Positions 1 through 64,000 of a stretch of DNA of 64,000 bases are shown here, in pieces. The stretch lies in contig JAEUHQ010000065.1 of assembly GCA_016794565.1 (NCBI GenBank), positions 1 through 64,000 of the forward strand, written 5' to 3'. This stretch comes from Planctomycetota bacterium. GTDB lineage: Bacteria; Planctomycetota; UBA1135; UBA2386. Below the pieces are notes generated by a model. It made no database searches and had not been told where the DNA came from. It was given only the letters and a program-made list of their open reading frames with translations. The stretch's first letter is position 1. Each line of letters begins with the position of its first letter. Both the position numbers and the translations under genes were made by a program.

Positions 1-68
1 CGAGCGACTGTCCGATCCTTCCGGACCTCGCGTTCACGAGCGCGCTGCGCTTCACGATCGGCGAGTGA
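1..68 (+). CDS. 3' end of a secreted protein (partial)
   Basis: Only the last 21 codons are inside the window, read in the frame that stops with TGA at 66-68. The visible C-terminus contains CPILPDLAF followed by RFTIGE. This closely matches the last residues of the next gene (CSLVPDLGF followed by RYTIGD), so the two are probably adjacent paralogs, or at least share the C-terminal domain seen in several secreted proteins of this window. Nothing can be said about the upstream domains. Confidence 0.7.
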   Translation, partial: SDCPILPDLAFTSALRFTIGE

Positions 69-175
69 ACGGGGGAGCGGCGGCCGCACGACAGCGGGCG
101 GAATCCGGCGGTGGCGCGTCACGGTGGCTCGGGTGCGGGGATCGGGCGGTGGTCCTGACCCAGGAGACCGTCCCC

Positions 176-2356
176 GTGACCTTGCGATTCCCACCGTCCC
201 TGTTCCTCCTCTGCGTGTTCGGCGCGAACGGCGCAGCGCCCGCCCAGGATCTGCAAACCGCGTTCGCCTCCGTCGGCGCGCACCGCACGACCGAAGGCGC
301 GCGGCTCGTCGGACCCGGCTACACGGCCCGCGTGGATCGCGATGGCCTCGAGTTCGTGCCCTTGCTCGGGTCGAACGCGCCCCGCGAGTTCCCGCTGCGT
401 GTCCGTCCCGTGTCGATGCATCGCGGCGAGATCGTCGTCTGGGAGCGCGGGGACGAATCGGTGGCCACTCTCGTCGAGAGCACGTCCCTCCGTCGCGAGC
501 ACGGCACCGTGACCGAGGTCTACGAAGCGAAGGTCGGCGGCGTCGAACAGAGCTTCGTCGTCGCGGAGCGGCCGGTTGGCGCGGGCGACCTGGTCGTGCA
601 CCTCGAGTTCACGACCGATCTGCGCCTCGCGTTCGCCGCCGCCGACGGCCTTCGCTACGAGGCCGACGGGATCGGCGGCGTCACGGTCGGCGCGGTCACG
701 GGCGTCGACGCGCGCGGTGCGAGGTGCGCCGGCGCGCTCCGGGTCGAGGGCACGAACGTCGAGTACGTGCTGCCGGCCGAGTTCGTCGATCGCGCCGCCT
801 ACCCCCTCGTCGTCGACCCGTTGTTCGGCAGCGCGTTCTTCGTCGGCAACGCCGCCGTCGGGACGGACGACGCGCCGGACGTGGCGTTCGACGCGACGAC
901 CCTCAACTGGCTCGTCACGTGGCGCGTCGCGACCAGCGCGACCACGGGCGAGGTGCGTGCGCAGCTCGTGTCGTTCACTGGAACACCGATCGGCAGCAAC
1001 ATCCTCGTCGACACGAGCGCGAGCGCGACGCACCGGCCGCGCGTCGCGAACGTCAACGCGACGGACAAGTTCGTGCTCGCGTCGGTGCACCGCACCGTCT
1101 CCGGTTCGATCCCGTTCCACACGCTCCAGGTGCGCACCGTCGATGCCGCGACCGGCGCGGTCTCGAGCGCACTCGGGATCCTGTCGGCGTCGCCCGGCGA
1201 CTTCGTCGTCGGCGGCGACTCGCGCGCCGGTTTCTTCGGCTTCAACGAGAACGCGGTGCTCGTGTACATGGCGACTGCGTCGGGCTCGACGGACACGACG
1301 TCGGTGCTGATCCATGGGCCGAGCAGCGGGGCACCGACCGTCGCGAGCGGCTTCAGCACGTTGCACTCGACGTCGGGGAGTGCCGGCCACCTCGCGGTCA
1401 CGCGCCACGCCGGGAACGCCGGTCGCTGGCTGGTCGTGTGGGGTTCGGACTTCTTCGGCGGGACACCGCCGTTCGACAACATCCTCGGTCGGGTCGTCGA
1501 CTCGGTCGGGAGCGTGTGCACTCCGGTCGTGTCGCTCGCGAGCTTCGACGTGCAGACGCCGGCGGTCGCCACGCGCGACGGGACCTCGTTCGCACTCGCG
1601 TGGCGCAACGATCTGACGAACCGCGTGAACGTGCGGCCGATCACCTATGCGGGGCCGTGCAGCAGCGGGACCCTGACTCCGGGAGTCACTTCGGATCCCG
1701 TGAGCGCGAGCGGTCTCGGCTCCGCGCCCGCGATCGACTTCGCGACCGACAAGTACGTGCTGGCGTGGCGTCAGTCGAACCTCCTCTCGCCCACGCACGT
1801 GCGCGTGAAGAGCCTCGATCCGGCGACGTGCGGGGCGTGCAGCGCGGAACAGGCGGTCGAGACGAGCGCCGCGGCGCAGAACGATCCGGCCGTCGCGGCG
1901 TGGTGGAGCGGCAGCAGTGCACTCGGCGACACGGCGCTCGTCGTGTGGGAGGACGCGGGCGTGATCCGCGCGCGGCGCCACGAGGCGACGGGCGGGGGCG
2001 GCTACGCCGGTCTCGCCGGCGGCTGCGGCGCCGGCACCGGCGTCGTCGACCACGTCGGATCGCCCGTCCTCGGCGACTCGACGTTCGCGCTCGCACTGAC
2101 CGGAGCGTCTGCACCGGTCATCGGCGTGGTCATCGGCCTGTCGGAGCTGTCCGCGCCGTGTGGCCCGTGCACGATCGTGCCTGCGCTCGACATCGTGCTC
2201 GGCGGCGGCGGGCCGCACCCGATCCCGGTCCCGTGCGACCTGTCGTGGCTCGGGCTGCAGTTCTGGTCGCAGTGGGTCCTGCTCGTGCCGGGCGGCTGCT
2301 CGCTCGTGCCCGACCTCGGCTTCTCGTCGGCGCGTCGCTACACGATCGGCGACTGA
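176..2356 (+). CDS. Secreted beta-propeller-like protein with shared C-terminal domain
   Basis: A protein of 726 aa. The GTG at 176 is preceded by AGGAGA at 162-167 (8 nt gap) and begins a clear signal peptide: basic start, hydrophobic core LFLLCVFG, cleavage after APAQ. A longer reading frame reaches back to 65 but adds only residues before the signal peptide. Residues about 25-225 form a domain ending in AAYPLVVDP, a motif common just before repeat regions in large secreted proteins of planctomycetes and related bacteria. The rest is a run of short strand-rich repeats such as VLAWRQS and LVVWEDAG, likely a beta-propeller. The last 40 residues match the C-terminus of the preceding partial gene. 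The function is unknown; it is probably extracellular or cell-surface. Confidence 0.85.
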   Translation: MTLRFPPSLFLLCVFGANGAAPAQDLQTAFASVGAHRTTEGARLVGPGYTARVDRDGLEFVPLLGSNAPREFPLRVRPVSMHRGEIVVWERGDESVATLVESTSLRREHGTVTEVYEAKVGGVEQSFVVAERPVGAGDLVVHLEFTTDLRLAFAAADGLRYEADGIGGVTVGAVTGVDARGARCAGALRVEGTNVEYVLPAEFVDRAAYPLVVDPLFGSAFFVGNAAVGTDDAPDVAFDATTLNWLVTWRVATSATTGEVRAQLVSFTGTPIGSNILVDTSASATHRPRVANVNATDKFVLASVHRTVSGSIPFHTLQVRTVDAATGAVSSALGILSASPGDFVVGGDSRAGFFGFNENAVLVYMATASGSTDTTSVLIHGPSSGAPTVASGFSTLHSTSGSAGHLAVTRHAGNAGRWLVVWGSDFFGGTPPFDNILGRVVDSVGSVCTPVVSLASFDVQTPAVATRDGTSFALAWRNDLTNRVNVRPITYAGPCSSGTLTPGVTSDPVSASGLGSAPAIDFATDKYVLAWRQSNLLSPTHVRVKSLDPATCGACSAEQAVETSAAAQNDPAVAAWWSGSSALGDTALVVWEDAGVIRARRHEATGGGGYAGLAGGCGAGTGVVDHVGSPVLGDSTFALALTGASAPVIGVVIGLSELSAPCGPCTIVPALDIVLGGGGPHPIPVPCDLSWLGLQFWSQWVLLVPGGCSLVPDLGFSSARRYTIGD

Positions 2357-2364
2357 CGTCGTGA

Positions 2365-2370
2365 TACCGT
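2365..2370 (+). promoter_or_regulatory. Extended -10-like hexamer before selenoprotein gene
   Basis: TGaTACCGT at 2362-2370 resembles an extended -10 element (TGn plus TACCGT). Only 6 nt separate it from ATG 2377, so transcription would begin at or next to the start codon. No Shine-Dalgarno sequence is seen. This is an inference from sequence alone. Confidence 0.35.
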
Positions 2371-2376
2371 GCGTCG

Positions 2377-2916
2377 ATGCACGACTTGCTCGACGCACCG
2401 CTCCGCGACACCGAAGGACGCCCCTCGTCGTTGCGTGCATGGCTCGGTCCGCGCACGACCGTCGTGGTCTTCCTTCGCCACTTCGGTTGACTGTTCTGTC
2501 GCGAGCGCGCGGCGCAGTTGCGCCGGCAGGAGAACGAGATCGCCGCAGCCGGAGCGAACCTCGTGTTCGTGGGCACGGGTACGCCGGCGATGGCCGCCGA
2601 CTTCGCGCGAACGCACGCGGGGCCGCACCCCGTGCTGAGCGACCCGGCGCGGGCGACCTTCGCCGCGGCAGGGATGCGACGTTCGGTGTGGGCGACGCTG
2701 CACTGGCGCCTCCTCGGAAACGCGTGGCGCGCGCTGCGGGCCGGGTTCCGCCAGGGCCGTGTGCAGGGCGACGCGTGGCAGCAGGGCGGGGCCATCGTGC
2801 TCGACAGAGAGGGTGCGGTCGTGTACCGGCAGGTCGATCGGGCCGGCGGGGATCCGCTCGACGTCGGCGCCATCGTGGCGAGCGTGGGGGCGACGATCGC
2901 CGCGGGCCCGGCGTGA
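2377..2916 (+). CDS. Predicted selenoprotein, AhpC/TSA-like (Prx-like 2) with UxxC motif
   Basis: A 179-residue reading frame from ATG 2377 to the stop at 2914-2916 with one in-frame TGA at 2488-2490. The residues around it read VVVFLRHFG-(TGA)-LFCRERAAQL, the redox motif of the AhpC/TSA-like Prx-like 2 family, where the TGA position is normally cysteine (CxxC). Reading TGA as selenocysteine gives U38-L-F-C41. Homology continues in the same frame with no shift (NLVFVGTG, then a DP-containing segment and AIVLDREG), as expected for a thioredoxin fold of about 180 aa. A hairpin starting 5 nt after the TGA fits a bacterial SECIS. The likely role is a thiol/selenol-dependent peroxide or disulfide reductase. 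The alternatives are a nonsense mutation of a Cys codon or a sequencing error. No selenocysteine machinery lies in the window. Confidence 0.78.
2496..2529 (+). promoter_or_regulatory. SECIS-like hairpin after in-frame UGA
   Basis: Lower stem CUGUC (2496-2500) pairs with GGCAG (2525-2529), with one G-U pair. Upper stem GGCGC (2511-2515) pairs with GCGCC (2520-2524). The apical loop is AGUU, and a 10-nt unpaired segment lies on the 5' side. The loop begins 25 nt after the UGA (2488-2490) and contains G followed by U, features expected of bacterial SECIS elements recognised by SelB. The structure was found by eye; no folding energy was computed. Confidence 0.5.
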
Positions 2917-2989
2917 GGCCGCGAACCCGCTGCCGCGTGCGGACGATCGTCGTGCGCGTCGCGTTCGACCGACGGTGACGCTCCGCCAC

Positions 2990-3312
2990 CTACTCGGGCA
3001 GGTTGGTCGGCCGCTTCGCGTAGCCCCACGGTTCGCGGTACTTCGGCTGCACGTAGCCATGCAGCGCGTCGCCGAAGTGCTCGCCGAGGCGGTTCGCGCG
3101 GATCAGCGCGATCACGTCGTCGAAGTCCCTCGGCCGATCCGGCGCCGACAGCCCGCTCGCGAGCTTCAGCTCGATCAGCTTCTGCAGCGTCAGGTAGCGC
3201 TTTCCTTCGGCTTCGACGGCGACCGCGCGCCGCAGATCGCGTACGGGATCCGCAGCTCGTCGAGTTTCTGCACGACGCGGTCGAGGGCCAGGTGCAGGTC
3301 CGACGTGCCCAT
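2990..3312 (-). pseudogene. Decayed nucleotidyltransferase-like gene (internal deletion and frameshift)
   Basis: Two fragments of one minus-strand gene are visible. The first, from ATG 3312, reads MGTSDLHLAL through IPYAICGA and runs out of frame into a stop at 3190. The second frame carries EGKRYLTLQKLIELKLASG and DFDDVIALI down to the stop at 2990-2992. Both match the two ends of the small nucleotidyltransferase-fold family (AbiEii/DUF6036-like proteins), in which ICGA is normally followed by the metal-binding residues. That central catalytic part is missing, and the fusion point near 3226 also shifts the frame, so the gene is inactive. It lies convergent to the selenoprotein gene. Confidence 0.65.
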
Positions 3313-3537
3313 GAAGAACCTCCCCGGCTGTTCGAGGCTCGCCGTGACGTCGCGGTGCGGAATGCCCACGGAACGCATCATGGCCATCGAGGCAGAGTGG
3401 TGGAACGGTGGCAAGGCTTCGCGACCCGCCGCGTGATGTTGCCCGCCGGTGCGGTTGACCCCGGCCCGCGCGCCGGTCATCGTCGTCGCCGCAACGGTCT
3501 GTCCTTCGCCGCCCCCTTTCGCCGCCTCCCGCCTCCC

Positions 3538-4800
3538 ATGCACCGCGCATCCTTCCTGTCCGACGACTGCCCGCCGATGGGTATCTACGAGACGCTCTAC
3601 GCCTTCCGCGACAGCTTCGGGCAGTTCATGGGCTCGCCCGGCACGCACCCGTGGTCGCAGGGGTTCCCGCTGACGACGCCGCTGCCCGGCGGGCCGGAGC
3701 TGCCGGCGAGCGTCGGCGTCACGTGGGAGGACCGCCTCTATCCGAAAGCGTGGGGGCACCCGCGCCTGCGCGAGGCGATCGCTCAGCACTACAACGGTTT
3801 CTACGGCTCGCGCATCGCACCCGAGAACGTCATGGTGTTCGCCGGCGGGCGGCCCGGCATCTACACCGTGCTCGCGTTCCTGAAGAAGCACGTCGAGGTG
3901 CGCATCGGCAACGTCGAGTGGCCGGCCTACCTCGACATCCTGACGCAGACCGGTACCGCGTGGCGCGTCGTGCCGTTCACGAAGGAGAACGGCTTCCATC
4001 CGCCCAACGCGGCGTACTTCGACCGCACCGGGCTGAACGCGAAGACGCACCTGCTGCCCGTGATCTCCAACCCGGGCAACCCGACCGGCCACACGCGTGC
4101 GGGCGGGGAGCTCGAGGAACTGATCGCGCTCGCCGAGCAGCCGAAGAACGGCATCCTGCTCGACGAGGCCTACGAGATGTTCCACGCGTCCAAAGGCGTG
4201 AGCGGCATCCGCTACGTGAAGGATCTCGACAACAGCAACGTGTTCCTCGCCGGCGCCTGCACCAAGGGACTGCAGTGTCCGGGCATCCGCATCGGCTGGA
4301 TCGTCGCCAGCCGGAAGAACATCGAGACCATGTCGAACTACTCGAGCTTCGGCATGGGCGGCGTGAGCCACCCGTCGCAGCTCTACGCCGTCGAACTGCT
4401 CGCGGAGAAGCGCGTCGCGCAGGCGCGCGAAGCCGTGGCGCGGCACTACGGCATGCAACGCGAACGCTACGGCCGGGCGTTCGCGGCGATGGGGTTGAAG
4501 GTGCACACCGGCGACGGCGGCTTCTACCACTGGCTCGAGCTGCCTTCCGGGCTCGACGCCGACGAGCTGAATCGCCGCCTGTTCCGGCACGGTGCCGCGA
4601 TCTTGAAGGGCTTCGACTGCGACATGGCGCGGCCGCACCGGAAGGACCCGGCCTACCGGTCGCCGTACGAGTCGTTCTTCCGCTTCTCGTTCGGGCCGCT
4701 GCTGCCGGAGACCTTCGAGTCCGACATCGCGATCCTGCGGCGGGTGCTCGACGAGTACCGGGCCGACGTCGGCAAGGCAGCGGTCGGCGCCAAGGGCTGA
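3538..4800 (+). CDS. PLP-dependent aminotransferase, class I/II
   Basis: A 420-aa protein of fold type I. Visible landmarks are NPGNPTG at about residue 178 (cofactor and substrate binding), a DEAYE motif whose Asp should contact the pyridine nitrogen, the Schiff-base lysine in TKGLQCPGIRIGW (K243), and an arginine in RFSFG near 382 for the substrate carboxylate. Family knowledge supports transamination of an amino acid with an oxo acid; the substrate cannot be deduced. ATG 3538 is chosen because the family-like sequence starts just after it, and the longer open frame upstream overlaps the nucleotidyltransferase pseudogene and looks non-coding. It is followed 40 nt later by the kinase gene. 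Confidence 0.85.
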   Translation: MHRASFLSDDCPPMGIYETLYAFRDSFGQFMGSPGTHPWSQGFPLTTPLPGGPELPASVGVTWEDRLYPKAWGHPRLREAIAQHYNGFYGSRIAPENVMVFAGGRPGIYTVLAFLKKHVEVRIGNVEWPAYLDILTQTGTAWRVVPFTKENGFHPPNAAYFDRTGLNAKTHLLPVISNPGNPTGHTRAGGELEELIALAEQPKNGILLDEAYEMFHASKGVSGIRYVKDLDNSNVFLAGACTKGLQCPGIRIGWIVASRKNIETMSNYSSFGMGGVSHPSQLYAVELLAEKRVAQAREAVARHYGMQRERYGRAFAAMGLKVHTGDGGFYHWLELPSGLDADELNRRLFRHGAAILKGFDCDMARPHRKDPAYRSPYESFFRFSFGPLLPETFESDIAILRRVLDEYRADVGKAAVGAKG

Positions 4801-4825
4801 CCGCGCGCACCGGGGCGCAGGCGGT

Positions 4826-4831
4826 TATCCT
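4826..4831 (+). promoter_or_regulatory. -10-like hexamer before kinase gene
   Basis: TATCCT lies 9 nt before ATG 4841. No Shine-Dalgarno is seen, so a leader of only about 2-3 nt is possible. Inferred from sequence only. Confidence 0.3.
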
Positions 4832-4840
4832 CCGCGGCCG

Positions 4841-7270
4841 ATGGTGGAGACCGCGACACAGGCGGCCGGTGACGGGCCCGATCCGAGCGGCGATGCCGAG
4901 CTGCCGGCGCGCATCGGGCCCTTCCGCATCCTCGAACGCATCGGCGCCGGCGGCATGGGTGTGGTGTTCCTCGCCGAACGTCGCGAGCCGATCGAGCAGC
5001 GCGTCGCGCTGAAGGTCATCCGCACGGACCGCCTCGATCGCACGTACCGCGCGCGGTTCGCGATGGAGCAGACGGCGCTCGCGCGCATGGACCATCCCAA
5101 CATCGCGCGCCTGCTCGACGCGGGTCTCGACGACGGCCAGTCGTGGTTCGCCATGGAGTACGTGCCCGGCACGCCGTTGTCGGACTACTGCCGCGAGCAC
5201 CGGCTGTCGATCGAGGCGCGCCTGCGGTTGTTCGCGCAGGTGTGCGACGGCGTGCAGCATGCGCACATCAAGGGCATCCTGCATCGCGACCTGAAGCCCG
5301 CGAACGTGCTCGTGCGCGAGATCGACGGCCGGCCGATCGCGAAGATCATCGACTTCGGCCTCGCACAGCCGACGGATCCCCTGCAAGTCCGCGCGACGCT
5401 GCACGAGTCGATGCGCCAGATCGTCGGCACGTTCGCCTACATGAGTCCGGAACAGGCGGAGCGCACCGAAGGCGATCTCGACACTCGCACGGACGTGTAC
5501 TCGCTCGGAGTCGTGCTGTACGAACTGCTGACCGGCGTCGTGCCCCTCGACGTCGACGAGGCGCAGCGGCGCGGCCTCGCGTGGATCGGCGACTTCCTCC
5601 GCGAGCACGAGCCGAAGAAGCCGAGCACGCGCCTGTCGACGATGGGGGAGCGATTGACGAGCGCCGCCGCCGAACGCGGCACGTCGCCGCAGCGCCTGCG
5701 CGCCAGCGTCCGCGGCGACCTCGACTGGGTCACGATGAAGGCGCTCGAGCGCGACCGGCAGCGCCGCTACCCGACCGTCAGCGAGCTGGGCCGCGACATC
5801 GAGCGCTACCTGCGCCATCAGCCCGTCGAGGCCGGCCCGCCGGGCGGGTGGTACCGCGCGAAGAAGTGGCTGCGGCGGCATGCGCGGGGTGTGGCGGTGG
5901 CGGGGGTGGGGGTGGTCCTCGCGCTCGTGGCCGTCGGCACTTGGGTCCAGTTGTCTCGCGCCGAGCGACGCCACCTGCGCGAACTCGCGCTCGACCTCGA
6001 GATCATCGCAGGACCACGGTTGCTCGCCGAATGGGATCGCTTCGGTCTCGACCTCCGCCAGCATGGCGAGATCCTCATGTACGCGGCGACCACCAAGGCG
6101 ATCCTGGCCAACGTGCCCGAGCAGGCCGCGCGTGCGGTGCCCGACAGCGACCCGAGGGCGAAGGCGATTGCGGAGCACACCCGAACGGTTGCGCCTGCGT
6201 TGCAGGCCAAGTCGGCTGCCGCCGATGTCCTGCTCGCGCGGTTCGAAGCCGTGGAACAGGCCATGCGAGGCCTGGCGGCGGAATGGTCCGACTGCGTCGA
6301 CGGCATCCGGCAAGACGAGCGCTACGCGATCGACTCCCTGTCACCCCAGTTCGGCCTCGCCCCATTGGGCAAGGATCCGGTTTCGGGGTTGTACGAGTTC
6401 GCCTGCATCGCGAGTGGGAAGGTGCCTGGACGTGATCAAGAAGGGCGGCTCGTGCTGGACGTCGACAGTGCAATCGTCCTGGTGCTCCTTCCCGGCGGGA
6501 AGTTCACGATGGGCAGCCCGGATGCGGATCCGTCCAGCGACGAGGAGGTCGCGGCTGCCGAACGACCCTGTCACGAGGTCACCGTCGCGCCGTTCTTCCT
6601 CGGCAAGGGCGAACTGACCTTCCTCCAGTGTGTCGCGCTCGAAGACGACCCCAGCTATTGGAATCTCGTGCGGGTCGGTGCCGCGGTGCAGAAGGCCCGT
6701 GAGAAGAACGTCGTGTGTCCCACGCCGGCTGGTCTTTCGCGGGGCCTGCCGGTGACCAACATCGACTGGTACACCGCCGACCGCACGTTGCGCGCCGTCG
6801 GGCTGCGGCACCCGAGCGAGGCCGAATGGGAGTACGCCGCGCGGGCCGGCACGACCGGGCCCTGGTCGTGCTCCGTCGCGACCCTCCGGCAGCATGCCAA
6901 CCTGCCCGACATCACGGCGCGCGCGGTCTTTCGCGTCGAAGAAACGGATCCACGCTGGCTCGCCGAGTCGGACGGGCACCCCGCAGTCGCACCGATCCTG
7001 TCGTTCGCCCCGAACGCCTTCGGCTTGCACGACATGCACGGCAATGCCGCGGAATGGTGCGCCGATCGGTACGCCAACTACGGCGGGCTGGATCCGTCTC
7101 TCCAGTTCCTTCCCGACACGCGCGTGGTGCGCGGCGGCAGTTTCGCGCGGCGTGTCCAGGCCTCGCGGTCGGCCGCGCGGGCCCAATTGCCGCCAATGGC
7201 CGTGGCTCGGGACGTCGGATGCCGGGCCGCGCGAGCGCTCGAGGGATACGAGCCGCGAGCGGTGAAGTGA
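4841..7270 (+). CDS. Membrane Ser/Thr protein kinase fused to an FGE/SUMF1-like domain
   Basis: An 809-aa three-part protein. Residues about 26-330 are a Hanks-type kinase: glycine loop IGAGGMGVV (34-42), K58, HRDLKPAN (D150), DFG (171-173) and an activation-segment end MSPEQ. These residues support catalytic activity. One membrane helix (about 349-368) follows. After a helical linker, residues about 545-800 are an FGE-sulfatase/SUMF1-like domain with GGKFTMGSP, PSEAEWEYAARAG, HDMHGNAAEWC and VVRGGSF. The cysteine pair of true formylglycine-generating enzymes is not present at the end of the domain, so it is more likely a sensor or binding module outside the cytoplasm than an enzyme. Kinase-FGE fusions are known in planctomycetes. 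Its stop directly abuts that of the convergent lipoprotein gene. Confidence 0.92.
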   Translation: MVETATQAAGDGPDPSGDAELPARIGPFRILERIGAGGMGVVFLAERREPIEQRVALKVIRTDRLDRTYRARFAMEQTALARMDHPNIARLLDAGLDDGQSWFAMEYVPGTPLSDYCREHRLSIEARLRLFAQVCDGVQHAHIKGILHRDLKPANVLVREIDGRPIAKIIDFGLAQPTDPLQVRATLHESMRQIVGTFAYMSPEQAERTEGDLDTRTDVYSLGVVLYELLTGVVPLDVDEAQRRGLAWIGDFLREHEPKKPSTRLSTMGERLTSAAAERGTSPQRLRASVRGDLDWVTMKALERDRQRRYPTVSELGRDIERYLRHQPVEAGPPGGWYRAKKWLRRHARGVAVAGVGVVLALVAVGTWVQLSRAERRHLRELALDLEIIAGPRLLAEWDRFGLDLRQHGEILMYAATTKAILANVPEQAARAVPDSDPRAKAIAEHTRTVAPALQAKSAAADVLLARFEAVEQAMRGLAAEWSDCVDGIRQDERYAIDSLSPQFGLAPLGKDPVSGLYEFACIASGKVPGRDQEGRLVLDVDSAIVLVLLPGGKFTMGSPDADPSSDEEVAAAERPCHEVTVAPFFLGKGELTFLQCVALEDDPSYWNLVRVGAAVQKAREKNVVCPTPAGLSRGLPVTNIDWYTADRTLRAVGLRHPSEAEWEYAARAGTTGPWSCSVATLRQHANLPDITARAVFRVEETDPRWLAESDGHPAVAPILSFAPNAFGLHDMHGNAAEWCADRYANYGGLDPSLQFLPDTRVVRGGSFARRVQASRSAARAQLPPMAVARDVGCRAARALEGYEPRAVK

Positions 7271-7876
7271 TCAGTGGCCTCCGCGGGTGAGGCAGTCCTC
7301 GATCTCCTTGATCTTCATCCGCACCAGGGTCACGCGCGTCTTGGGCGGGGTCCCCTCGCTCACTTGGACGTGCAGGACGACGTCCATGGCGTTGTCTTCG
7401 AAGAACCGAGCGAAGCTGAACGTGCCGAGCACCTCGAGGACCTGCAACCCGTGGAGGTCGAGGTCGTGCACGTAGCTGGCGGATGCCCCATAGCGGTCGA
7501 CGTAGGCCGTCCCATTGTGGGCGTAGAAGCGGTAGTCGACCCGCATCCGGCTCGGCTTGCCGTTCTCGACGGGGCCTTCGTACAGCCAGCACTTCTTGGA
7601 GTCGGGTGCGGCGTGCATCGTCTCGGCCGGCCCGGGCGGTTCGTTCGACAGTCGGTAGGCGTCGAACTGCAGTTGCTTGGTCCTGCCCACGTCGTAGGCC
7701 TGGAAGCCGCTCGGGTCACCTGCTGCGTAGGTCGCGTCGACGTCGGTGAGGACGTCGGCCGGCACGGTCACGATCTTCGTGGGTGCCAGGCCGCGTGGCG
7801 CCTCGGGTGCAGCGCCGCAAGCGGCGAGCAGCAGGAGCGAGAGTGGGCCGGTTCGAGCAGTGCCTTGGTTCGTCAT
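7271..7876 (-). CDS. Lipoprotein of unknown function
   Basis: A 201-aa protein with a signal sequence and lipobox LLAAC (C20), so it is probably anchored to a membrane. ATG 7876 is preferred over ATG 7891 because GGAGA lies about 4 nt upstream of it on the minus strand. The mature part contains a basic/hydrophobic segment with conserved-looking SFARFFEDNAMDVVLHV and ends in CLTRGGH. No family was recognised. The stop codon (7271-7273) immediately abuts the stop of the convergent kinase gene. The gene may be downstream of the helicase gene, 25 nt away, but it has its own ribosome binding site. Confidence 0.75.
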   Translation of the reverse strand: MTNQGTARTGPLSLLLLAACGAAPEAPRGLAPTKIVTVPADVLTDVDATYAAGDPSGFQAYDVGRTKQLQFDAYRLSNEPPGPAETMHAAPDSKKCWLYEGPVENGKPSRMRVDYRFYAHNGTAYVDRYGASASYVHDLDLHGLQVLEVLGTFSFARFFEDNAMDVVLHVQVSEGTPPKTRVTLVRMKIKEIEDCLTRGGH

Positions 7877-7901
7877 GATTCTCCGAGTCATGTCGCGACG
7901 T

Positions 7902-10900
7902 TCAGGGGCGGACCGTCGCGTCGGCGACCTGATCGCATCCCCTGTCGGCTTCGTCGCTCTGGCGGCGGGCGCGCCTCAGACCGACGACAGCTTCGGGGCG
8001 AGCATACTGCTCGCCCGCCCAACCCGTGACGAACCTTCCGCCGCGCACGTCGCCGCGCAGTTCCATCGCTCGGAGCGTGCGCAGCAGGAGACGCCAGGGC
8101 ACCGGCACCTTCTCGGCGAGGAGCAGCGGATGCGAAACCACGCCGAAGCGCGCGAGCAGCGAGCGTGCGCAGAGTTCGATGGCGGCGTCGCTGGCGCGCG
8201 TGTCGTTCGGCGGCAGCGGCAGCAGGCTCCAGCGGCCGACGGCGAACAGCGGGAACGCGCGCTGGCTCGGCGCGATCGCGAGCTGGCGTATCGTCGCGAA
8301 CGAGTCGCACGTCGCGAGACCGCTGCCGACGAGTTCGCCGAGTCCTTCTTCCAGATGGCTCGGCAGCAGGCGGCTCTGCGTCTGCAGGTCGGTGGGGAAC
8401 AGGGCGCCGCGCCGTGCCAGCAGTTCGTGCAGCGTGCGCGCGGCGGCGCCGAGTTCGGGCGGCTGGGCGCGTTCGAGCGGCAGCTCGAGCCACAGCGCCA
8501 GATCCTGCCGCGGCACGATCGAAAGCGGCAACCGACTCAGCGGGCCGCGCCACGGTCCCCACAGTCGCAGCCAGGCGAACTCGCCCGAAAGCGTCGCCTG
8601 GTCCAGCCATTCGCGGCGGTAATCGGCGATTCGCGGCGGCAGCACGTCGTATTCCCACGCCTCGACCGGGAACGCCGCCGATGCCCACTGCACCAGCGTC
8701 TCGTGCAGGCCGCGCGGCCCCGTGCGTCGGGTCGGCTCCGTCTGGCCCTGCCAGCCGGCGAGGAACTCGGCGAACACGGCCTGGCTCACCGGCTGCACGG
8801 CGGCGCGCAGACGATCGAGCATCCGGTTGCGCACCCGGGCGAGCAGCCGGCGATGCGCCCACACTTCGCGTCCTGCGAGCCGCGCGCGCATCGCGGTGCC
8901 TTCGGCTTCGAGCGCGCGCAGCGCTTCCTGGTCCTCGAAGGGCAGTTGGTCGGCCTGCACCGGGATCACCGCTTCGAGGCGGCCGCGCCAGCCCGCGAGC
9001 CGTTCGTGGCTCGCTTCCGCGGCGAACCAGCGGTCGCCGTCGCGCAGAGCGCGTCCGTCGGCCGCGAGCGTCGCGAGCCACTCGCGCCACGCAGGCTCCA
9101 CCTCGCCTTCGTGCAGCCAGCCCATCCAGCCGAGCGCTTCGTGCAGTTCCGCGGCCGAGCGCGGATCGGGCCAGCACTCGCCCTGCACCTGCTCGACGGC
9201 GTCGGGGTCCAGTTCGCTCGCTGCGTCGTGGCTCGCGGCCGTGCGGCGTGCGCCGCGCTGCGCCGACGTCACGGCCTGCGTGCGGCGCTCTTCGAGCGGA
9301 GCATCGTCGAGGAACGAGTAGGGCATCGCGTGCAGGATGCTCTCGGCGAACGGCGACGGTCCGGAGTGGTCGACTTCGCGCAGGCCGATCGTGCCGCCGC
9401 GAATGCGCGCGAGCAGCGTCAGCATGCCGTCGAGGTCCATCGCTTCGTGCAGCGTGTCGTGCACCGTCTGACCGACGACCGGGTGATCCTCGGGCACCTC
9501 GATCGGACCGGGCGGCAGCGTCTCGGGACACGCCTGCGCCTGCGGGAACGCCGCGGCGAGCGCGTCGTCGGCGCGGAAACGCAGCAGCGGTGCCGGCACC
9601 TTGCGCCCCGAGCGGAAGCGTTCGACGAGCAGCGAACGCGCGACGTTCCACCGCCAGCGCGCCTGGAACATCGGCGCCGGCAGCATCGACTGGACGAGCA
9701 CGTCCTTCGCGGTGTCGGGGTGCAGGTAGTTCCACACGTCGCCGAGCTCGAAGCTGTGCATCGGACCCAGCGAGATGAGCAGCGCGTCCTCGTTCGCGGC
9801 GGCCTGCAGCTCGTAGCCGAAACCGACGCAGAAGCGATTTCGCAGCGCGAGGCCGCGCGCGCGGTTGATGCGGCTGCCGAACGGGCTGTGCAGGATCAGC
9901 TGCTGGCCGCCGGTCTCGTCGAAGAAGCGCTCGAGCACGAGCTGGTCGCGGCTCGGCATCGCGCCGAGTGCTTCGGCGCCCGAGCGCAGGTACTCCGCGA
10001 GCTGGTCGGCAGCCGCCGGACGCAGGCCGCACTCCTGCTGCAGCCACTCGTTCGACGTTCCGTGCACGCGGACGCGGGCGATCGCGGCGCAGAGTTCGTC
10101 CGAGCGCGACGGACCCTCGGCGATCCAGAACGGCAGCGACGGCGGCACGCCGTGCGCGTCGGCGACACGCAACTGGCCGCTGCCGATGCGGCGGATCTGC
10201 CAGCTCGTGGTCCCGAGCTGGAACACGTCGCCGACCGACGACTCGATCGCGAAGTCCTCGTGCACCGTGCCGACCGGGGTGTCGTCGTGGTCGAGCACGA
10301 CCTGCCAATCCGCGACGTCGGGAATCGCGCCGCCGCACGTCACCGCGGTGAGACGCGCGCGGCGGGTGCTGCGCACCGTGCGATGGATCGAGTCGCGGTG
10401 CAGCAGCGCGGCGCGGCCGCCGGCGTGCATCGCCAGCACCGCGTCGAAGCGGTCGCGGGACAGCTCACGGAACGGGAATGCGCGGCGCACGGCGGCGAAC
10501 AGTTCGTCCTCGACGAACGTGTCGTCGCAGCACGCGGCGACCACCTGCTGCGCGAGGATGTCGAGCGGATGGAGCGGCTGCGTCGTGCGGTCGAGGTCGC
10601 CGTGGCGCACCGCGAACAGGAGCCCGGCGCTCGCGAGCAGTTCGTCGCGGGTGAGCGGGAAGAGCCGGCCCTTCGGCAGGCGGCCGATGCCGTGACCGGC
10701 GCGGCCGATGCGTTGCAGGAACGCGGCGATCGACGGAGTCGGGCCGATCTGCAGCACGAGGTCCACGTCGCCGATGTCGATGCCGAGCTCGAGCGAACTC
10801 GTCGCGACGAGCGCTTTCAGCTGCCCGTGCTTCAGCCGCTGCTCGGCGTCGAGGCGCCGCGCCTTCGACAGCGACCCGTGGTGGCTCGTCACGAGGTCCT

Positions 10901-11858
10901 TGCCGACGACGTCGGCGAGGCGTGCGGCGACGCGTTCGGCCATCTTGCGCGTGTTCGCGAACACGAGCGTCGTCCGGTGCCCGGCGATCAGCGCGCTCAT
11001 GCGCGCGAACACTTCGTTCCAGATCTCGCCGCTGCAGATCGTGTCGAGCGGAGCGCCGGGCACCTCGACCTCGAGGTCCATCGCGCGCGAGTGGCCGATG
11101 TCGACGATCGTGCACGGCCGGTCGGTTCCCGCGAGCAGGCCGGCGGTCGCTTCGATCGGGCGCTGCGTCGCCGACAGGCCGATACGCTGCAGGTTCCCGC
11201 CGTGCTGGCGCACGAGCAGGTCGAGCCGCTCGCACGTGAGGGCGAAGTGCGAGCCGCGCTTGCTGCCGGCGAGTGCGTGGATCTCGTCGACGATCAGCGT
11301 GCGCGCGGTCGCGAGCATCTTCCTGCCGCGCATCGTCGTCAGCAGGATGTAGAGCGACTCCGGCGTCGTGACGAGGATGTGCGGCGGAGTGCGCGTCATC
11401 GCGGCGCGTTCGTTCGCCGGCGTGTCGCCCGAACGGACGGTCACTCGCACTTCCGGCAGCGACGGGTCGAGGCTGCGCAGTTCGGCCAGCGGCTGCTGCA
11501 GGTTCTTTTGCACGTCGTTGGCCAGCGCGCGCAGCGGCGACACGTAGACGACGTGCAGTTCGTCGCGCAGCGCCGCACCCTTCTGCAGCAGTGCGTCGAG
11601 CGAGTGCAGGAACGCGGCGAGCGTCTTGCCCGATCCGGTCGGCGCTGCGATGAGGACGTGTTCGCCCGCGGCGATCCGCGGCCAGCCGGCGACCTGCGGC
11701 GGCGACGGGGCGCCGAGGCGGTCGCGGAACCAACGCGCGACAGTGGGGTGGAACGTGGGCAGCAAGGGCGGTCGGTCCGATCGGGCCGCGCAGCATACCG
11801 TTCGCCGCGGCGGCCGCGTTCCGCCGGGCTCAGCGTGCCGGCGCGAGAACGGGCGCAC
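7902..11858 (-). CDS. lhr: Lhr-type DEAD/DEAH ATP-dependent helicase
   Basis: Up to 1318 aa with the order of an Lhr family superfamily 2 helicase. Motifs are PSPPQ (Q-motif-like), APTGSGKT (residues 72-79), TTPESLY, VDEIH (motif II, 190-194), LSAT (motif III), TSSLELGID (motif V) and QRIGRAGH (motif VI), followed by the winged-helix and the long Lhr-specific C-terminal half. Lhr proteins translocate on single-stranded DNA and unwind DNA/RNA hybrids, with roles in repair. The longest form starts at GTG 11858, overlapping the upstream gene by 29 nt. Family N-termini usually start near FHPTVARWF, so TTG 11765 (1287 aa) is a credible alternative. No good ribosome binding site supports either. 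Confidence 0.9.
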   Translation of the reverse strand: MRPFSRRHAEPGGTRPPRRTVCCAARSDRPPLLPTFHPTVARWFRDRLGAPSPPQVAGWPRIAAGEHVLIAAPTGSGKTLAAFLHSLDALLQKGAALRDELHVVYVSPLRALANDVQKNLQQPLAELRSLDPSLPEVRVTVRSGDTPANERAAMTRTPPHILVTTPESLYILLTTMRGRKMLATARTLIVDEIHALAGSKRGSHFALTCERLDLLVRQHGGNLQRIGLSATQRPIEATAGLLAGTDRPCTIVDIGHSRAMDLEVEVPGAPLDTICSGEIWNEVFARMSALIAGHRTTLVFANTRKMAERVAARLADVVGKDLVTSHHGSLSKARRLDAEQRLKHGQLKALVATSSLELGIDIGDVDLVLQIGPTPSIAAFLQRIGRAGHGIGRLPKGRLFPLTRDELLASAGLLFAVRHGDLDRTTQPLHPLDILAQQVVAACCDDTFVEDELFAAVRRAFPFRELSRDRFDAVLAMHAGGRAALLHRDSIHRTVRSTRRARLTAVTCGGAIPDVADWQVVLDHDDTPVGTVHEDFAIESSVGDVFQLGTTSWQIRRIGSGQLRVADAHGVPPSLPFWIAEGPSRSDELCAAIARVRVHGTSNEWLQQECGLRPAAADQLAEYLRSGAEALGAMPSRDQLVLERFFDETGGQQLILHSPFGSRINRARGLALRNRFCVGFGYELQAAANEDALLISLGPMHSFELGDVWNYLHPDTAKDVLVQSMLPAPMFQARWRWNVARSLLVERFRSGRKVPAPLLRFRADDALAAAFPQAQACPETLPPGPIEVPEDHPVVGQTVHDTLHEAMDLDGMLTLLARIRGGTIGLREVDHSGPSPFAESILHAMPYSFLDDAPLEERRTQAVTSAQRGARRTAASHDAASELDPDAVEQVQGECWPDPRSAAELHEALGWMGWLHEGEVEPAWREWLATLAADGRALRDGDRWFAAEASHERLAGWRGRLEAVIPVQADQLPFEDQEALRALEAEGTAMRARLAGREVWAHRRLLARVRNRMLDRLRAAVQPVSQAVFAEFLAGWQGQTEPTRRTGPRGLHETLVQWASAAFPVEAWEYDVLPPRIADYRREWLDQATLSGEFAWLRLWGPWRGPLSRLPLSIVPRQDLALWLELPLERAQPPELGAAARTLHELLARRGALFPTDLQTQSRLLPSHLEEGLGELVGSGLATCDSFATIRQLAIAPSQRAFPLFAVGRWSLLPLPPNDTRASDAAIELCARSLLARFGVVSHPLLLAEKVPVPWRLLLRTLRAMELRGDVRGGRFVTGWAGEQYARPEAVVGLRRARRQSDEADRGCDQVADATVRP

Positions 11859-12540
11859 TGTCGGCGCCCACCTGTTCGTGCAGCGGCCGCGCGTGGCGAC
11901 CGCGGCCGAACAGGGTCCGCCACAGAAGGAGCGCGGTCGTCCGGGCCGGTGCCCGTTCGAACAGCTCGCGTTGTTCGCGGATCCGCGTGACCATGCGGTG
12001 CACGAAGTCGCCGAGGGTCACGGCCGCTGTGCTGCGCGTGCGGCGGCCCATCGCGCGCAGCGACGCGACGCCTTCCTGATGTCGTTCGAGCAGGGCCGCG
12101 ACGGAGCCGCCGTCGCCCATCTGCAGGAAACAGTGGGGCGGCAGCGGCAGGCTCGACGGACCGGCCGACGATGTCGAGAGCGTCACGCCGCACGCAAAGC
12201 GCGTCTCGAACTCGGTGACCGTGTGCGGCCGCGCGCCGCCGAACTGGCGGATCGCCGCGAGCATGCCGCGCTCGCGATGGACGAACGGCAGCACGACCGG
12301 GGCCGGAACGAGGTTCGGCACCTGGGCTTCGCCCAGCGGCACGAAGCCGAGGCGCGCGAGGCCGTCGACCGCGTCGCGCGTCGCGGGCAGCAGGTCGACG
12401 GCGCGCATCGGCAGCACCCGGACCGGCGTCGGCAGGCTGCGCACGATCGATCGCCGCGCGGCGAGCCACGCCGCCGCCACCACGACGAAGATCACCGCGG
12501 CGGCGCCGGCTGCGAACGGACTCGCGAGCAGCGAGAACAT
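11830..12540 (-). CDS. Membrane-anchored protein of unknown function
   Basis: A 236-aa protein from ATG 12540. It begins with one strongly hydrophobic helix (SPFAAGAAAVIFVVVAAAWLA) followed by arginines, so most of the chain is probably cytoplasmic (N-out, C-in). The soluble part contains VLPFVHRERGMLAAIRQFGG, TEFETRF and a Ser/Pro-rich stretch, then an Arg-rich C-terminal third. No family was recognised. The end overlaps the longest possible start of the helicase gene, so the two are probably co-transcribed. The frame is also open upstream of 12540, but the residues there look non-coding. Confidence 0.65.
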   Translation of the reverse strand: MFSLLASPFAAGAAAVIFVVVAAAWLAARRSIVRSLPTPVRVLPMRAVDLLPATRDAVDGLARLGFVPLGEAQVPNLVPAPVVLPFVHRERGMLAAIRQFGGARPHTVTEFETRFACGVTLSTSSAGPSSLPLPPHCFLQMGDGGSVAALLERHQEGVASLRAMGRRTRSTAAVTLGDFVHRMVTRIREQRELFERAPARTTALLLWRTLFGRGRHARPLHEQVGADSAPVLAPAR

Positions 12541-12738
12541 CGCCGGGGTATCGGGCGGGCGTCGTGATTCGTGGCGCGTGCGTCGGGGGAGCGTCCCGAT
12601 GCGGGACCGGGCGCCGCTCTTCCCTGTGCACGCCCCGGTGCCACCGCGGGCACTCGTTTCGCACACGATGTGCATCGCCCACCGGCCGGCCTTGACACGG
12701 GCGGCGCGGCTCGGCGACAAGCGGGGCCTCGTCTCTCC

Positions 12739-14700
12739 ATGCGCGCTGCCCTCCTCTCCTTCCTGACCACGGCGCTGGCCGCGGTCGCCCAGTCACCCGA
12801 CGCGCAGCACTACCGGATCGAGATCGACCTCGACTTCGCGAACCACACGATCGTCGGCAAGTGCAGCGCGACGTTCGTGAGCACTGCGCCGGCGCTCCAG
12901 ACCCTGTCGCTCGATCTGGCCTCGTCGCTCACGGTGACCGGTGTGACGATGGGGAGCGCGCCGGTGTCGTGGACGCGGCCGGCCGACCGGGTCGTCGTGG
13001 CGCTCGATCAGCCGTACGGCGTCGGGCAGCCGTTCACCGTCGAAGTGGCGTACGGCGGCGTGCCGGCCGCGAGTTCGGGCTTCGGCGGCCTGCAGTTCGT
13101 CACGACGCCCGGCGGCCGGCCGTGTGCGTGGACGCTCAGCGAGCCGTGGGACAGCAGGACATGGTGGCCGGGCAAGGACGAACTCGACGACAAGGCGACG
13201 TTCGAGATCTGGATCACGCACCCCGCGAGCATGGCCGCGGTCTGCAACGGAGTACTGCAGGGCACCGATGCGCTGGCGGGCAATCGTGCGCGCAGCCGGT
13301 GGCAGACCGGTTACCCGATGGCGGCGTACCTCGCGTCGTTCGTATGCACCGAGTGGAGCGTGCGCACCGACATCTACACCGGGTTCGGCGCTGCCATGCC
13401 GGTGGAGTTCCGTGTGTTCCCCGAGAGCTTCGTGAGCTGGGGCCCGGGCATGGATCGTGTCGTGCCGATGCTGCACGCGCTGTCGGGTGCCTACGGCCAG
13501 TACCCGTTCGTCGCGGAGAAGTACGGCGTCGCGCAGTTCACGTGGAGCGGCGGCATGGAGCACCAGACGATCAGCAGCCAGTCGTCGGTGGCCGAGTCGA
13601 TCACCGCTCACGAACTCGCGCACCAGTGGTGGGGCGACATGATCACGTGCGCTTCGTGGAGCGACATCTGGCTCAACGAGGGTTTTGCGACCTTCAGCGA
13701 GGCGATCTGGGCCGAACGCAGAGCCGGCGGCACGCTCGCCGACTACCTCGCCGCGATGGTCGCGCGGAAACCGCTGTCGACGTCGGGCACGGTGTACGTC
13801 TACACGCCGACGTCCGTCGCCGAGATCTTCAGCACGACCAACGTGTACCGGAAGGGTGCGTGGGTGCTGCACATGCTGCGCGGAGTGCTCGGCGATGCCG
13901 CGTTCTTCCAGGCGCTGCTCGACTATCGCGCCGCGTACGAAGGTGATTCGGCGACGACGGCGCAGTTCGAGGCCGCGGTCGAGCGGAGCACGGGCCGCGA
14001 GCTGGGCTGGTTCTTCGACGAATGGGTGATGAATCCGGGTTCGCCCGCCTGGTCGTTCGCGTGGGCGAACCGCACGGTCGCCGGCGCGCATCGGCTGTAT
14101 CTCGAACTCGACCAGACGCAGACGTCGCAGAGCGTCTTCACGATGCCCGTGCGTGTGCGCGTCACGACGTCCGCTGGGACGGTGGACACCACGGTGTGGA
14201 ACGACGAGCGCACGGACCAGGTCGTGATTCCGCTGCCCGCGCCCGCCACTGCGGTCGCGATCGATCCGGACCAGTGGATCCTGCGCGGCACACCGCTGTC
14301 GCGTCCGTACACCGTGCCGTTCTTCGGCGCCGACGGCACGTCGATCGACACCGCGACCGGCGGCGCGATCGAGTACCACCTCGACCTGGGTCCGCTGAAC
14401 GCGGGGCGGCCGTACTTCGTGGTGCTCGGCCTGTCCGGCAGCACACCGCCATGGATCGTCGCGGGCCTCCCGATCCCCGTGGCGGTGGACGGTCTGACCT
14501 CGATCGGCATCAATGCAGCCAACACGCCCGTCTTCACCGACTTCTTCGGAGTGATCGGTGCGAACGGCGCCGCGCGGGCGAAGTTCGACGTGCCGCCCGG
14601 CATCGCGGCGGCGCTCGCGGGCTCGACCGTCACCGCCGCGGCGGTGCTGATCGACGAATTCGACTTCGCGTCGCGCGCCGTGGACATCCTGCTGCGGTGA
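12739..14700 (+). CDS. Secreted M1-family zinc aminopeptidase
   Basis: A 653-aa protein from ATG 12739 with a signal peptide (MRAALLSFLTTALAAVAQ). The metallopeptidase core is clear: an exopeptidase motif variant SGGMEHQTI near 274, HELAH (H291, E292, H295) followed by QWWGD, and the third zinc ligand E314 in NEGFATFSE, 18 residues after H295. It should remove N-terminal residues from peptides outside the cytoplasm. After about residue 530 the protein carries the beta-rich C-terminal domain seen in other secreted proteins here, ending in FASRAVDILLR. A TTGACA sequence at 12692-12697 is not followed by a good -10 element, so the promoter is unclear. Confidence 0.9.
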   Translation: MRAALLSFLTTALAAVAQSPDAQHYRIEIDLDFANHTIVGKCSATFVSTAPALQTLSLDLASSLTVTGVTMGSAPVSWTRPADRVVVALDQPYGVGQPFTVEVAYGGVPAASSGFGGLQFVTTPGGRPCAWTLSEPWDSRTWWPGKDELDDKATFEIWITHPASMAAVCNGVLQGTDALAGNRARSRWQTGYPMAAYLASFVCTEWSVRTDIYTGFGAAMPVEFRVFPESFVSWGPGMDRVVPMLHALSGAYGQYPFVAEKYGVAQFTWSGGMEHQTISSQSSVAESITAHELAHQWWGDMITCASWSDIWLNEGFATFSEAIWAERRAGGTLADYLAAMVARKPLSTSGTVYVYTPTSVAEIFSTTNVYRKGAWVLHMLRGVLGDAAFFQALLDYRAAYEGDSATTAQFEAAVERSTGRELGWFFDEWVMNPGSPAWSFAWANRTVAGAHRLYLELDQTQTSQSVFTMPVRVRVTTSAGTVDTTVWNDERTDQVVIPLPAPATAVAIDPDQWILRGTPLSRPYTVPFFGADGTSIDTATGGAIEYHLDLGPLNAGRPYFVVLGLSGSTPPWIVAGLPIPVAVDGLTSIGINAANTPVFTDFFGVIGANGAARAKFDVPPGIAAALAGSTVTAAAVLIDEFDFASRAVDILLR

Positions 14701-14758
14701 GTGCTCCGCGGCTGCGGGCTCGGAAAGCGCGGGCCCGCCGTCTACCTTGCCCGCCCCG

Positions 14759-15967
14759 ATGTCGAGCGAACCGAGCCCCGAACCCGATGCTCCACGTCAC
14801 GCGATCCGCCTGACCGCGAAGGCGAGCGGCTTCCTGCGCCGCGGACAGCCGTGGTTCTACGCCGACGACATCGAACGCGGCGCCGTCGCGCCGCCGCGGC
14901 TCGTGCGTGTGTACGACGAGAACGAACGCGACCTCGGCCTCGCGTTCACGTCGGCGAGCCGCCTCGCATTGCGCTGGTGCGGGCCGTGGCCCGGCAACGG
15001 GACTCCCGACCGCGAGACGTTCTTCCACCAGCGGCTCGCGGCGGCGATCGAGCGCCGCGCCGGCTTCCTCGGCAGCGTCGACGGCGTGCGCATCGTGCAC
15101 GGCGAGAGCGACGGGCTGCCGGGGCTCGTGATCGACCGCTACGGACCGGTGCTCGTGCTGCAGTCGACGACCGCGGTGGTGGACGACGCGCTCGACGCGA
15201 TCGTGCCGTTCGCCGCCGAGCGGTTGCACGCCGACGCGGTCGTCGCCCGCAACGACACTCCGGCGCGGAAGCACGAAGGGCTGCGCGAGGAGGTGACGCT
15301 GCTGCACGGCCGCCGCATCGTCGAGACGGCGATCGTCGAGCACGGCGTGCGGCACACGGTGCGGCCGTTCACGGGGCACAAGACCGGCTTCTATCTCGAC
15401 CAGCGCCCCGCGCGGGGGCTGGTGCAGGAACTCGGCAAGGGGCGTCGCGTGCTCGACCTGTTCTGCTACCAGGCCGGCTTCGCGCGCAACGCACTGAAGG
15501 GCGGTGCTCGGACGGCCGTCGCCGTCGACCAGTCGGCCGACGCGCTCGCGCTCGCGGTCGCGGATGCCGCCGCGGACGGGCTCGCCGGCCTGTCGACCGA
15601 GAACGCCAACGTGTTCGACTTCGTTCGCGCACAGCGCGACGCCGGGGTGCAGCACGACCTGATCGTGCTCGATCCGCCCGCGTTCGCGAAGTCGCGCCGC
15701 GAGGTCGAGGGCGCGGAGCGCGGCTACCGCGACCTGAACCGCCAGGCGTTGCGCCTGCTCGCGCCGCACGGCTTTCTCCTCACCTGCACGTGCAGCCATC
15801 ACATGACGCTGCCGCGGTTCGAGGAGATCGTGCGACAGGCGGCCGCCGGGCTGCCGTTCCGCGTGATGCTGCGCCAGCGGCTCGGCGCGGGTCCCGACCA
15901 CCCGGTGGCGATCACCCACCCTGAATCCGAATACCTGAAGGTGCTGCTGCTGCAGCGCGTCGACTGA
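14759..15967 (+). CDS. rlmI: RlmI-like 23S rRNA (cytosine-C5) methyltransferase
   Basis: A 402-aa protein with the RlmI layout: an N-terminal PUA-like domain ([14 protein letters not shown]), a central EEHI-type region ([19 protein letters not shown]) and a Rossmann SAM-dependent methyltransferase domain. Motif I is [11 protein letters not shown] (about 230), the DPPAF motif IV is at 305-309, and the CTCS motif holds a probable catalytic cysteine (C345). Family members make m5C1962 in 23S rRNA, but paralogs can have other targets, so the gene symbol is tentative. ATG 14759 is used; an in-frame TTG lies 12 nt upstream. The thiS start follows its stop by 1 nt. Confidence 0.85.
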
Positions 15968-15968
15968 C

Positions 15969-16193
15969 ATGGCCGCCACCCCCGACCACACACTCCGCAT
16001 CACCGTGAACGGCGACCCGCGCGCGATGCCCGCCGGCGCCACGGTCGCCGACCTCGTGACCGCCCTCGGCCTCCGCCCGGAGCAGGTCGCCGTCGAGCGG
16101 AACAAGGTGATCGTGCGGCGGGCCGACCACGCGGCGACGGCGCTCGCCGACGGCGACCGGCTCGAGGTCGTGACGTTCTTCGGCGGGGGGTGA
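15969..16193 (+). CDS. thiS: ThiS sulfur carrier protein
   Basis: A 74-aa ubiquitin-fold protein. It starts with a VNGDPR turn, has [12 protein letters not shown], and ends in VVTFFGGG, the C-terminal Gly-Gly needed for adenylation and thiocarboxylate formation. ThiS donates sulfur to thiazole synthase (ThiG) in thiamine synthesis. The start is 1 nt after the stop of the rRNA methyltransferase gene. thiG lies about 4 kb downstream on the same strand, separated by an ECF sigma fusion and a minus-strand gene, so the pathway is split here. Confidence 0.9.
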
Positions 16194-16260
16194 GGCGGCG
16201 CCGTTCGGGAAGAACCGCCCGATCGTGTCACACGGTGGCGGGATCCGGCGTCTACCCGTC

Positions 16261-18759
16261 GTGACCGACGCGAACGTGTTTCCCGACCTCGAGACGCTGC
16301 GCCGACAGGAGGCGCGGCTGCGCCCGCTGGTGCGGGCGCTCGTGCACGACGACGTGGTCGCCGACGTGTTGCAGGAGACCTGGCTCCGCGCGTGGCGCAG
16401 GCCGCCGCGTTCGGCGTCTTCGGCGGACGGGTGGCTGCGCCGCGTGGCGGCGCGCTTCGCGTTGACGCATCGCCGAGCCGAGAGCCGGCGCCGCGCCCAC
16501 GAGGCGGCGGCTGCGCGGGATTCCGCGACCGAGACTCCGTCGACCGAAGAAACGGTCGAACGCCTCTCGCTGCAGCGGGCGGTCGCGGCCGCGGCGACCT
16601 CGCTGCCCGAACCCCTGCGCACGGCGGTGCTGCTGCGCTACTACCACGGGCTCTCGGCCGAGGACACGGCCGCGCGAACGGGAACGACCGCGGCGAACGT
16701 TCGCCAGCGCACCCGTCGTGGTCTCGCCGCGATGCGCAGCCAGCTCGAAGGCGAACTCGGCGGCGGTTGGCGCGCCGCGCCGGCGGCGCTGTGGTTCTGC
16801 GCGCCCGATCCGGCCGGCGCACCCCTCACCCTCGTGTCCTCCCTCCTCTGCATGACGAAGCTCGGCGTGGCGTCTCTCGTGATCGGTGGCCTGTGCGTGC
16901 TGGCGGTCGTCGCGGCGACCGTTCCCTCCTGGTTCGCGACGCCTCCGGCGATGCGAACGGACGAACCCGTGGTCGCGCGGTCCGAGCCGTCGGCGCCGAC
17001 CTCGGCGACGGGTGCAGGCGCCGTGGCCTCGGTGGACGCGGAACGAACCGCCGTGCCCGGCGCGCGGGGCGGCGAGTCCGTGCACCGCGTGCGCGGGTCG
17101 GTCGTCGACGACCGCGGCCGTGCGGTCGCCGGCGCCGAGGTCCGTTCTGCCAAGGCCGATGGAACGGGCTGGACGAGCCTCGCCGTCTCCGACGCGGGCG
17201 GCGAGGTCGAGATCGGGCCGGTGTCGCCGGTGGCGCAACTGGACGTCGCGCCTCCGTGGATCGCGGTCGCGGTGCAGATGCCGTCGTTCGATCGTCCCCG
17301 GGTGCCGCCGATGTTCGTCGTCGCGGCGGCGCGCGAGCAGGTCGTCACGGTACGCGACGATCGCGGCTTCCCGGTCGCCGGTGCGACGGCGAGCGTGCAG
17401 GTCCACGGGCTCGTCGACTTCCCGCGTTCGCTGGACGACGCGGCGCGCGTCGTGCCGGCGAACGGCGTGAGCGACGAGTCGGGGCGCGTGCGGTGGCTGC
17501 GACTTCCGCTCTCCGGCACCGTGATCGTGCTGCGGAAGCCAGGACATCGGCCGGTCGCGGTCCGGGTCGACGAGGCGGCGGCGGCCGACCTCGAAGTCGT
17601 CCTCGTGCGCATCGAGAAGGGCGAACGGATCGTGACCGGCGTCGTCACCGGCCCGCGCGGTTCGTTCCTGCGCAGCGCGGTGGTCGGCATCGGCGACCGC
17701 CGCACGACGACCGACGACTTCGGCAGCTACGTCCTCACGATCGAACCCGGCGCGTACGTGGATCCGAGGGCCGGGCTGTACGCGGTCGCCGACGACCTCT
17801 TCCCCGCGGTGGTGCGCGGGTTCGGCGCGCGACTCGAAGGTGCGGACGCGACGGTCGTGCAGGACCTGAAGGTCGAACGGCTCGCCACCGTCATCGAAGG
17901 GCGCATCGTCGACGCCGACGGCAAGGCCGTGCCCGGCGTCGCCGTGTATCCGTGGAAGCTCGAGAACCTGACGGAGAACGAGACGGCCGAGGACCTCGCG
18001 GCGCCGCACGACCGGCCGCCGCTCTCGCTGGTCGGCAACAAGGTGCGGGCGTTCGCGAACACCGACGACGACGGACGCTTCACGTTGCCGGGGCTCGACG
18101 AGCGGCCGTACCGGCTGCGCCTCTTCGACCGCGCGCAGCAGTGGGCGTGGACGACGCCGGAGATCCGCGGCGGCTCGCGCGACGTCGAAGTCCGCCTCCC
18201 CGCCGACCTGCAGGGACCGGTCGCCGGCATCGTTCGTGATCGCAGCGGGGCGCCCGCGGCGCGAGTGCGGATCGGCGCCTACATGGAAGTGCACGCCAAC
18301 GGCGGCGGCGTCGCGTCGATCGGTCTCCGCGCGTCCACGACGACCGACGCCGAGGGGCGGTTCTCGCTGCCCGCCCTCGCGCGCCACGGCGTCTCGCTGA
18401 GCCTCGCGGGCAAGCAGTGGGTGGACCAGAGCCACGCCATCGACCCGACCGTGGACACGACGAGGCTCGAGATCACGGTGCTGCGTCGCTGCCACGTGCG
18501 CGTGCAACTCGCGGATCCGGCGTTCGCGTCGGCACACGTCGCGTTCCTCGACGTGAACGGCGACACGGTGATGATCCAGCAGGACAGCGGCGGCACGAGC
18601 ATGAAGACGACGACCTGCGCGCTGCACGACGGGAAGACCGAAGTGCTGTCGCTCAGCGAGGCGGCCGTGACGCTCGACGTGCGCAAGGCGGACGGCACGT
18701 CGCAGCAGCAGTACTCCATCGTGCTCCGCCCCGGCGACGTGAACCTGGTGGCGCGCTGA
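16261..18759 (+). CDS. ECF sigma factor fused via membrane helix to carboxypeptidase-regulatory-like domains
   Basis: An 832-aa protein in one uninterrupted frame. Residues about 10-85 are sigma70 region 2 (RPLVRALVHDDVVADVLQETWLRAW), and about 115-165 are region 4 (LPEPLRTAVLLRYYHGLSAEDTAARTGTTAANVRQR, quoted in two parts of one helix-turn-helix). A single membrane helix (about 201-225) follows, then a long outer part with several CarboxypepD_reg-like beta-sandwich repeats, recognisable by VRGSVVDDRGRAVAGAEV, IEGRIVDADGKAVPGVAV and AGIVRDRSGAPAARVRI. This is a sigma factor tethered by its own C-terminal sensor, with no separate anti-sigma gene next to it. GTG 16261 is chosen; GTG 16225 is also possible. 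Confidence 0.88.
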   Translation: MTDANVFPDLETLRRQEARLRPLVRALVHDDVVADVLQETWLRAWRRPPRSASSADGWLRRVAARFALTHRRAESRRRAHEAAAARDSATETPSTEETVERLSLQRAVAAAATSLPEPLRTAVLLRYYHGLSAEDTAARTGTTAANVRQRTRRGLAAMRSQLEGELGGGWRAAPAALWFCAPDPAGAPLTLVSSLLCMTKLGVASLVIGGLCVLAVVAATVPSWFATPPAMRTDEPVVARSEPSAPTSATGAGAVASVDAERTAVPGARGGESVHRVRGSVVDDRGRAVAGAEVRSAKADGTGWTSLAVSDAGGEVEIGPVSPVAQLDVAPPWIAVAVQMPSFDRPRVPPMFVVAAAREQVVTVRDDRGFPVAGATASVQVHGLVDFPRSLDDAARVVPANGVSDESGRVRWLRLPLSGTVIVLRKPGHRPVAVRVDEAAAADLEVVLVRIEKGERIVTGVVTGPRGSFLRSAVVGIGDRRTTTDDFGSYVLTIEPGAYVDPRAGLYAVADDLFPAVVRGFGARLEGADATVVQDLKVERLATVIEGRIVDADGKAVPGVAVYPWKLENLTENETAEDLAAPHDRPPLSLVGNKVRAFANTDDDGRFTLPGLDERPYRLRLFDRAQQWAWTTPEIRGGSRDVEVRLPADLQGPVAGIVRDRSGAPAARVRIGAYMEVHANGGGVASIGLRASTTTDAEGRFSLPALARHGVSLSLAGKQWVDQSHAIDPTVDTTRLEITVLRRCHVRVQLADPAFASAHVAFLDVNGDTVMIQQDSGGTSMKTTTCALHDGKTEVLSLSEAAVTLDVRKADGTSQQQYSIVLRPGDVNLVAR

Positions 18760-18770
18760 CGGTGCGTCAG
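18756..18770. terminator. Hairpin containing both stop codons (sigma fusion / kelch gene)
   Basis: CTGACG-GTG-CGTCAG forms a 6-bp stem with a 3-nt loop between convergent genes. The TGA of the sigma gene (18757-18759) and the TCA of the minus-strand kelch gene (18767-18769) pair with each other. There is no U-tract. A bidirectional terminator function is inferred. Confidence 0.4.
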
Positions 18771-20119
18771 TCGATCACGTAGCACGTCGGCTGCGGGAAC
18801 GCGTTGCCGTTGTCGCCACCGAGCACGACGACCCGGCCGCCCGGCAGCGTGTGCATCGAGTGTCCCGTGCGCGGGCTCGGCAGGCGGGCCGCCCACGGAG
18901 TCCAGGCTCTCGTCGCCGGGTCCCACGTCTCCAGCCGATCCGTCGTCGTGTTGCCGGCGCCGACGCCGCCGACAGCGAGCACGCGGCCGTCGGCCAGGCG
19001 CACCGCGCGCGCGAACGTGCGGGCGATCGCCGCGCTGCCCGCCTCCTCGAGTGCGCCGCTCGCGGTGACGAGCATCTCGGCTGCGGCGATCGGACTGCCC
19101 GCGTCTTCGCCGCCCACGATCAGCACGCCGCCGTCGACCGGCACCGCGGTGTGCAGTGTGCGCGGATGCAGCAGGGCCGGGCCGGGGGCGAACGTCTCGG
19201 TCGCCGGATCGAAGAACTCCGTCGTCGCGATGACGGTGCCGGTCGTGACGTCGACGCCGCCCGCGATCCACACGAGCCCCGACGCGAGCGTCGTCGCGGT
19301 GTGGCCGGCGCGCACGTGCATCGCTTCGCCGATCGGCGCTCGGACGCCAGTGCCCGGTTCCCAGATCTCGGCGTCGCGGTCCGTCGCCGTCCCGCCCGCG
19401 ACGAAGCCGCCGACGATCAGCACCCGATCGCCGGGCAGTTCGGAGAGGGTCACGGCGTCGCGATTGCACGCGAGGTTGCCGACGATCGACCAGCCGAGGG
19501 CCGCGGGATCCCAGCGCTCGATGCGCGTCGCTTCGAGGAACGTCGCGCTGTTCGTCACGCCGCCGAGCGCGAGAACGCCGCCGTCCGCGAGCGCGATCGC
19601 ACCGCACTCGGCGCGGCCGCGCGACAGGTCGCCGACGGGCGCGAACGCCGCGGTCACCGGATCGAAGACCTCGGCGTTGCTCCAGAACTGCGGGCCCGGT
19701 GCGGACCCGCCGACCATCAGCACACGGCCGTCGGCGAGCAGCGTCGCACCGTGGCGCGTGCGTTCGATCGAACTCGGCGGCAGCTCGCGGACCCGTTCGC
19801 GGTAGCGGAACGGCACGTCGAGGACCTTCGTCTCGGTGCCCGAAGCAGTCGTCACGGTGAGCGTGTAGCTCTTCGCGACGATCGTCGGTCCGACGCGGTA
19901 CGACGAACCGCTCGCGACGGGGCCGACGTCCGGATCGATGCGCGCCGTTCCGTCCGGGAACGTCGGCAGGAGCAGCACCGAATCGCCCGGCGCGAAGAAC
20001 GTCGGGCTCGCGGTGAGGGACGTGACGACGATCGGCGGTGCACCGCCGCCGCCGCCACCGCCGCCGCAGGCGGCGAGCAGTGCGGAGAACGGAGCGAGGA
20101 ACGGGAGGGCGTGGCGCAC
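18767..20119 (-). CDS. Kelch-repeat lipoprotein
   Basis: A 450-aa protein from GTG 20119. The N-terminus is a signal sequence with lipobox LLAAC (C18) followed by a run of eight glycines, a flexible linker common in lipoproteins of this group. A short Ig-like domain (about 30-115) is followed by about six kelch repeats: blocks such as LADGRVLMVGGSA, EVFDPVTAAFAPVGDL and RTGHSMHTLPGGRVVVLGG, alternating with a paired Gly-Gly and a W/F. They should fold as a beta-propeller. The function is unknown; it probably acts at the cell surface. Confidence 0.85.
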   Translation of the reverse strand: MRHALPFLAPFSALLAACGGGGGGGGAPPIVVTSLTASPTFFAPGDSVLLLPTFPDGTARIDPDVGPVASGSSYRVGPTIVAKSYTLTVTTASGTETKVLDVPFRYRERVRELPPSSIERTRHGATLLADGRVLMVGGSAPGPQFWSNAEVFDPVTAAFAPVGDLSRGRAECGAIALADGGVLALGGVTNSATFLEATRIERWDPAALGWSIVGNLACNRDAVTLSELPGDRVLIVGGFVAGGTATDRDAEIWEPGTGVRAPIGEAMHVRAGHTATTLASGLVWIAGGVDVTTGTVIATTEFFDPATETFAPGPALLHPRTLHTAVPVDGGVLIVGGEDAGSPIAAAEMLVTASGALEEAGSAAIARTFARAVRLADGRVLAVGGVGAGNTTTDRLETWDPATRAWTPWAARLPSPRTGHSMHTLPGGRVVVLGGDNGNAFPQPTCYVID

Positions 20120-20126
20120 GCGCCGG

Positions 20127-20132
20127 AGGATA
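20127..20132 (-). promoter_or_regulatory. -10-like hexamer before kelch gene
   Basis: On the minus strand TATCCT lies 7 nt before GTG 20119, again leaving almost no room for a leader. Inferred from sequence only. Confidence 0.3.
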
Positions 20133-20226
20133 GCGATGGGCAGGCGTGGCGGAACCCGGGGGGCAGCGCGCGAAACCCGGCGCGGCGCCCTTGTGCCCGC
20201 ACGCGAGGCCTCGCACGATCGGCGCC

Positions 20227-21015
20227 GTGACGCTCGTCGACCCACCGCTGATCCTCGGCCCGCACCGTTTTTCGTCGCGACTGTTCCTCGGCACCGGCAA
20301 GTACCCGTCGATGGAGTCGATGGTCGAAGCGCTCGCGGTGTCGGGCACCCAGTGCGTGACCGTCGCGGTGCGGCGCCTCCAGATCGGTGTTCCGCAAGGC
20401 AAGTCGCTGCTCGACTATCTGCCGCGGGACCGCTACGTGCTGCTGCCGAACACGGCCGGGTGCTTCGACGCCGAGCACGCGGTCCGCACGGCCCGCCTCG
20501 GCCGCGAACTCGGCATCGGTGATCTCGTGAAGCTCGAGGTGCTGGGTGATCCCGACACGCTGCTGCCCGATCCGCTCGGCACGCTCGAGGCCGCGAAGAC
20601 CCTCGTGAAAGAAGGGTTCGTCGTGCTGTGCTACACGAGCGACGACCCCGTGCTCGCGAAGCGCCTGGAGGACGCGGGCGTCACCGCGGTGATGCCTGCC
20701 GGCGCGCCGATCGGCAGCGGCCAGGGCATCCTGAATCCCAACAACATCCGCATCATCCTCGAACGCGCGAAGGTGCCCGTGATCGTCGACGCGGGCGTCG
20801 GCACGGCGAGCGACGTGGCAGTCGCGTTCGAACTCGGTGCGCACGGCGTGCTGCTGAACACGGGCGTCGCACTCGCGAAGGACCCGGTGCGCATGGCGCG
20901 GGCGATGAGGGCCGCCGCCGAAGCGGGGCGCGACGCGTTCCTGGCGGGTCGCATCGGGAAGAAGCTGTACGCGAGCGCGTCGTCGCCGACCGCCGGCGTC
21001 ATCGCCGGCGAGTGA
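20227..21015 (+). CDS. thiG: Thiazole synthase ThiG
   Basis: A 262-aa TIM-barrel protein. It shows the ThiG signatures [10 protein letters not shown] near the N-terminus, [24 protein letters not shown] with the Schiff-base lysine (K102), [13 protein letters not shown] and [15 protein letters not shown]. It condenses deoxyxylulose 5-phosphate, dehydroglycine and ThiS thiocarboxylate to the thiazole moiety of thiamine. GTG 20227 is chosen because it is the first start in a stretch matching the family; a 27-codon upstream extension looks non-coding. It sits divergent to the kelch lipoprotein gene. The CPBP protease start is 4 nt after its stop. Confidence 0.93.
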
Positions 21016-21019
21016 CGCG

Positions 21020-21676
21020 ATGCCGTCGGACCCGACGCCCGCTGCGGCTGCGCCGGTCGTCGGCGATCGCGCGGCGATCGTGCAGCTGCCGTTCGTGCTC
21101 GCGGCGTGCTGTCTCGGGTTCGTCTTCGGCCTCGAAGGCGGCGTTCTCGCCGTCGTCGCGTGTGCGGCGATCTGGCCGCCGCGGGTGCCGTGGCGACCGC
21201 TCGCGGCGAGGCGCGTGCTGCTCGGCTACGTGCCGTTCGCGCTCGTGTGGCTCGTGTTCGTCGTCGTCTACCTGCGCATCGCGAACGCGTGCGGGTTCGT
21301 GATTCCGCCGCAGCCGACGCTCGAGACGATGGCGACGCAGGGCACGGCGATGCCGGGGTTCGTGCTGGCGGTGTTCGGAATCGTCGTCGTCGCGCCGGTG
21401 GTCGAGGAGGTGTTGTTCCGCGGCTACCTCTTCACGGCTCTCGATCTCGTCCTGCCGCGCTGGGCGACGCAGATCGCGACGGCGACCGTGTTCGGTCTCT
21501 TGCACGGGCCGGCGTACGCGCTTCCGATCGGTGTCCTGTCGCTCTACTTCGGATGGCAGCGCGCGAAGAACGGCTCGCTGCTCCCGTCGATCCTGGCCCA
21601 CGCGGTCCACAACGGGCTGACCGTCGCGGTCACCGTCCTGTGGCCAGGGCACCTCGAGCACCTCTATCCCCGATGA
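21020..21676 (+). CDS. CPBP/CAAX-type intramembrane protease
   Basis: A 218-aa polytopic membrane protein with about six hydrophobic helices. The ABI/CPBP family motifs are visible: EEVLFRGYL (E129, E130) as motif 1, FGLLHG as motif 2 and HAVHN as the final motif. The two Glu and the His residues are the proposed catalytic or metal-binding set. Substrates of bacterial members are mostly unknown. The stop overlaps the start of the next gene (ATGA), so the two are translationally coupled. Confidence 0.87.
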   Translation: MPSDPTPAAAAPVVGDRAAIVQLPFVLAACCLGFVFGLEGGVLAVVACAAIWPPRVPWRPLAARRVLLGYVPFALVWLVFVVVYLRIANACGFVIPPQPTLETMATQGTAMPGFVLAVFGIVVVAPVVEEVLFRGYLFTALDLVLPRWATQIATATVFGLLHGPAYALPIGVLSLYFGWQRAKNGSLLPSILAHAVHNGLTVAVTVLWPGHLEHLYPR

Positions 21677-22233
21677 ACCCACAGCAGTACCCGCCGAAGG
21701 ACCCCGCCGCGCGCCAGTTCCTCGTCCACCCCGACATGGTCGGGCGCCTCCGCCGCCGCGGCTCCGCGATGGTCGCCGACAACGCGACCGTCGTCGGCGA
21801 CGTTCGTCTCGGCAAAGACGTGGGAATCTGGTTCGGCGTGACGATCCGCGGCGACGACAGCTGGATCCAGATCGGCGACGACACGAACGTGCAGGACAAC
21901 ACGTGCGTGCACGTCGACATCGACGCACCGCTGCGCATCGGCCGCGGCGTGACGATCGGCCACGGAGTCATCGTGCACGGCGTCGAGATCGGCGACTACG
22001 CGCTGGTCGGCATGGGCAGCATCGTTCTCGGCGGCGCGCGGATCGGCGAGTATTCGCTCGTCGGGGCGGGCGCGCTGATCAAGGAAGGCGCGGTGATCCC
22101 GCCGCGTTCGGTGGTGCTCGGCATGCCGGGCAAGGTCGTCCGTCAGGTCACCGACGAAGAGATGGAGGGCATGCGCTGGCGCGCCCGCCACTACGTCGAA
22201 CGAGCGCGCAGCTACCTCGCACCCGGCAGCTGA
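21673..22233 (+). CDS. Gamma-class carbonic anhydrase-like hexapeptide protein
   Basis: A 186-aa left-handed beta-helix protein built of hexapeptide repeats. Three histidines have the spacing of the zinc site of the family (H80, H97 and H102, the last two in IGHGVIVHG). This supports carbonic anhydrase-type (YrdA/PaaY/CaiE) membership; whether it hydrates CO2 is not certain, because many members show little activity. It starts inside the stop of the CPBP protease gene (4-nt overlap) and belongs with it in an operon that may begin at thiG. Confidence 0.85.
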   Translation: MNPQQYPPKDPAARQFLVHPDMVGRLRRRGSAMVADNATVVGDVRLGKDVGIWFGVTIRGDDSWIQIGDDTNVQDNTCVHVDIDAPLRIGRGVTIGHGVIVHGVEIGDYALVGMGSIVLGGARIGEYSLVGAGALIKEGAVIPPRSVVLGMPGKVVRQVTDEEMEGMRWRARHYVERARSYLAPGS

Positions 22234-22352
22234 ACTCTCCGTTGCCATCGTCCGCATCGCGGAACAGCGGACGATCCCGTCGCGAGATTGCGGCGCAGCG
22301 CGTCCTCGGTCCCGATGTGCTACTCTTCGAGGCGTTGTCGCACTCCTCCTCG

Positions 22353-24647
22353 ATGATCAATCCCCGCACCGCCGTTCCCCTCGTTCTCGCCGCAGTCGCC
22401 GCCGGCTGCGCGCGCCATGAAGGCGACATCGCCAGCCTGACGATCGGCTCGCTGCCGCGATTCGAAACGCGCACGGAGTACACGCCTGGGACGCAGCGCC
22501 TCTCGGACTATCACGTCGCGGACTTCGACGGCGACGGCGAACTCGACATGGCGGTGATCAGCCTGTCCGGCGAGTTCCGCGTGCTGCTCGGCAACGGCAC
22601 CGACTTCGTCGTGACGCAGGAAGCCCAGATCGGCGACAGCCCGATCTGGATCGCCGGCGGCGACTTCGACCACGACGGCGACGAAGACCTCGTTGTCGTA
22701 CGCGGCATGGCGATGGCGGCCGACCTCTGGTTCAACGACGGCAGCGCCTCGTTCACGAAGGTCGGCGAACTGCCGCTGCCCGCGATCGCGTCCCTGTCGG
22801 TCGTCACCGGCGACCTCGACCAGGACGGCAATCTCGACGTCATCGTGTCGGCGCCCGTGGCGCCGCAGATCCGCATCTTCTACGGCGACGGCTCGGGGGC
22901 CTTCCCGTCGACCCAGGACCTGTCGCTGCCGGGCGGCGGCCAGCCCTACACGGTCCAGATCGGCGACGTCACGCGCGACGGACTGCCGGATCTCATCGCG
23001 TCGGACAACATCCTGTCGCGTGTCGTCGTGTTCCCGGGCACGCAGGGCGGCGGCGGCTTCGGCAACTACGCGTGCGAACTCCTCGTGCCGGGCTTCCCGG
23101 TGGCGACGTCGGTCGGCGACCTGAGCGGCGACGGTCTCCCGGACATCGCGGTGTCGTGCTTCCTCGGGAAGCGCTTCACCGTGATCACCGACATCCTCCC
23201 GCCGATCGGCCAGAAGAGCACGCTCGGCGGCGACGGCACGGACGGTGTGTCGGTCGTGCTCGAGCAGTGCCCGTACGACTCGTTCGACGTCAACATGCCC
23301 GATCGGCCGACCATCTCGGCGATCGCGGACGTGACCGGTGACGGGCGCCCCGACCTCATCGCGTGCCTCGCGTTCCGCGCGAGCGTCGTGGTCGCGCCGC
23401 AACTCGCGGGCGGCGGCATCAGCGACGACGATTCGACGAAGCGCTTCTACGACGCCGTCGAGGATCCGCTGCGTCCCGTGGTCGCCGACTTCGACCACAA
23501 CGGGCGGAACGATCTGCTCGTGCTCGCCGGCGGCGGTTCGCGCATCCATCTGTGGCGTTCGAACGCCGCGGGTCGCCTGCTCGGCGCCCGCAACTTCGAC
23601 TCGGGTCTGCCGGGTGCGTCGTGGATGGTGGGCGGCGACTTCGACGGCGACGGCGATCGTGAAGTGATCGTCGGCAGCGACCTGAACACGCAGGTGAGCG
23701 TGCTCGGGGCCGACGATCCCGCGGCCGCGACGATGAAACTCGAGGCGACGATCGACATCGGCGCGCCGGTGGCGCAGATCGAGGCCGGCGATCTCGACCT
23801 CGACGGTCGCCCCGACCTCGTCGTCAGCACGTCGGGCGGTCTGCGTGTGCTGCGCAACGTGTCGACGGGCAGCGGCTACGCATTCGTCACGCCGGCGGGG
23901 ACGCCGACGATCCTCGGCACTGCGACGGCACCGTTCGGCGCGACGATCGGTGACTTCGATCGCGACGGCAACCGCGACATCGCCGTGTGCGATTCGGTCG
24001 GGGGCGGCCTGCACATCTTCCGCGGCACGAACACACCGTTCGTGTTCCTGCCGGAGATCGTGATCCCGCTCGGCGGCAAGCCGCTGGACGTCGTTGCCGC
24101 CGACTTCACCGGCGATCGACTCGTCGACCTTGCCGTGTCGCGCGAAGACATGGCCGACATCGTCATCCTGCGCAACACGACGCCGACGAGCGGCCTCGCG
24201 CCGACCGATCCGGGCTTCGAGAACTTCCTGTCGGTCCCGGTCGGCCAGTCGCCGCTCTACCTCATCACGTCGGACTTCAACCTCGACGGCCGCGCGGACC
24301 TCGTCGTCAGCAACGGCGACTCCGGTTCGGTGACGGTGCTCTACGGCCAGGCCACGGGGTTCACCGGCCAGTCGTTCCCGGCGGGCACGGGCCCGACGGC
24401 CCTGCTCGCGCAGGACCTGACGAACGACGGGCTGCCGGACATCCTCGTCGCGTCGCTCGTGAGCGGCGACTTCCGCGTGATGGTGGGCGACGGCAAGGGC
24501 GGCTTCCCTCTGCTGCCGGTGTTCCCCGGCACGTGGGGCGCGTCGAACGCGGTGCTGCAGGACATGACGAAGGACGGCCTGCCGGACCTGCTCATCTCGA
24601 GCCTGATCACCGAGCGCGTCTCGCTCGTCCGCAACATCCGCGACTGA
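22353..24647 (+). CDS. FG-GAP/VCBS-repeat lipoprotein
   Basis: A 764-aa protein from ATG 22353 with a lipobox LAAVAAGC (C19). The mature part is a long series of FG-GAP/VCBS repeats, each with an acidic calcium-binding-type loop such as DFDGDGELD, DFDHDGDED, DLDQDGNLD and DFNLDGRAD, followed by a strand and a glycine-rich turn. About 14 repeats are visible, enough for two seven-bladed beta-propellers. It is probably a surface-exposed calcium-binding or adhesive protein. Codon use matches the neighbours. It is followed 17 nt later by the nucleotidyltransferase gene. Confidence 0.88.
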   Translation: MINPRTAVPLVLAAVAAGCARHEGDIASLTIGSLPRFETRTEYTPGTQRLSDYHVADFDGDGELDMAVISLSGEFRVLLGNGTDFVVTQEAQIGDSPIWIAGGDFDHDGDEDLVVVRGMAMAADLWFNDGSASFTKVGELPLPAIASLSVVTGDLDQDGNLDVIVSAPVAPQIRIFYGDGSGAFPSTQDLSLPGGGQPYTVQIGDVTRDGLPDLIASDNILSRVVVFPGTQGGGGFGNYACELLVPGFPVATSVGDLSGDGLPDIAVSCFLGKRFTVITDILPPIGQKSTLGGDGTDGVSVVLEQCPYDSFDVNMPDRPTISAIADVTGDGRPDLIACLAFRASVVVAPQLAGGGISDDDSTKRFYDAVEDPLRPVVADFDHNGRNDLLVLAGGGSRIHLWRSNAAGRLLGARNFDSGLPGASWMVGGDFDGDGDREVIVGSDLNTQVSVLGADDPAAATMKLEATIDIGAPVAQIEAGDLDLDGRPDLVVSTSGGLRVLRNVSTGSGYAFVTPAGTPTILGTATAPFGATIGDFDRDGNRDIAVCDSVGGGLHIFRGTNTPFVFLPEIVIPLGGKPLDVVAADFTGDRLVDLAVSREDMADIVILRNTTPTSGLAPTDPGFENFLSVPVGQSPLYLITSDFNLDGRADLVVSNGDSGSVTVLYGQATGFTGQSFPAGTGPTALLAQDLTNDGLPDILVASLVSGDFRVMVGDGKGGFPLLPVFPGTWGASNAVLQDMTKDGLPDLLISSLITERVSLVRNIRD

Positions 24648-24664
24648 ACGAACGGGATCGCCGC

Positions 24665-25618
24665 GTGTCCAACGACCTGATGGGAGTGATCCTCGCCGCG
24701 GGCAAGGGCACGCGGATGCGCCCGTTCTCCGAGCACTGGCCGAAGCCGATCCTGCCGGTGCTCGGCAAGCCGCTGATGGCCTACCAGCTCGAGATGATGG
24801 CGGGTCTCGGCATCCGCCGCGTGGTGGTCGTCATCGGTCACCTCGGGCACGAGGTCGTGCGCGCGCTCGGCGACGGCAGCCAGTGGGGCGTCAAGATCGA
24901 CTATGTCGAGCAGGAGGAGATGCTCGGCATCGCGCACGCGGTGTCGCGCCTCGAAGCGCACGTCGACAAGCCGTTCTTCCTGTTCCTCGGCGACATCTAC
25001 TTCGACACCGAGAACCTCGCGTCGATGGTGCGCCGCTTCTGCGACGGACGCGGCATCGGCGGCGTGCTCGCCTGCAAGCGCGAACCGAACCTCGAGGCGA
25101 TCAAGCGCAACTTCGTCGTGCTCGTCGGCCCGGACGGCTTCGTGCACCGCGTGATCGAGAAACCGCGCCACCCGCGCACCGATCTCAAGGGCTGCGGCAT
25201 CTACCTGTTCGACCTGTCGTTCTTCGACGCCGTGCGCCGCACGCCGCGCACCGCGATGCGCAACGAGTACGAGATCACCGACTCGATCCAGATCTTCCTC
25301 GACGACGGTTACAAGGTCGAAGCGGCCGAGGTCGTGAAGGCCGACATGAACGTCAGTTACCCGGCCGACCTGCTCGAACTCAACCTGCTGCTGCTCGGCA
25401 AGAGCGGCAAGACCGAGTTCCGCGCGCCTGACGTGAAGCTCGGCAAGTCCGCCACGCTCGAGCGCTGCGTCGCGATGGCGGGTGCGGAGGTCGGCGAGGG
25501 CGCGAAGCTGACCGAGTGCCTGCTGTTCCCCGGCGCTCGCGTGCCGGCCGGACGTGTGCGGCGCCGTTCGATCTTCACCGCCGACGCGGAGATCCGCTGC
25601 AGCGGCGAAGAAATCTGA
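24665..25618 (+). CDS. Sugar-nucleotide nucleotidyltransferase (RmlA/GlmU-like)
   Basis: A 317-aa protein from GTG 24665 (MSNDLMGVIL). The N-terminal signature ILAAGKGTRMRPFS and WPKPILPV binds the nucleotide phosphates; LFLGDIYFD holds the metal-binding aspartate. Family members join a nucleoside triphosphate and a sugar 1-phosphate. The last 70 residues (SATLERCVAMAGAEVGEGAKL) look like a short left-handed beta-helix. The sugar and base cannot be deduced. It may supply a glycan pathway together with the minus-strand cluster at 33.5-38.3 kb. Confidence 0.85.
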   Translation: MSNDLMGVILAAGKGTRMRPFSEHWPKPILPVLGKPLMAYQLEMMAGLGIRRVVVVIGHLGHEVVRALGDGSQWGVKIDYVEQEEMLGIAHAVSRLEAHVDKPFFLFLGDIYFDTENLASMVRRFCDGRGIGGVLACKREPNLEAIKRNFVVLVGPDGFVHRVIEKPRHPRTDLKGCGIYLFDLSFFDAVRRTPRTAMRNEYEITDSIQIFLDDGYKVEAAEVVKADMNVSYPADLLELNLLLLGKSGKTEFRAPDVKLGKSATLERCVAMAGAEVGEGAKLTECLLFPGARVPAGRVRRRSIFTADAEIRCSGEEI

Positions 25619-25823
25619 AGGCGGGGCATTGACAGCTCGGGGGGGGACACGGTGCCCGAACGAAAACGGGAACCCTCGCATGGGCGCTCTTTGCAGTTCC
25701 GATGCTGACACCGTCTCTCGAGTCTGAGCTGAGGCCTCGAGGGATTGGGCGGTCGACACTTGGTGCAGTGCCAGCTGCGTACTTGTTCCTTCTCCGGGCA
25801 CACCACCTGCGGAGATTCCGACG
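25619..25823. other. Lower-GC non-coding segment upstream of Cys-rich small ORF
   Basis: No convincing gene is seen. The base composition and third-position use differ from the surrounding DNA, which has very high GC at third positions. Two short frames here contain Cys-rich peptides (for example QCQLRTCSF at about 25770), each interrupted by stops. This may be a decayed upstream part of the small ORF that follows. Confidence 0.4.
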
Positions 25824-26093
25824 ATGGTCGTCACTTGGCAGGCACCCAGCCACTCGGACCGTTGCCCCCCAAACTCAGGGTGTGCGGCCACGGTATCCGT
25901 GGAGATCACAGCTCCAAACAACCGGCGTCACGATGACCACGGGAGATGCGGCGACAAGAAGAAGACGATATCACTTGCCACGACCGGCTGTGATACGCAC
26001 CAGAAGCACGAAGCCGCGATCCTCAACCCCAATGAGGACTGCCACGCAACCTGCTTCTACGAGGTGTTCGCATTGTGCTCTCCGTGTGAGTGA
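25824..26093 (+). CDS. Cys-rich small protein, hypothetical
   Basis: An 89-aa frame from ATG 25824 with nine cysteines, including CPPNSGC near the start and CHATC and CSPCE at the C-terminus. It has no signal peptide. Third-position GC is clearly below that of neighbouring genes, suggesting transfer or relaxed selection. It ends 6 nt before the next gene. A second overlapping frame (about 25745-25936) is also Cys-rich, so the true gene could be a longer, now frameshifted ORF. No family was recognised; low confidence. Confidence 0.35.
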   Translation: MVVTWQAPSHSDRCPPNSGCAATVSVEITAPNNRRHDDHGRCGDKKKTISLATTGCDTHQKHEAAILNPNEDCHATCFYEVFALCSPCE

Positions 26094-26099
26094 CGGCTC

Positions 26100-27008
26100 A
26101 TGGCCCCCGGTTTGATGGGCCGTCGTGCCGTCGCCGTAGCAGCGCTGACGGTGCTTGGCCTTGTCGTGTTCTCGGCGATTCGGTGGCCTGCTGTCTCCGA
26201 TTCCAATGAGGTGCGCCGTCGGGATGTCCACGTCGCAGTCACCGCAGAATCGGGGCCGCTGCGACCGTTCCAGGCGGTGGTCGCCCAGCGTGCCGGGCGT
26301 GCGAGTGAATTGATGGTCGAGACGCTGGCACCGTTGGATCGGGACACTGCGGGATTTGTGGGATCGGTCTCACGGTCGAACTGGCCCGGCGACCTCCAGC
26401 GAGTGGAATGCAATCTCGCGGAGTACTGTTTCTTCTCGATGGGGAAGCTCGACAAGACCGTGTTGTTGCGACATCCGCGCTTGAACCCTGACGACCGGGA
26501 AGTGTCCGCAAGCCTGGTCGAGGACCTGGACGTGGTGACGAAGGCCCTCGACGAGACCCAGGGGCCGCTGGCCGAGGCCTGGTCCGACCTGTACCGCGAG
26601 GAGGCGGTCGCGTTGATCGACAGCGGCGCGGTGGAACCTCGCGAGGGTCCGCGGATCGACGAGGCCACCGTGAGCCATCTCGCAAGGATCGCCCGGCAAG
26701 AAGGCAAGTACCCGGGAAAGTCGGTGGCCGAAGTGAAGGACCTCCTGCGCGCGAACGCGATCGGGCTTGATGGCGATGCGGTCGTGCACCGAGGCGAAGT
26801 GTACCCCTGCGAGCGCTTCACGAAGATGCCGGCCAGTGACGCCGCGTTCGAGTGGAAGCGCCTCGTGGCGATCCAGACTGCGGACTTCCTGGCGGCGTGG
26901 TTCACGGTCCATGCTCTCACGCAGAGGTCCGCGGCGGCAGCCGACATCGAGTCCTTTGCCGGAACGACGAGAGCAGATCTGTCGAAGCGGGGTCCGGTTC
27001 GGCGGTGA
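26100..27008 (+). CDS. Membrane-anchored protein of unknown function
   Basis: A 302-aa protein with one N-terminal membrane helix (about residues 8-27, AVAVAALTVLGLVVFSAI), then a soluble, mostly helical region with EYCFFSMGKLDK, a charged segment around LSHLARIARQEGKYPGKSV and AWFTVHAL near the end. No catalytic motif or known domain was recognised. It follows the Cys-rich small ORF by 6 nt and may be co-transcribed with it. Base composition is slightly lower in GC than its neighbours. Confidence 0.6.
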   Translation: MAPGLMGRRAVAVAALTVLGLVVFSAIRWPAVSDSNEVRRRDVHVAVTAESGPLRPFQAVVAQRAGRASELMVETLAPLDRDTAGFVGSVSRSNWPGDLQRVECNLAEYCFFSMGKLDKTVLLRHPRLNPDDREVSASLVEDLDVVTKALDETQGPLAEAWSDLYREEAVALIDSGAVEPREGPRIDEATVSHLARIARQEGKYPGKSVAEVKDLLRANAIGLDGDAVVHRGEVYPCERFTKMPASDAAFEWKRLVAIQTADFLAAWFTVHALTQRSAAAADIESFAGTTRADLSKRGPVRR

Positions 27009-27066
27009 GGTGAACGTCTGGCGCGCGCAACGCCGCCTGCTCCCTCGTTCGGCCGGGCCGTGCGCC

Positions 27067-27072
27067 TAGCAT
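27067..27072 (+). promoter_or_regulatory. -10-like hexamer before amidohydrolase gene
   Basis: TAGCAT lies exactly 6 nt before ATG 27079, so the transcript would start at or next to the start codon. No Shine-Dalgarno is visible. Inferred from sequence only. Confidence 0.35.
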
Positions 27073-27078
27073 GGCGAG

Positions 27079-28683
27079 ATGTTCGCCGTCGTGCTCGCCG
27101 CTGCACTCGCCGCGTTTCCGCAGGACCTCGTGCTCACGAATGCGATGGTGCACACCGGTGCATCGACACCGTTCGAAGGTCGCATCGTCGTACGCGACGG
27201 GAGGATCGCTTCGCCCGACGCAGAGCCGCCGCCGGGCGCGACGACGATCGACCTGCACGGCGCGTTCGTGCTGCCCGGCCTGCAGGACGCGCACGGGCAC
27301 CTGCTCGGGCTCGGCACGTCGCTCGTCGAGGTGAACCTCGTCGGCACGAAGTCGTACGACGAGGTGATCGAGCGGGTCGCCGCCGCTGCGGCGAACACGA
27401 AGCCCGGCGACTGGGTGTTCGGGCGCGGCTGGGACCAGAACGACTGGCCGGACACCGCGATGCCGCACCACGCGGAGCTGACCGCCGCGGTGCCCGAGCA
27501 TCCGGTGTGGCTCGTGCGCATCGACGGCCATGCGGGGCTGCTGAACCAGCGCGGACTGTTCTTGTCGGGCATCCGCGCGGGCAGCGAGGCGCCGGCCGGC
27601 GGCGAGATCCTCCTCGACGAACACGGCGAACCCACGGGTGTGCTCGTCGACGCCGCGATGGCGGCGGTGCCGAAGCACGATCCGACGTTCGCCGAGATCC
27701 AGGAACGGCTGCTGCGCGCGCAGGGCGAGTGCCTGCGGCACGGCCTCACGTGCGTGCACGACGCCGGCGTCACGCAGGGCGAACTCGAACAGCTGCGGCT
27801 CCTCCACTTCGAGGGCAAGTGGCGCCTGCGCGTCTACGCGATGGTCGCGGAGTCGGAGCGCGAACTGATCCGCAAGGGTCCGTGGGAGAGCAGGGACGGG
27901 CTGCTCACCGTGCGCGCGGTGAAGGGTTACGCCGACGGCGCGCTCGGTTCGCGCGGCGCGGAGCTGCTCGAGCCGTACGCGGACCGGCCCACGTCGCGCG
28001 GTCTGCAGGGCATGCCGAGGGCGAAGCTGCAGGAACTCGCGCAGCGCTGTGCGGACGCCGGCATGCAGCTGTGTGTGCACGCGATCGGCGACCGCGCGAA
28101 CCGGAACGTGCTCGACGCGTACGCCGCAGTGCAGGTCGAGGGCGGCCTCGCGTCGCGTCGCTTCCGCATCGAGCACGCGCAGGTCGTCGCGGCCGCCGAC
28201 GTGGTGCGCTTCCGGGACCTCGGCGTGATCCCGTCGATGCAGCCGACGCACCTGACGTCCGACATGCCGTGGGCGCCGGACAGGCTCGGGCCGGAGCGCG
28301 TGAGGCTCGCGTACGCGTGGCGTTCGTTCCTGGCGATCGGGGTTCCCGTGCCGTTCGGGAGCGACTTCCCGGTGGAGTCGGTCGATCCGCGGAAGGGCCT
28401 GTTCGCGGCGGTCACGACGCGCGCCGAGCAGGGCGGGCCCGCGCAGGGGTTCCGCCCGGACCAGAAACTGACGCGCGAGGAGGCGATCGCCGGCTTCACG
28501 AAGCACGCCGCGTTCGCGATGTTCGCCGAGGAACGCCTCGGCACGATCGAGCCGGGCAAGATCGCCGACCTCACCGTCTTCGACCGCGACCTGCGCACGT
28601 GCCCCGAGAACGAACTGCTCGAGGCGAAGGTCGTGCTGACCGTCGTCGGCGGACAGGTGGTCCACGACGCCCGCGGCCGGTAG
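27079..28683 (+). CDS. Secreted amidohydrolase family 3 (YtcJ-like)
   Basis: A 534-aa protein with a short hydrophobic N-terminus that fits a signal peptide (MFAVVLAAALAAFPQ). The core is that of an amidohydrolase: LVLTNAMVHTG at the start of the composite beta-sandwich, LPGLQDAHGHLLG with metal-binding H72 and H74, IEHAQVV, FGSDFPVES with a catalytic-type Asp, and a C-terminal GTIEPGKIADLTVFD signature. Family 3 members hydrolyse N-acyl or formamide-type bonds; the substrate is unknown. It may act in the periplasm. The LarE gene starts 13 nt after its stop. Confidence 0.88.
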   Translation: MFAVVLAAALAAFPQDLVLTNAMVHTGASTPFEGRIVVRDGRIASPDAEPPPGATTIDLHGAFVLPGLQDAHGHLLGLGTSLVEVNLVGTKSYDEVIERVAAAAANTKPGDWVFGRGWDQNDWPDTAMPHHAELTAAVPEHPVWLVRIDGHAGLLNQRGLFLSGIRAGSEAPAGGEILLDEHGEPTGVLVDAAMAAVPKHDPTFAEIQERLLRAQGECLRHGLTCVHDAGVTQGELEQLRLLHFEGKWRLRVYAMVAESERELIRKGPWESRDGLLTVRAVKGYADGALGSRGAELLEPYADRPTSRGLQGMPRAKLQELAQRCADAGMQLCVHAIGDRANRNVLDAYAAVQVEGGLASRRFRIEHAQVVAAADVVRFRDLGVIPSMQPTHLTSDMPWAPDRLGPERVRLAYAWRSFLAIGVPVPFGSDFPVESVDPRKGLFAAVTTRAEQGGPAQGFRPDQKLTREEAIAGFTKHAAFAMFAEERLGTIEPGKIADLTVFDRDLRTCPENELLEAKVVLTVVGGQVVHDARGR

Positions 28684-28696
28684 AACGGGGCGCCAC

Positions 28697-29533
28697 ATGC
28701 TGCCCGCGACCGCGTCCCTCCCGTACGAGAGAAAGCTCGACCACCTGCGCGCGTCGCTGGTGCGGCTGCGCGGCGCCGTCGTCGCGTTCTCGGGCGGCGT
28801 CGACTCGACGGCGCTGCTGCACGCGTGCCGGGCAGCGCTCGGCGACCGTGCGGTCGCGGTGACCGCCGACTCGCCGTCGCTGCCGCGGGCCGAACTCGCC
28901 GAGGCGACGGCGCTCGCGGCGGAGATCGGGGTGCGCCACGTGGTGCTTCCCACGCACGAACTGGAACGTGCCGACTACAGGAAGAACGCAGGCGATCGCT
29001 GCTACCACTGCAAGAAGGAGCTGTTCACGACCGTCGCGGCGCGGCGCGCCGAGGTCGCTCCTGCGGAGTGGAGCGTCCTCTACGGTGCGATCACCGACGA
29101 TCTCGGCGACCACCGCCCCGGCCAGAAGGCCGCCGCGGAGCACGGGGTGCTGGCGCCGCTCGTCGACGCCGGCTTCGCGAAGGACGACGTGCGCCGCTAC
29201 AGCCGCGACGTGGGTCTCCGCACCGCGGACAAGCCGAGCTTTGCGTGTCTGTCCTCGCGCGTTCCGCACGGCACGGCGATCGACCTCGCGGTGCTCGCGC
29301 GGATCGAAGCCGCCGAGGCGGCGATGCGCGAACTCGGCTTCCGCCAGTTCCGCGTGCGTCACCACGACCAGCTCGCGCGCGTCGAGGTCGGCGCCGACGA
29401 GCTGCCGCGCGCGTTCGACGAGCGCGTCGCGATCGGGGAACGGCTGAAGGCGGCGGGCTATCTCTTCGTCGCGCTCGACGTGTTCGGCTACCGCAGCGGC
29501 TCGATGAACGTGCTGCTCGAACGAGGATCCTGA
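28697..29533 (+). CDS. larE: LarE, ATP-dependent sacrificial sulfur transferase
   Basis: A 278-aa PP-loop ATPase. It shows the P-loop FSGGVDS (32-37), RCYHCKKELF (101-110) and KPSFACLSSR (C184 in the position of the sacrificial sulfur donor). LarE inserts sulfur into the nickel-pincer nucleotide cofactor precursor of LarA-type lactate racemase and related racemases. larB and larC are not in this window. The stop shares its last base with the start of the M28 peptidase gene (TGATG), so translation is likely coupled. Confidence 0.9.
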   Translation: MLPATASLPYERKLDHLRASLVRLRGAVVAFSGGVDSTALLHACRAALGDRAVAVTADSPSLPRAELAEATALAAEIGVRHVVLPTHELERADYRKNAGDRCYHCKKELFTTVAARRAEVAPAEWSVLYGAITDDLGDHRPGQKAAAEHGVLAPLVDAGFAKDDVRRYSRDVGLRTADKPSFACLSSRVPHGTAIDLAVLARIEAAEAAMRELGFRQFRVRHHDQLARVEVGADELPRAFDERVAIGERLKAAGYLFVALDVFGYRSGSMNVLLERGS

Positions 29534-30897
29534 TGTCGCGAATGCTCCTGCGTCTGCTCCCCGTCGTGCTCGCCAGCGCCGGCGCCCTGCGATGCCAGGA
29601 TCCCGTCGTCGCCGAGCGCATCACCGAGGCGCGGGTGCGTGAAGTCGTGAGCTGGCTCGCCGCGGACGAGCGCGCGGGTCGCGACACCGGCAGTCCGGAG
29701 CTCGAGCAGACGGCCGACTGGCTCGGGGAACGCTTCGCCGCGGCGGGGCTCGTGCCGCTGCCGGGCGGTTCGTGGTTCCACGAGTACACGCTGCCCGGCA
29801 TCGGCCTCGATTCGCGCGCGGTGACGCTGAAGCTCGTGCGCAAGGTGGGGGACAAGAGCGCCGAGTTCGTGCTCGAGCCCGACAAGGACGTGCGGCTCCT
29901 GCGACCCGCGGATCTCGTGAGCGGTGAGGAGGAGTGCACGGTCGGCCTGGTCGACGACCCGGTGCTGCAGCGTCTGATCGACGCCCCGTCGGCGCGTCGC
30001 ACGGCGGTGCTCGAAGTGCCGGCGGAGCACCCGTTCTGGAAGCGGGCCGCGGGCGCCCATGACCGCCTCGGCTCGGTGCGCGGCGCGTCGCGGCCGGTGT
30101 TCCTGATCCGCACCGGCGTCCTGCCGGCGCGGTCGGCGGACCAGGAGGTCGCCTGGAGCGCCGCGTGGACCGTGCCCGCGGCGGAGAAGAAGGACGTGCC
30201 GCTACGCAACGTCACGGCGACGATGCCCGGCACCGACAAGAAGGACGAGTTCGTCGTCGTCAGCGCGCACTACGACCACATCGGCACGGGGCGGCCGGTC
30301 GACGGCGACGCGATCTACAACGGCGCGGACGACGACGCGAGCGGGACGACCGCGGTCGTGCTGCTGTCGGAAGCCCTGGCGAAGATGCCGCCGCCGCGCC
30401 GCACGATCCTGTTCGTCTGCTTCTCCGCGGAGGAGCGCGGGCTCGAAGGCTCGGCGGCGTTCTGCAAGCGGCCGCCGGTGCCGCGCGAGGGGATCGTCGC
30501 GAACCTCAATCTCGAGATGCTCGGCCGTCCCGAGCCCGGCAAGGAGGGCAAGGCCTGGATCACCGGGTCGGGCTACAGCGACTTCGCCGACATCGCCGGC
30601 GCCGCGCTGAAGCGCGGCGGCGTCGAATTGATCGACTTCCGCATGGCCGACCAGCTGTTTGCCGCGAGCGACAACTGGTCGTTCGTGCGCCACGGCATCG
30701 TCGCACACTCGTTGAGCGCTGGCTCACTGCACTCCGACTACCACCGTCCGAGCGACGAGGTCGAACGCCTCGACATCCCGCACATGACGAAGGTCATCCG
30801 CGCGCTGGTCGAGGTCGTGCGCGAGTTCGCGAACCGCGACGCGCGCCCGGAGTGGAACGACGAGGGCAAGGCGCGCATCGCGCGCGGCAAGCGCTGA
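29533..30897 (+). CDS. Secreted M28-family zinc peptidase
   Basis: A 454-aa protein with a signal peptide (MSRMLLRLLPVVLASAGALRC). The co-catalytic zinc site is complete: VVSAHYDHIG (H246), NGADDDASG (D266) and SAEERGLEGS (E300/E301), followed by LNLEMLGR and HSDYHRPSDE with the last His ligand. It should be an extracytoplasmic aminopeptidase or related exopeptidase. ATG 29533 overlaps the last base of larE. Convergent with the following lipoprotein gene. Confidence 0.9.
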   Translation: MSRMLLRLLPVVLASAGALRCQDPVVAERITEARVREVVSWLAADERAGRDTGSPELEQTADWLGERFAAAGLVPLPGGSWFHEYTLPGIGLDSRAVTLKLVRKVGDKSAEFVLEPDKDVRLLRPADLVSGEEECTVGLVDDPVLQRLIDAPSARRTAVLEVPAEHPFWKRAAGAHDRLGSVRGASRPVFLIRTGVLPARSADQEVAWSAAWTVPAAEKKDVPLRNVTATMPGTDKKDEFVVVSAHYDHIGTGRPVDGDAIYNGADDDASGTTAVVLLSEALAKMPPPRRTILFVCFSAEERGLEGSAAFCKRPPVPREGIVANLNLEMLGRPEPGKEGKAWITGSGYSDFADIAGAALKRGGVELIDFRMADQLFAASDNWSFVRHGIVAHSLSAGSLHSDYHRPSDEVERLDIPHMTKVIRALVEVVREFANRDARPEWNDEGKARIARGKR

Positions 30898-30898
30898 T

Positions 30899-30926
30899 CG
30901 CGCTGCGATCGACGTGGCGCAGCGCG
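30899..30926. terminator. Hairpin between convergent M28 and lipoprotein genes
   Basis: CGCGCTGCG (30899-30907) pairs perfectly with CGCAGCGCG (30918-30926) around a 10-nt loop, 2 nt after the M28 stop. The stop codons are outside the stem. No U-tract is present. A terminator function is inferred. Confidence 0.45.
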
Positions 30927-30936
30927 GCGTCGATGC

Positions 30937-31509
30937 TCAGAGGTCGTTCTGGCCGCGGTTCTTGATCTGCATCGGCGCCGACTGCCGCGGCGTGCGCGGC
31001 GCGACCGGAGGATCCAGCGGTTCGTCCTCCGTCTCCGGGGTCGCGATGCAGCGGATGCGCCAGGACCAGCCGGGTTCGAGGTGCGCACCGTAGGTCGGCG
31101 TGCGCAGTTCGTCCGAGTAGTAGCTGCCGCGCGCCAGCGGGATCGGCACGGGGACGATGCAGTTCACCGACTGGCTCGACACGACCTGGTGTCGCGCGTC
31201 GAGCACGTCGAGCGAGACCCACGCCTTCACGATCGGGCGCGTCGTGCGGTTCTGGTAGTGGAAGCGGCACCGCAGGTACTCAGCGCCGGGCCAGCCGTCG
31301 AGGCTGATTTCCCGCACGGTGACACGGCCGTCCTCGGGGAAGTCGAACTCGATCGGTGCCGTGTTCTGCTGCCGGAACACCTGCTGCTGCACTCGCAGGT
31401 CGTCGAGTTCGGCCACCAGCGGGTGGACCGTCGTCTCGGTGGAGCCGGAAACTGCACACGCCGCCGCGAAGAGCAGCGGCGTGGCGACGAGGATCGTGGG
31501 GATGTTCAT
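30937..31509 (-). CDS. Lipoprotein (YcfL-like DUF1425 features)
   Basis: A 190-aa protein from ATG 31509 with a lipobox LFAAAC (C18). The mature part resembles small outer-membrane lipoproteins of the YcfL/DUF1425 type, with CRFHYQNRTTRPIVKAWVSLDVLDA and a proline-rich C-terminal tail. These are seldom characterised; family assignment is tentative. It is convergent with the M28 peptidase gene and 67 nt downstream of the beta-propeller lipoprotein gene. Confidence 0.65.
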   Translation of the reverse strand: MNIPTILVATPLLFAAACAVSGSTETTVHPLVAELDDLRVQQQVFRQQNTAPIEFDFPEDGRVTVREISLDGWPGAEYLRCRFHYQNRTTRPIVKAWVSLDVLDARHQVVSSQSVNCIVPVPIPLARGSYYSDELRTPTYGAHLEPGWSWRIRCIATPETEDEPLDPPVAPRTPRQSAPMQIKNRGQNDL

Positions 31510-31576
31510 GGCGCGCGCCGCCAGCAAGGATCGTTCCCCCGGCGCGCGCCGTAAAGCCCCGGACCTTCGGCAGGCC

Positions 31577-33391
31577 TCAGCGCGTCGCGCTGAACTTGCC
31601 GACCACCGTGTGGTCGTGGTGCAGACCGCCCGAATCGGTGTTCGTGAGGCGCGTCTCCGTGCTGCCGTCCCAGACGAACAGGTCGGTGTTCGTGTTGGTG
31701 CCGACGACGCGCGTGAACAGGATGGTCCCGTCCGCGGTCTTGGCCTGGAAGGCGTCGTTGCCCGCGGTGTTGCTCAACACGACCGAAGTGGTGCCCGAAG
31801 CGTCCCACATCGACAGGTCGGTCTGGCTGCTCGCGGTGAGCGAGTAGACGAAGTCGCCGGCGTCGAGGCCGTCGCCACCGAAGGCGAGGCCGGTGCCGGT
31901 GATCGCCGAACCCCACGTCCCGACCGAGACGTCGAACACGTTCAACGCCGTGCCGTCGGTGCGCTGACCGACGACGTCACCGTTCGCGAGTGTGCCGATC
32001 GTCGTCTCGACTGCGCCGCCGGCGGCCCAAGTCTGCGTCGACGGCGACGCGACCAGCGACACCGCGAGCAGGCTCGACGTCGTGCCGCTCGGGCGCACGA
32101 ACGCCCATGCGGTCGTGCCGTCGCTCGACACACCGAGCACCTGCGACACGTCGCTGCCGTTGCGCACGGTGGCGTTGGTGCCGGTGTCGAGGTCGTAGAA
32201 GAACGCGTCGGTCTCGCTCGGCGTCGACACGAGGTCCGTGCGGCCGAAGACGACTTCGTTGCCGGCGCCGATCGCCGCGAACTCGTCCCAGTCGCCGCTG
32301 GCGCCGGTCAGCGTGCTGATCTCGGTCGTGTCGCCGGTCGACGGGTTCCACGAGCACAGGTCGCTGGTGGTGCCCGACTGGGCCATGAACACGACGTGGC
32401 TGTTCGTGCCGCGCGCCGCGTAGACCTTGTCGCGCGAGTCGAGCGCGCTCACGTCGGCGCCGATCTCGACGAGGCCTGTCGACACCTTGTAGTAGAAGAG
32501 GTCGTGCGGGCCGGTGGCGCTGACGCGTGAGATCACGATGCCGCCGTTCGGCAAGGTCGCTTCGAGCTGCTCGTCGGTCGCGGCCGTGGCGACTGCGAAG
32601 GTCTCGTCCTCGGCCGGGTCGTACGCGTAGACGTCCGCCTGGCCGCCGACGGCCACTTCGTAGAAGACGAGGTCGGCCGAGTTCACCAGCACCGTGTTGG
32701 TCGACAGCAGGTTCTCGGCGAGAACGCGCGTCGTGTTCGTGACCGGGTTGTGGAGGAAGAGCTTCCGGGCGTTGGTCGCGCCGGCGGTGAAGAGCACCTT
32801 GTTGTCGCTCGTGTGATTGGCGTACGCCGGGTTCGTCTCGTCGGCACCGAGTTCCGTGTTGCGCCGCGAGAACGTGTCGAACAGCCACAGGCGCGACGGA
32901 CCGGAGGTCGTGTGGTACACGACGCGGCTGTCGGACAGTGTGGCGTCGACGCGCGGCTGGGACACGGACGCGGCGACGCGCACGAACGCGTTCGTCGCGG
33001 AGTCGAGCAGCATCAGGCCCTGGTCGTCCTCGCGCACGGCCACGAGGTTTGCCGAAGTGACCTTCACCGCGAACGTGCCCGCGTTGGTCTTGGCGCCGTC
33101 GGTCACCGAGAACTCGACGTCGTAGGACCCGATCGTGTCGAAGGTGTTCGTGTAGACGCTGCCGGTGAACGAGCCGCCGCCGGACGTCACCGTGTACGCG
33201 AGCGTGGCGCCTTCGCGATCCGTGACGTAGTCGGCGACGTCGAGGGAGAGCGGCGTGCCGCCGGCCACGAGCTGCGGCGGCACGGACTCGATGCGCGGAG
33301 CGGCGTTGCCTACTTTGCTGCCGCCGCCGCACGCGGCCAGCGTGGCGGCCGTGGCGAGCAGGAGCGTGGTGATCGTCGGGCGATGGACCAT
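31577..33391 (-). CDS. Beta-propeller lipoprotein with cadherin-like domain
   Basis: A 604-aa protein from ATG 33391 with lipobox TLAAC (C21) followed by GGGSK. Residues about 35-110 form an Ig/cadherin-like beta-sandwich (PPQLVAGGTPLSLDVADYV and DTIGSYDVEFSVTDGAKT). The rest consists of about ten strand-rich repeats such as VYHTTSGPSRLWLFDTFS and TTSDLCSWNPSTGDTTEI, likely one or two beta-propellers. GAGAG precedes the ATG. The function is unknown; probably exposed at the surface. Confidence 0.8.
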   Translation of the reverse strand: MVHRPTITTLLLATAATLAACGGGSKVGNAAPRIESVPPQLVAGGTPLSLDVADYVTDREGATLAYTVTSGGGSFTGSVYTNTFDTIGSYDVEFSVTDGAKTNAGTFAVKVTSANLVAVREDDQGLMLLDSATNAFVRVAASVSQPRVDATLSDSRVVYHTTSGPSRLWLFDTFSRRNTELGADETNPAYANHTSDNKVLFTAGATNARKLFLHNPVTNTTRVLAENLLSTNTVLVNSADLVFYEVAVGGQADVYAYDPAEDETFAVATAATDEQLEATLPNGGIVISRVSATGPHDLFYYKVSTGLVEIGADVSALDSRDKVYAARGTNSHVVFMAQSGTTSDLCSWNPSTGDTTEISTLTGASGDWDEFAAIGAGNEVVFGRTDLVSTPSETDAFFYDLDTGTNATVRNGSDVSQVLGVSSDGTTAWAFVRPSGTTSSLLAVSLVASPSTQTWAAGGAVETTIGTLANGDVVGQRTDGTALNVFDVSVGTWGSAITGTGLAFGGDGLDAGDFVYSLTASSQTDLSMWDASGTTSVVLSNTAGNDAFQAKTADGTILFTRVVGTNTNTDLFVWDGSTETRLTNTDSGGLHHDHTVVGKFSATR

Positions 33392-33526
33392 GGGAAGTCG
33401 TCTCTCTGGGTGCAGTGCTGGTTCTGAAACTGGACGCGCGAGCATCGACCGTCGCGAGGTTCGGCACTGAGGCGCTTCTCGACGCCGCCGTGGCATCGCC
33501 CGTAGGTGCACGCGCCTGCGGCGCGG

Positions 33527-35380
33527 CTACGGTGCGATCGGGCGTCGCGCGCCGCCGAACGGCTTCTGCACGCGGAGCACGACGTCGACTTCCTGCACGA
33601 CGTCGTTGTGGGTGCGCATCACGCGGTCGAGTTCGTTCTGCCGCGCGGGATCGGCCTGCAGCCACTGTTGCCAGTGCGGATCGAGCCGCATCGACACCGA
33701 CGCGATCGCGAAGTCGACCCCGAGGTACTCGGCGAGCGGTGTGCCCGGCAGGCCGCGCGCGGCCCAGTCGCGGTTCGCGTCGAGGCTGAAGTGAAGGAAC
33801 ATCTCCGGCACCACGGCGCGCACGTGCGTCGGGTCCTGCAGGAAGTCGCGGTGCCGCGGATGGGGCACGACGACCCGGACCGAGGCGCCCGGGGCACAGA
33901 CGCGATACAGCTCCTTCCAGATGCCGAGGAACGTCGGCGTGTCGCGGCCGAGGTGTTCGAGCACGTGCTTCAGCAGCACCTCGTCGGCGCAGTCGTCGGG
34001 GAACGGCCAGGGCAGCGACTCGAGATCGACGACGCGGTCGGGCTTCGCCGCCGCGAACGTGTCGACGTTGACCCAGCCCGCGAGGTGGTCCTTGCCGCAG
34101 CCGAGGTTCAGCCGGATGCGTTCGCGCGGCCTCGGCGCCGAGGTGGAGCGGCCGGTGGCCCGTTCGTAGTGCGCGACGAGGTCGTTCACGTACGCGCCGA
34201 ACGATGGCGGCGCCTGGATTCGGCGCGCCCGCTCGGCGACGTCGGCCGGCGCGTCGATCCATCGCTGCAGCGACGCGGCGAGAGCGCGCGGGTCGCCCGC
34301 GGGGAACAGTTCGCCGCAGCCGGGCTGCACGTAGTCGGGGATGCCGCCGATGCGGGCGCCGAGCACGGGCAGGCGCGCTGCCTGCATCTCGTCGACGACG
34401 AGCGGGCTGTGGTCGAGGCAGATCGACGGCACCACCCCGACGTCGAGCCCGGCGAGGATGCGCGCATGGTCGTCGTCCGCGAACGCGCCGTGCCACTGCA
34501 CGACGCCGCGCGGGTCCATGCGCCGCATCGCCTCGGCGTACGCGGGCGGCCCGGAGCCGTGCACGTGCACTTCGAACGAGCCGCGGAGGAGTCGCGCGGC
34601 CTCGACGAGCACGTGCACGCCCTTGATCGGGATGACCGAGCCGACGAAGCCGATGCGCAACGGGCCGCTCACCCGCGGTGCGCGCGCGCGGCCGACGGCG
34701 TTCCAGATCCGCTCGGCGCGGCCGTTGCCGAGCCGCAGCACCGGCAGCCACTCGGCGGGGTAGCCGTTCTGTACGAACACGTCGCGCACGCTCGTCGACG
34801 TGGGGAGACAGAGGCCGACGTCGCGGACCAGCGTCTCGCGGATCCGGTCGCGCCGCGCGACGTAGGAAGCACCGCCCTCCGCCGACTTCGTACACGTCAC
34901 GCACGTGTGCCCGTCGGGTGCGACGCCGCCGCACACCGTGAGATCGGGCAGCGTGAGGTACAGCGTCGGGCACAGGGCCCAGAAGTTGTACGGCGTGTAG
35001 AGGCTCGGTACGCGCGCGGCGGCGGCGACTTCGGTGATGCCGGCGGAGAGGCCGAGGAAGTTGTGGTAGTGCACGACCTCGGGCCCGAACGTCGCGATCG
35101 CTTCGCGAACGATGCGGACGACGGCGGGGTCGTGCAGTTCGCGCGCCGGCGCCTTGTCGTCGAGGAACGGCGTCGGCCGGTTGTGGATGCCGAGGCACGT
35201 GATCGCGCCGTCGCGATGGGTGCGTGTCGCGTACGCCGGCTCGCCGGGCAGCGGCTCGGTCGCCGCGTGGAGCACGAACACGTCGTGGCCGCGGGCCGCG
35301 AGCTCGTGCGCGATCTGGCGGGGCAGGATCGTCCCGCCGCCGCTGTCCGCCCATCCGAACATGGTCATCAGGATGCGCAT
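33527..35380 (-). CDS. GT4-like glycosyltransferase fused to SAM methyltransferase
   Basis: A 617-aa protein from ATG 35380. Residues about 1-385 are a GT-B glycosyltransferase: MRILMTMFGWADSGGGTI opening, VVHYHNFLGL, RIGFVGSVIPIKGVHVLVEA and SPLVVDEMQAARLPVLG as the donor-binding motif. Residues about 420-617 are a Rossmann methyltransferase with RIRLNLGCGKDHLAGW (motif I), VLEHLG and PHPRHRDF. It would add a sugar and methylate a sugar or neighbouring group; the substrates are unknown. It is the last gene of the minus-strand glycan operon and starts 8 nt after the CapD-like gene. Confidence 0.83.
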   Translation of the reverse strand: MRILMTMFGWADSGGGTILPRQIAHELAARGHDVFVLHAATEPLPGEPAYATRTHRDGAITCLGIHNRPTPFLDDKAPARELHDPAVVRIVREAIATFGPEVVHYHNFLGLSAGITEVAAAARVPSLYTPYNFWALCPTLYLTLPDLTVCGGVAPDGHTCVTCTKSAEGGASYVARRDRIRETLVRDVGLCLPTSTSVRDVFVQNGYPAEWLPVLRLGNGRAERIWNAVGRARAPRVSGPLRIGFVGSVIPIKGVHVLVEAARLLRGSFEVHVHGSGPPAYAEAMRRMDPRGVVQWHGAFADDDHARILAGLDVGVVPSICLDHSPLVVDEMQAARLPVLGARIGGIPDYVQPGCGELFPAGDPRALAASLQRWIDAPADVAERARRIQAPPSFGAYVNDLVAHYERATGRSTSAPRPRERIRLNLGCGKDHLAGWVNVDTFAAAKPDRVVDLESLPWPFPDDCADEVLLKHVLEHLGRDTPTFLGIWKELYRVCAPGASVRVVVPHPRHRDFLQDPTHVRAVVPEMFLHFSLDANRDWAARGLPGTPLAEYLGVDFAIASVSMRLDPHWQQWLQADPARQNELDRVMRTHNDVVQEVDVVLRVQKPFGGARRPIAP

Positions 35381-35388
35381 GGTCGGGC

Positions 35389-36615
35389 TCACATCCGCTG
35401 GTCGAGGTGCCGTTCGCTGCTGGCGTGGGCGAATCCCGGGAGGAGCGCGCCGATGCGGCGCGTGATCGCCGCCGCGTCGAGGTTCCCCGTCGCGCGCTGC
35501 AGTTCCGCTTCGAGATCGTCGAGCAGCGTCTGCAGTTCGGGGATCGGGCGAGCCGGCATCGGGATCCCGCGCAGCGCAGCGCACCCGATCTCGATCGGTG
35601 CTTCGCCCTCGGCGAGGAACTCCTCCGCCTCCTTCTCGCCGCCGGTGTCGCGCGGCGTGTGCAGCACCGGCCACACGCCGGGGACCGGATGCGCCGCGGC
35701 GCGCCGCGCTTCGGCCTCCGAAGTGCAGTGGCGCGGTTCGTGCCCGCAGGCGCGAACGACGAGGTCGGCGACTTCGGTGAGCTGCACGAGATCGCGTCCG
35801 GCGTCGAGCCTCGGGATCACGCACGTGCGCGGCGGGGCGATCGTCGCCGCGAGCAGGCAGAGCTGGCCCGCTTCGCGCGGCGTGACGAACCAGCGCCGCG
35901 TGTCGGTCGGCACCGCGAGCGGCTGGCCGCGGTCGAGGCGGTGCAGGAAACCGCAGAGCAGGCTGCCGTTCGAGAACGCGACGTTCGCGAAGCGGGCCGA
36001 CGTCACGCTGGCGTCCGGCAGTGCTCCGTCCGCGAACGCGAGCATCTCCATCAGCCTCTTGCTCGCGCCGAGCAGGTTCGTCGGGTTCGCCGCCTTGTCG
36101 GTCGACACGGGGAAGAAACGTCCGGCGAAGCCTGCGCCGGCGAGCCAGCGCAGCAGCCGCCGCGTCTTCAGAACGTTCGTCTCGAGCATCTGCAGCAGCG
36201 AGAAGCGGTCGCGCTCGGCGCGGACGTGCTTGTTCGCGGCGAAGTGCAGCACGAGGTCGAACGACGCGGACGCGGCGAGGAACTGCCGCATCACGCCGGC
36301 GCCGAAGTCCAGCGGAGCGGTCGTGAGCGCCGTGTCGCCCAGCTCGTCGCCGCTGCGCAGGTCGCGGACCAGCTCGACGAGCGCGTTCTCGTCCTGGTCG
36401 ACGATCGTGAGCGCGGCCGGTCGGAAGGGGAGCAGTTCGCGGACGCAGGCGCTGCCGATGCTGCCGGCTCCGCCGATCGCCAGCACGCGGCGGCCGGCGA
36501 TCGCCGCGCGGATCGCCGGAGCGTGCCGTTCGACGTCCGGATCGAAGAGTGGCCGCGGCCTTCGTGTGACGGCGTTCGCCAGGGCGGACACCGGCACACG
36601 TTCGGGTCCGCTCAC
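35389..36615 (-). CDS. CapD/FlaA1-like nucleotide-sugar 4,6-dehydratase/epimerase
   Basis: A 408-aa protein from GTG 36615. It has the NAD(P)-binding loop VLAIGGAGSIGS (44-55), LVLHFAANKHV, VSTDKAANPTN and LLGASKR, the pattern of the polysaccharide biosynthesis (CapD/FlaA1/PglF) family without the membrane part. Family members convert UDP-GlcNAc or similar to 4-keto-6-deoxy or epimerised sugars. The stop is 8 nt before the glycosyltransferase-methyltransferase start. The start overlaps the stop of the preceding epimerase by 4 nt (GTGA), so translation is coupled. Confidence 0.82.
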   Translation of the reverse strand: MSGPERVPVSALANAVTRRPRPLFDPDVERHAPAIRAAIAGRRVLAIGGAGSIGSACVRELLPFRPAALTIVDQDENALVELVRDLRSGDELGDTALTTAPLDFGAGVMRQFLAASASFDLVLHFAANKHVRAERDRFSLLQMLETNVLKTRRLLRWLAGAGFAGRFFPVSTDKAANPTNLLGASKRLMEMLAFADGALPDASVTSARFANVAFSNGSLLCGFLHRLDRGQPLAVPTDTRRWFVTPREAGQLCLLAATIAPPRTCVIPRLDAGRDLVQLTEVADLVVRACGHEPRHCTSEAEARRAAAHPVPGVWPVLHTPRDTGGEKEAEEFLAEGEAPIEIGCAALRGIPMPARPIPELQTLLDDLEAELQRATGNLDAAAITRRIGALLPGFAHASSERHLDQRM

Positions 36616-37571
36616 GACGCGAATCCCGCCTGCAGCGACGCCGGTTCGGCCGGCTGACCGCCCGCGGTCGCGCCGAGCCACATGCGCGCGATCGACTCGC
36701 GCAAGGACACGTGACGGCGGAAGCCGAGTTCGCGGCCGGCTGCTGCCGCGGTGATCGCGACGCGGTCGGTCGTCGACTCGCGAACACGCTCGGCGTCGCG
36801 CAGCACTTCGACCGGGGCCGCGACTTCGTGCTGCAGGATGTCCACGATGGTGCGCATCGGGAAGCACGCGTCGGCCGCGAGGTTGAACACACGCATCGGA
36901 CCGTCGTAGCTGGCGAGCGCCACGAGCCCGCGGCACGCGTCCTCGACGTCGAGGAAGTCGCGCTGCGCCGTGAGCTCGCCCGCTCGCACGACGAACGGCC
37001 GGTCCGCGCGCTTGCACGCGGCGAGCTGCGCCACGAACGAGCCGATCGCCAGTTCCTCCGAGAGCCCCGGGCCGAGCAGATTCGACGGGCGCACGACGCG
37101 CACGTCGATCCCGTCCTTCGCGGCGGCATCGAGCGCCGTCCGAGTCGCGGCCAGTTTGCTGCGGCCGTACGGCATGGTCGGGGCGCACGGCGAGTCTTCG
37201 TGGAACGGCGCCGCGTCCGGCGTGCCCGGTCCGTACTCGGCGGAGGACCCGGCGAGCACGAGGCGCGGCCGTTCTCTCCTTCGCGCGATCGCGGCGCACG
37301 CGTTCGCGACTGGCGCCACGTTGACCGCCGCGAGGTCCGCGTCGGAGCCGCGCAGGCGCCCGGCGAGCCAGAACACGACGTCCGCCTTCGTACCGCCGAG
37401 CAGGTCGCGCACGGATGCGGCGTCACGCACGTCGAGGGCGACGAACTGCCGCCATGGACCTTCGCCCGCGGTCCGGCCGCAAGCCGTGACGTCGACGCCG
37501 GCCGCGTCGAGCGCTGCCGCGAGGTGGCGACCGAAGAATCCGGTCGCCCCGACCACGAGAGCGTGCTTCAC
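36612..37571 (-). CDS. NAD-dependent sugar epimerase/dehydratase (SDR)
   Basis: A 319-aa extended short-chain dehydrogenase. The cofactor site is VVGATGFFGRHL (7-18), the active-site serine region is LVLAGSSAEYG and the YxxxK motif is MPYGRSKLAAT. Residues after 200 contain RPSNLLGPG and DFLDVEDACRGLV, typical of sugar-nucleotide epimerases. It starts with GTG 37571 inside the stop of the nucleotidyltransferase gene (GTGA), and its own stop overlaps the start of the CapD-like gene the same way. Confidence 0.85.
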   Translation of the reverse strand: MKHALVVGATGFFGRHLAAALDAAGVDVTACGRTAGEGPWRQFVALDVRDAASVRDLLGGTKADVVFWLAGRLRGSDADLAAVNVAPVANACAAIARRRERPRLVLAGSSAEYGPGTPDAAPFHEDSPCAPTMPYGRSKLAATRTALDAAAKDGIDVRVVRPSNLLGPGLSEELAIGSFVAQLAACKRADRPFVVRAGELTAQRDFLDVEDACRGLVALASYDGPMRVFNLAADACFPMRTIVDILQHEVAAPVEVLRDAERVRESTTDRVAITAAAAGRELGFRRHVSLRESIARMWLGATAGGQPAEPASLQAGFAS

Positions 37572-38299
37572 GGGGCCTCCGTCGTCACCGCGGTTCCACC
37601 GCGGAACCGCTGCGGGTCCTTCTGGAAGTCGGCGCACGCCGCTTCGTAGTCCTCCATGCGACCGATGTCCTGCCAGTAGCAGTCGGTGCCGAAGCAGAAC
37701 ACGCGGGCTTCCTTCCTGTGCATCGCCATCATGAGGTCGGGCATGTCGAACCGCTGCCCGGCGGGAACGTGCTCGAGGCAGCGCCGCGACAGCACGTTGA
37801 TGCCCATGCTGACGGCGTAGTCGATGCGCGGCTTCTCGTGGTAGTGGGCGAGCTGCGCATCCGGCAGCGCCGTGACGACGCCGTAGTCGATGTGCACGGT
37901 GCGCTTCGTCACCGCGATCGTGCCGAGGGCGCGCTTCTCGCGGTGGAAGGCGAAGAGACGCCGGTAGTCGATCGTCGTCAGGATGTCGCCGTTCATCACG
38001 AGGAAGTCGTCCTCGAGGTCGCGCACGATGCGCAGCGGACCGGCGGTGCCGAGCGGTTCGTCTTCGAACACGAAGTCGACCTGCATTCCCCAGCGCGCGC
38101 CGTCGCCGATCACGGCGGCGAACAGGCGGGCCATGTGTCCGAGCGTGATCACCACGCGGTCGAAGCCGGCAGAGCGCAGCTGGCCGAGCACGACCTCGAG
38201 GATCGACTCGTCGCCGATCGGCAGGAGCGGCTTCGGCACCGTCACCGTCAACGGGCGCAAGCGCGTGCCGCGACCGCCCGCGAGCAGCACGGCCATCAT
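37568..38299 (-). CDS. Sugar 1-phosphate nucleotidyltransferase
   Basis: A 243-aa protein from ATG 38299. It has LLAGGRGTRLRPLT and PKPLLPIGD for nucleotide binding, and FLVMNGDIL with the metal-binding Asp. It is shorter than enzymes with a beta-helix tail. It is the first gene of the operon that continues with the epimerase, the CapD-like enzyme and the glycosyltransferase fusion. Together they look like a route from a sugar 1-phosphate to a modified, transferred sugar. The 38300-38434 gap separates it from a divergent lipoprotein gene and should hold promoters for both. Confidence 0.85.
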   Translation of the reverse strand: MMAVLLAGGRGTRLRPLTVTVPKPLLPIGDESILEVVLGQLRSAGFDRVVITLGHMARLFAAVIGDGARWGMQVDFVFEDEPLGTAGPLRIVRDLEDDFLVMNGDILTTIDYRRLFAFHREKRALGTIAVTKRTVHIDYGVVTALPDAQLAHYHEKPRIDYAVSMGINVLSRRCLEHVPAGQRFDMPDLMMAMHRKEARVFCFGTDCYWQDIGRMEDYEAACADFQKDPQRFRGGTAVTTEAP

Positions 38300-38434
38300 G
38301 GGCGTGAGTCCACCAGTATCGTCCTCGAGGGCCACGGGCTGACCGGCCCGCAAGCAGAGGACGGGAGCGTAGCCCCGAGGTCGACGATGGGCGGGACTCT
38401 GGCGCCTCGCTCGGCCGACGAACGGCCCGATCCC

Positions 38435-39673
38435 ATGCAGTTCCGACGTCTCTCCTCCGCGCCGCGCGGTGCCGCCTGCCTCGTCGCCGTGCTCGCGCTC
38501 GCCGCGTGCGGCGATCCGGCCGCCGCGCCCGCCAACGATGCGTTCTGGAACGCCATGGCGGTGGCCGACGAGGCCGCCGCGCGGGCATCGGCGCGCAGCC
38601 CGGACGAACAGCGCGTCGTGGCGGCGTTCGCGAAGCTGGTGCGCGGCGGCTCGGACGCGGCGTTCGACGACCTCGTGGCCCTCGGCGAGACCGCCGACGG
38701 CACCCCGCGTTTCTGGGCGCTCCAGAGCCTGCTGGAAGTGCTGCGCCTCGAAGGGCGATGGGACCGGCTCGCGACACTGCGGGCCGACCACCCGCGGCTC
38801 GGACTCGGAGCGAAGGCGATCCCCGACGTGCTGACGCGTCTGAAGCCGCTCACGATCGACGTCGCGGAAGTGCCGGCGGTCCTGCCGTTCGTGGAGGATC
38901 TGGAGCACTGGGCCGCGGTCACGGTGCAACTCGCCGGGGACGCGGCGAAGGCCGAGGTGACCGCGATCGTCGACACGGGCGCAGGGATGTGCGTCGTCGA
39001 CGGCGTGCACGCCGAGCGACTCGGCGTGCGTGTCGTCGAGGGGGACCTGCTGCTCCAGGGCATCGCCGGCGGTCGCACGGCCGGTCGCGTCGGCGTGCTG
39101 CGCGAACTGCGTCTCGGCGGCGTCACCGCGCGCGACGTGCCGGTGGCGATCGTCGATGGGGCGGAGCTGCGCGACCTGTCCGGCGTGTCGTGCCTCGTCG
39201 GATGGGAGATCCTGCAGCACGTGGCACTGGAGTTCGTCGGCACCGCGCGGCAACTCGTCGTGCGGCGGAGCGCCGGGGCCGCGCCGCCGGCCCCGAACCT
39301 GCTGCTGCTGCGGGAACCGTTCTTGCGCCTGCGTTCGGGCCAGGAGTGGTTGTTGGTGCTGCTCGACTCGGGCGCCGCGTCGACCGAGTTCCGGCTCTCG
39401 TGCGCGGAGCGCATGGGGTGGCCGACGAAGGAAGGGGGCACCGCCGTGACCGGTCTCGGCGGCGGCGCCTCCGGCGAAGTGCGCACGATCACGTCGTGTC
39501 CGATCCAGTGCGGCAACGTGCGCCTGGATCTCGGCGGCGCTCTGGCGGTCGAACGGCTCGCGACACGCGAGCGGCTCCTGCGCGTCGACGGCACGCTCGG
39601 CATGGACGTCGGCTTCGCCGTACGCGTCGTGATCGACGGCCCGGCGCGGACGGTGGCGTTCCGCACCGACTGA
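38435..39673 (+). CDS. Lipoprotein with two retropepsin-like aspartyl protease domains
   Basis: A 412-aa protein from ATG 38435 with lipobox LALAAC (C25). After a helical region there are two retropepsin-like domains, each with an active-site triad: IVDTGAGMCVV (D180) and LLDSGAASTEF (D311). The second half of each domain contains the hydrophobic-Gly pattern (LVGWEILQ and GTLGMDVGF). Retropepsin-fold enzymes need two such Asp, so this chain could act as an internal pseudo-dimer. Substrates are unknown. It is divergent from the glycan operon. Confidence 0.78.
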   Translation: MQFRRLSSAPRGAACLVAVLALAACGDPAAAPANDAFWNAMAVADEAAARASARSPDEQRVVAAFAKLVRGGSDAAFDDLVALGETADGTPRFWALQSLLEVLRLEGRWDRLATLRADHPRLGLGAKAIPDVLTRLKPLTIDVAEVPAVLPFVEDLEHWAAVTVQLAGDAAKAEVTAIVDTGAGMCVVDGVHAERLGVRVVEGDLLLQGIAGGRTAGRVGVLRELRLGGVTARDVPVAIVDGAELRDLSGVSCLVGWEILQHVALEFVGTARQLVVRRSAGAAPPAPNLLLLREPFLRLRSGQEWLLVLLDSGAASTEFRLSCAERMGWPTKEGGTAVTGLGGGASGEVRTITSCPIQCGNVRLDLGGALAVERLATRERLLRVDGTLGMDVGFAVRVVIDGPARTVAFRTD

Positions 39674-39742
39674 CGGCCGGCGCGCGGCCGAAGCTCGGCC
39701 TCGCCCTTGACCGTTGCGGCGCGCACCAACATCCTCCTTCGG

Positions 39743-41155
39743 ATGTTCGATTCGCTCGCCAATGCGCTCGGCAAGGCCTACCGCGCGATCGTCGGCCAGA
39801 AGGTGCTGACGGAGGCCAACGTCGACGAGGGCATTCGCGCAGTGCGGCAGGCGCTGCTCGAGGCCGACGTGAACTTCCAGGTCGCGAAGGAGTTCACAAC
39901 CGACGTGCGCCAGCGCGTGCTCGGCCAGAAGGTGATCGAGTCGGTCGATCCGGGCCAGCAGTTCGTGAAGTGTTTCCACGACGCGCTGACGGAGCTGCTC
40001 GGCGGCCAGGCGGTCGGTCTGCCGATCGCGCCGCAGGCGCCGTTGATCCTGATGATGTGCGGCCTTCAGGGCAGCGGCAAGACGACGACCTGCGCGAAGC
40101 TCGCGTTGTGGCTGCGCAAGCAAAAGAAGAAGAACCCGCTGCTCGTCGCCGCCGACCTGCAGCGTCCTGCGGCCGTCGACCAGTTGCAGAGCCTCGGCAA
40201 GCAGCTCGGCATCGCGGTGCACGCCGAGGGTGCGACGGGACGACCGCCGGAGGTGTGCCGGCGCGGCGTCGAGTTCGCGCGTTCGCACGGCCACGACGTC
40301 GTGATCCTCGACACGGCGGGTCGCCTCCACATCGACGAGCCGCTGATGCGCGAGGTGCAGGAGATCCACACCGTGTGCAAGCCGCACGGCGTGCTGCTCG
40401 TGTGCGACGCGATGCTCGGCCAGGATGCCGTCAACTCTGCGAAGGAGTTCCACGCGCGCCTGCCGCTGCACGGCCTGATCCTCACGAAGGTCGATGGCGA
40501 CGCGCGCGGCGGTGCCGCGCTGTCGATCGTCAAGGTGACGGGCCGGCCGATCCTGTTCGCGGGTGTCGGCGAGAAGCCGGACGACCTCGAAGAGTTCGAT
40601 CCGTCGCGCATGGCCGGGCGCATCCTCGGCATGGGCGACGTCGTCGGTCTGGTCGAGAAGGCGCAGTCGGTCATCGACGAGAAGCAGGCCGAGCAGGCCG
40701 CGAGGAAGCTGCAGAAGGGGCAGTTCAACTTCGAGGACTTCCTCGCGCAGATGAACATGATCAAGAAGCTCGGCCCGCTGAAGAAGGTGCTCGGCATGCT
40801 GCCGGGCGTAGGGTCGATGATGAAGGACGTCGACTTCGACGACGGCCACATGAAGCGCCTCGAAGCGATGATCCTGTCGATGACGCCGCGGGAGCGGCAG
40901 CGGCCCGACGTGATCGACCTGCCGCGCCGCCGCCGCATCGCCAAGGGCTCGGGCAACGACCTCGACGCGGTGAACGGGCTCATCAAGCAGTTCAAGGCGA
41001 TGCAGGACCTGATGAAGAAGATGGGCAAGGGCGGGGGGCTGCCGCCCGGCCTCGACGGGTTGCTCGGTGGTGGCGGCATGCCGCGTGGGGGCGCACCGCG
41101 GGGGGGCTTTCCCGGCGGGTTCCCCGGCGGTTTCCCGGGGCAGCGGCGCCGCTGA
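39743..41155 (+). CDS. ffh: Signal recognition particle protein Ffh
   Basis: A 470-aa protein with an NG GTPase domain and a methionine-rich M domain. Motifs are G1 GLQGSGKTTT (107-116), DLQRPAAV, DTAGRLHID, TKVDGDARGGAAL and GVGEKPDDLEEFD. The M domain has FLAQMNMIKKLGPL and MILSMTPRER. The tail is unusually Gly/Pro-rich (PRGGFPGGFPGG). Ffh binds 4.5S RNA and delivers nascent membrane proteins to FtsY. ATG 39743 begins the family-like sequence. rpsP follows 99 nt downstream. Confidence 0.95.
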   Translation: MFDSLANALGKAYRAIVGQKVLTEANVDEGIRAVRQALLEADVNFQVAKEFTTDVRQRVLGQKVIESVDPGQQFVKCFHDALTELLGGQAVGLPIAPQAPLILMMCGLQGSGKTTTCAKLALWLRKQKKKNPLLVAADLQRPAAVDQLQSLGKQLGIAVHAEGATGRPPEVCRRGVEFARSHGHDVVILDTAGRLHIDEPLMREVQEIHTVCKPHGVLLVCDAMLGQDAVNSAKEFHARLPLHGLILTKVDGDARGGAALSIVKVTGRPILFAGVGEKPDDLEEFDPSRMAGRILGMGDVVGLVEKAQSVIDEKQAEQAARKLQKGQFNFEDFLAQMNMIKKLGPLKKVLGMLPGVGSMMKDVDFDDGHMKRLEAMILSMTPRERQRPDVIDLPRRRRIAKGSGNDLDAVNGLIKQFKAMQDLMKKMGKGGGLPPGLDGLLGGGGMPRGGAPRGGFPGGFPGGFPGQRRR

Positions 41156-41254
41156 ACCAGGGGCGCAGCCCCCGAAAAAGCGCTGGCAAGTGCCTCCGCC
41201 ATCTGGTTTGCTTCTCGCCCCTTTCGCGGCTTCACGCAGTACGGAGACAGGTCC

Positions 41255-41644
41255 TTGGCAGTCACGCTTCGCTTCAAACGCTTCGGTCGCCTCAACCACC
41301 CGACCTACCGGTTGGTCGCCACCGACCCGCGCTCGCCGCGCGACGGTCGCATCATCGAGGCGCTCGGTTACTACCTGCCCCTGATGCCCCGTGCGCAGGA
41401 ACAGGTGAAGCTCAACGCCGATCGCATCCAGTACTGGCTGTCGGTCGGGGCGAAGCCGTCGGACACCGTCGCGGAGCTGATCGAGAAGTCCGGCATCAAG
41501 GTGCCGCAGCCGAAGAAGCCCGTGCGCAAGCACAGCAAGGGCAAGCCCGCTGCGTTCAAGCCGCCGGCGAAGAAGACTCGGAAGCCCAAGGCCCAGCGGC
41601 GCGCCGAGAAGGCCGCTCGCGCGGAAGCTGCCAAGAAGAAGTAG
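41255..41644 (+). CDS. rpsP: Ribosomal protein bS16
   Basis: A 129-aa protein starting at TTG 41255, with GGAG 8 nt upstream (41243-41246). Residues 1-85 are the bS16 fold (MAVTLRFKRFGRLNHPTYR and RIIEALGYYLP). The remaining 45 residues are a Lys/Ala/Pro-rich basic tail, longer than the usual 80-90 aa protein. rpsP after ffh is a common order, but the usual rimM, trmD and rplS are not found downstream. Confidence 0.94.
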   Translation: MAVTLRFKRFGRLNHPTYRLVATDPRSPRDGRIIEALGYYLPLMPRAQEQVKLNADRIQYWLSVGAKPSDTVAELIEKSGIKVPQPKKPVRKHSKGKPAAFKPPAKKTRKPKAQRRAEKAARAEAAKKK

Positions 41645-41751
41645 TCAGTCCGAACCGAGCCCGCAGGCTGGCGGCGACCCGGTGGTCGCCTTCGTGAATC
41701 CGCTCGCAGATCGTCGTCGGCCGCCCGCCGGCGCGCCATCGAGAGGTCGCC

Positions 41752-42588
41752 GTGCCGACGAAGAAGAAGTCGAAACCCGAGAAGCTGCCCGACGCGCCGC
41801 CTGATCTCCGCGAGCACCTGCCGCCGACTCCGGCGAACCTGCAGCTCGTGCTGTCCGAACTGGAGAAGGTGCTGGCCGACGTTCCGATTCCGGAGCTCGT
41901 CGCCGTTCCCGTGCCGCCGCCACCGCCGCCGCCCGCGGTGCCCGGTCAGCCCGCGCCGCCGCCTCCTCCTCCGCCTCCGCCCGTGATGGCGCTGCCGCAG
42001 CTCGACCTCGTCGACGCGATGCTGCACATCTACTTCGCCGACGGGATGCCGTGCGGCTACGGGCAGGAAGCGCGCCGCCGCATCAACGAGGCGTTCGTCG
42101 ACCGCAACGAGTTCCGTGTCACGGAGGCCTTCGAGGTGGAGGATCTGCTGCGCGATCTGCAGATCCCGAACCTCTTCGATCGCTGCCTCGCGGTGCGCGA
42201 GTCGATCGCCCAGATCTACAACGACCAGAACGGCGTCAATCTCGCGTTCCTGCGCGAGGCCGGGATCAGCGACCGCAACACGTTCTTCCAGCGCGTGCCG
42301 TCGCTGCAGCCGCACGTCGTCGCGTTCCTCGGCAACGTGCTCACGCTCGAGGACCTCTGCTTCTCCGAGAAGTCGACCCTGCGCGCCCAGCAGCGCCTCG
42401 GCCTCGACCCGAAGGACTCCGCTGCCGTGAAGTTCGTCGACCAGTTGCGCGCACACCTCAAGCCGTACGGTCGCCTGCCGCTCGAAGTGGGCGCCGACCT
42501 GCCGAGCGGCAAGCCGAACTTGAAGCACCCGCTGTCGCCGGCGTGTGTGCTCGTGCGCCTCGCACCATCCGGCAAGCGCCGCAGCTAG
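41752..42588 (+). CDS. Proline-rich protein of unknown function
   Basis: A 278-aa protein from GTG 41752, with GAGAGG upstream. Residues 1-50 are Lys- and Pro-rich, residues about 54-78 are two runs of prolines separated by AVPGQPA, and residues about 85-278 are a helical region with ARRRINEAFVDRNEFRVTEAFEVEDLL and LGLDPKDSAAVKFVDQL. No secretion signal is seen. No family was recognised; a distant relation to helix-hairpin-helix glycosylase-type folds came to mind but cannot be supported. It is probably co-transcribed with rpsP. Confidence 0.65.
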   Translation: MPTKKKSKPEKLPDAPPDLREHLPPTPANLQLVLSELEKVLADVPIPELVAVPVPPPPPPPAVPGQPAPPPPPPPPPVMALPQLDLVDAMLHIYFADGMPCGYGQEARRRINEAFVDRNEFRVTEAFEVEDLLRDLQIPNLFDRCLAVRESIAQIYNDQNGVNLAFLREAGISDRNTFFQRVPSLQPHVVAFLGNVLTLEDLCFSEKSTLRAQQRLGLDPKDSAAVKFVDQLRAHLKPYGRLPLEVGADLPSGKPNLKHPLSPACVLVRLAPSGKRRS

Positions 42589-42614
42589 GGAAAGCGGTCC
42601 TTTCGCGGCCGCCC

Positions 42615-42643
42615 TTGCCCTCGCGCCGGCGGCGGCGAGCATT
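42615..42643 (+). promoter_or_regulatory. -35/-10-like promoter before epimerase gene
   Basis: TTGCCC (42615-42620), a 17-nt spacer and AGCATT (42638-42643) lie before ATG 42650, with 6 nt between the -10-like hexamer and the start. The 15 nt ending in GAGCAT are identical to those before maf. Inferred from sequence only. Confidence 0.4.
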
Positions 42644-42649
42644 CTGCGG

Positions 42650-43585
42650 ATGAAGGTCGCCCTCACCGGCGCAACCGGCCTCGTCGGGCCGTTGCTGGTC
42701 GAACGCCTGCTGGCGCGTGGGCACTCCGTGCGCGGGCTGGTGAGGCCGCGCGCCGGCCGGGCGACTCCGTCGCGCGCTGGGGGCGAGTGGATCGAAGGGC
42801 GGCTCGACGAACCGGGACCGATCGACCAGCTCGTCGAAGGTTGTGACGCGGTCGTGCACGCGGCGTTCGAGCACCCGGGGCCGATTCCGGTGGCCGGTCG
42901 CAGTCAGGGCGAACACTACGTACAGACGAACTTCGTCGGTTCGATGCGCCTGCTCGAGCGTGTGCCGGCGCTCGGGGCGCGGCAGATGGTCTACGTGTCG
43001 AGCTACGCGGTCTTCGGGCACGATCCGAACGCCGATCCGCTGCAGCACCGCGCTCCGCGCGACGAGCGGTATCCGCTGTGGCCCGAGTCGTTCTACGGCG
43101 CGATGCGCGCATCCGTGGAGAAGTTCTGCAACGCGGCGGCGCAGTCGTTCGGGCTCAACGTGAGTGTCTTCCGGCTCGGACTCGTGCTCGGGCGGCGCGC
43201 GACGTTCGACGAGACGCCGTGTGCGCAGTCGGTGACGGAAGCGCTGCGCCACGGCGAGTTGCGCAGTCGCCACGGGTCGTACGTGATCGGTGCGGAGGAC
43301 GCCGCGGAGATCCTCGCCGGCGCCGTCGGCGATGCGACGCTGCGCGGGGAAGTGTTCAACACGGTGGATCGCTGGCTCGACTTCCGCGAACTCGCGCCGC
43401 TGCTCGCGGCGATCCTCGGTCGCCCGGTGGGAGTCGCGTGCGATCCGGCTCCCGAGCCGCGAGTCCCGATCGAATGTGCGCGCATCCACCAACGCCATCG
43501 TGCGTTCGCCACCGATGCATCGCTGCGCGCATTGCTCGCGCGTCTCGTGCACGAAGGGCGCGACCGCCTCGCCGGCGGCGCGTGA
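42650..43585 (+). CDS. NAD-dependent epimerase/dehydratase (SDR)
   Basis: A 311-aa extended SDR from ATG 42650. The cofactor loop is KVALTGATGLVG, the catalytic serine region is MVYVSSYAVFG, and the YxxxK-like motif is FYGAMRASVEK. The middle part (VFRLGLVLG) is typical of sugar epimerases. The substrate is unknown. No Shine-Dalgarno is seen, consistent with a leaderless start. It is convergent with the DUF1826-like gene; a GC-rich hairpin lies across its stop. Confidence 0.85.
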   Translation: MKVALTGATGLVGPLLVERLLARGHSVRGLVRPRAGRATPSRAGGEWIEGRLDEPGPIDQLVEGCDAVVHAAFEHPGPIPVAGRSQGEHYVQTNFVGSMRLLERVPALGARQMVYVSSYAVFGHDPNADPLQHRAPRDERYPLWPESFYGAMRASVEKFCNAAAQSFGLNVSVFRLGLVLGRRATFDETPCAQSVTEALRHGELRSRHGSYVIGAEDAAEILAGAVGDATLRGEVFNTVDRWLDFRELAPLLAAILGRPVGVACDPAPEPRVPIECARIHQRHRAFATDASLRALLARLVHEGRDRLAGGA

Positions 43586-43592
43586 CCGCGCC
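43577..43592. terminator. Hairpin between epimerase and DUF1826-like genes
   Basis: GGCGCG-TGAC-CGCGCC forms a 6-bp all-GC stem with a 4-nt loop that holds the TGA stop of the epimerase (43583-43585). It lies just before the convergent stop at 43595. No U-tract is present. Function inferred. Confidence 0.4.
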
Positions 43593-43594
43593 GT

Positions 43595-44299
43595 TCAGCT
43601 GAGCAGCAGGAGCCGAGGCGCGCCGGCGAGCGTCGTGCCGGGAGCGCGGTGGATGCACGCGACCGTGGGACAGCCGTCCCACTGCACGGCGAGTCGCCAC
43701 AGGTTGCCCGTGCCGAACGAATACGCGGCTCCCGCGTCGTCCGGCGTCCAGTGCAGGTCGTGATGGGTCTCGGCGAGCCACGCGGTGAACGACTCGTCGT
43801 CCGAGCCGCCGAAGCGCGCGAGCAGAGCGGCGCGCCGGTGGGGATCGTCGATGCGACGGCGGGAGCGGCGCGGGTCGAGCCCCTCGGTCGGAGCGCCCGC
43901 GTACGTGCACAGGAACGTCTCGGTCGGCATCGTGGCGCTGTCGACGTGGAACGACTGCACGTCGGTCGGGAAGTCGGTGTCGTCGTCGCGCGGGTAGGCG
44001 CGCACCAGTTCGATCGACGGCTCGTGCCCCGCTGCGCGCAGCAGCCGCAGATCGCGGCGCAGCGTCGCGGTCGCCGGGTCGTCGGCGTCGTCGAGTTCGC
44101 CGACGCCGACCGTGCGAACCGGTTCGGACGTCGCGAGGCGCGCGGCGAGAGCGGCGAAGTCGCCGCGCAGCGAGCGGGCCCAGCAGACCGCGTTCACTTC
44201 GCCTGCGAACGGCGTCGCCAGCAGCGCGTCGAAGGAATCGACGACGCGCACGTTCGGGGGGAACGCGAGCGATCGCGGCATGCGCGGCGTCGCCGTCAC
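43595..44299 (-). CDS. DUF1826-like protein
   Basis: A 234-aa soluble protein from GTG 44299. The segment DVQSFHVDSATMP followed by TFLCTYAGAPTEGL and, near the end, VACIHRAPGT resembles the DUF1826 family; the match was made by eye, so the assignment is tentative. The histidines and cysteine could bind a metal. The start lies inside the stop of the radical SAM gene (GTGA overlap), so the two are translationally coupled and probably act together. Confidence 0.6.
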   Translation of the reverse strand: MTATPRMPRSLAFPPNVRVVDSFDALLATPFAGEVNAVCWARSLRGDFAALAARLATSEPVRTVGVGELDDADDPATATLRRDLRLLRAAGHEPSIELVRAYPRDDDTDFPTDVQSFHVDSATMPTETFLCTYAGAPTEGLDPRRSRRRIDDPHRRAALLARFGGSDDESFTAWLAETHHDLHWTPDDAGAAYSFGTGNLWRLAVQWDGCPTVACIHRAPGTTLAGAPRLLLLS

Positions 44300-45477
44300 G
44301 TCGCCGAGCGTTGCGCGCGGCGGACCTTCGCGCGGTGGCTGAACGACGCCTTCACGTCGGGCCGGCCCATGTTCGCGACGGAGCAGTTCGCGCAGACGTC
44401 GCGCAGTTCCATGTTGTAGAGCTGGCGGCGCAGCTCGGTGAACTTCGGGCCGGTCCAGATCTCACGGAACGTCTGGGTCTTGAAGTCTCCGAACGTCGTG
44501 AACTCGAACCAGCAGCCGCACGGGAACACGGTGCCGTCCGGATTCACGTGGATGTAGCGCCACGGGAAGTAGCAGGGCCGGTTGTGGTAGCGCTTCGGCT
44601 TCACCGCGAGCAGGAACTCGCGGTTCTTGTGGTTCAAGTAGTCCGCGACCTCCTGGCTGTCCGACAGATCGTCGAGGTTCGCCGACGGCGCGATCAGGGC
44701 GAAGCCGCCTCCCTCGTCGCTCCGCTGCTGGTCGGTGACGTTGCCGTGATCCGCGAACGTCTCCGCGATCGGGATCGGCATCGTGACGCCCATCTTCAGT
44801 TCGTCGGCGATGCGGCGCGCCTCGGCCATCGTGCTGTTGCACAGCTTCGCATCGTTCATCAGCGACTCGTCCTCGATGCCGAGCCCGCCGATCACGGCCA
44901 TGTGCACGAAGTTCATGTACTTCACACCGCGTGCGTGCCAGAAGCGGATCATCTCCGGCACTTCGCGGATGTTGCTGCGCATCAGCACGCACGTGACGCT
45001 GATGTCGGGCTTCGCCGAGCCGCGCGCCTTCTTGCGCTCGTTGATGATGTCGAAGCGGCGCAGGAACGGCTCCCACTTCGCGGGGCGGCGGATCTTCTCG
45101 AACGTCTCCTTCGTGATCCCGTCGCAGCTCACCGTGATGAGCGGCATACCGGAGTCGATCACGGTGTCCATGATCGTGTCCGTCATGGCGAGGGCATTGG
45201 TGCTGAAGTGGAAGTTGGGTACGCCGTACTTCTTGCACAGCTCGAGCGCGCGCGGCAGGTCCGGCGCGAGCAGCGGCTCGGCGCTCGAGGACAGCACGAC
45301 GTCGTGGGCGCGCGGAAACAGTTCCGCGGCGACTCTCTCGAGCAGTTCGCCGCCCATCGTCACCGGGTTCTCGCGGAACTCGGGGTGGGCGAAGTGGCAC
45401 ATCACGCACCGGATCTGGCAGCGCGTCACCATGTCGAGCTTGACGCGCAGGAACCGGCGGTCGTGTTGGAAGGGCAT
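44296..45477 (-). CDS. Radical SAM protein with SPASM-like C-terminal domain
   Basis: A 393-aa protein from ATG 45477. The iron-sulfur motif is CQIRCVMC (C20, C24, C27), followed by LSSSAEPLLAPDL and a TIM-barrel-type core. After residue 290 several cysteines (CYFPW, CGCWFEF, CANC) form a SPASM-like domain that would bind extra Fe-S clusters. It lacks the usual peptide-maturase neighbours such as a short precursor. The coupled DUF1826-like gene downstream is the only partner seen. Substrate unknown. Confidence 0.87.
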   Translation of the reverse strand: MPFQHDRRFLRVKLDMVTRCQIRCVMCHFAHPEFRENPVTMGGELLERVAAELFPRAHDVVLSSSAEPLLAPDLPRALELCKKYGVPNFHFSTNALAMTDTIMDTVIDSGMPLITVSCDGITKETFEKIRRPAKWEPFLRRFDIINERKKARGSAKPDISVTCVLMRSNIREVPEMIRFWHARGVKYMNFVHMAVIGGLGIEDESLMNDAKLCNSTMAEARRIADELKMGVTMPIPIAETFADHGNVTDQQRSDEGGGFALIAPSANLDDLSDSQEVADYLNHKNREFLLAVKPKRYHNRPCYFPWRYIHVNPDGTVFPCGCWFEFTTFGDFKTQTFREIWTGPKFTELRRQLYNMELRDVCANCSVANMGRPDVKASFSHRAKVRRAQRSAT

Positions 45478-45483
45478 CGTGCC

Positions 45484-45489
45484 AGTCTA
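45484..45489 (-). promoter_or_regulatory. -10-like hexamer before radical SAM gene
   Basis: On the minus strand TAGACT lies exactly 6 nt before ATG 45477. There is no recognisable -35 or Shine-Dalgarno. Inferred leaderless promoter. Confidence 0.35.
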
Positions 45490-45582
45490 GCGCGGCCGGT
45501 CCCGGTCGCCCCTGCGTTCGTCGGAGCCGGGGACCGGTGACGGCGCCGAAACCTCGATGCCAGCCGGGCCCGGCAACTTGGC

Positions 45583-45612
45583 TTGGCAATGGCGACGGGC
45601 GGCGGCGAGCAT
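45583..45612 (+). promoter_or_regulatory. -35/-10-like promoter before maf
   Basis: TTGGCA (45583-45588), an 18-nt spacer and GAGCAT (45607-45612) precede GTG 45619 by 6 nt. The sequence before GAGCAT is shared with the promoter at 42615-42643. Confidence 0.4.
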
Positions 45613-45618
45613 GATCGC

Positions 45619-46215
45619 GTGGACCCGGTCCTCTATCTCGCTTCGACGTCGCCGCGCCGCCATGCGCTCCTCGCCGCCGCGGGGATCGTGTTCGAGCCGT
45701 GCGATCCGGGCCCCGAGTACGTCGCGGTGGGCACCGACGAGCACACCACGGAGACCGGCGATCCGGCAGCGCACGCGGTCGCGCGCGCCGTGCGCAAGGC
45801 GATCGGCGCCGCAGTGCCGCATCCCGGGCGCCCGGTGCTCGCCGTCGACACGGTGGTGGACCTCGACGGCATCGAACTCGGCAAGCCGCGCTCGCGCGAA
45901 CACGCGAAGGAGATGCTGCTCGCACTCGCGGGGCGCACGCACCGTGTGCACACGGCACACTGCCTCCACGTCCCGACGAGCGGCTTCCGCGACGTCGTCG
46001 TCACGCACGCCGTCGTCGCCTGCGGAACGCCGGGCGGCGCCGATCTCGATCGTTACCTCGACAGCGGCGAGTGGCGAGGCAAGGCCGGCAGCTACGGGAT
46101 CCAGGATGCGTCCCAGCACTTCCTCGGCGTCGTCGAAGGCGGCATCGGCACCGTGATCGGCCTCGAGGTCGACGTCGTTCGGGCCCAGCTCTCGCGCTGG
46201 CGGGGGAGCCGTTGA
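45619..46215 (+). CDS. maf: Maf-family nucleoside triphosphate pyrophosphatase
   Basis: A 198-aa protein. GTG 45619 is chosen because it gives the family N-terminus (MDPVLYLASTSPRR) and because a -10-like element lies 6 nt upstream; longer starts at ATG 45589 or TTG 45583 add only unrelated residues. Motifs are LASTSPRR, VLAVDTVVDLDG, GKPRSREHAKEML and GSYGIQD. Maf proteins hydrolyse non-canonical or modified nucleotides such as dTTP/UTP or m7GTP. The stop overlaps the next start (TTGA). Confidence 0.9.
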   Translation: MDPVLYLASTSPRRHALLAAAGIVFEPCDPGPEYVAVGTDEHTTETGDPAAHAVARAVRKAIGAAVPHPGRPVLAVDTVVDLDGIELGKPRSREHAKEMLLALAGRTHRVHTAHCLHVPTSGFRDVVVTHAVVACGTPGGADLDRYLDSGEWRGKAGSYGIQDASQHFLGVVEGGIGTVIGLEVDVVRAQLSRWRGSR

Positions 46216-46706
46216 GGTTCTGGCCGCGCCAGATGGCGGCGCAGATCGCCCTCGCGATGGCGGTCGCGGGGTCGTCGATCGCGGTGCTCACCGTCGTGAT
46301 GACGGCGCACGACGAGAGCGTCCGCGCGAAGGAGCGCAACGCGGTCGCGGCCGCGCCGCGTGGGTTCGGCTTCGAACTCGCGCCGGTCACCGGCACCGTG
46401 CTGCTCGTCGCGGACGCGGCGGCCGTCGCGGCGCATCCCGGGCCGGTTGTCGAGGTCTCGGCGGACGGCTCGCTGGCGCTCCGTCGCGCGCCGGCCCCGG
46501 GTGCGGGATCCGGAGTGTCCACCAGCGCCGCGATCGTGCTCCCGGCGCATTCGCTCGCGGCCATGGGACCCGAGGCACGGGCGGCGGTGGTGGCGCTCGT
46601 GGGGCGCCTCGTCGACGTGCGCCCGGTGCCGCCCGGCCGCGTGCGAGCCGAGGGGCTCGACGCCGACGGTGGGGCGGTGACGGCCCTGCTCCAGTGGGTG
46701 CCCTGA
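46212..46706 (+). CDS. Membrane-anchored protein of unknown function
   Basis: A 164-aa protein from TTG 46212, overlapping the maf stop by 4 nt, with GGGGGAG just upstream. It starts with a hydrophobic helix (MAAQIALAMAVAGSSIAVLTVVM) and has a small, probably periplasmic, Ala/Val-rich domain with VEVSADGSLALRR and VVALVGRLVDVRPVPP. ATG 46233 is an alternative start. No family was recognised. Confidence 0.6.
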   Translation: MRFWPRQMAAQIALAMAVAGSSIAVLTVVMTAHDESVRAKERNAVAAAPRGFGFELAPVTGTVLLVADAAAVAAHPGPVVEVSADGSLALRRAPAPGAGSGVSTSAAIVLPAHSLAAMGPEARAAVVALVGRLVDVRPVPPGRVRAEGLDADGGAVTALLQWVP

Positions 46707-46722
46707 CGGTTCCAGTCGGGTG

Positions 46723-46750
46723 TTGACCGGCGCCGGCAGCTTCCTACAGT
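46723..46750 (+). promoter_or_regulatory. Sigma70-like promoter before rpmE
   Basis: TTGACC (46723-46728), a 16-nt spacer and TACAGT (46745-46750). The start codon of rpmE is at 46790, so the leader would be about 33 nt, unlike the very short leaders suggested for several other genes here. Confidence 0.5.
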
Positions 46751-46789
46751 GCTCGGCCCTTGCGCGGCGACGCCAGCCGGGCCACTGCC

Positions 46790-47008
46790 ATGAAAGCCGA
46801 CATCCATCCCAAGTACGTCGAGTGCCAGGTCTCCTGCGCCTGCGGCAACAAGTTCCTGACGCGCTCGGTGAAGAGCGAGATCCGCACCGACATCTGCGCC
46901 GCGTGCCACCCGTACTACACGGGTGCGCAGAAGTTCGTCGACTCGGCGGGCCGCGTCGACAAGTTCTTGAAGCGCTACGGCAAGTCCAAGGAAGGGGCGA
47001 AGGCCTAG
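46790..47008 (+). CDS. rpmE: Ribosomal protein bL31, zinc-binding type
   Basis: A 72-aa protein from ATG 46790. It has the bL31 landmarks IHPKY at the start and [21 protein letters not shown] at the end, with cysteines C12, C16, C18, C36 and C39. C16, C36 and C39 fit the zinc ribbon of the C+ form. bL31 can be replaced under zinc limitation by a C- paralog, not seen here. It heads the rpmE-prfA-(membrane protein)-prmC group. Confidence 0.93.
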
Positions 47009-47026
47009 TCGACGCGGAGGCGGCGC

Positions 47027-48106
47027 ATGACCCGCCTGCGTCCGCGGATCCAGCAGAAGCTGGACGGAATGGTCGCGCGCGTCGAGGAACTCCTCGCGTC
47101 GTCGGCCGATCCGAAGCTGCTCGAGCGGCCCGAGCGGCTCGCGCCGTTGCAGCGCGAGCTCGGCATGCTGACACCGACCGTCGAGCGCTACCGCGCCTTC
47201 GTGCGGCTCGAGGAGGAGATCGAGGAGCACCGGGTGCTCGCTGCCGGCGGTGACCGGGACCTCGCCGACCTCGCTGCCGCCGAACTGCCCGAACTCGAAC
47301 AGCGCGCCGCCGGCGAGGCCGATGGGCTCCTCGACGACCTGCTCGCCGACCAGGGCGACGATCGTCGCGACTGCATCGTCGAGATCCGCGCGGGGACGGG
47401 CGGCGAAGAGGCGGCCTTGTTCGCCAAAGACCTCTGCACCCTGTACCAGCGCTACGCCGCACGCGTCGGATGGGCCTTCGAGCCGATGCACAGCACGCCT
47501 GCCGAGCAGGGCGGCTTCAAGGAAATCGTGTTCGCGCTGCGCGGGAGGAGCGTCTTCCACGCGATGCAGTTCGAGTCGGGCGGCCACCGGGTGCAGCGCG
47601 TGCCGGAGACCGAGGCGAAGGGGCGTGTCCACACGTCCGCGGCGACGGTCGCCGTGTTGCCCGAGGTCGAAGAGGTCGAGGTCCACATCGACGACAAGGA
47701 CCTCAAGGTGGACACGTTCCGTTCGAGCGGCGCGGGTGGCCAGCACGTGAACAAGACCGAGTCGGCCGTTCGCATCACGCACCTCCCGACCGGCACCGTC
47801 GTCGCCTGCCAGGAGGAGCGCAGCCAGCTGAAGAATCGCCAACGGGCGATGGCGCTGCTCCGCGCGCGCATCCACGACGCGCAGAAGCGGGCTGCCGACG
47901 CGGCGCGGGCGGCCGAACGCAAGGAGCAGGTCGGCACCGGGGATCGCAGCGACCGCATCCGCACCTACAACTTCCCGCAGGACCGGCTCACCGACCATCG
48001 GCTGAACCGCAACTTCTCGCTCGCCCAGGTCATGGAGGGCAAGCTCGATCCGGTGGTCGAGGCCCTGCAACAGCAGCAGCGCGAAGAGCGCATCGAACGC
48101 CTGTGA
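47027..48106 (+). CDS. prfA: Peptide chain release factor RF1
   Basis: A 359-aa class I release factor. The stop-codon-recognition tripeptide is P193-E194-T195 (PxT type in [10 protein letters not shown]), which indicates RF1 (UAA/UAG). The catalytic GGQ is at 237-239 (GAGGQHVN), and its glutamine would be methylated by PrmC, encoded nearby. RF1 does not read UGA, so the selenocysteine codon at 2488 would compete with RF2, not with this protein. Length and motif order match the family. Confidence 0.95.
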
Positions 48107-48278
48107 TCCGCAGTGAACTCGACACCCCGTTCCATCGTGCTACGCGCAGCGGCGGGGCAGGCGGCGGGCCGGCCGGTTCCTGCGTGACTGGCGGACGTCG
48201 TCACGCCACGATCCCCACGCCCTTCGGACGACCCCTCGACGAAACCTCACTCTCTCCCACACGACTGGAGCACGACCG

Positions 48279-48989
48279 ATGACCGATTCGGGTAACCCCG
48301 GCGCACTCGCTTCCCTCGAACCCCTCGAACCGCTGGACGCCGGTGGCATGCCGGCGGCGGCGCCGACGGCGATGGACGAGGGCGCGTCCGCGATGCGCTC
48401 CGTGCTGCCGGCGCCGGCCTTCAATCCGGCGTGCCGCGACAAGGCGTTCTACAAGTTCCTGTTCGCTGGCGTGACGATGTTGGTGGGCTGCCTGATGCCG
48501 TTCGGTGCGAACGTCGCGCTGTCCGGGTACCAGACGATGAGCGGCGCGATCTACACCCTGATCGCGATCGGCATGATCTGGACGTGGTGGGCCGCGATCG
48601 CGAACAACCGCTCGACGGCCGCGAGCCTGAAGTGGCTGTTCCTGTGCTTCGTGCCGCTGTTCGCGGTGCTGATGAACATGATCGCGTTCGCGCCCGCCGA
48701 TGCGCTGCAGTTCGCTTCGGCGCGCGGCTGGCTGCCGGCCGACGCGCCGGTGTCGGGCAGCTGGAAGGAGCTGTTCGGCGACATGGGCTCGGCCCTCGGC
48801 AAGGACTCGGCGGCCGCGCTGCGTGTGGAGCACTTCTTCCGCCTCTTCGGCCCGGGTCAGGTCTTCGTGTTCCTCGGGGCGCTCTTCGCGGAGGCCGGGT
48901 TCTTCGGCGGGGTGCTCGGCGGCGCGAAGAAGAACAAGCAGGAGAAGCAGCAGAAGCAGATGGCCGCGGCCGAACGCAAGCGCAAGTGA
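48279..48989 (+). CDS. Four-helix membrane protein, hypothetical
   Basis: A 236-aa protein from ATG 48279, with GGAG 8 nt upstream. Residues 1-55 are acidic and flexible; four membrane helices follow (FLFAGVTMLVGCLMPFG, AIYTLIAIGMIWTWWAAI, WLFLCFVPLFAVLMNMI and VFVFLGALFAEAGFFGGVL). The tail is Lys/Gln-rich (KKNKQEKQQKQ) and probably cytoplasmic. No family was recognised. It lies between prfA and prmC, which are usually adjacent. Confidence 0.75.
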   Translation: MTDSGNPGALASLEPLEPLDAGGMPAAAPTAMDEGASAMRSVLPAPAFNPACRDKAFYKFLFAGVTMLVGCLMPFGANVALSGYQTMSGAIYTLIAIGMIWTWWAAIANNRSTAASLKWLFLCFVPLFAVLMNMIAFAPADALQFASARGWLPADAPVSGSWKELFGDMGSALGKDSAAALRVEHFFRLFGPGQVFVFLGALFAEAGFFGGVLGGAKKNKQEKQQKQMAAAERKRK

Positions 48990-48993
48990 CGCG

Positions 48994-49890
48994 GTGGCGC
49001 CGCCCGGAGGCACGCAGGGTGGCGAAGCCGGCGAGCCGGTGCACACCGTGCTCACCGTGCTGCGCGGCGCCGAAGCCTGGTTCGAGCGCCGCGGGATCGA
49101 GGCGCCCCGGCGGTCCGCGGAGCTGCTGCTCGGCAAGGTGCTGGGCCTCGACCGCCTGCACCTCTATCTCGCGCACGACCGACCTCTCGACGAGAAGGAA
49201 CGCGCCGCGATGCGCGACCTCGTCGCACGGCGCGGCCGCGGCGAGCCGGTCGCCTACCTGATCGGCACGTGGGCGTTCCGCGGCCTGGAGCTCGCGGTCG
49301 CGCCGGCCGTGCTCATTCCGCGACCCGAGACCGAGGAGCTCGTCGACCACGCGCTCGCCCGCCTTCCCGCCGGTGGCCGTGTCGTCGATCTCGGCACGGG
49401 CAGCGGCGCCATCGCGATCGCGATCGCGGTGGAACGGTCCGATGCGCACGTCGTCGCGGTCGACCAGAGCCGCAACGCGCTCGTCGTGGCCGAGGCAAAC
49501 GCGGCGCGGCACGGTGTGTCGGACCGGGTGACGTTCCTGCACGGCTCGTGGTGGGAGCCCGTTCCCGCGGGGATGGACTTCGACCTCGTCGTGAGCAACC
49601 CGCCCTACATCGACCCCTCGGCGCCGACCGGGCTCGCGCCCGACGTCGCGGCGCACGAACCGCCGCTCGCGCTCTACTCGGCACCCGGCGATCCGGCCTC
49701 GTGCTACCGCGCGATCGTCGCGGCGTTGCACGAGCGTCTGCGCGTCGGTGGTTCGATCGTCGTGGAGACCGGGCTCGGTGCCAGCGACGCGGCGCTCGCG
49801 CTCTTCCGGACGCAGCCTTGCCTCGCCGATGCGAGCCTCGTCGCCGACGCGGGCGGCGCCCCGCGCTTCGTGCTCGCGCGGCGCACCTGA
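48994..49890 (+). CDS. prmC: Release factor glutamine methyltransferase PrmC
   Basis: A 298-aa protein from GTG 48994. Motifs are a helical N-terminal domain (LLLGKVLGLDRLHLYL), RRGRGEPVAYLIGTWAF, LIPRPETEELVD, VVDLGTGSGAIA (SAM site) and SNPPYIDP (N202-P-P-Y, binds the substrate glutamine). PrmC methylates the GGQ glutamine of release factors. The start is 4 nt after the stop of the membrane protein. It is convergent with the PilZ gene. Confidence 0.93.
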   Translation: MAPPGGTQGGEAGEPVHTVLTVLRGAEAWFERRGIEAPRRSAELLLGKVLGLDRLHLYLAHDRPLDEKERAAMRDLVARRGRGEPVAYLIGTWAFRGLELAVAPAVLIPRPETEELVDHALARLPAGGRVVDLGTGSGAIAIAIAVERSDAHVVAVDQSRNALVVAEANAARHGVSDRVTFLHGSWWEPVPAGMDFDLVVSNPPYIDPSAPTGLAPDVAAHEPPLALYSAPGDPASCYRAIVAALHERLRVGGSIVVETGLGASDAALALFRTQPCLADASLVADAGGAPRFVLARRT

Positions 49891-49914
49891 GCGCGCCGCC
49901 TGTCAGGCGCTCAG
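49887..49914. terminator. Hairpin containing both stop codons (prmC / PilZ)
   Basis: CTGAGCGC (49887-49894) pairs with GCGCTCAG (49907-49914) across a 12-nt loop. The TGA of prmC (49888-49890) and the TCA of the PilZ gene (49911-49913) are inside the stem and pair with each other. No U-tract is present. Bidirectional terminator function inferred. Confidence 0.45.
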
Positions 49915-50282
49915 ACCTTCTTGCCCTTCGCGACGTAGTTGCGGAGGGCGGCGCGCGTCACGGGCTTCACGTCCGTGAAGTAGATCGCGATGTCCCACTT
50001 CGGCGCGCCGCGCACGACGTTCTTCAACGCCTCGCAGCGCACGACGGCGCCCGTCACGTGGTGCACTTCCGTCGCGCCCGGCAACGAGAAGTCGAGGCCC
50101 ACCTGGGTCATCTCCGGCAACTCGTCGTGGCTCGAGCAGGCGAGGCCGATCTCCGAGATGTCGCGCAGCACGGCTGGCGCGTCGGCGGGACGCGGCGACA
50201 GGCGGACCGGGAACGAACCGAGCACGCGTGCGGCGCGGCGGCGGTCGGATTGGGGCGTGGGCGAAGTCACGCGGCGAACCAT
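49911..50282 (-). CDS. PilZ-domain protein
   Basis: A 123-aa single-domain protein from ATG 50282. The c-di-GMP-binding motifs are approximately present: an arginine-rich RRRAARV near the N-terminus for RxxxR, and DISEIGL for (D/N)xSxxG. The spacing fits PilZ, so binding of cyclic di-GMP is plausible. No partner domain is present, so it would act as a small adaptor. It is convergent with prmC and divergent from ssb. Confidence 0.75.
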   Translation of the reverse strand: MVRRVTSPTPQSDRRRAARVLGSFPVRLSPRPADAPAVLRDISEIGLACSSHDELPEMTQVGLDFSLPGATEVHHVTGAVVRCEALKNVVRGAPKWDIAIYFTDVKPVTRAALRNYVAKGKKV

Positions 50283-50304
50283 ATCGAGGGCTCGAAAGGG
50301 GCGC

Positions 50305-50310
50305 TAGGAT
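50305..50310 (+). promoter_or_regulatory. -10-like hexamer upstream of ssb
   Basis: TAGGAT lies about 70 nt before GTG 50380. A -35 element is not clear. The leader carries an A/G-rich sequence (GAAGAAA) near the start codon. Confidence 0.3.
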
Positions 50311-50379
50311 CCCGCGTTCGGGCCGCGCCGGCTCGAGTCGACCGGCGGATCCGACTGAACCAACGACGAAGAAACACCC

Positions 50380-50853
50380 GTGGCCAACTTCAACAAAGTG
50401 CTCCTGATGGGCAACCTCACTCGCGACGTCGAACTGCGCCACACGCAGAGCGGCATGGCGCTCGCCAAATTCGGCATGGCGATCAATCGCAAGTGGTCGC
50501 AGAACGGTGAGCAGAAGGAGTCGACGTGCTTCGTCGACCTCACGGCATGGGGGCGTCAGGCCGAACTGCTGAGCCAGTACGTGAAGAAGGGCAGCCAGCT
50601 CTTCGTCGAAGGTCGCCTCGAGTACTCGACCTGGGAGAGCCAGGAAGACGGCAAGAAGCGGAGCAAGCTCGAAGTCGTCGTCGAGAACTTCCAGTTCATG
50701 GGTTCGGGCCGCGGTGGTGCCGGCGGTGAGGAAGGCGGCGGGAGCAGTGGCGGCGAGCGCCGCAGCGGCGGGGGCGGCGGTGCGCGCAAGGCCGCGCCGG
50801 CCAACGAGGGCCAGGCGGGCGCCGACGTCGACTACGGCGACATCCCGTTCTGA
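50380..50853 (+). CDS. ssb: Single-stranded DNA-binding protein Ssb
   Basis: A 157-aa protein from GTG 50380. Residues 1-107 are the OB fold (FNKVLLMGNLTRDVELR, FVDLTAWGRQAEL and LFVEGRLEYSTWE). A Gly/Ser-rich linker follows, and the acidic C-terminus ends DIPF, needed for binding partner proteins. Its 3' end is partly duplicated just downstream. Confidence 0.95.
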   Translation: MANFNKVLLMGNLTRDVELRHTQSGMALAKFGMAINRKWSQNGEQKESTCFVDLTAWGRQAELLSQYVKKGSQLFVEGRLEYSTWESQEDGKKRSKLEVVVENFQFMGSGRGGAGGEEGGGSSGGERRSGGGGGARKAAPANEGQAGADVDYGDIPF

Positions 50854-51204
50854 ACGGACCGCCCGCTTCGCGCGCGCTCCGCACGGGACCTTGCCGCGAG
50901 CCTGCGGCTCGCCGCTCCGGTTCTGAACGGACCGCGCGCTCCGCACGGGACCTTGCCGCGAGCCGTCGCCGGGCTGCGCCGTCTCTTTGCAGGACCGCTG
51001 CGGCCCGGCGGCGGCGTGAAGGGAGGATGAAGTCCGCACGTCGCTTCGCGGTGGGAACGAACGGTGGCAAGGCTCGTTCGCGAACGGGTCCGCGTACGGC
51101 TCGCCCGTGGCCCAATTTGGTGCCGCGCTGCGCCTTGCGATCTTCGGTGTGTTCCCTACCCTGCTCGCCCCGCGAAGGCCCAGCGGGGTTTAGTTCCGCA
51201 CCCG
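50854..51204. repeat. Intergenic region with partial duplication of the ssb 3' end
   Basis: This 351-nt gap has no convincing gene. Two direct repeats are seen: 16 nt starting GTTCTGAACGG at 50847-50862 and 50920-50935, and 32 nt containing GCACGGGACCTTGCCG at 50871-50902 and 50933-50964. The first copy begins inside the last codons of ssb. The rest up to the sugar-dehydrogenase-like gene holds only short frames and a possible -10-like TACCCT near 51168. Confidence 0.55.
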
Positions 51205-52644
51205 ATGCCGCCAAGCACCTCGCTCTTCGTCCGCGCGACCTGTGTCGCCGCGCTCGCCGCCGCCGTGGCACCGTCGCAGTCGCCGCCGCCCGGATTCGTC
51301 TACCAGACGCTGTCGGTCGGCAGTCTCGACAGCGTGACCGCGATGGCCTTCCTGCCCGACGGACGGCTGCTCCTGGCCGAGCGGGAGACGGGCAAGATCC
51401 GCGTGTTCGCGGATGGCGCGCTGCAGGCGACGCCGTGGGCGACGGTCGCGGTCGACGGCGGCGGTTCGTACGCCGAACAGGGCCTGCTCGGCATCGCTGT
51501 CGATCCGGGCTTTCTCACGAGCGGCTACGTCTACGTCTACTACACCGATCCGTCCGGCAGCGAGAACCGCATCGCGCGACTGCGCGACGTCGGTGGTGTG
51601 GGGACGAGCTTCACGGTGTTGACGCCGAGCGGCGCGATCCCGGCGATCCAGTACCACAACGGCGGTGCGATGACGTTCGGCGTCGACGGCACGTTGTTCG
51701 TCGCGACGGGCGAGAGCCTGTTCGGGCCGCACGCGCAGGATCTGAACGACTGGCGCGGCAAGGTGCTGCGCTTCGAAGTGCCGGACCTCACGATCCCCGC
51801 GAGCAACCCGTTCCCGAACAGTCCCGTGTGGTCGTACGGCCACCGGAACCACTTCGGGCTCGCGGTCCATCCGATGACGGGAGACCTCTACCAGACGGAG
51901 AACGGCGGCGGCCTGATGGACGAACTGAACCGCATCGTCCCGGGCGGCAACTACGGTTGGCCGATGGTCGAGGGCTTCGAGCCGACACCGGACCCGGCTC
52001 TCGTCGATCCGATCGCGTGCTACGGGCCGCCGATCGCGCCGACGGGCATGTGCTTCTACTCGGGCAGCCTCTACCCCGACGTGCTGCGCAACGTGTGGTT
52101 CTTGACCGACTACAACCAGGGCGCCGTGCGCGCCGTCGCACTCGACGCGACGGGCGTCGGCGTCGGAGCACAGCTCGTCTTCGACGATCACCCTGGCGCG
52201 GGTTTCGCGGTGACGATGGGGCCCGACGGCAACCTGTGGTTCCTCGCGAACGACAACTACGGCTACGGCGCCGACGAGCTCGGTCGCTACGTCTTCCAGC
52301 CGGGGCCGTGGCCCGGGCTCAACGTCATGTCGGTGTCGAACAAGACGCTCGGCGGCTCGGTCACCGTGGGCATCCACGGGAGCGCCGGCGGCATCGGCGT
52401 CGGCTGGCTGTCGCTCGCGGTCGCGCCGGGCCCGGTGCCGACGCCGTTCGGCGACCTGTTCGTCCCCCTCGACGTGGTGCTGTCGGCGGTGTGGATGGGC
52501 AACGACGACCGCGGCTATCTCGCGTGGCCGGTGCCGTCGGATCGCACGCTGCTCGGCACCACGATCCACGCGCAGGGGCTCCACCTCGACGCGGCGGGCC
52601 AGCTCCTGCTGACCAACGCGACGGACTTCGTCGTTCGCGGTTGA
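51205..52644 (+). CDS. Secreted glucose/sorbosone dehydrogenase-like beta-propeller protein
   Basis: A 479-aa protein from ATG 51205 with a signal peptide (MPPSTSLFVRATCVAALAAAVAPSQ). Residues about 30-370 are a GSDH/SdhA-like six-bladed propeller: MAFLPDGRLLLAERETGKI, GLLGIAVDPGF, HNGGAMTFGVDGTLFVATGE and SYGHRNHFGLA. These suggest a PQQ-type sugar dehydrogenase or a non-enzymatic relative; the catalytic His region is present (GHRNHFG). The last 100 residues are the C-terminal domain shared with other secreted proteins here. It is convergent with glnS. Confidence 0.85.
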   Translation: MPPSTSLFVRATCVAALAAAVAPSQSPPPGFVYQTLSVGSLDSVTAMAFLPDGRLLLAERETGKIRVFADGALQATPWATVAVDGGGSYAEQGLLGIAVDPGFLTSGYVYVYYTDPSGSENRIARLRDVGGVGTSFTVLTPSGAIPAIQYHNGGAMTFGVDGTLFVATGESLFGPHAQDLNDWRGKVLRFEVPDLTIPASNPFPNSPVWSYGHRNHFGLAVHPMTGDLYQTENGGGLMDELNRIVPGGNYGWPMVEGFEPTPDPALVDPIACYGPPIAPTGMCFYSGSLYPDVLRNVWFLTDYNQGAVRAVALDATGVGVGAQLVFDDHPGAGFAVTMGPDGNLWFLANDNYGYGADELGRYVFQPGPWPGLNVMSVSNKTLGGSVTVGIHGSAGGIGVGWLSLAVAPGPVPTPFGDLFVPLDVVLSAVWMGNDDRGYLAWPVPSDRTLLGTTIHAQGLHLDAAGQLLLTNATDFVVRG

Positions 52645-52657
52645 GCGCGGCGCGCGC

Positions 52658-52660
<3 letters not shown>
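52642..52660. terminator. Hairpin containing both stop codons (sugar dehydrogenase-like / glnS)
   Basis: TGAGCGCG (52642-52649), loop GCG, CGCGCTCA (52653-52660): an 8-bp perfect stem. The two stop codons (TGA and TCA) are its outer base pairs. No U-tract. Bidirectional terminator function inferred. Confidence 0.5.
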
Positions 52661-54367
<1,707 letters not shown>

Positions 54368-54477
54368 CGCGGCGAGGACCATCGCGGGCCATCGGACCGA
54401 ATGCAAATCCGGCGCTCGTCGCGGCGGGTGGAACCAGGAACCGACGCCCGGGGATGTCGTGCCGAGGGGGGCACCGG

Positions 54478-54483
54478 CATGAT
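54478..54483 (+). promoter_or_regulatory. -10-like hexamer before beta-helix gene
   Basis: CATGAT lies 6 nt before ATG 54490. It is a weak match to a -10 element; listed because the spacing is the same as before other genes in this window. Confidence 0.25.
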
Positions 54484-54489
54484 GCCTGC

Positions 54490-55593
54490 ATGCGCTACCT
54501 TCGTTCCCTCTCGTGCGCAGCGGCGTTCCTCGGGTGCATGGCGCCGCTCGTGTCCCAGCAGGTGCTCACGGTCGGTCCGGGCCAGACCTACTCGACGATC
54601 GGGGCGGCCGTCACCGCCGCGGCACCCGGCGACACGGTGCTCGTGATCGGCGGCAGCTACCTCGAGAGCATCGACATCTCGAAGCGGCTGCAGGTGGTCG
54701 GTCGCGGCGCGTTGCTGCGGACGCAGTTCCTGCCGCAGATCTCCGTTCGTGTGCACGACCTCGGCCCGAACGATCCGGTCGTGTTCAGCGGCTTCACGCT
54801 GCAGAGCCAGAGCGGGTTCTCGATGGGGATCTCGATCGAGCGCTGCGCTGGACCGGTCGTCGTGCACGACCTGCACAACCAGGGCGGCAGCGAGATGTGG
54901 GGCCTGGGGATCCTCGACTCGACGCAGGTCCACGTCGCACGGTCGTTGTTCTTCTCCGTGAGGGTGACGAACTCCGTGGCGATGTTCGAGCAGTGCGTGA
55001 TGGATCCGTCGAGCTGGGCGTTCGGCGTGTGGGCCACTTCCAGTGTCGTGTCGCTCGTCGCGTGCTCGGCCCACGGCGCCCTCCCCGGAACGCCTGCGGT
55101 GCGCCTCGAGGGTGGCAGCGTGCTGGCGGCGACGATTTCGACGTTGTATCCGGTCGGGACGTCGGCGTTGCCGGGCGTCGACGCGGTCGATTCCGACCTC
55201 GTGCTCCTCGACTCGACGGCGCAGGTCGGTTCGCTTGGCGGCGCGCCGCCCGTCGCCGGAACGGTTCCCGTGGTGCGCGACTTCACGAGCTTGCGTGCGT
55301 CGAGCGATGGCGCCGCGTTGTCGGCACGGGCGCACGGACCGGCCGGCGAGGTGTTCATCACGGCGTTCAGCGCGCTCGCCCCGGCGGTCGCGACTCCGTT
55401 CGGTGTCACCTGGCTCGACCTCACGGCGTTCGGGACCCTGTATGCCGGTGTGCACGACCCGGTGACGCGCGACCACGTCGTGACCCTTGCCCATCCGCCG
55501 ATGCCCGCCGGAACCACGTTCGCGCTGCAGACCATCGGGCTCGGCGTGGACGGAATCCGGCTCGGCGTGCCGACGGCGCTGTCGATGCCGTGA
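54490..55593 (+). CDS. Secreted parallel beta-helix protein
   Basis: A 367-aa protein from ATG 54490 with a signal peptide ([23 protein letters not shown]). Residues about 30-230 resemble pectate-lyase-type right-handed beta-helices ([20 protein letters not shown], then [10 protein letters not shown] and [11 protein letters not shown]). No polysaccharide-lyase catalytic set can be recognised. The final 100 residues resemble the shared C-terminal domain (PLVSARAHG region and VGTSALPG turn). It is the first of four secreted proteins in a row on this strand. Confidence 0.75.
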
Positions 55594-55752
55594 CGGGGGT
55601 GGCGAGGAGGAAGGGGGCCCCGGGCGCGTTCTGATCGGGGGCAATCCGCGAACGGGTCGCGGCTGCGCGTCGCTCGTGCAGCACGGCTGCAAGGTCCGGG
55701 ACGAAAGTTCGTCACGGCGCGCGGCCCGGTGCATCCCACGTCGTGGAACCCC

Positions 55753-58308
55753 ATGAACTCGAAGCGCTTCGTCCTCCCGTTCGTCACCGGCGCGATGCTC
55801 GTCGCGGTTGCACGCAGCCAGTGCGACCTCGCCGCGATCCCCGGCGACCCGGTGCGCGACCTGCGCGGCCACGTCGATTCGCTCGCCCTCTTCGATCCCG
55901 ACGGCGCCGCCGGGCCGCTGCCGACGCACCTCGTCGCGGGCGGCACCTTCGACGTGGGCGCCGTCGCGAACGAACACGTCGTGATGTGGAACGGGTCGAC
56001 GTGGGTGAACACGAACGCGCCGTTCGGTGCCGTCACGGCGATGGTTGTCTGGAACAACCTGCTGGTCGCGGCCAGCGAAGAAGTTCTCTGGACGTTCGAC
56101 GGCACCACTTGGAGTCTGCTCGCGGGCGGCGAAGAGGGATCGCCCACCGCGCCGCTGCCCGGGGTCGTGAACGCGCTCGCGACCTGGAACGGCGACCTCG
56201 TCGTCGGCGGGCGCTTCACGCGCATCACCGCGCCGTTCGTCTCGGTGAACGCGAACCACATTGCCAGGCTGAACTCGGCCACCGGCTGGTCGGCGTTCGG
56301 CACCGGTCCGACGACGACCAACATGTCCGGAGCGAACGTGCGCGCGCTCACGGTGTTCAACGGCACGGTGTGGGCGGGGCTCGGCTGCAACACCAACTTC
56401 TCCGGCACCGCGACGCTCCAGTACTGGAACGGCGGCGCATGGACGGCGCAGCCCGGCTGGACCGACCCGATCGACGCCCTCGCCGCGCGCATCGGCACCG
56501 CGATCACGAACTCCTGGATCTTCGCCGCCGCGCACTCGCTGACCACGCCGACGTTCACCGTCGCCGGCTTCAATCCGGTCCTCGGCACGACGAACACGTT
56601 CGCGGCACCGCCCGCCGCGGGCGTCAGCAAGCTCGAACAGATCTTCGTGCGCGGCACCGGACTCACTTCGTACGAGGTCGCGTGCACGATCACGACGAAC
56701 GGCACCGACAAGGTGTGGCGCTGGACCGCGGCGGGCGGCTGGGTCGCGCTGCCGAACCTCACGGACCCCGACGGCGCGGTCACGGCGACGCGCGTCTCCT
56801 ACTTCGGCGGCCGCTACGTGGCCGGCTTCCGTTGCGGCGGCGGTGCGCCCCAGGGGCTGCGGTCGCACGACGCCGCGCTCGCGCAGTGGGTGCCGTGCGT
56901 CGGGAGCGGCTTCGACGACGGCGTGAACTGCGTGTGCCCGGACGGCGCCGAGCTGGTGATCGGCGGCCGGTTCACCGCGATCGGCGGCACCGCGGCGAGC
57001 CGCATCGCGCGCGGCCACGCCGGAGCGTGGCTGCCGCTCGGCAGCGGGTTCGGGCCCTCGCCGTTCGGCGTGCTGGCGGTGGCGAGGCTGGCGAACGGCG
57101 ATCTCGTCGCGGGAGGCGACTTCACGTCGCTCGGCGACGGCACGCCGATGAGCCGCATCGCGCGGTGGAACGGCGTCGCGTGGAGCCAGCTCGGCGGCGG
57201 CGTCGACGGTGCGGTCGAAGCTCTGCTGCCGCTGCCGAACGGCGACCTGATCGTCGGCGGCTGGTTCACGACGGCCGGCGGGCAACCTGCGAGCCGCATC
57301 GCCCGGTGGAACGGCAGCACTTGGGCGCCGCTCGGCGCCGGCTGCAGTTCGGGCGTGAAGGCGCTGCTCCTCGCGGCGAACGGCGACATCGTCGCGGGCG
57401 GCCTCTTCCTCACGGCGGGTGGACTCACTGCGAACGGCGTCGCGCGCTGGACCGGCGCTTCGTGGTCGACCTTCGGCGTGGGCTTCACCGACCAGGTGAA
57501 TGCGCTCACCGAGACACCGAACGGCATCGTCGCGGGCGGTGCGTTCCTGACCTCCGGCTCGCTCTCGACGCGATACCTGGCGCGCTGGACCGGGTCCGCG
57601 TGGGTGCCGTTCGGTCCGCTGCCGCTGCAGCCCGACCGGCCGGTGCGTGCGCTGGCCACGCTGCCCGGCGGGGAACCGGTCGTCGGCGGCGCGAGCTTCA
57701 CCGCGGGGACCGCCGCTTCGACCTGCGCGGCGGTGTGGCGCGGCAACGCGTGGGAGTCGCTGTCGGTCGTCGGCAGCGAGGTGCGCGGCATGGTGATGGC
57801 GGGCGACGGCAGGCTCTGTCTCGTCGGGTCGTTCCGTCGTGCCGGGGCGATCGTCTCGGCGAACGTCGCGACGATCGTGAGTTCGTGCGGCGCCACCGCG
57901 ACGACGTTCGCGGCCGGGTGTGCGGGTTCCGGCGGCGCGAACACGCTCACGGCACTGACCCTGCCCTGGGCGAACGGCACGTTGCGCACGCTGGGAACGG
58001 GACTGCCGGCCGACGCGATCGTGCTGACCGTCACCAGCGTCACGCCCGTCGCACCGGGAGTGCCGTTGTCGCTGTTGTTCGCCGAAGGCGGAACGGGCTG
58101 CAACCTCGGCGTCGTGCCCGACATCCTCGGCATCGTGATCCCGGCGGCGGGGGCTGCGCCGTACGAGTTGTCGCTGCCGGACACCCCGCCGATCGTCGGT
58201 GTCGTCTTCTACCAGCAGATGATCCCGATCGAATTCGATCCGGGCACCGGCGCATGGGTCGCGGTCACCGCGACGAACTCGCTCCGTTTCACGGCGGGCG
58301 GGTTCTGA
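55753..58308 (+). CDS. Secreted repeat protein, paralog 1 of 3
   Basis: An 851-aa protein from ATG 55753 with a signal peptide (VLPFVTGAMLVAVARSQ). After QCDLAAIPGDPV it has many repeats of the type LVVGGRFTR, IARWNGVAWSQLGGG and LPNGDLIVGGWFTTAGG, about 40-50 residues each, the pattern of RAX2-like or delta-60-like beta-propellers. The last 150 residues are the shared C-terminal domain, ending VAVTATNSLRFTAGGF. It is closely related to the next two genes, most strongly to the second. Function unknown; probably surface adhesion or matrix. Confidence 0.85.
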   Translation: MNSKRFVLPFVTGAMLVAVARSQCDLAAIPGDPVRDLRGHVDSLALFDPDGAAGPLPTHLVAGGTFDVGAVANEHVVMWNGSTWVNTNAPFGAVTAMVVWNNLLVAASEEVLWTFDGTTWSLLAGGEEGSPTAPLPGVVNALATWNGDLVVGGRFTRITAPFVSVNANHIARLNSATGWSAFGTGPTTTNMSGANVRALTVFNGTVWAGLGCNTNFSGTATLQYWNGGAWTAQPGWTDPIDALAARIGTAITNSWIFAAAHSLTTPTFTVAGFNPVLGTTNTFAAPPAAGVSKLEQIFVRGTGLTSYEVACTITTNGTDKVWRWTAAGGWVALPNLTDPDGAVTATRVSYFGGRYVAGFRCGGGAPQGLRSHDAALAQWVPCVGSGFDDGVNCVCPDGAELVIGGRFTAIGGTAASRIARGHAGAWLPLGSGFGPSPFGVLAVARLANGDLVAGGDFTSLGDGTPMSRIARWNGVAWSQLGGGVDGAVEALLPLPNGDLIVGGWFTTAGGQPASRIARWNGSTWAPLGAGCSSGVKALLLAANGDIVAGGLFLTAGGLTANGVARWTGASWSTFGVGFTDQVNALTETPNGIVAGGAFLTSGSLSTRYLARWTGSAWVPFGPLPLQPDRPVRALATLPGGEPVVGGASFTAGTAASTCAAVWRGNAWESLSVVGSEVRGMVMAGDGRLCLVGSFRRAGAIVSANVATIVSSCGATATTFAAGCAGSGGANTLTALTLPWANGTLRTLGTGLPADAIVLTVTSVTPVAPGVPLSLLFAEGGTGCNLGVVPDILGIVIPAAGAAPYELSLPDTPPIVGVVFYQQMIPIEFDPGTGAWVAVTATNSLRFTAGGF

Positions 58309-58499
58309 CGATCGGGCGAGAGCCGTCGGACCGCAGGAAGAGCAGGATCCGCGAACGCGGGCGCCGCCGCGTCGCTCGACCGGAGTTCGTGGGTGTCGCG
58401 ATTCCCCTGCTCCGCATGGGGCGCCCGCCCTCGAGCCGGGGCGTTCGTGTTTCCGCGTCACGCCGCCGCACCGCCTGCATCCCGCTTCTGGAGGCAACC

Positions 58500-61046
58500 A
58501 TGCTCCTGTTCCCGCGCCGATCCCTGCTCTCTCTCCTGACCGTCCTGGCGGTCGCCTCCGCGGTTCGTGCCCAGTGCACCCTGTCCGCGCTCCCCGGCGA
58601 TGGCCCGCGCCAGGTGCAGGGGACCGTCGACGCGGTCGCGACGTTCGATCCCGACGGCGCGGGTCCGCTCCCGCTGCAGCTGGTCGCCGGCGGGACGTTC
58701 GACGTCGCCAACGTGCACGGCGAGCACGTCGTGATGTGGGACGGCACGGCGTGGACGCCGACCGGCGCGAACTTCGGCCACGTCTCGCAGCTCATCGTGT
58801 GGAACGGGCTCCTGGTCGCCGCTGCGGAAGAGCTGCTCTACACGTTCGACGGTACGACGTGGAACCTGCTCGCGGGGGTCGAGGAAGGATCGCCGACGGC
58901 GCCGCTGCCCGGTGTCGTCAACGCGCTGACCCTGTGGAACGGAGACCTCGTCGTCGGCGGGCGCTTCACGCGCGTGACGGCGCCGTTCGTGTCGCAGAAC
59001 GCGAACATGGTCGCGAAGCTGAACGCGTCGACCGGCTGGTCCGCGCTCGGCGCCGGCCCGACGACGACGGGGATGACCGGGCCGCAGGTCCGCGCGCTCG
59101 CGATCTTCAACAACACCGTGTGGGCCGGCCTCGGCTGCAACACGAACTTCTCCAACACGCCGACGCTGCAGTTCCTGAACGCCTCGGCCTGGAACTTCCA
59201 GGGCACCGAGGCCGACCCGGTCGACGCGCTCGCGGCGCGCATCGGCCTCGCGATCACGAGCTCCTGGTTGTTCGTCGCACGCCACGCGTTGTTCGCCAGC
59301 TCGGTGTCGCTCGTCGGCATCAACCCGGTGCTCGGCACGACGACGTCGATCACCGCACCGCCCGCCGCCGGCACCGCCAGCATCGACCAGATCTTCGTGC
59401 GCGGCACCGGCGTCAACTCGTACGAGGTCGCGTGCACGATCACGCCTTCGGGGACCAACTGGGCCCGCGTGTGGCGGTGGACCGCGTCCGGCGGCTGGAC
59501 CTCGCTGCCGCTGCTCTTCGTGTCCGGTCCGGTGCGGGTGGGCTACTTCGGCGGCCGCTACGTCGCCGGTGTGCACGGATGGTCCGCCGACCTCGGCAGC
59601 GTGGTCGCCAACGACAGTGTCGCCGGTGCGTGGGTCTCGCTGCTCGGGCCGGGTTTCGACAGCTACGTCCTCGCCCTGTGTCACGATGGCGCCGATCTCG
59701 TGATCGGCGGCCGGTTCACGACCGCCGGCGCCACGGCTGCGAACCGCATCGCGCGCGGCCATCCGAACGCGTGGTCGCCGGTCGGGCAGGGCTTCGCCGA
59801 CGCGGTGCTCGCCGTCGTCCGCATGCCGAACGGGGACCTCGTCGCGGGCGGCAGCTTCCTCACGCTCGGCGACGGCACGCCGATGAACCACATCGCGCGC
59901 TGGAACGGCTCTTCGTGGAGCCCGCTCGGTGTCGGACTCGACGGCGACGTGCAGGCGCTGCTTGCACTGCCGAACGGTGATCTCGTCGCGGCGGGCAAGT
60001 TCCTCACTTCGGGCGCGACGCAGGTCAACTACGTTGCCCGCTGGAACGGCAGCACCTGGTCCTCGCTCGGCGGCGGCTGCAGTTCGTGGGTCTACGCGCT
60101 CGCGCTCGCGGCGAACGGCGACATCCTCGTCGGCGGCACGTTCGGCACGGCGGGCACGACGCCGGCAGTGCGTGTCGCCCGCTGGAACGGCGTCGCGTGG
60201 TCGGGCTTCGGCGCCGGATTGAGCGGGGTCGTGTGGACGCTCGCCGAGACGACCGAGGGGCTCGTCGCGGGCGGCGAGTTCTTGAACTCCGGTGGCGTGC
60301 CGATGCCGCACGTCGCCAAGTGGGACGGCAACTTCTGGCAGCCGCTCGATCCCACTTCGTCGCCGTCGCAGCCGATCGTCGCCATCACCGGGTTGCCGGG
60401 AGGAGGAGTCGTGGTCGGCGGGGCGCAGTTCTCGGTCCCGATCGGCGGATCTCCGGTGAGCACGTGTGCGGCGACGTGGCGCGGGTCGTGGGGTTCGCTC
60501 GACGTGCAGGGCTCCGGCGTCTGGTCGCTGCAAGCCGGCATCGACGGCGGGCTCGCCGTCGGCGGCATCTTCACGAGTGCATTCGGCGATGTCTCCGTGA
60601 ACGTCGCCACGATCGTGACTTCGTGCCCTGCCAGCGCGTCGACGTTCGCGCCGGGTTGCCCGAGTTCGGGCGGTTCGAACACGCTGTCGGCAGTGACGCT
60701 GCCGTGGGCGAACGGCACGTTCCGCGCCGAGGCGACGGGCCTTCCCGCGAACGCGATCGTGCTCGGGCTCACCAGCCTCGTGGGAGTGACGCCGGGTGTG
60801 CCGCTCTCGGCGTTGTTCGCGGAAGGCGTGCCCGGCTGCAACCTGAATGTCGCCCCCGACATCCTCACCGCGCAGTTCGCGGTGGCGGGCAAGGCGTCGA
60901 CGGAGTTCTTCCTCCCGAACGTGCCGCCGATCGTCGGCGTCACGTTCTACCACCAGATGATCCCGATCGAGTTCGACGCGCTCACCGGCGTGTGGATCGC
61001 GATCACGGCGACGAACGCGCTGCAGCTCACCGGGGGGACCTTCTGA
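58500..61046 (+). CDS. Secreted repeat protein, paralog 2 of 3
   Basis: An 848-aa protein from ATG 58500 with GGAGG 5 nt upstream and a signal peptide (LLSLLTVLAVASAVRAQ). The organisation matches paralog 1 over the full length: QCTLSALPGDG, WDGTAWTPTG, LVVGGRFTRVTAPFVS and EVACTITPSG, and the C-terminal domain ending TNALQLTGGTF. The TGA stop (61044-61046) overlaps the start of paralog 3 by one base. Confidence 0.87.
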   Translation: MLLFPRRSLLSLLTVLAVASAVRAQCTLSALPGDGPRQVQGTVDAVATFDPDGAGPLPLQLVAGGTFDVANVHGEHVVMWDGTAWTPTGANFGHVSQLIVWNGLLVAAAEELLYTFDGTTWNLLAGVEEGSPTAPLPGVVNALTLWNGDLVVGGRFTRVTAPFVSQNANMVAKLNASTGWSALGAGPTTTGMTGPQVRALAIFNNTVWAGLGCNTNFSNTPTLQFLNASAWNFQGTEADPVDALAARIGLAITSSWLFVARHALFASSVSLVGINPVLGTTTSITAPPAAGTASIDQIFVRGTGVNSYEVACTITPSGTNWARVWRWTASGGWTSLPLLFVSGPVRVGYFGGRYVAGVHGWSADLGSVVANDSVAGAWVSLLGPGFDSYVLALCHDGADLVIGGRFTTAGATAANRIARGHPNAWSPVGQGFADAVLAVVRMPNGDLVAGGSFLTLGDGTPMNHIARWNGSSWSPLGVGLDGDVQALLALPNGDLVAAGKFLTSGATQVNYVARWNGSTWSSLGGGCSSWVYALALAANGDILVGGTFGTAGTTPAVRVARWNGVAWSGFGAGLSGVVWTLAETTEGLVAGGEFLNSGGVPMPHVAKWDGNFWQPLDPTSSPSQPIVAITGLPGGGVVVGGAQFSVPIGGSPVSTCAATWRGSWGSLDVQGSGVWSLQAGIDGGLAVGGIFTSAFGDVSVNVATIVTSCPASASTFAPGCPSSGGSNTLSAVTLPWANGTFRAEATGLPANAIVLGLTSLVGVTPGVPLSALFAEGVPGCNLNVAPDILTAQFAVAGKASTEFFLPNVPPIVGVTFYHQMIPIEFDALTGVWIAITATNALQLTGGTF

Positions 61047-63592
61047 TGTGCGCCGCATCGCCGCTGTCCGGCACGGGCCGCCTTCTCCTCGCCGCGGCGC
61101 TCCTCGCGTGCTCCGCGACCGCGCAGTGCAGCTTCGCATCCGGGCCGGGTGACCCGGTGTCGACGCCACGCGGCAAGGTCTCGTGCTCGGTGCTCTGGGA
61201 CCCGGACGGTGCCGGGCCGGCGCCGGTCGCTCTCGTCGTCGGCGGCTCGTTCACGGTGGGATCAGGGGACACGCAGGTCGCGATGTGGGACGGCAGCGCG
61301 TGGACGTCGCTCGGCCAGATCGTTCCGTCGACGAACGGCGTCGGTGCGCTCGCGGTGTGGAACGGCGACCTCGTCGCCGCCGTCGGCGCCACGGTGTACC
61401 GACGGTCCGGCGGGACGTGGCTGACACTCGGCTCCGGCGGTTCGGGGCCGACGATCGCGGCGATGACCGTCTTCAACGGTGACCTCGTCGTCGCGGGGGA
61501 CTTCCTCGCGATGAACGGCACCGCCGCCAACTGCGTCGCTCGCTGGAACGGCACGACGTGGGCGGCGCTCGGGGCCGGCGTCAGCGGCGGATCGGTGCGC
61601 GCACTCGCCGTCTACACCTTCCTGAACCAGAGTGCGCTCTACGTCGGCGGCTCGTTCACGCACGCCGCCGGTCTCGCGTCGAACTGCCTCGCGGTCTGGA
61701 CCGGCAGCAGCTGGTTCGCGACGCCGGGATGTGACGCGCCGGTGAACGCGCTCGCAACGCGCCTCACGGCAGCGGTCACGACGTCGTACCTGATCCTCGG
61801 CGGCGAGTTCGCGACGGCGGGCGGCGTCGCCGCCGACAAGGTGGCGCGCTTCTCCGTCGCGACGAACACCTGGACCGGCCTCGGCACGACCCCGTCGACG
61901 CTCCTCCCGGTGCGCACGCTGCTCGTGCGGTCGTTCGTCTCGTCGTACGAGGTCGCGGCCGGGCAGGGCGACCGCGTGCTGCTGTGGGCCGGCAGCGGCT
62001 GGGGCACGCTCGGTCCGGCGCTGACGACGCAGTTCGACGTGTCGTCGCCCGGGGCCGTCGTTCGCACGGTGTCGTACTTCGGCGGCAGCTACGTCGCCGG
62101 ACTCACCGACGCGTTTTTCTCCGGCGGCGTTCGTGCCTTCGACGGGACGGCCTGGCAGACGCTCGACGGAGCGGGGATCCCGCGGCCGGTGCGCTGTGTT
62201 CTGCCGACCGACGGTGACGTCGTGATCGGCGGTGCGTTCGCGACGATCTCGGGCGCCACGAGGAACGGCATCGCGCGCGGGAACGCGAACGCGTGGCAAC
62301 CGCTCGGCGGCGGCGTGACCGGCGGCAACGGTTCCGTCGACGCACTCGTGCGGCTCCCCGACGGCGACATCGTCGCGGGGGGCACGTTCTCGATCGCCAA
62401 CGGCGGTGTCGCGGACCGGATCGCCCGATGGAACGGCACGAGCTGGCAGCCGCTCGGTCTCGGCACGAACGGTCCCGTGCGTTCCCTCGCGGTGATGCCG
62501 AACGGCGACCTGATCGCCGGCGGCTCCTTCTCGTCGGCCGGCGGTGTTCTCGTCGCCAACATCGCGCGATGGAACGGGTCCGCGTGGAGCGACTGCAACG
62601 CCGGCTGCAACGGCCCGGTGAACGCCCTGTGCGTGACCGGCGGCGGCGACCTGATCGTGGGCGGCGAGTTCTACGAGGTCGGGCCGCTCGCCTACCCGGC
62701 TGCGCGCATAGCGGTGTGGAACAACGGATGGGGAGCGCTCGGCGCCGGCCTCGCCGGGACCGTGAATGCCCTCGCGGCGACGCCCGATGGCAGGTTCGTC
62801 GCGGGCGGAGCGTTCCAGCAGTCGGGATCGAGCCAGGTGCACTTCGTCGCGCGTTGGAACGGGTTCGGGTTCACGCCGCTGCCCTACAGCGGACAACAGC
62901 TCGACGCGCAGGTGTTCGCGGTCGCGGTCCTGCCCGACGCGTCGATCGTCGTGGGCGGCGCAACGGACAACTTCTCGACGACGGGCGGCGCCGTTTCGGC
63001 CAACGTCGCGCGGATCGTCTCCGACTACTCGACGTGGGAGCCGCTGCCCGTGGGAGGTTCGATTGCTCCCGCCTTCGTGCGGGCGATGGCGACGACGGCC
63101 ACCGGCGAGATCGTCGTCGGCGGTTACTTCCACGGTGCTGGCGGCGCGGTGGCGGGCAACGTCGCGCGCATCGCGTCCACGTGTCCGGCCGCAGCCGTGC
63201 CGTATGGCTCCGGCTGCGTCGGCGCGGGCGGCGCGAACCTGCTCGCTGCGACCACGCTGCCGTGGCAGACCGCGACGCTGCACACGCGCGCCACCGGGAT
63301 GCCGCCGCTGGGCATCGCGCTCGTGCTGTTCGGGTTCACGCAGGTGTCGGCGCCGCTCGCCGCGCTGTTGCCCGAAGGCGCTCCCGGGTGCGACCTGCTC
63401 ACGACGCCCGACATCGTGCTCGCCGCACTGCCGGTCGCCGGCGTGCTCGACACCGCCATCTTCCTCGCGCCGTCGCCGTCGCTGGTCGGCGTGACGTTCT
63501 TCCACCAGGTCGTGCCGTTCCAGAACTTCGGCAGCGGGCCGCTCGTGATCACCGCGACGAACGGGCTCGCCCTCACCGGTGGTTCTTACTGA
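61046..63592 (+). CDS. Secreted repeat protein, paralog 3 of 3
   Basis: An 848-aa protein from ATG 61046, sharing one base with the previous stop. The signal peptide is RLLLAAALLACSATAQ. It is more diverged than the other two: fewer identical stretches, but the same repeat type (LVVAGDFLAMNGTAANCVARW and IVAGGTFSIANGG) and the same C-terminal domain, ending ITATNGLALTGGSY. The three genes probably arose by tandem duplication. Confidence 0.87.
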   Translation: MCAASPLSGTGRLLLAAALLACSATAQCSFASGPGDPVSTPRGKVSCSVLWDPDGAGPAPVALVVGGSFTVGSGDTQVAMWDGSAWTSLGQIVPSTNGVGALAVWNGDLVAAVGATVYRRSGGTWLTLGSGGSGPTIAAMTVFNGDLVVAGDFLAMNGTAANCVARWNGTTWAALGAGVSGGSVRALAVYTFLNQSALYVGGSFTHAAGLASNCLAVWTGSSWFATPGCDAPVNALATRLTAAVTTSYLILGGEFATAGGVAADKVARFSVATNTWTGLGTTPSTLLPVRTLLVRSFVSSYEVAAGQGDRVLLWAGSGWGTLGPALTTQFDVSSPGAVVRTVSYFGGSYVAGLTDAFFSGGVRAFDGTAWQTLDGAGIPRPVRCVLPTDGDVVIGGAFATISGATRNGIARGNANAWQPLGGGVTGGNGSVDALVRLPDGDIVAGGTFSIANGGVADRIARWNGTSWQPLGLGTNGPVRSLAVMPNGDLIAGGSFSSAGGVLVANIARWNGSAWSDCNAGCNGPVNALCVTGGGDLIVGGEFYEVGPLAYPAARIAVWNNGWGALGAGLAGTVNALAATPDGRFVAGGAFQQSGSSQVHFVARWNGFGFTPLPYSGQQLDAQVFAVAVLPDASIVVGGATDNFSTTGGAVSANVARIVSDYSTWEPLPVGGSIAPAFVRAMATTATGEIVVGGYFHGAGGAVAGNVARIASTCPAAAVPYGSGCVGAGGANLLAATTLPWQTATLHTRATGMPPLGIALVLFGFTQVSAPLAALLPEGAPGCDLLTTPDIVLAALPVAGVLDTAIFLAPSPSLVGVTFFHQVVPFQNFGSGPLVITATNGLALTGGSY

Positions 63593-63604
63593 TCGGTCGA
63601 TCAG
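63589..63604. terminator. Hairpin containing both stop codons (paralog 3 / TPR gene)
   Basis: CTGATC-GGTC-GATCAG: a 6-bp stem with a 4-nt loop. The TGA of paralog 3 (63590-63592) pairs with the TCA of the convergent gene (63601-63603). No U-tract. Function inferred. Confidence 0.4.
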
Positions 63605-64000
63605 CGGGCGAGGCGGTCGCGCAACGCGAGGCCGGCGCGATACGCGTCGTCGTCCCACTGGTCGCGCTGGGCGTCGGGCCGCGCGGCCTCGAGTTTCGCG
63701 AGGCCCGCGGCGAGCTCTTCGCGTGCGGCGGTGTCGTCGCCGCGCAGGGCCGCGATCTCCGCGAGGCGCACCATCGACACACCCCAGGGTACGAGGAACC
63801 ACGGATCGTCCGGGTTCTTCGCGACGTCGGCGTCGAGTTCCGCGACCGTGCTGCGATACAGCTCGGCGGCGCGCGCCCGGTAGTCGTCCGCGACCGCGGC
63901 ATCCGCACAACCCGCCGCGGCGAGTCGCATGCTGTCGGCCGCGCGGCGGAACCCGAACCAGGTCGGCCGCGCCTTCAGGATCAGGTCCGCTGCGGCCACC
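63601..64000 (-). CDS. TPR-like helical protein (5' end outside window)
   Basis: The C-terminal 132 residues of a minus-strand gene; the start is beyond the right edge. The visible part is all helical with TPR-like features: DYRARAAELYRSTVAELDADVAKNPDDPW, then WGVSMVRLAEIAALRGDDTAAREELAAGLAKLEA. No enzyme motif is present. It likely mediates protein-protein contacts. Confidence 0.6.
   Translation of the reverse strand, partial: VAAADLILKARPTWFGFRRAADSMRLAAAGCADAAVADDYRARAAELYRSTVAELDADVAKNPDDPWFLVPWGVSMVRLAEIAALRGDDTAAREELAAGLAKLEAARPDAQRDQWDDDAYRAGLALRDRLAR

Follow-up and report, generated by a model that had tools for sequence, protein, structure and literature searches.

A predicted selenocysteine-containing Prx-like 2 protein with a UxxC motif in a planctomycete genome

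The gene and its interrupted reading frame

The window analyzed here is a stretch of 64,000 nucleotides from the draft genome of a planctomycete (5.07 Mb in 223 contigs, 93% complete). Four features on its forward strand are central to the argument.

2377..2916, + strand: predicted gene for a 179-residue selenoprotein in the AhpC/TSA_2 (Prx-like 2) family, closing TGA at 2914-2916 (translation, profile matches and homologues)
2488..2490, + strand: in-frame TGA, predicted to be read as selenocysteine (U38) (TGA or Cys at this column in 59/59 homologous rows)
2497..2499, + strand: TGT codon of C41, likely the resolving cysteine of U-x-x-C (the residue is Cys in 36 of the 40 Sec rows; three have Thr and one has Ser)
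2511..2524, + strand: putative bacterial SECIS hairpin, GGCGC-AGUU-GCGCC, with the loop AGUU at 2516-2519 (covariation in 19 relatives, RNAalifold consensus and biased synonymous codons)

Codon 38 of 2377-2916 is an in-frame TGA, located between VVVFLRHFG and LFCRERAAQL in the translation; it is the only interruption, and the frame beyond it is open to the closing TGA at 2914-2916. The read-through product of 179 residues matches Pfam AhpC-TSA_2 (PF13911; E=2.9e-19, 69.9 bits, cut-off 27), AhpC-TSA (E=3.3e-10, residues 7-104) and Redoxin (E=9.2e-8); each of the latter two matches begins before the TGA and ends after it. A reading made from the sequence alone had placed this lone TGA in an otherwise continuous frame, at the first redox cysteine of the family's CxxC pair and with homology continuing in the same frame on either side. 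All of this was borne out: the coordinates are exact by translation, the assignment to U38-L-F-C41 is exact and homologues have Cys at the column, and the span of the AhpC-TSA match demonstrates homology on both sides of the TGA. The same reading expected a standard gene caller to truncate the gene and leave the part after the TGA, and the mechanical list of open reading frames indeed gives only 2518..2916 (132 aa, with a TTG start).

With Cys written for Sec, residues 5-169 of the 179, nearly the whole length, match the bacterial SelL-related redox protein NCBIfam NF040769 (SelL_rel_redox) at 121.2 bits (cut-off 120); the score was 112.3 in a whole-genome scan with the stop read through. A score just at the cut-off suggests that the window protein is a divergent member. 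Members of NF040769 that have TGA or Cys at the U38 column occur throughout Planctomycetota. A GC3-based scan of the window for further TGA-interrupted genes yielded nothing convincing; it has little power, as the known TGA-interrupted gene was also missed.

Downstream, the window encodes a single protein in which a protein kinase domain is fused to an FGE-sulfatase (formylglycine-generating-enzyme-like) domain (4841-7267, + strand) and, about 5 kb from the Prx-like 2 gene, a large Lhr-type helicase (7902-11858, - strand). In two homologous loci (L036 and L041), the frame continues beyond the selenoprotein or Cys homologue into sequence that looks like the antisense strand of this helicase region, which hints at a partly conserved neighborhood.

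Conservation of the active-site column

The U38 column was read in 59 homologous rows, drawn from genomes of the organism's own family and order, from a phylum-wide sample and from one record labeled Deltaproteobacteria (Myxococcota on the tree). It contains TGA in 40 rows, a Cys codon in 19 and nothing else, a pattern that chance would not produce and that bears out the alignment check proposed in the sequence-only reading. The motifs are UxxC (36 rows), UxxT (3), UxxS (1) and CxxC (19). Within the own family and order, a match was found in 40/61 genomes, and most close homologues have exactly one TGA. In L045, L056, L057 and L082, the second active-site residue is Thr or, in L082, Ser, so that the resolving cysteine is absent though Sec is kept.

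Decay elsewhere in the gene would point to a true stop, the TGA then marking either a pseudogene or a short peptide followed by a restart product from 2518. The open reading frame at 2518-2916 with its TTG start does exist, but its product would be without the first strand and the entire redox motif. The TGA moreover recurs at a single position in 40 distinct copies that show no decay elsewhere: no second stop was found in the conserved span of any of the 59 rows. Purifying selection acts on both sides of the TGA. Compared with five relatives, dN is 0.19-0.43 and dS is 0.64-1.10, values that are alike before and after the TGA, and dN below dS on both sides indicates that selection holds the two halves as one protein. 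A true stop is therefore very improbable.

A putative SECIS hairpin

In the first search, the codons following the TGA were often CAG TTG in Sec rows, and the window sequence here forms a putative hairpin; its loop, AGUU, includes a G and is located 26-29 nt downstream of the UGA. Bacterial SECIS elements are hairpins that closely follow the UGA and have a G in a small apical loop (PMC1088965), and the putative hairpin is in line with this layout. Its alignment was confined to 19 Sec rows in which the CAG-TTG motif is present, picked after inspection; seven distant Sec rows (L049, L052, L053 and L055-L058), in which the CAG-TTG or loop motif is absent, were omitted. In the 19 rows, 6/9 pairs of the hairpin around AGUU have changed on both sides, 75.4% of cells are paired versus 65.2% when shuffled, and covariation is 0.307 versus 0.146, with 0/500 shuffles as high. 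A shifted register abolishes this signal, and RNAalifold recovers the same hairpin unprompted.

Synonymous codon choice points the same way. The Leu codon of the loop is TTG in 20/24 rows versus 10% of Leu codons elsewhere in the same genes, and GGT immediately precedes the TGA in 22/26 rows versus 13% of Gly codons, although the p-values of these biases are overstated because the rows are related. Cys rows of the same family are without the hairpin sequence. Single-sequence folding of 2485-2535 gave a stability that is not exceptional (z -0.23), so the case for the hairpin comes from covariation and codon bias. Scanning the window against Rfam at gathering thresholds gave no match, which leaves the hairpin without Rfam family support.

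The codon bias also bears on whether a sequencing or assembly error turned TGC or TGT into TGA. The source is a draft genome in 223 contigs, which would allow for such an error, but the SECIS-type bias is present in TGA copies and missing in Cys copies, and the same TGA occurs in many independently assembled genomes, which refute this explanation; we give it practically no chance.

Selenocysteine machinery

The genome contains the full bacterial selenocysteine kit, as predicted if this organism uses selenocysteine; a search for selA, selB, selD and a UGA-decoding tRNA-Sec found all four. The tRNA-Sec scores 76.5 bits (cut-off 47) and is the sole hit above the cut-off; ARAGORN confirms it with anticodon tca (UCA). 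SelA, SelB and SelD all score above curated cut-offs, and selA adjoins selD on contig C35. The selD gene has an in-frame TGA of its own near the N-terminus of the product (MADHPDKRLTRYASGSGUAAKLPPGSLGQVLQKL, at GSGUAAK; L018, G000:C35:10536-11453, minus strand), which is the site of the N-terminal catalytic Sec in Sec-containing SelD proteins. Together with the Prx-like 2 gene, it brings the selenoproteins of the organism to at least two as judged from sequence.

This machinery also argues against an organism-wide reassignment of UGA (for example, to Trp) in place of local recoding. Nothing was found in favor of reassignment; TGA terminates the window gene and most homologues, and homologues without the in-frame TGA have Cys at the column, never Trp. 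We consider it extremely unlikely. UGA38 of the Prx-like 2 gene is almost certainly read as selenocysteine at the active site, a reading based on the machinery genes, the hairpin and conservation, from which we infer that it occurs in the cell. With very high confidence, 2377-2916 is predicted to encode an AhpC/TSA_2 (Prx-like 2) selenoprotein, from a family with the thioredoxin fold, in which Sec is inserted at UGA38 via SelB and the downstream hairpin.

Distribution of Sec and Cys forms

The selenocysteine trait is nearly universal in this planctomycete order: tRNA-Sec was found in 54/61 and SelA in 59/61 genomes of the own family and order. Four own-family genomes with a TGA copy gave no tRNA-Sec hit (G014, G016, G029 and G030); all are incomplete MAGs and all have SelA. 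Conversely, five own-family genomes retain tRNA-Sec but have a Cys copy (G004, G013, G015, G017 and G025, with L041, L047, L042, L048 and L044, respectively), indicating that Cys can replace Sec without loss of the trait.

Among genomes of the phylum sample with a match at E<=1e-20, tRNA-Sec is present in 27/30 with the TGA form versus 3/17 with the Cys form (Fisher p=1e-6, with kinship among genomes uncorrected), and the three TGA-form genomes without it are MAGs that are 67-88% complete. On a 58-row tree containing no eukaryotic sequences, the Sec/Cys label changes at least 6 times, and well supported branches require 4 of these changes; because the tree is rooted arbitrarily, it does not give the direction of change.

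Fold and proposed mechanism

An AlphaFold2 model (pLDDT 96.1, pTM 0.92) has the Prx fold, with a helix from residue 39, directly after U38. The best PDB structure match to the model is human prostamide/PGF synthase in its C44S/C47S form (E=5.2e-11); peroxiredoxin Q/BCP and AhpE rank next. Prostamide/PGF synthase was also the top PDB hit in a sequence search, and its C44/C47 pair aligns with U38/C41.

We propose the following mechanism. At UGA38, SelB carrying Sec-tRNA(UCA) would bind the hairpin just downstream, and Sec would be inserted rather than translation being terminated. The fold places U38 at the N-terminus of the helix that begins with residue 39. From there its selenolate would attack the substrate, a peroxide or a disulfide; resolution by C41 would form an Se-S bond, to be reduced again by a donor of the thioredoxin type. 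Peroxidase or disulfide reductase chemistry of U38/C41 would be the likely outcome, judging from fold and family.

Relation to known selenoproteins

Sec machinery and selenoproteins have already been described in Planctomycetes (PMC4807772), and UxxC is known in other Prx-like families (PMC2398784). An AhpC/TSA family selenoprotein (pfam13911/cd02970) of the Olavius symbiont type, with UxxS, is also already among predicted bacterial selenoproteins (PMC9312934; PMC13188914). The window protein belongs to the same Pfam family and likewise has Sec in the redox motif, but its motif is UxxC in place of the catalogued UxxS, with UxxT and one UxxS (L082) among its relatives. UxxC for pfam13911 in bacteria is absent from the 2026 table (PMC13188914), where UxxS stands alone. 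Bacterial members of this Pfam family with Sec are thus already known, and what the window gene would add is the UxxC form.

The sequence-only reading named SelL as a related Sec protein. Eukaryotic SelL carries a pair of Sec residues, spaced two apart (PMC3316567). The comparison holds in that SelL is likewise Prx-like with Sec in the redox motif, but its motif is UxxU, against one Sec and one Cys in the window protein, and UxxU was found neither in the window nor in any of the 59 rows. In the two rows with a double TGA (L035 and L036), the second is an ordinary stop at the C-terminal end. SelU has a Prx-like 2 domain with Sec and Cys forms, and prostamide/PGF synthase belongs to its SelU3 lineage (PMC3473315). 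The window protein shares the Prx-like 2 domain with the SelU/prostamide-PGF synthase (PRXL2) family, at about 20% identity, and like SelU it has a single Sec; it appears nearer to SelU than to SelL, since the closest solved fold is that of the human SelU3 enzyme. The eukaryotic SECIS is located in the 3' UTR, in contrast to the putative SECIS of the window gene, which is within the coding sequence a short way past the UGA.

A broader proposal is tentative, and we hold it to be rather doubtful: that a largely uncatalogued UxxC/UxxT branch of Prx-like 2 proteins, truncated by annotation, extends across the phylum, with Sec prevailing and perhaps ancestral and with repeated Sec/Cys switches, and that a bacterial Sec form could be the ancestor of eukaryotic SelU. 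For the gene described here, an active-site selenoprotein would be truncated by ordinary gene calling. Its UxxC form would extend a bacterial catalogue that so far holds UxxS only for this Pfam family, and the protein may represent a prokaryotic counterpart to eukaryotic SelU.
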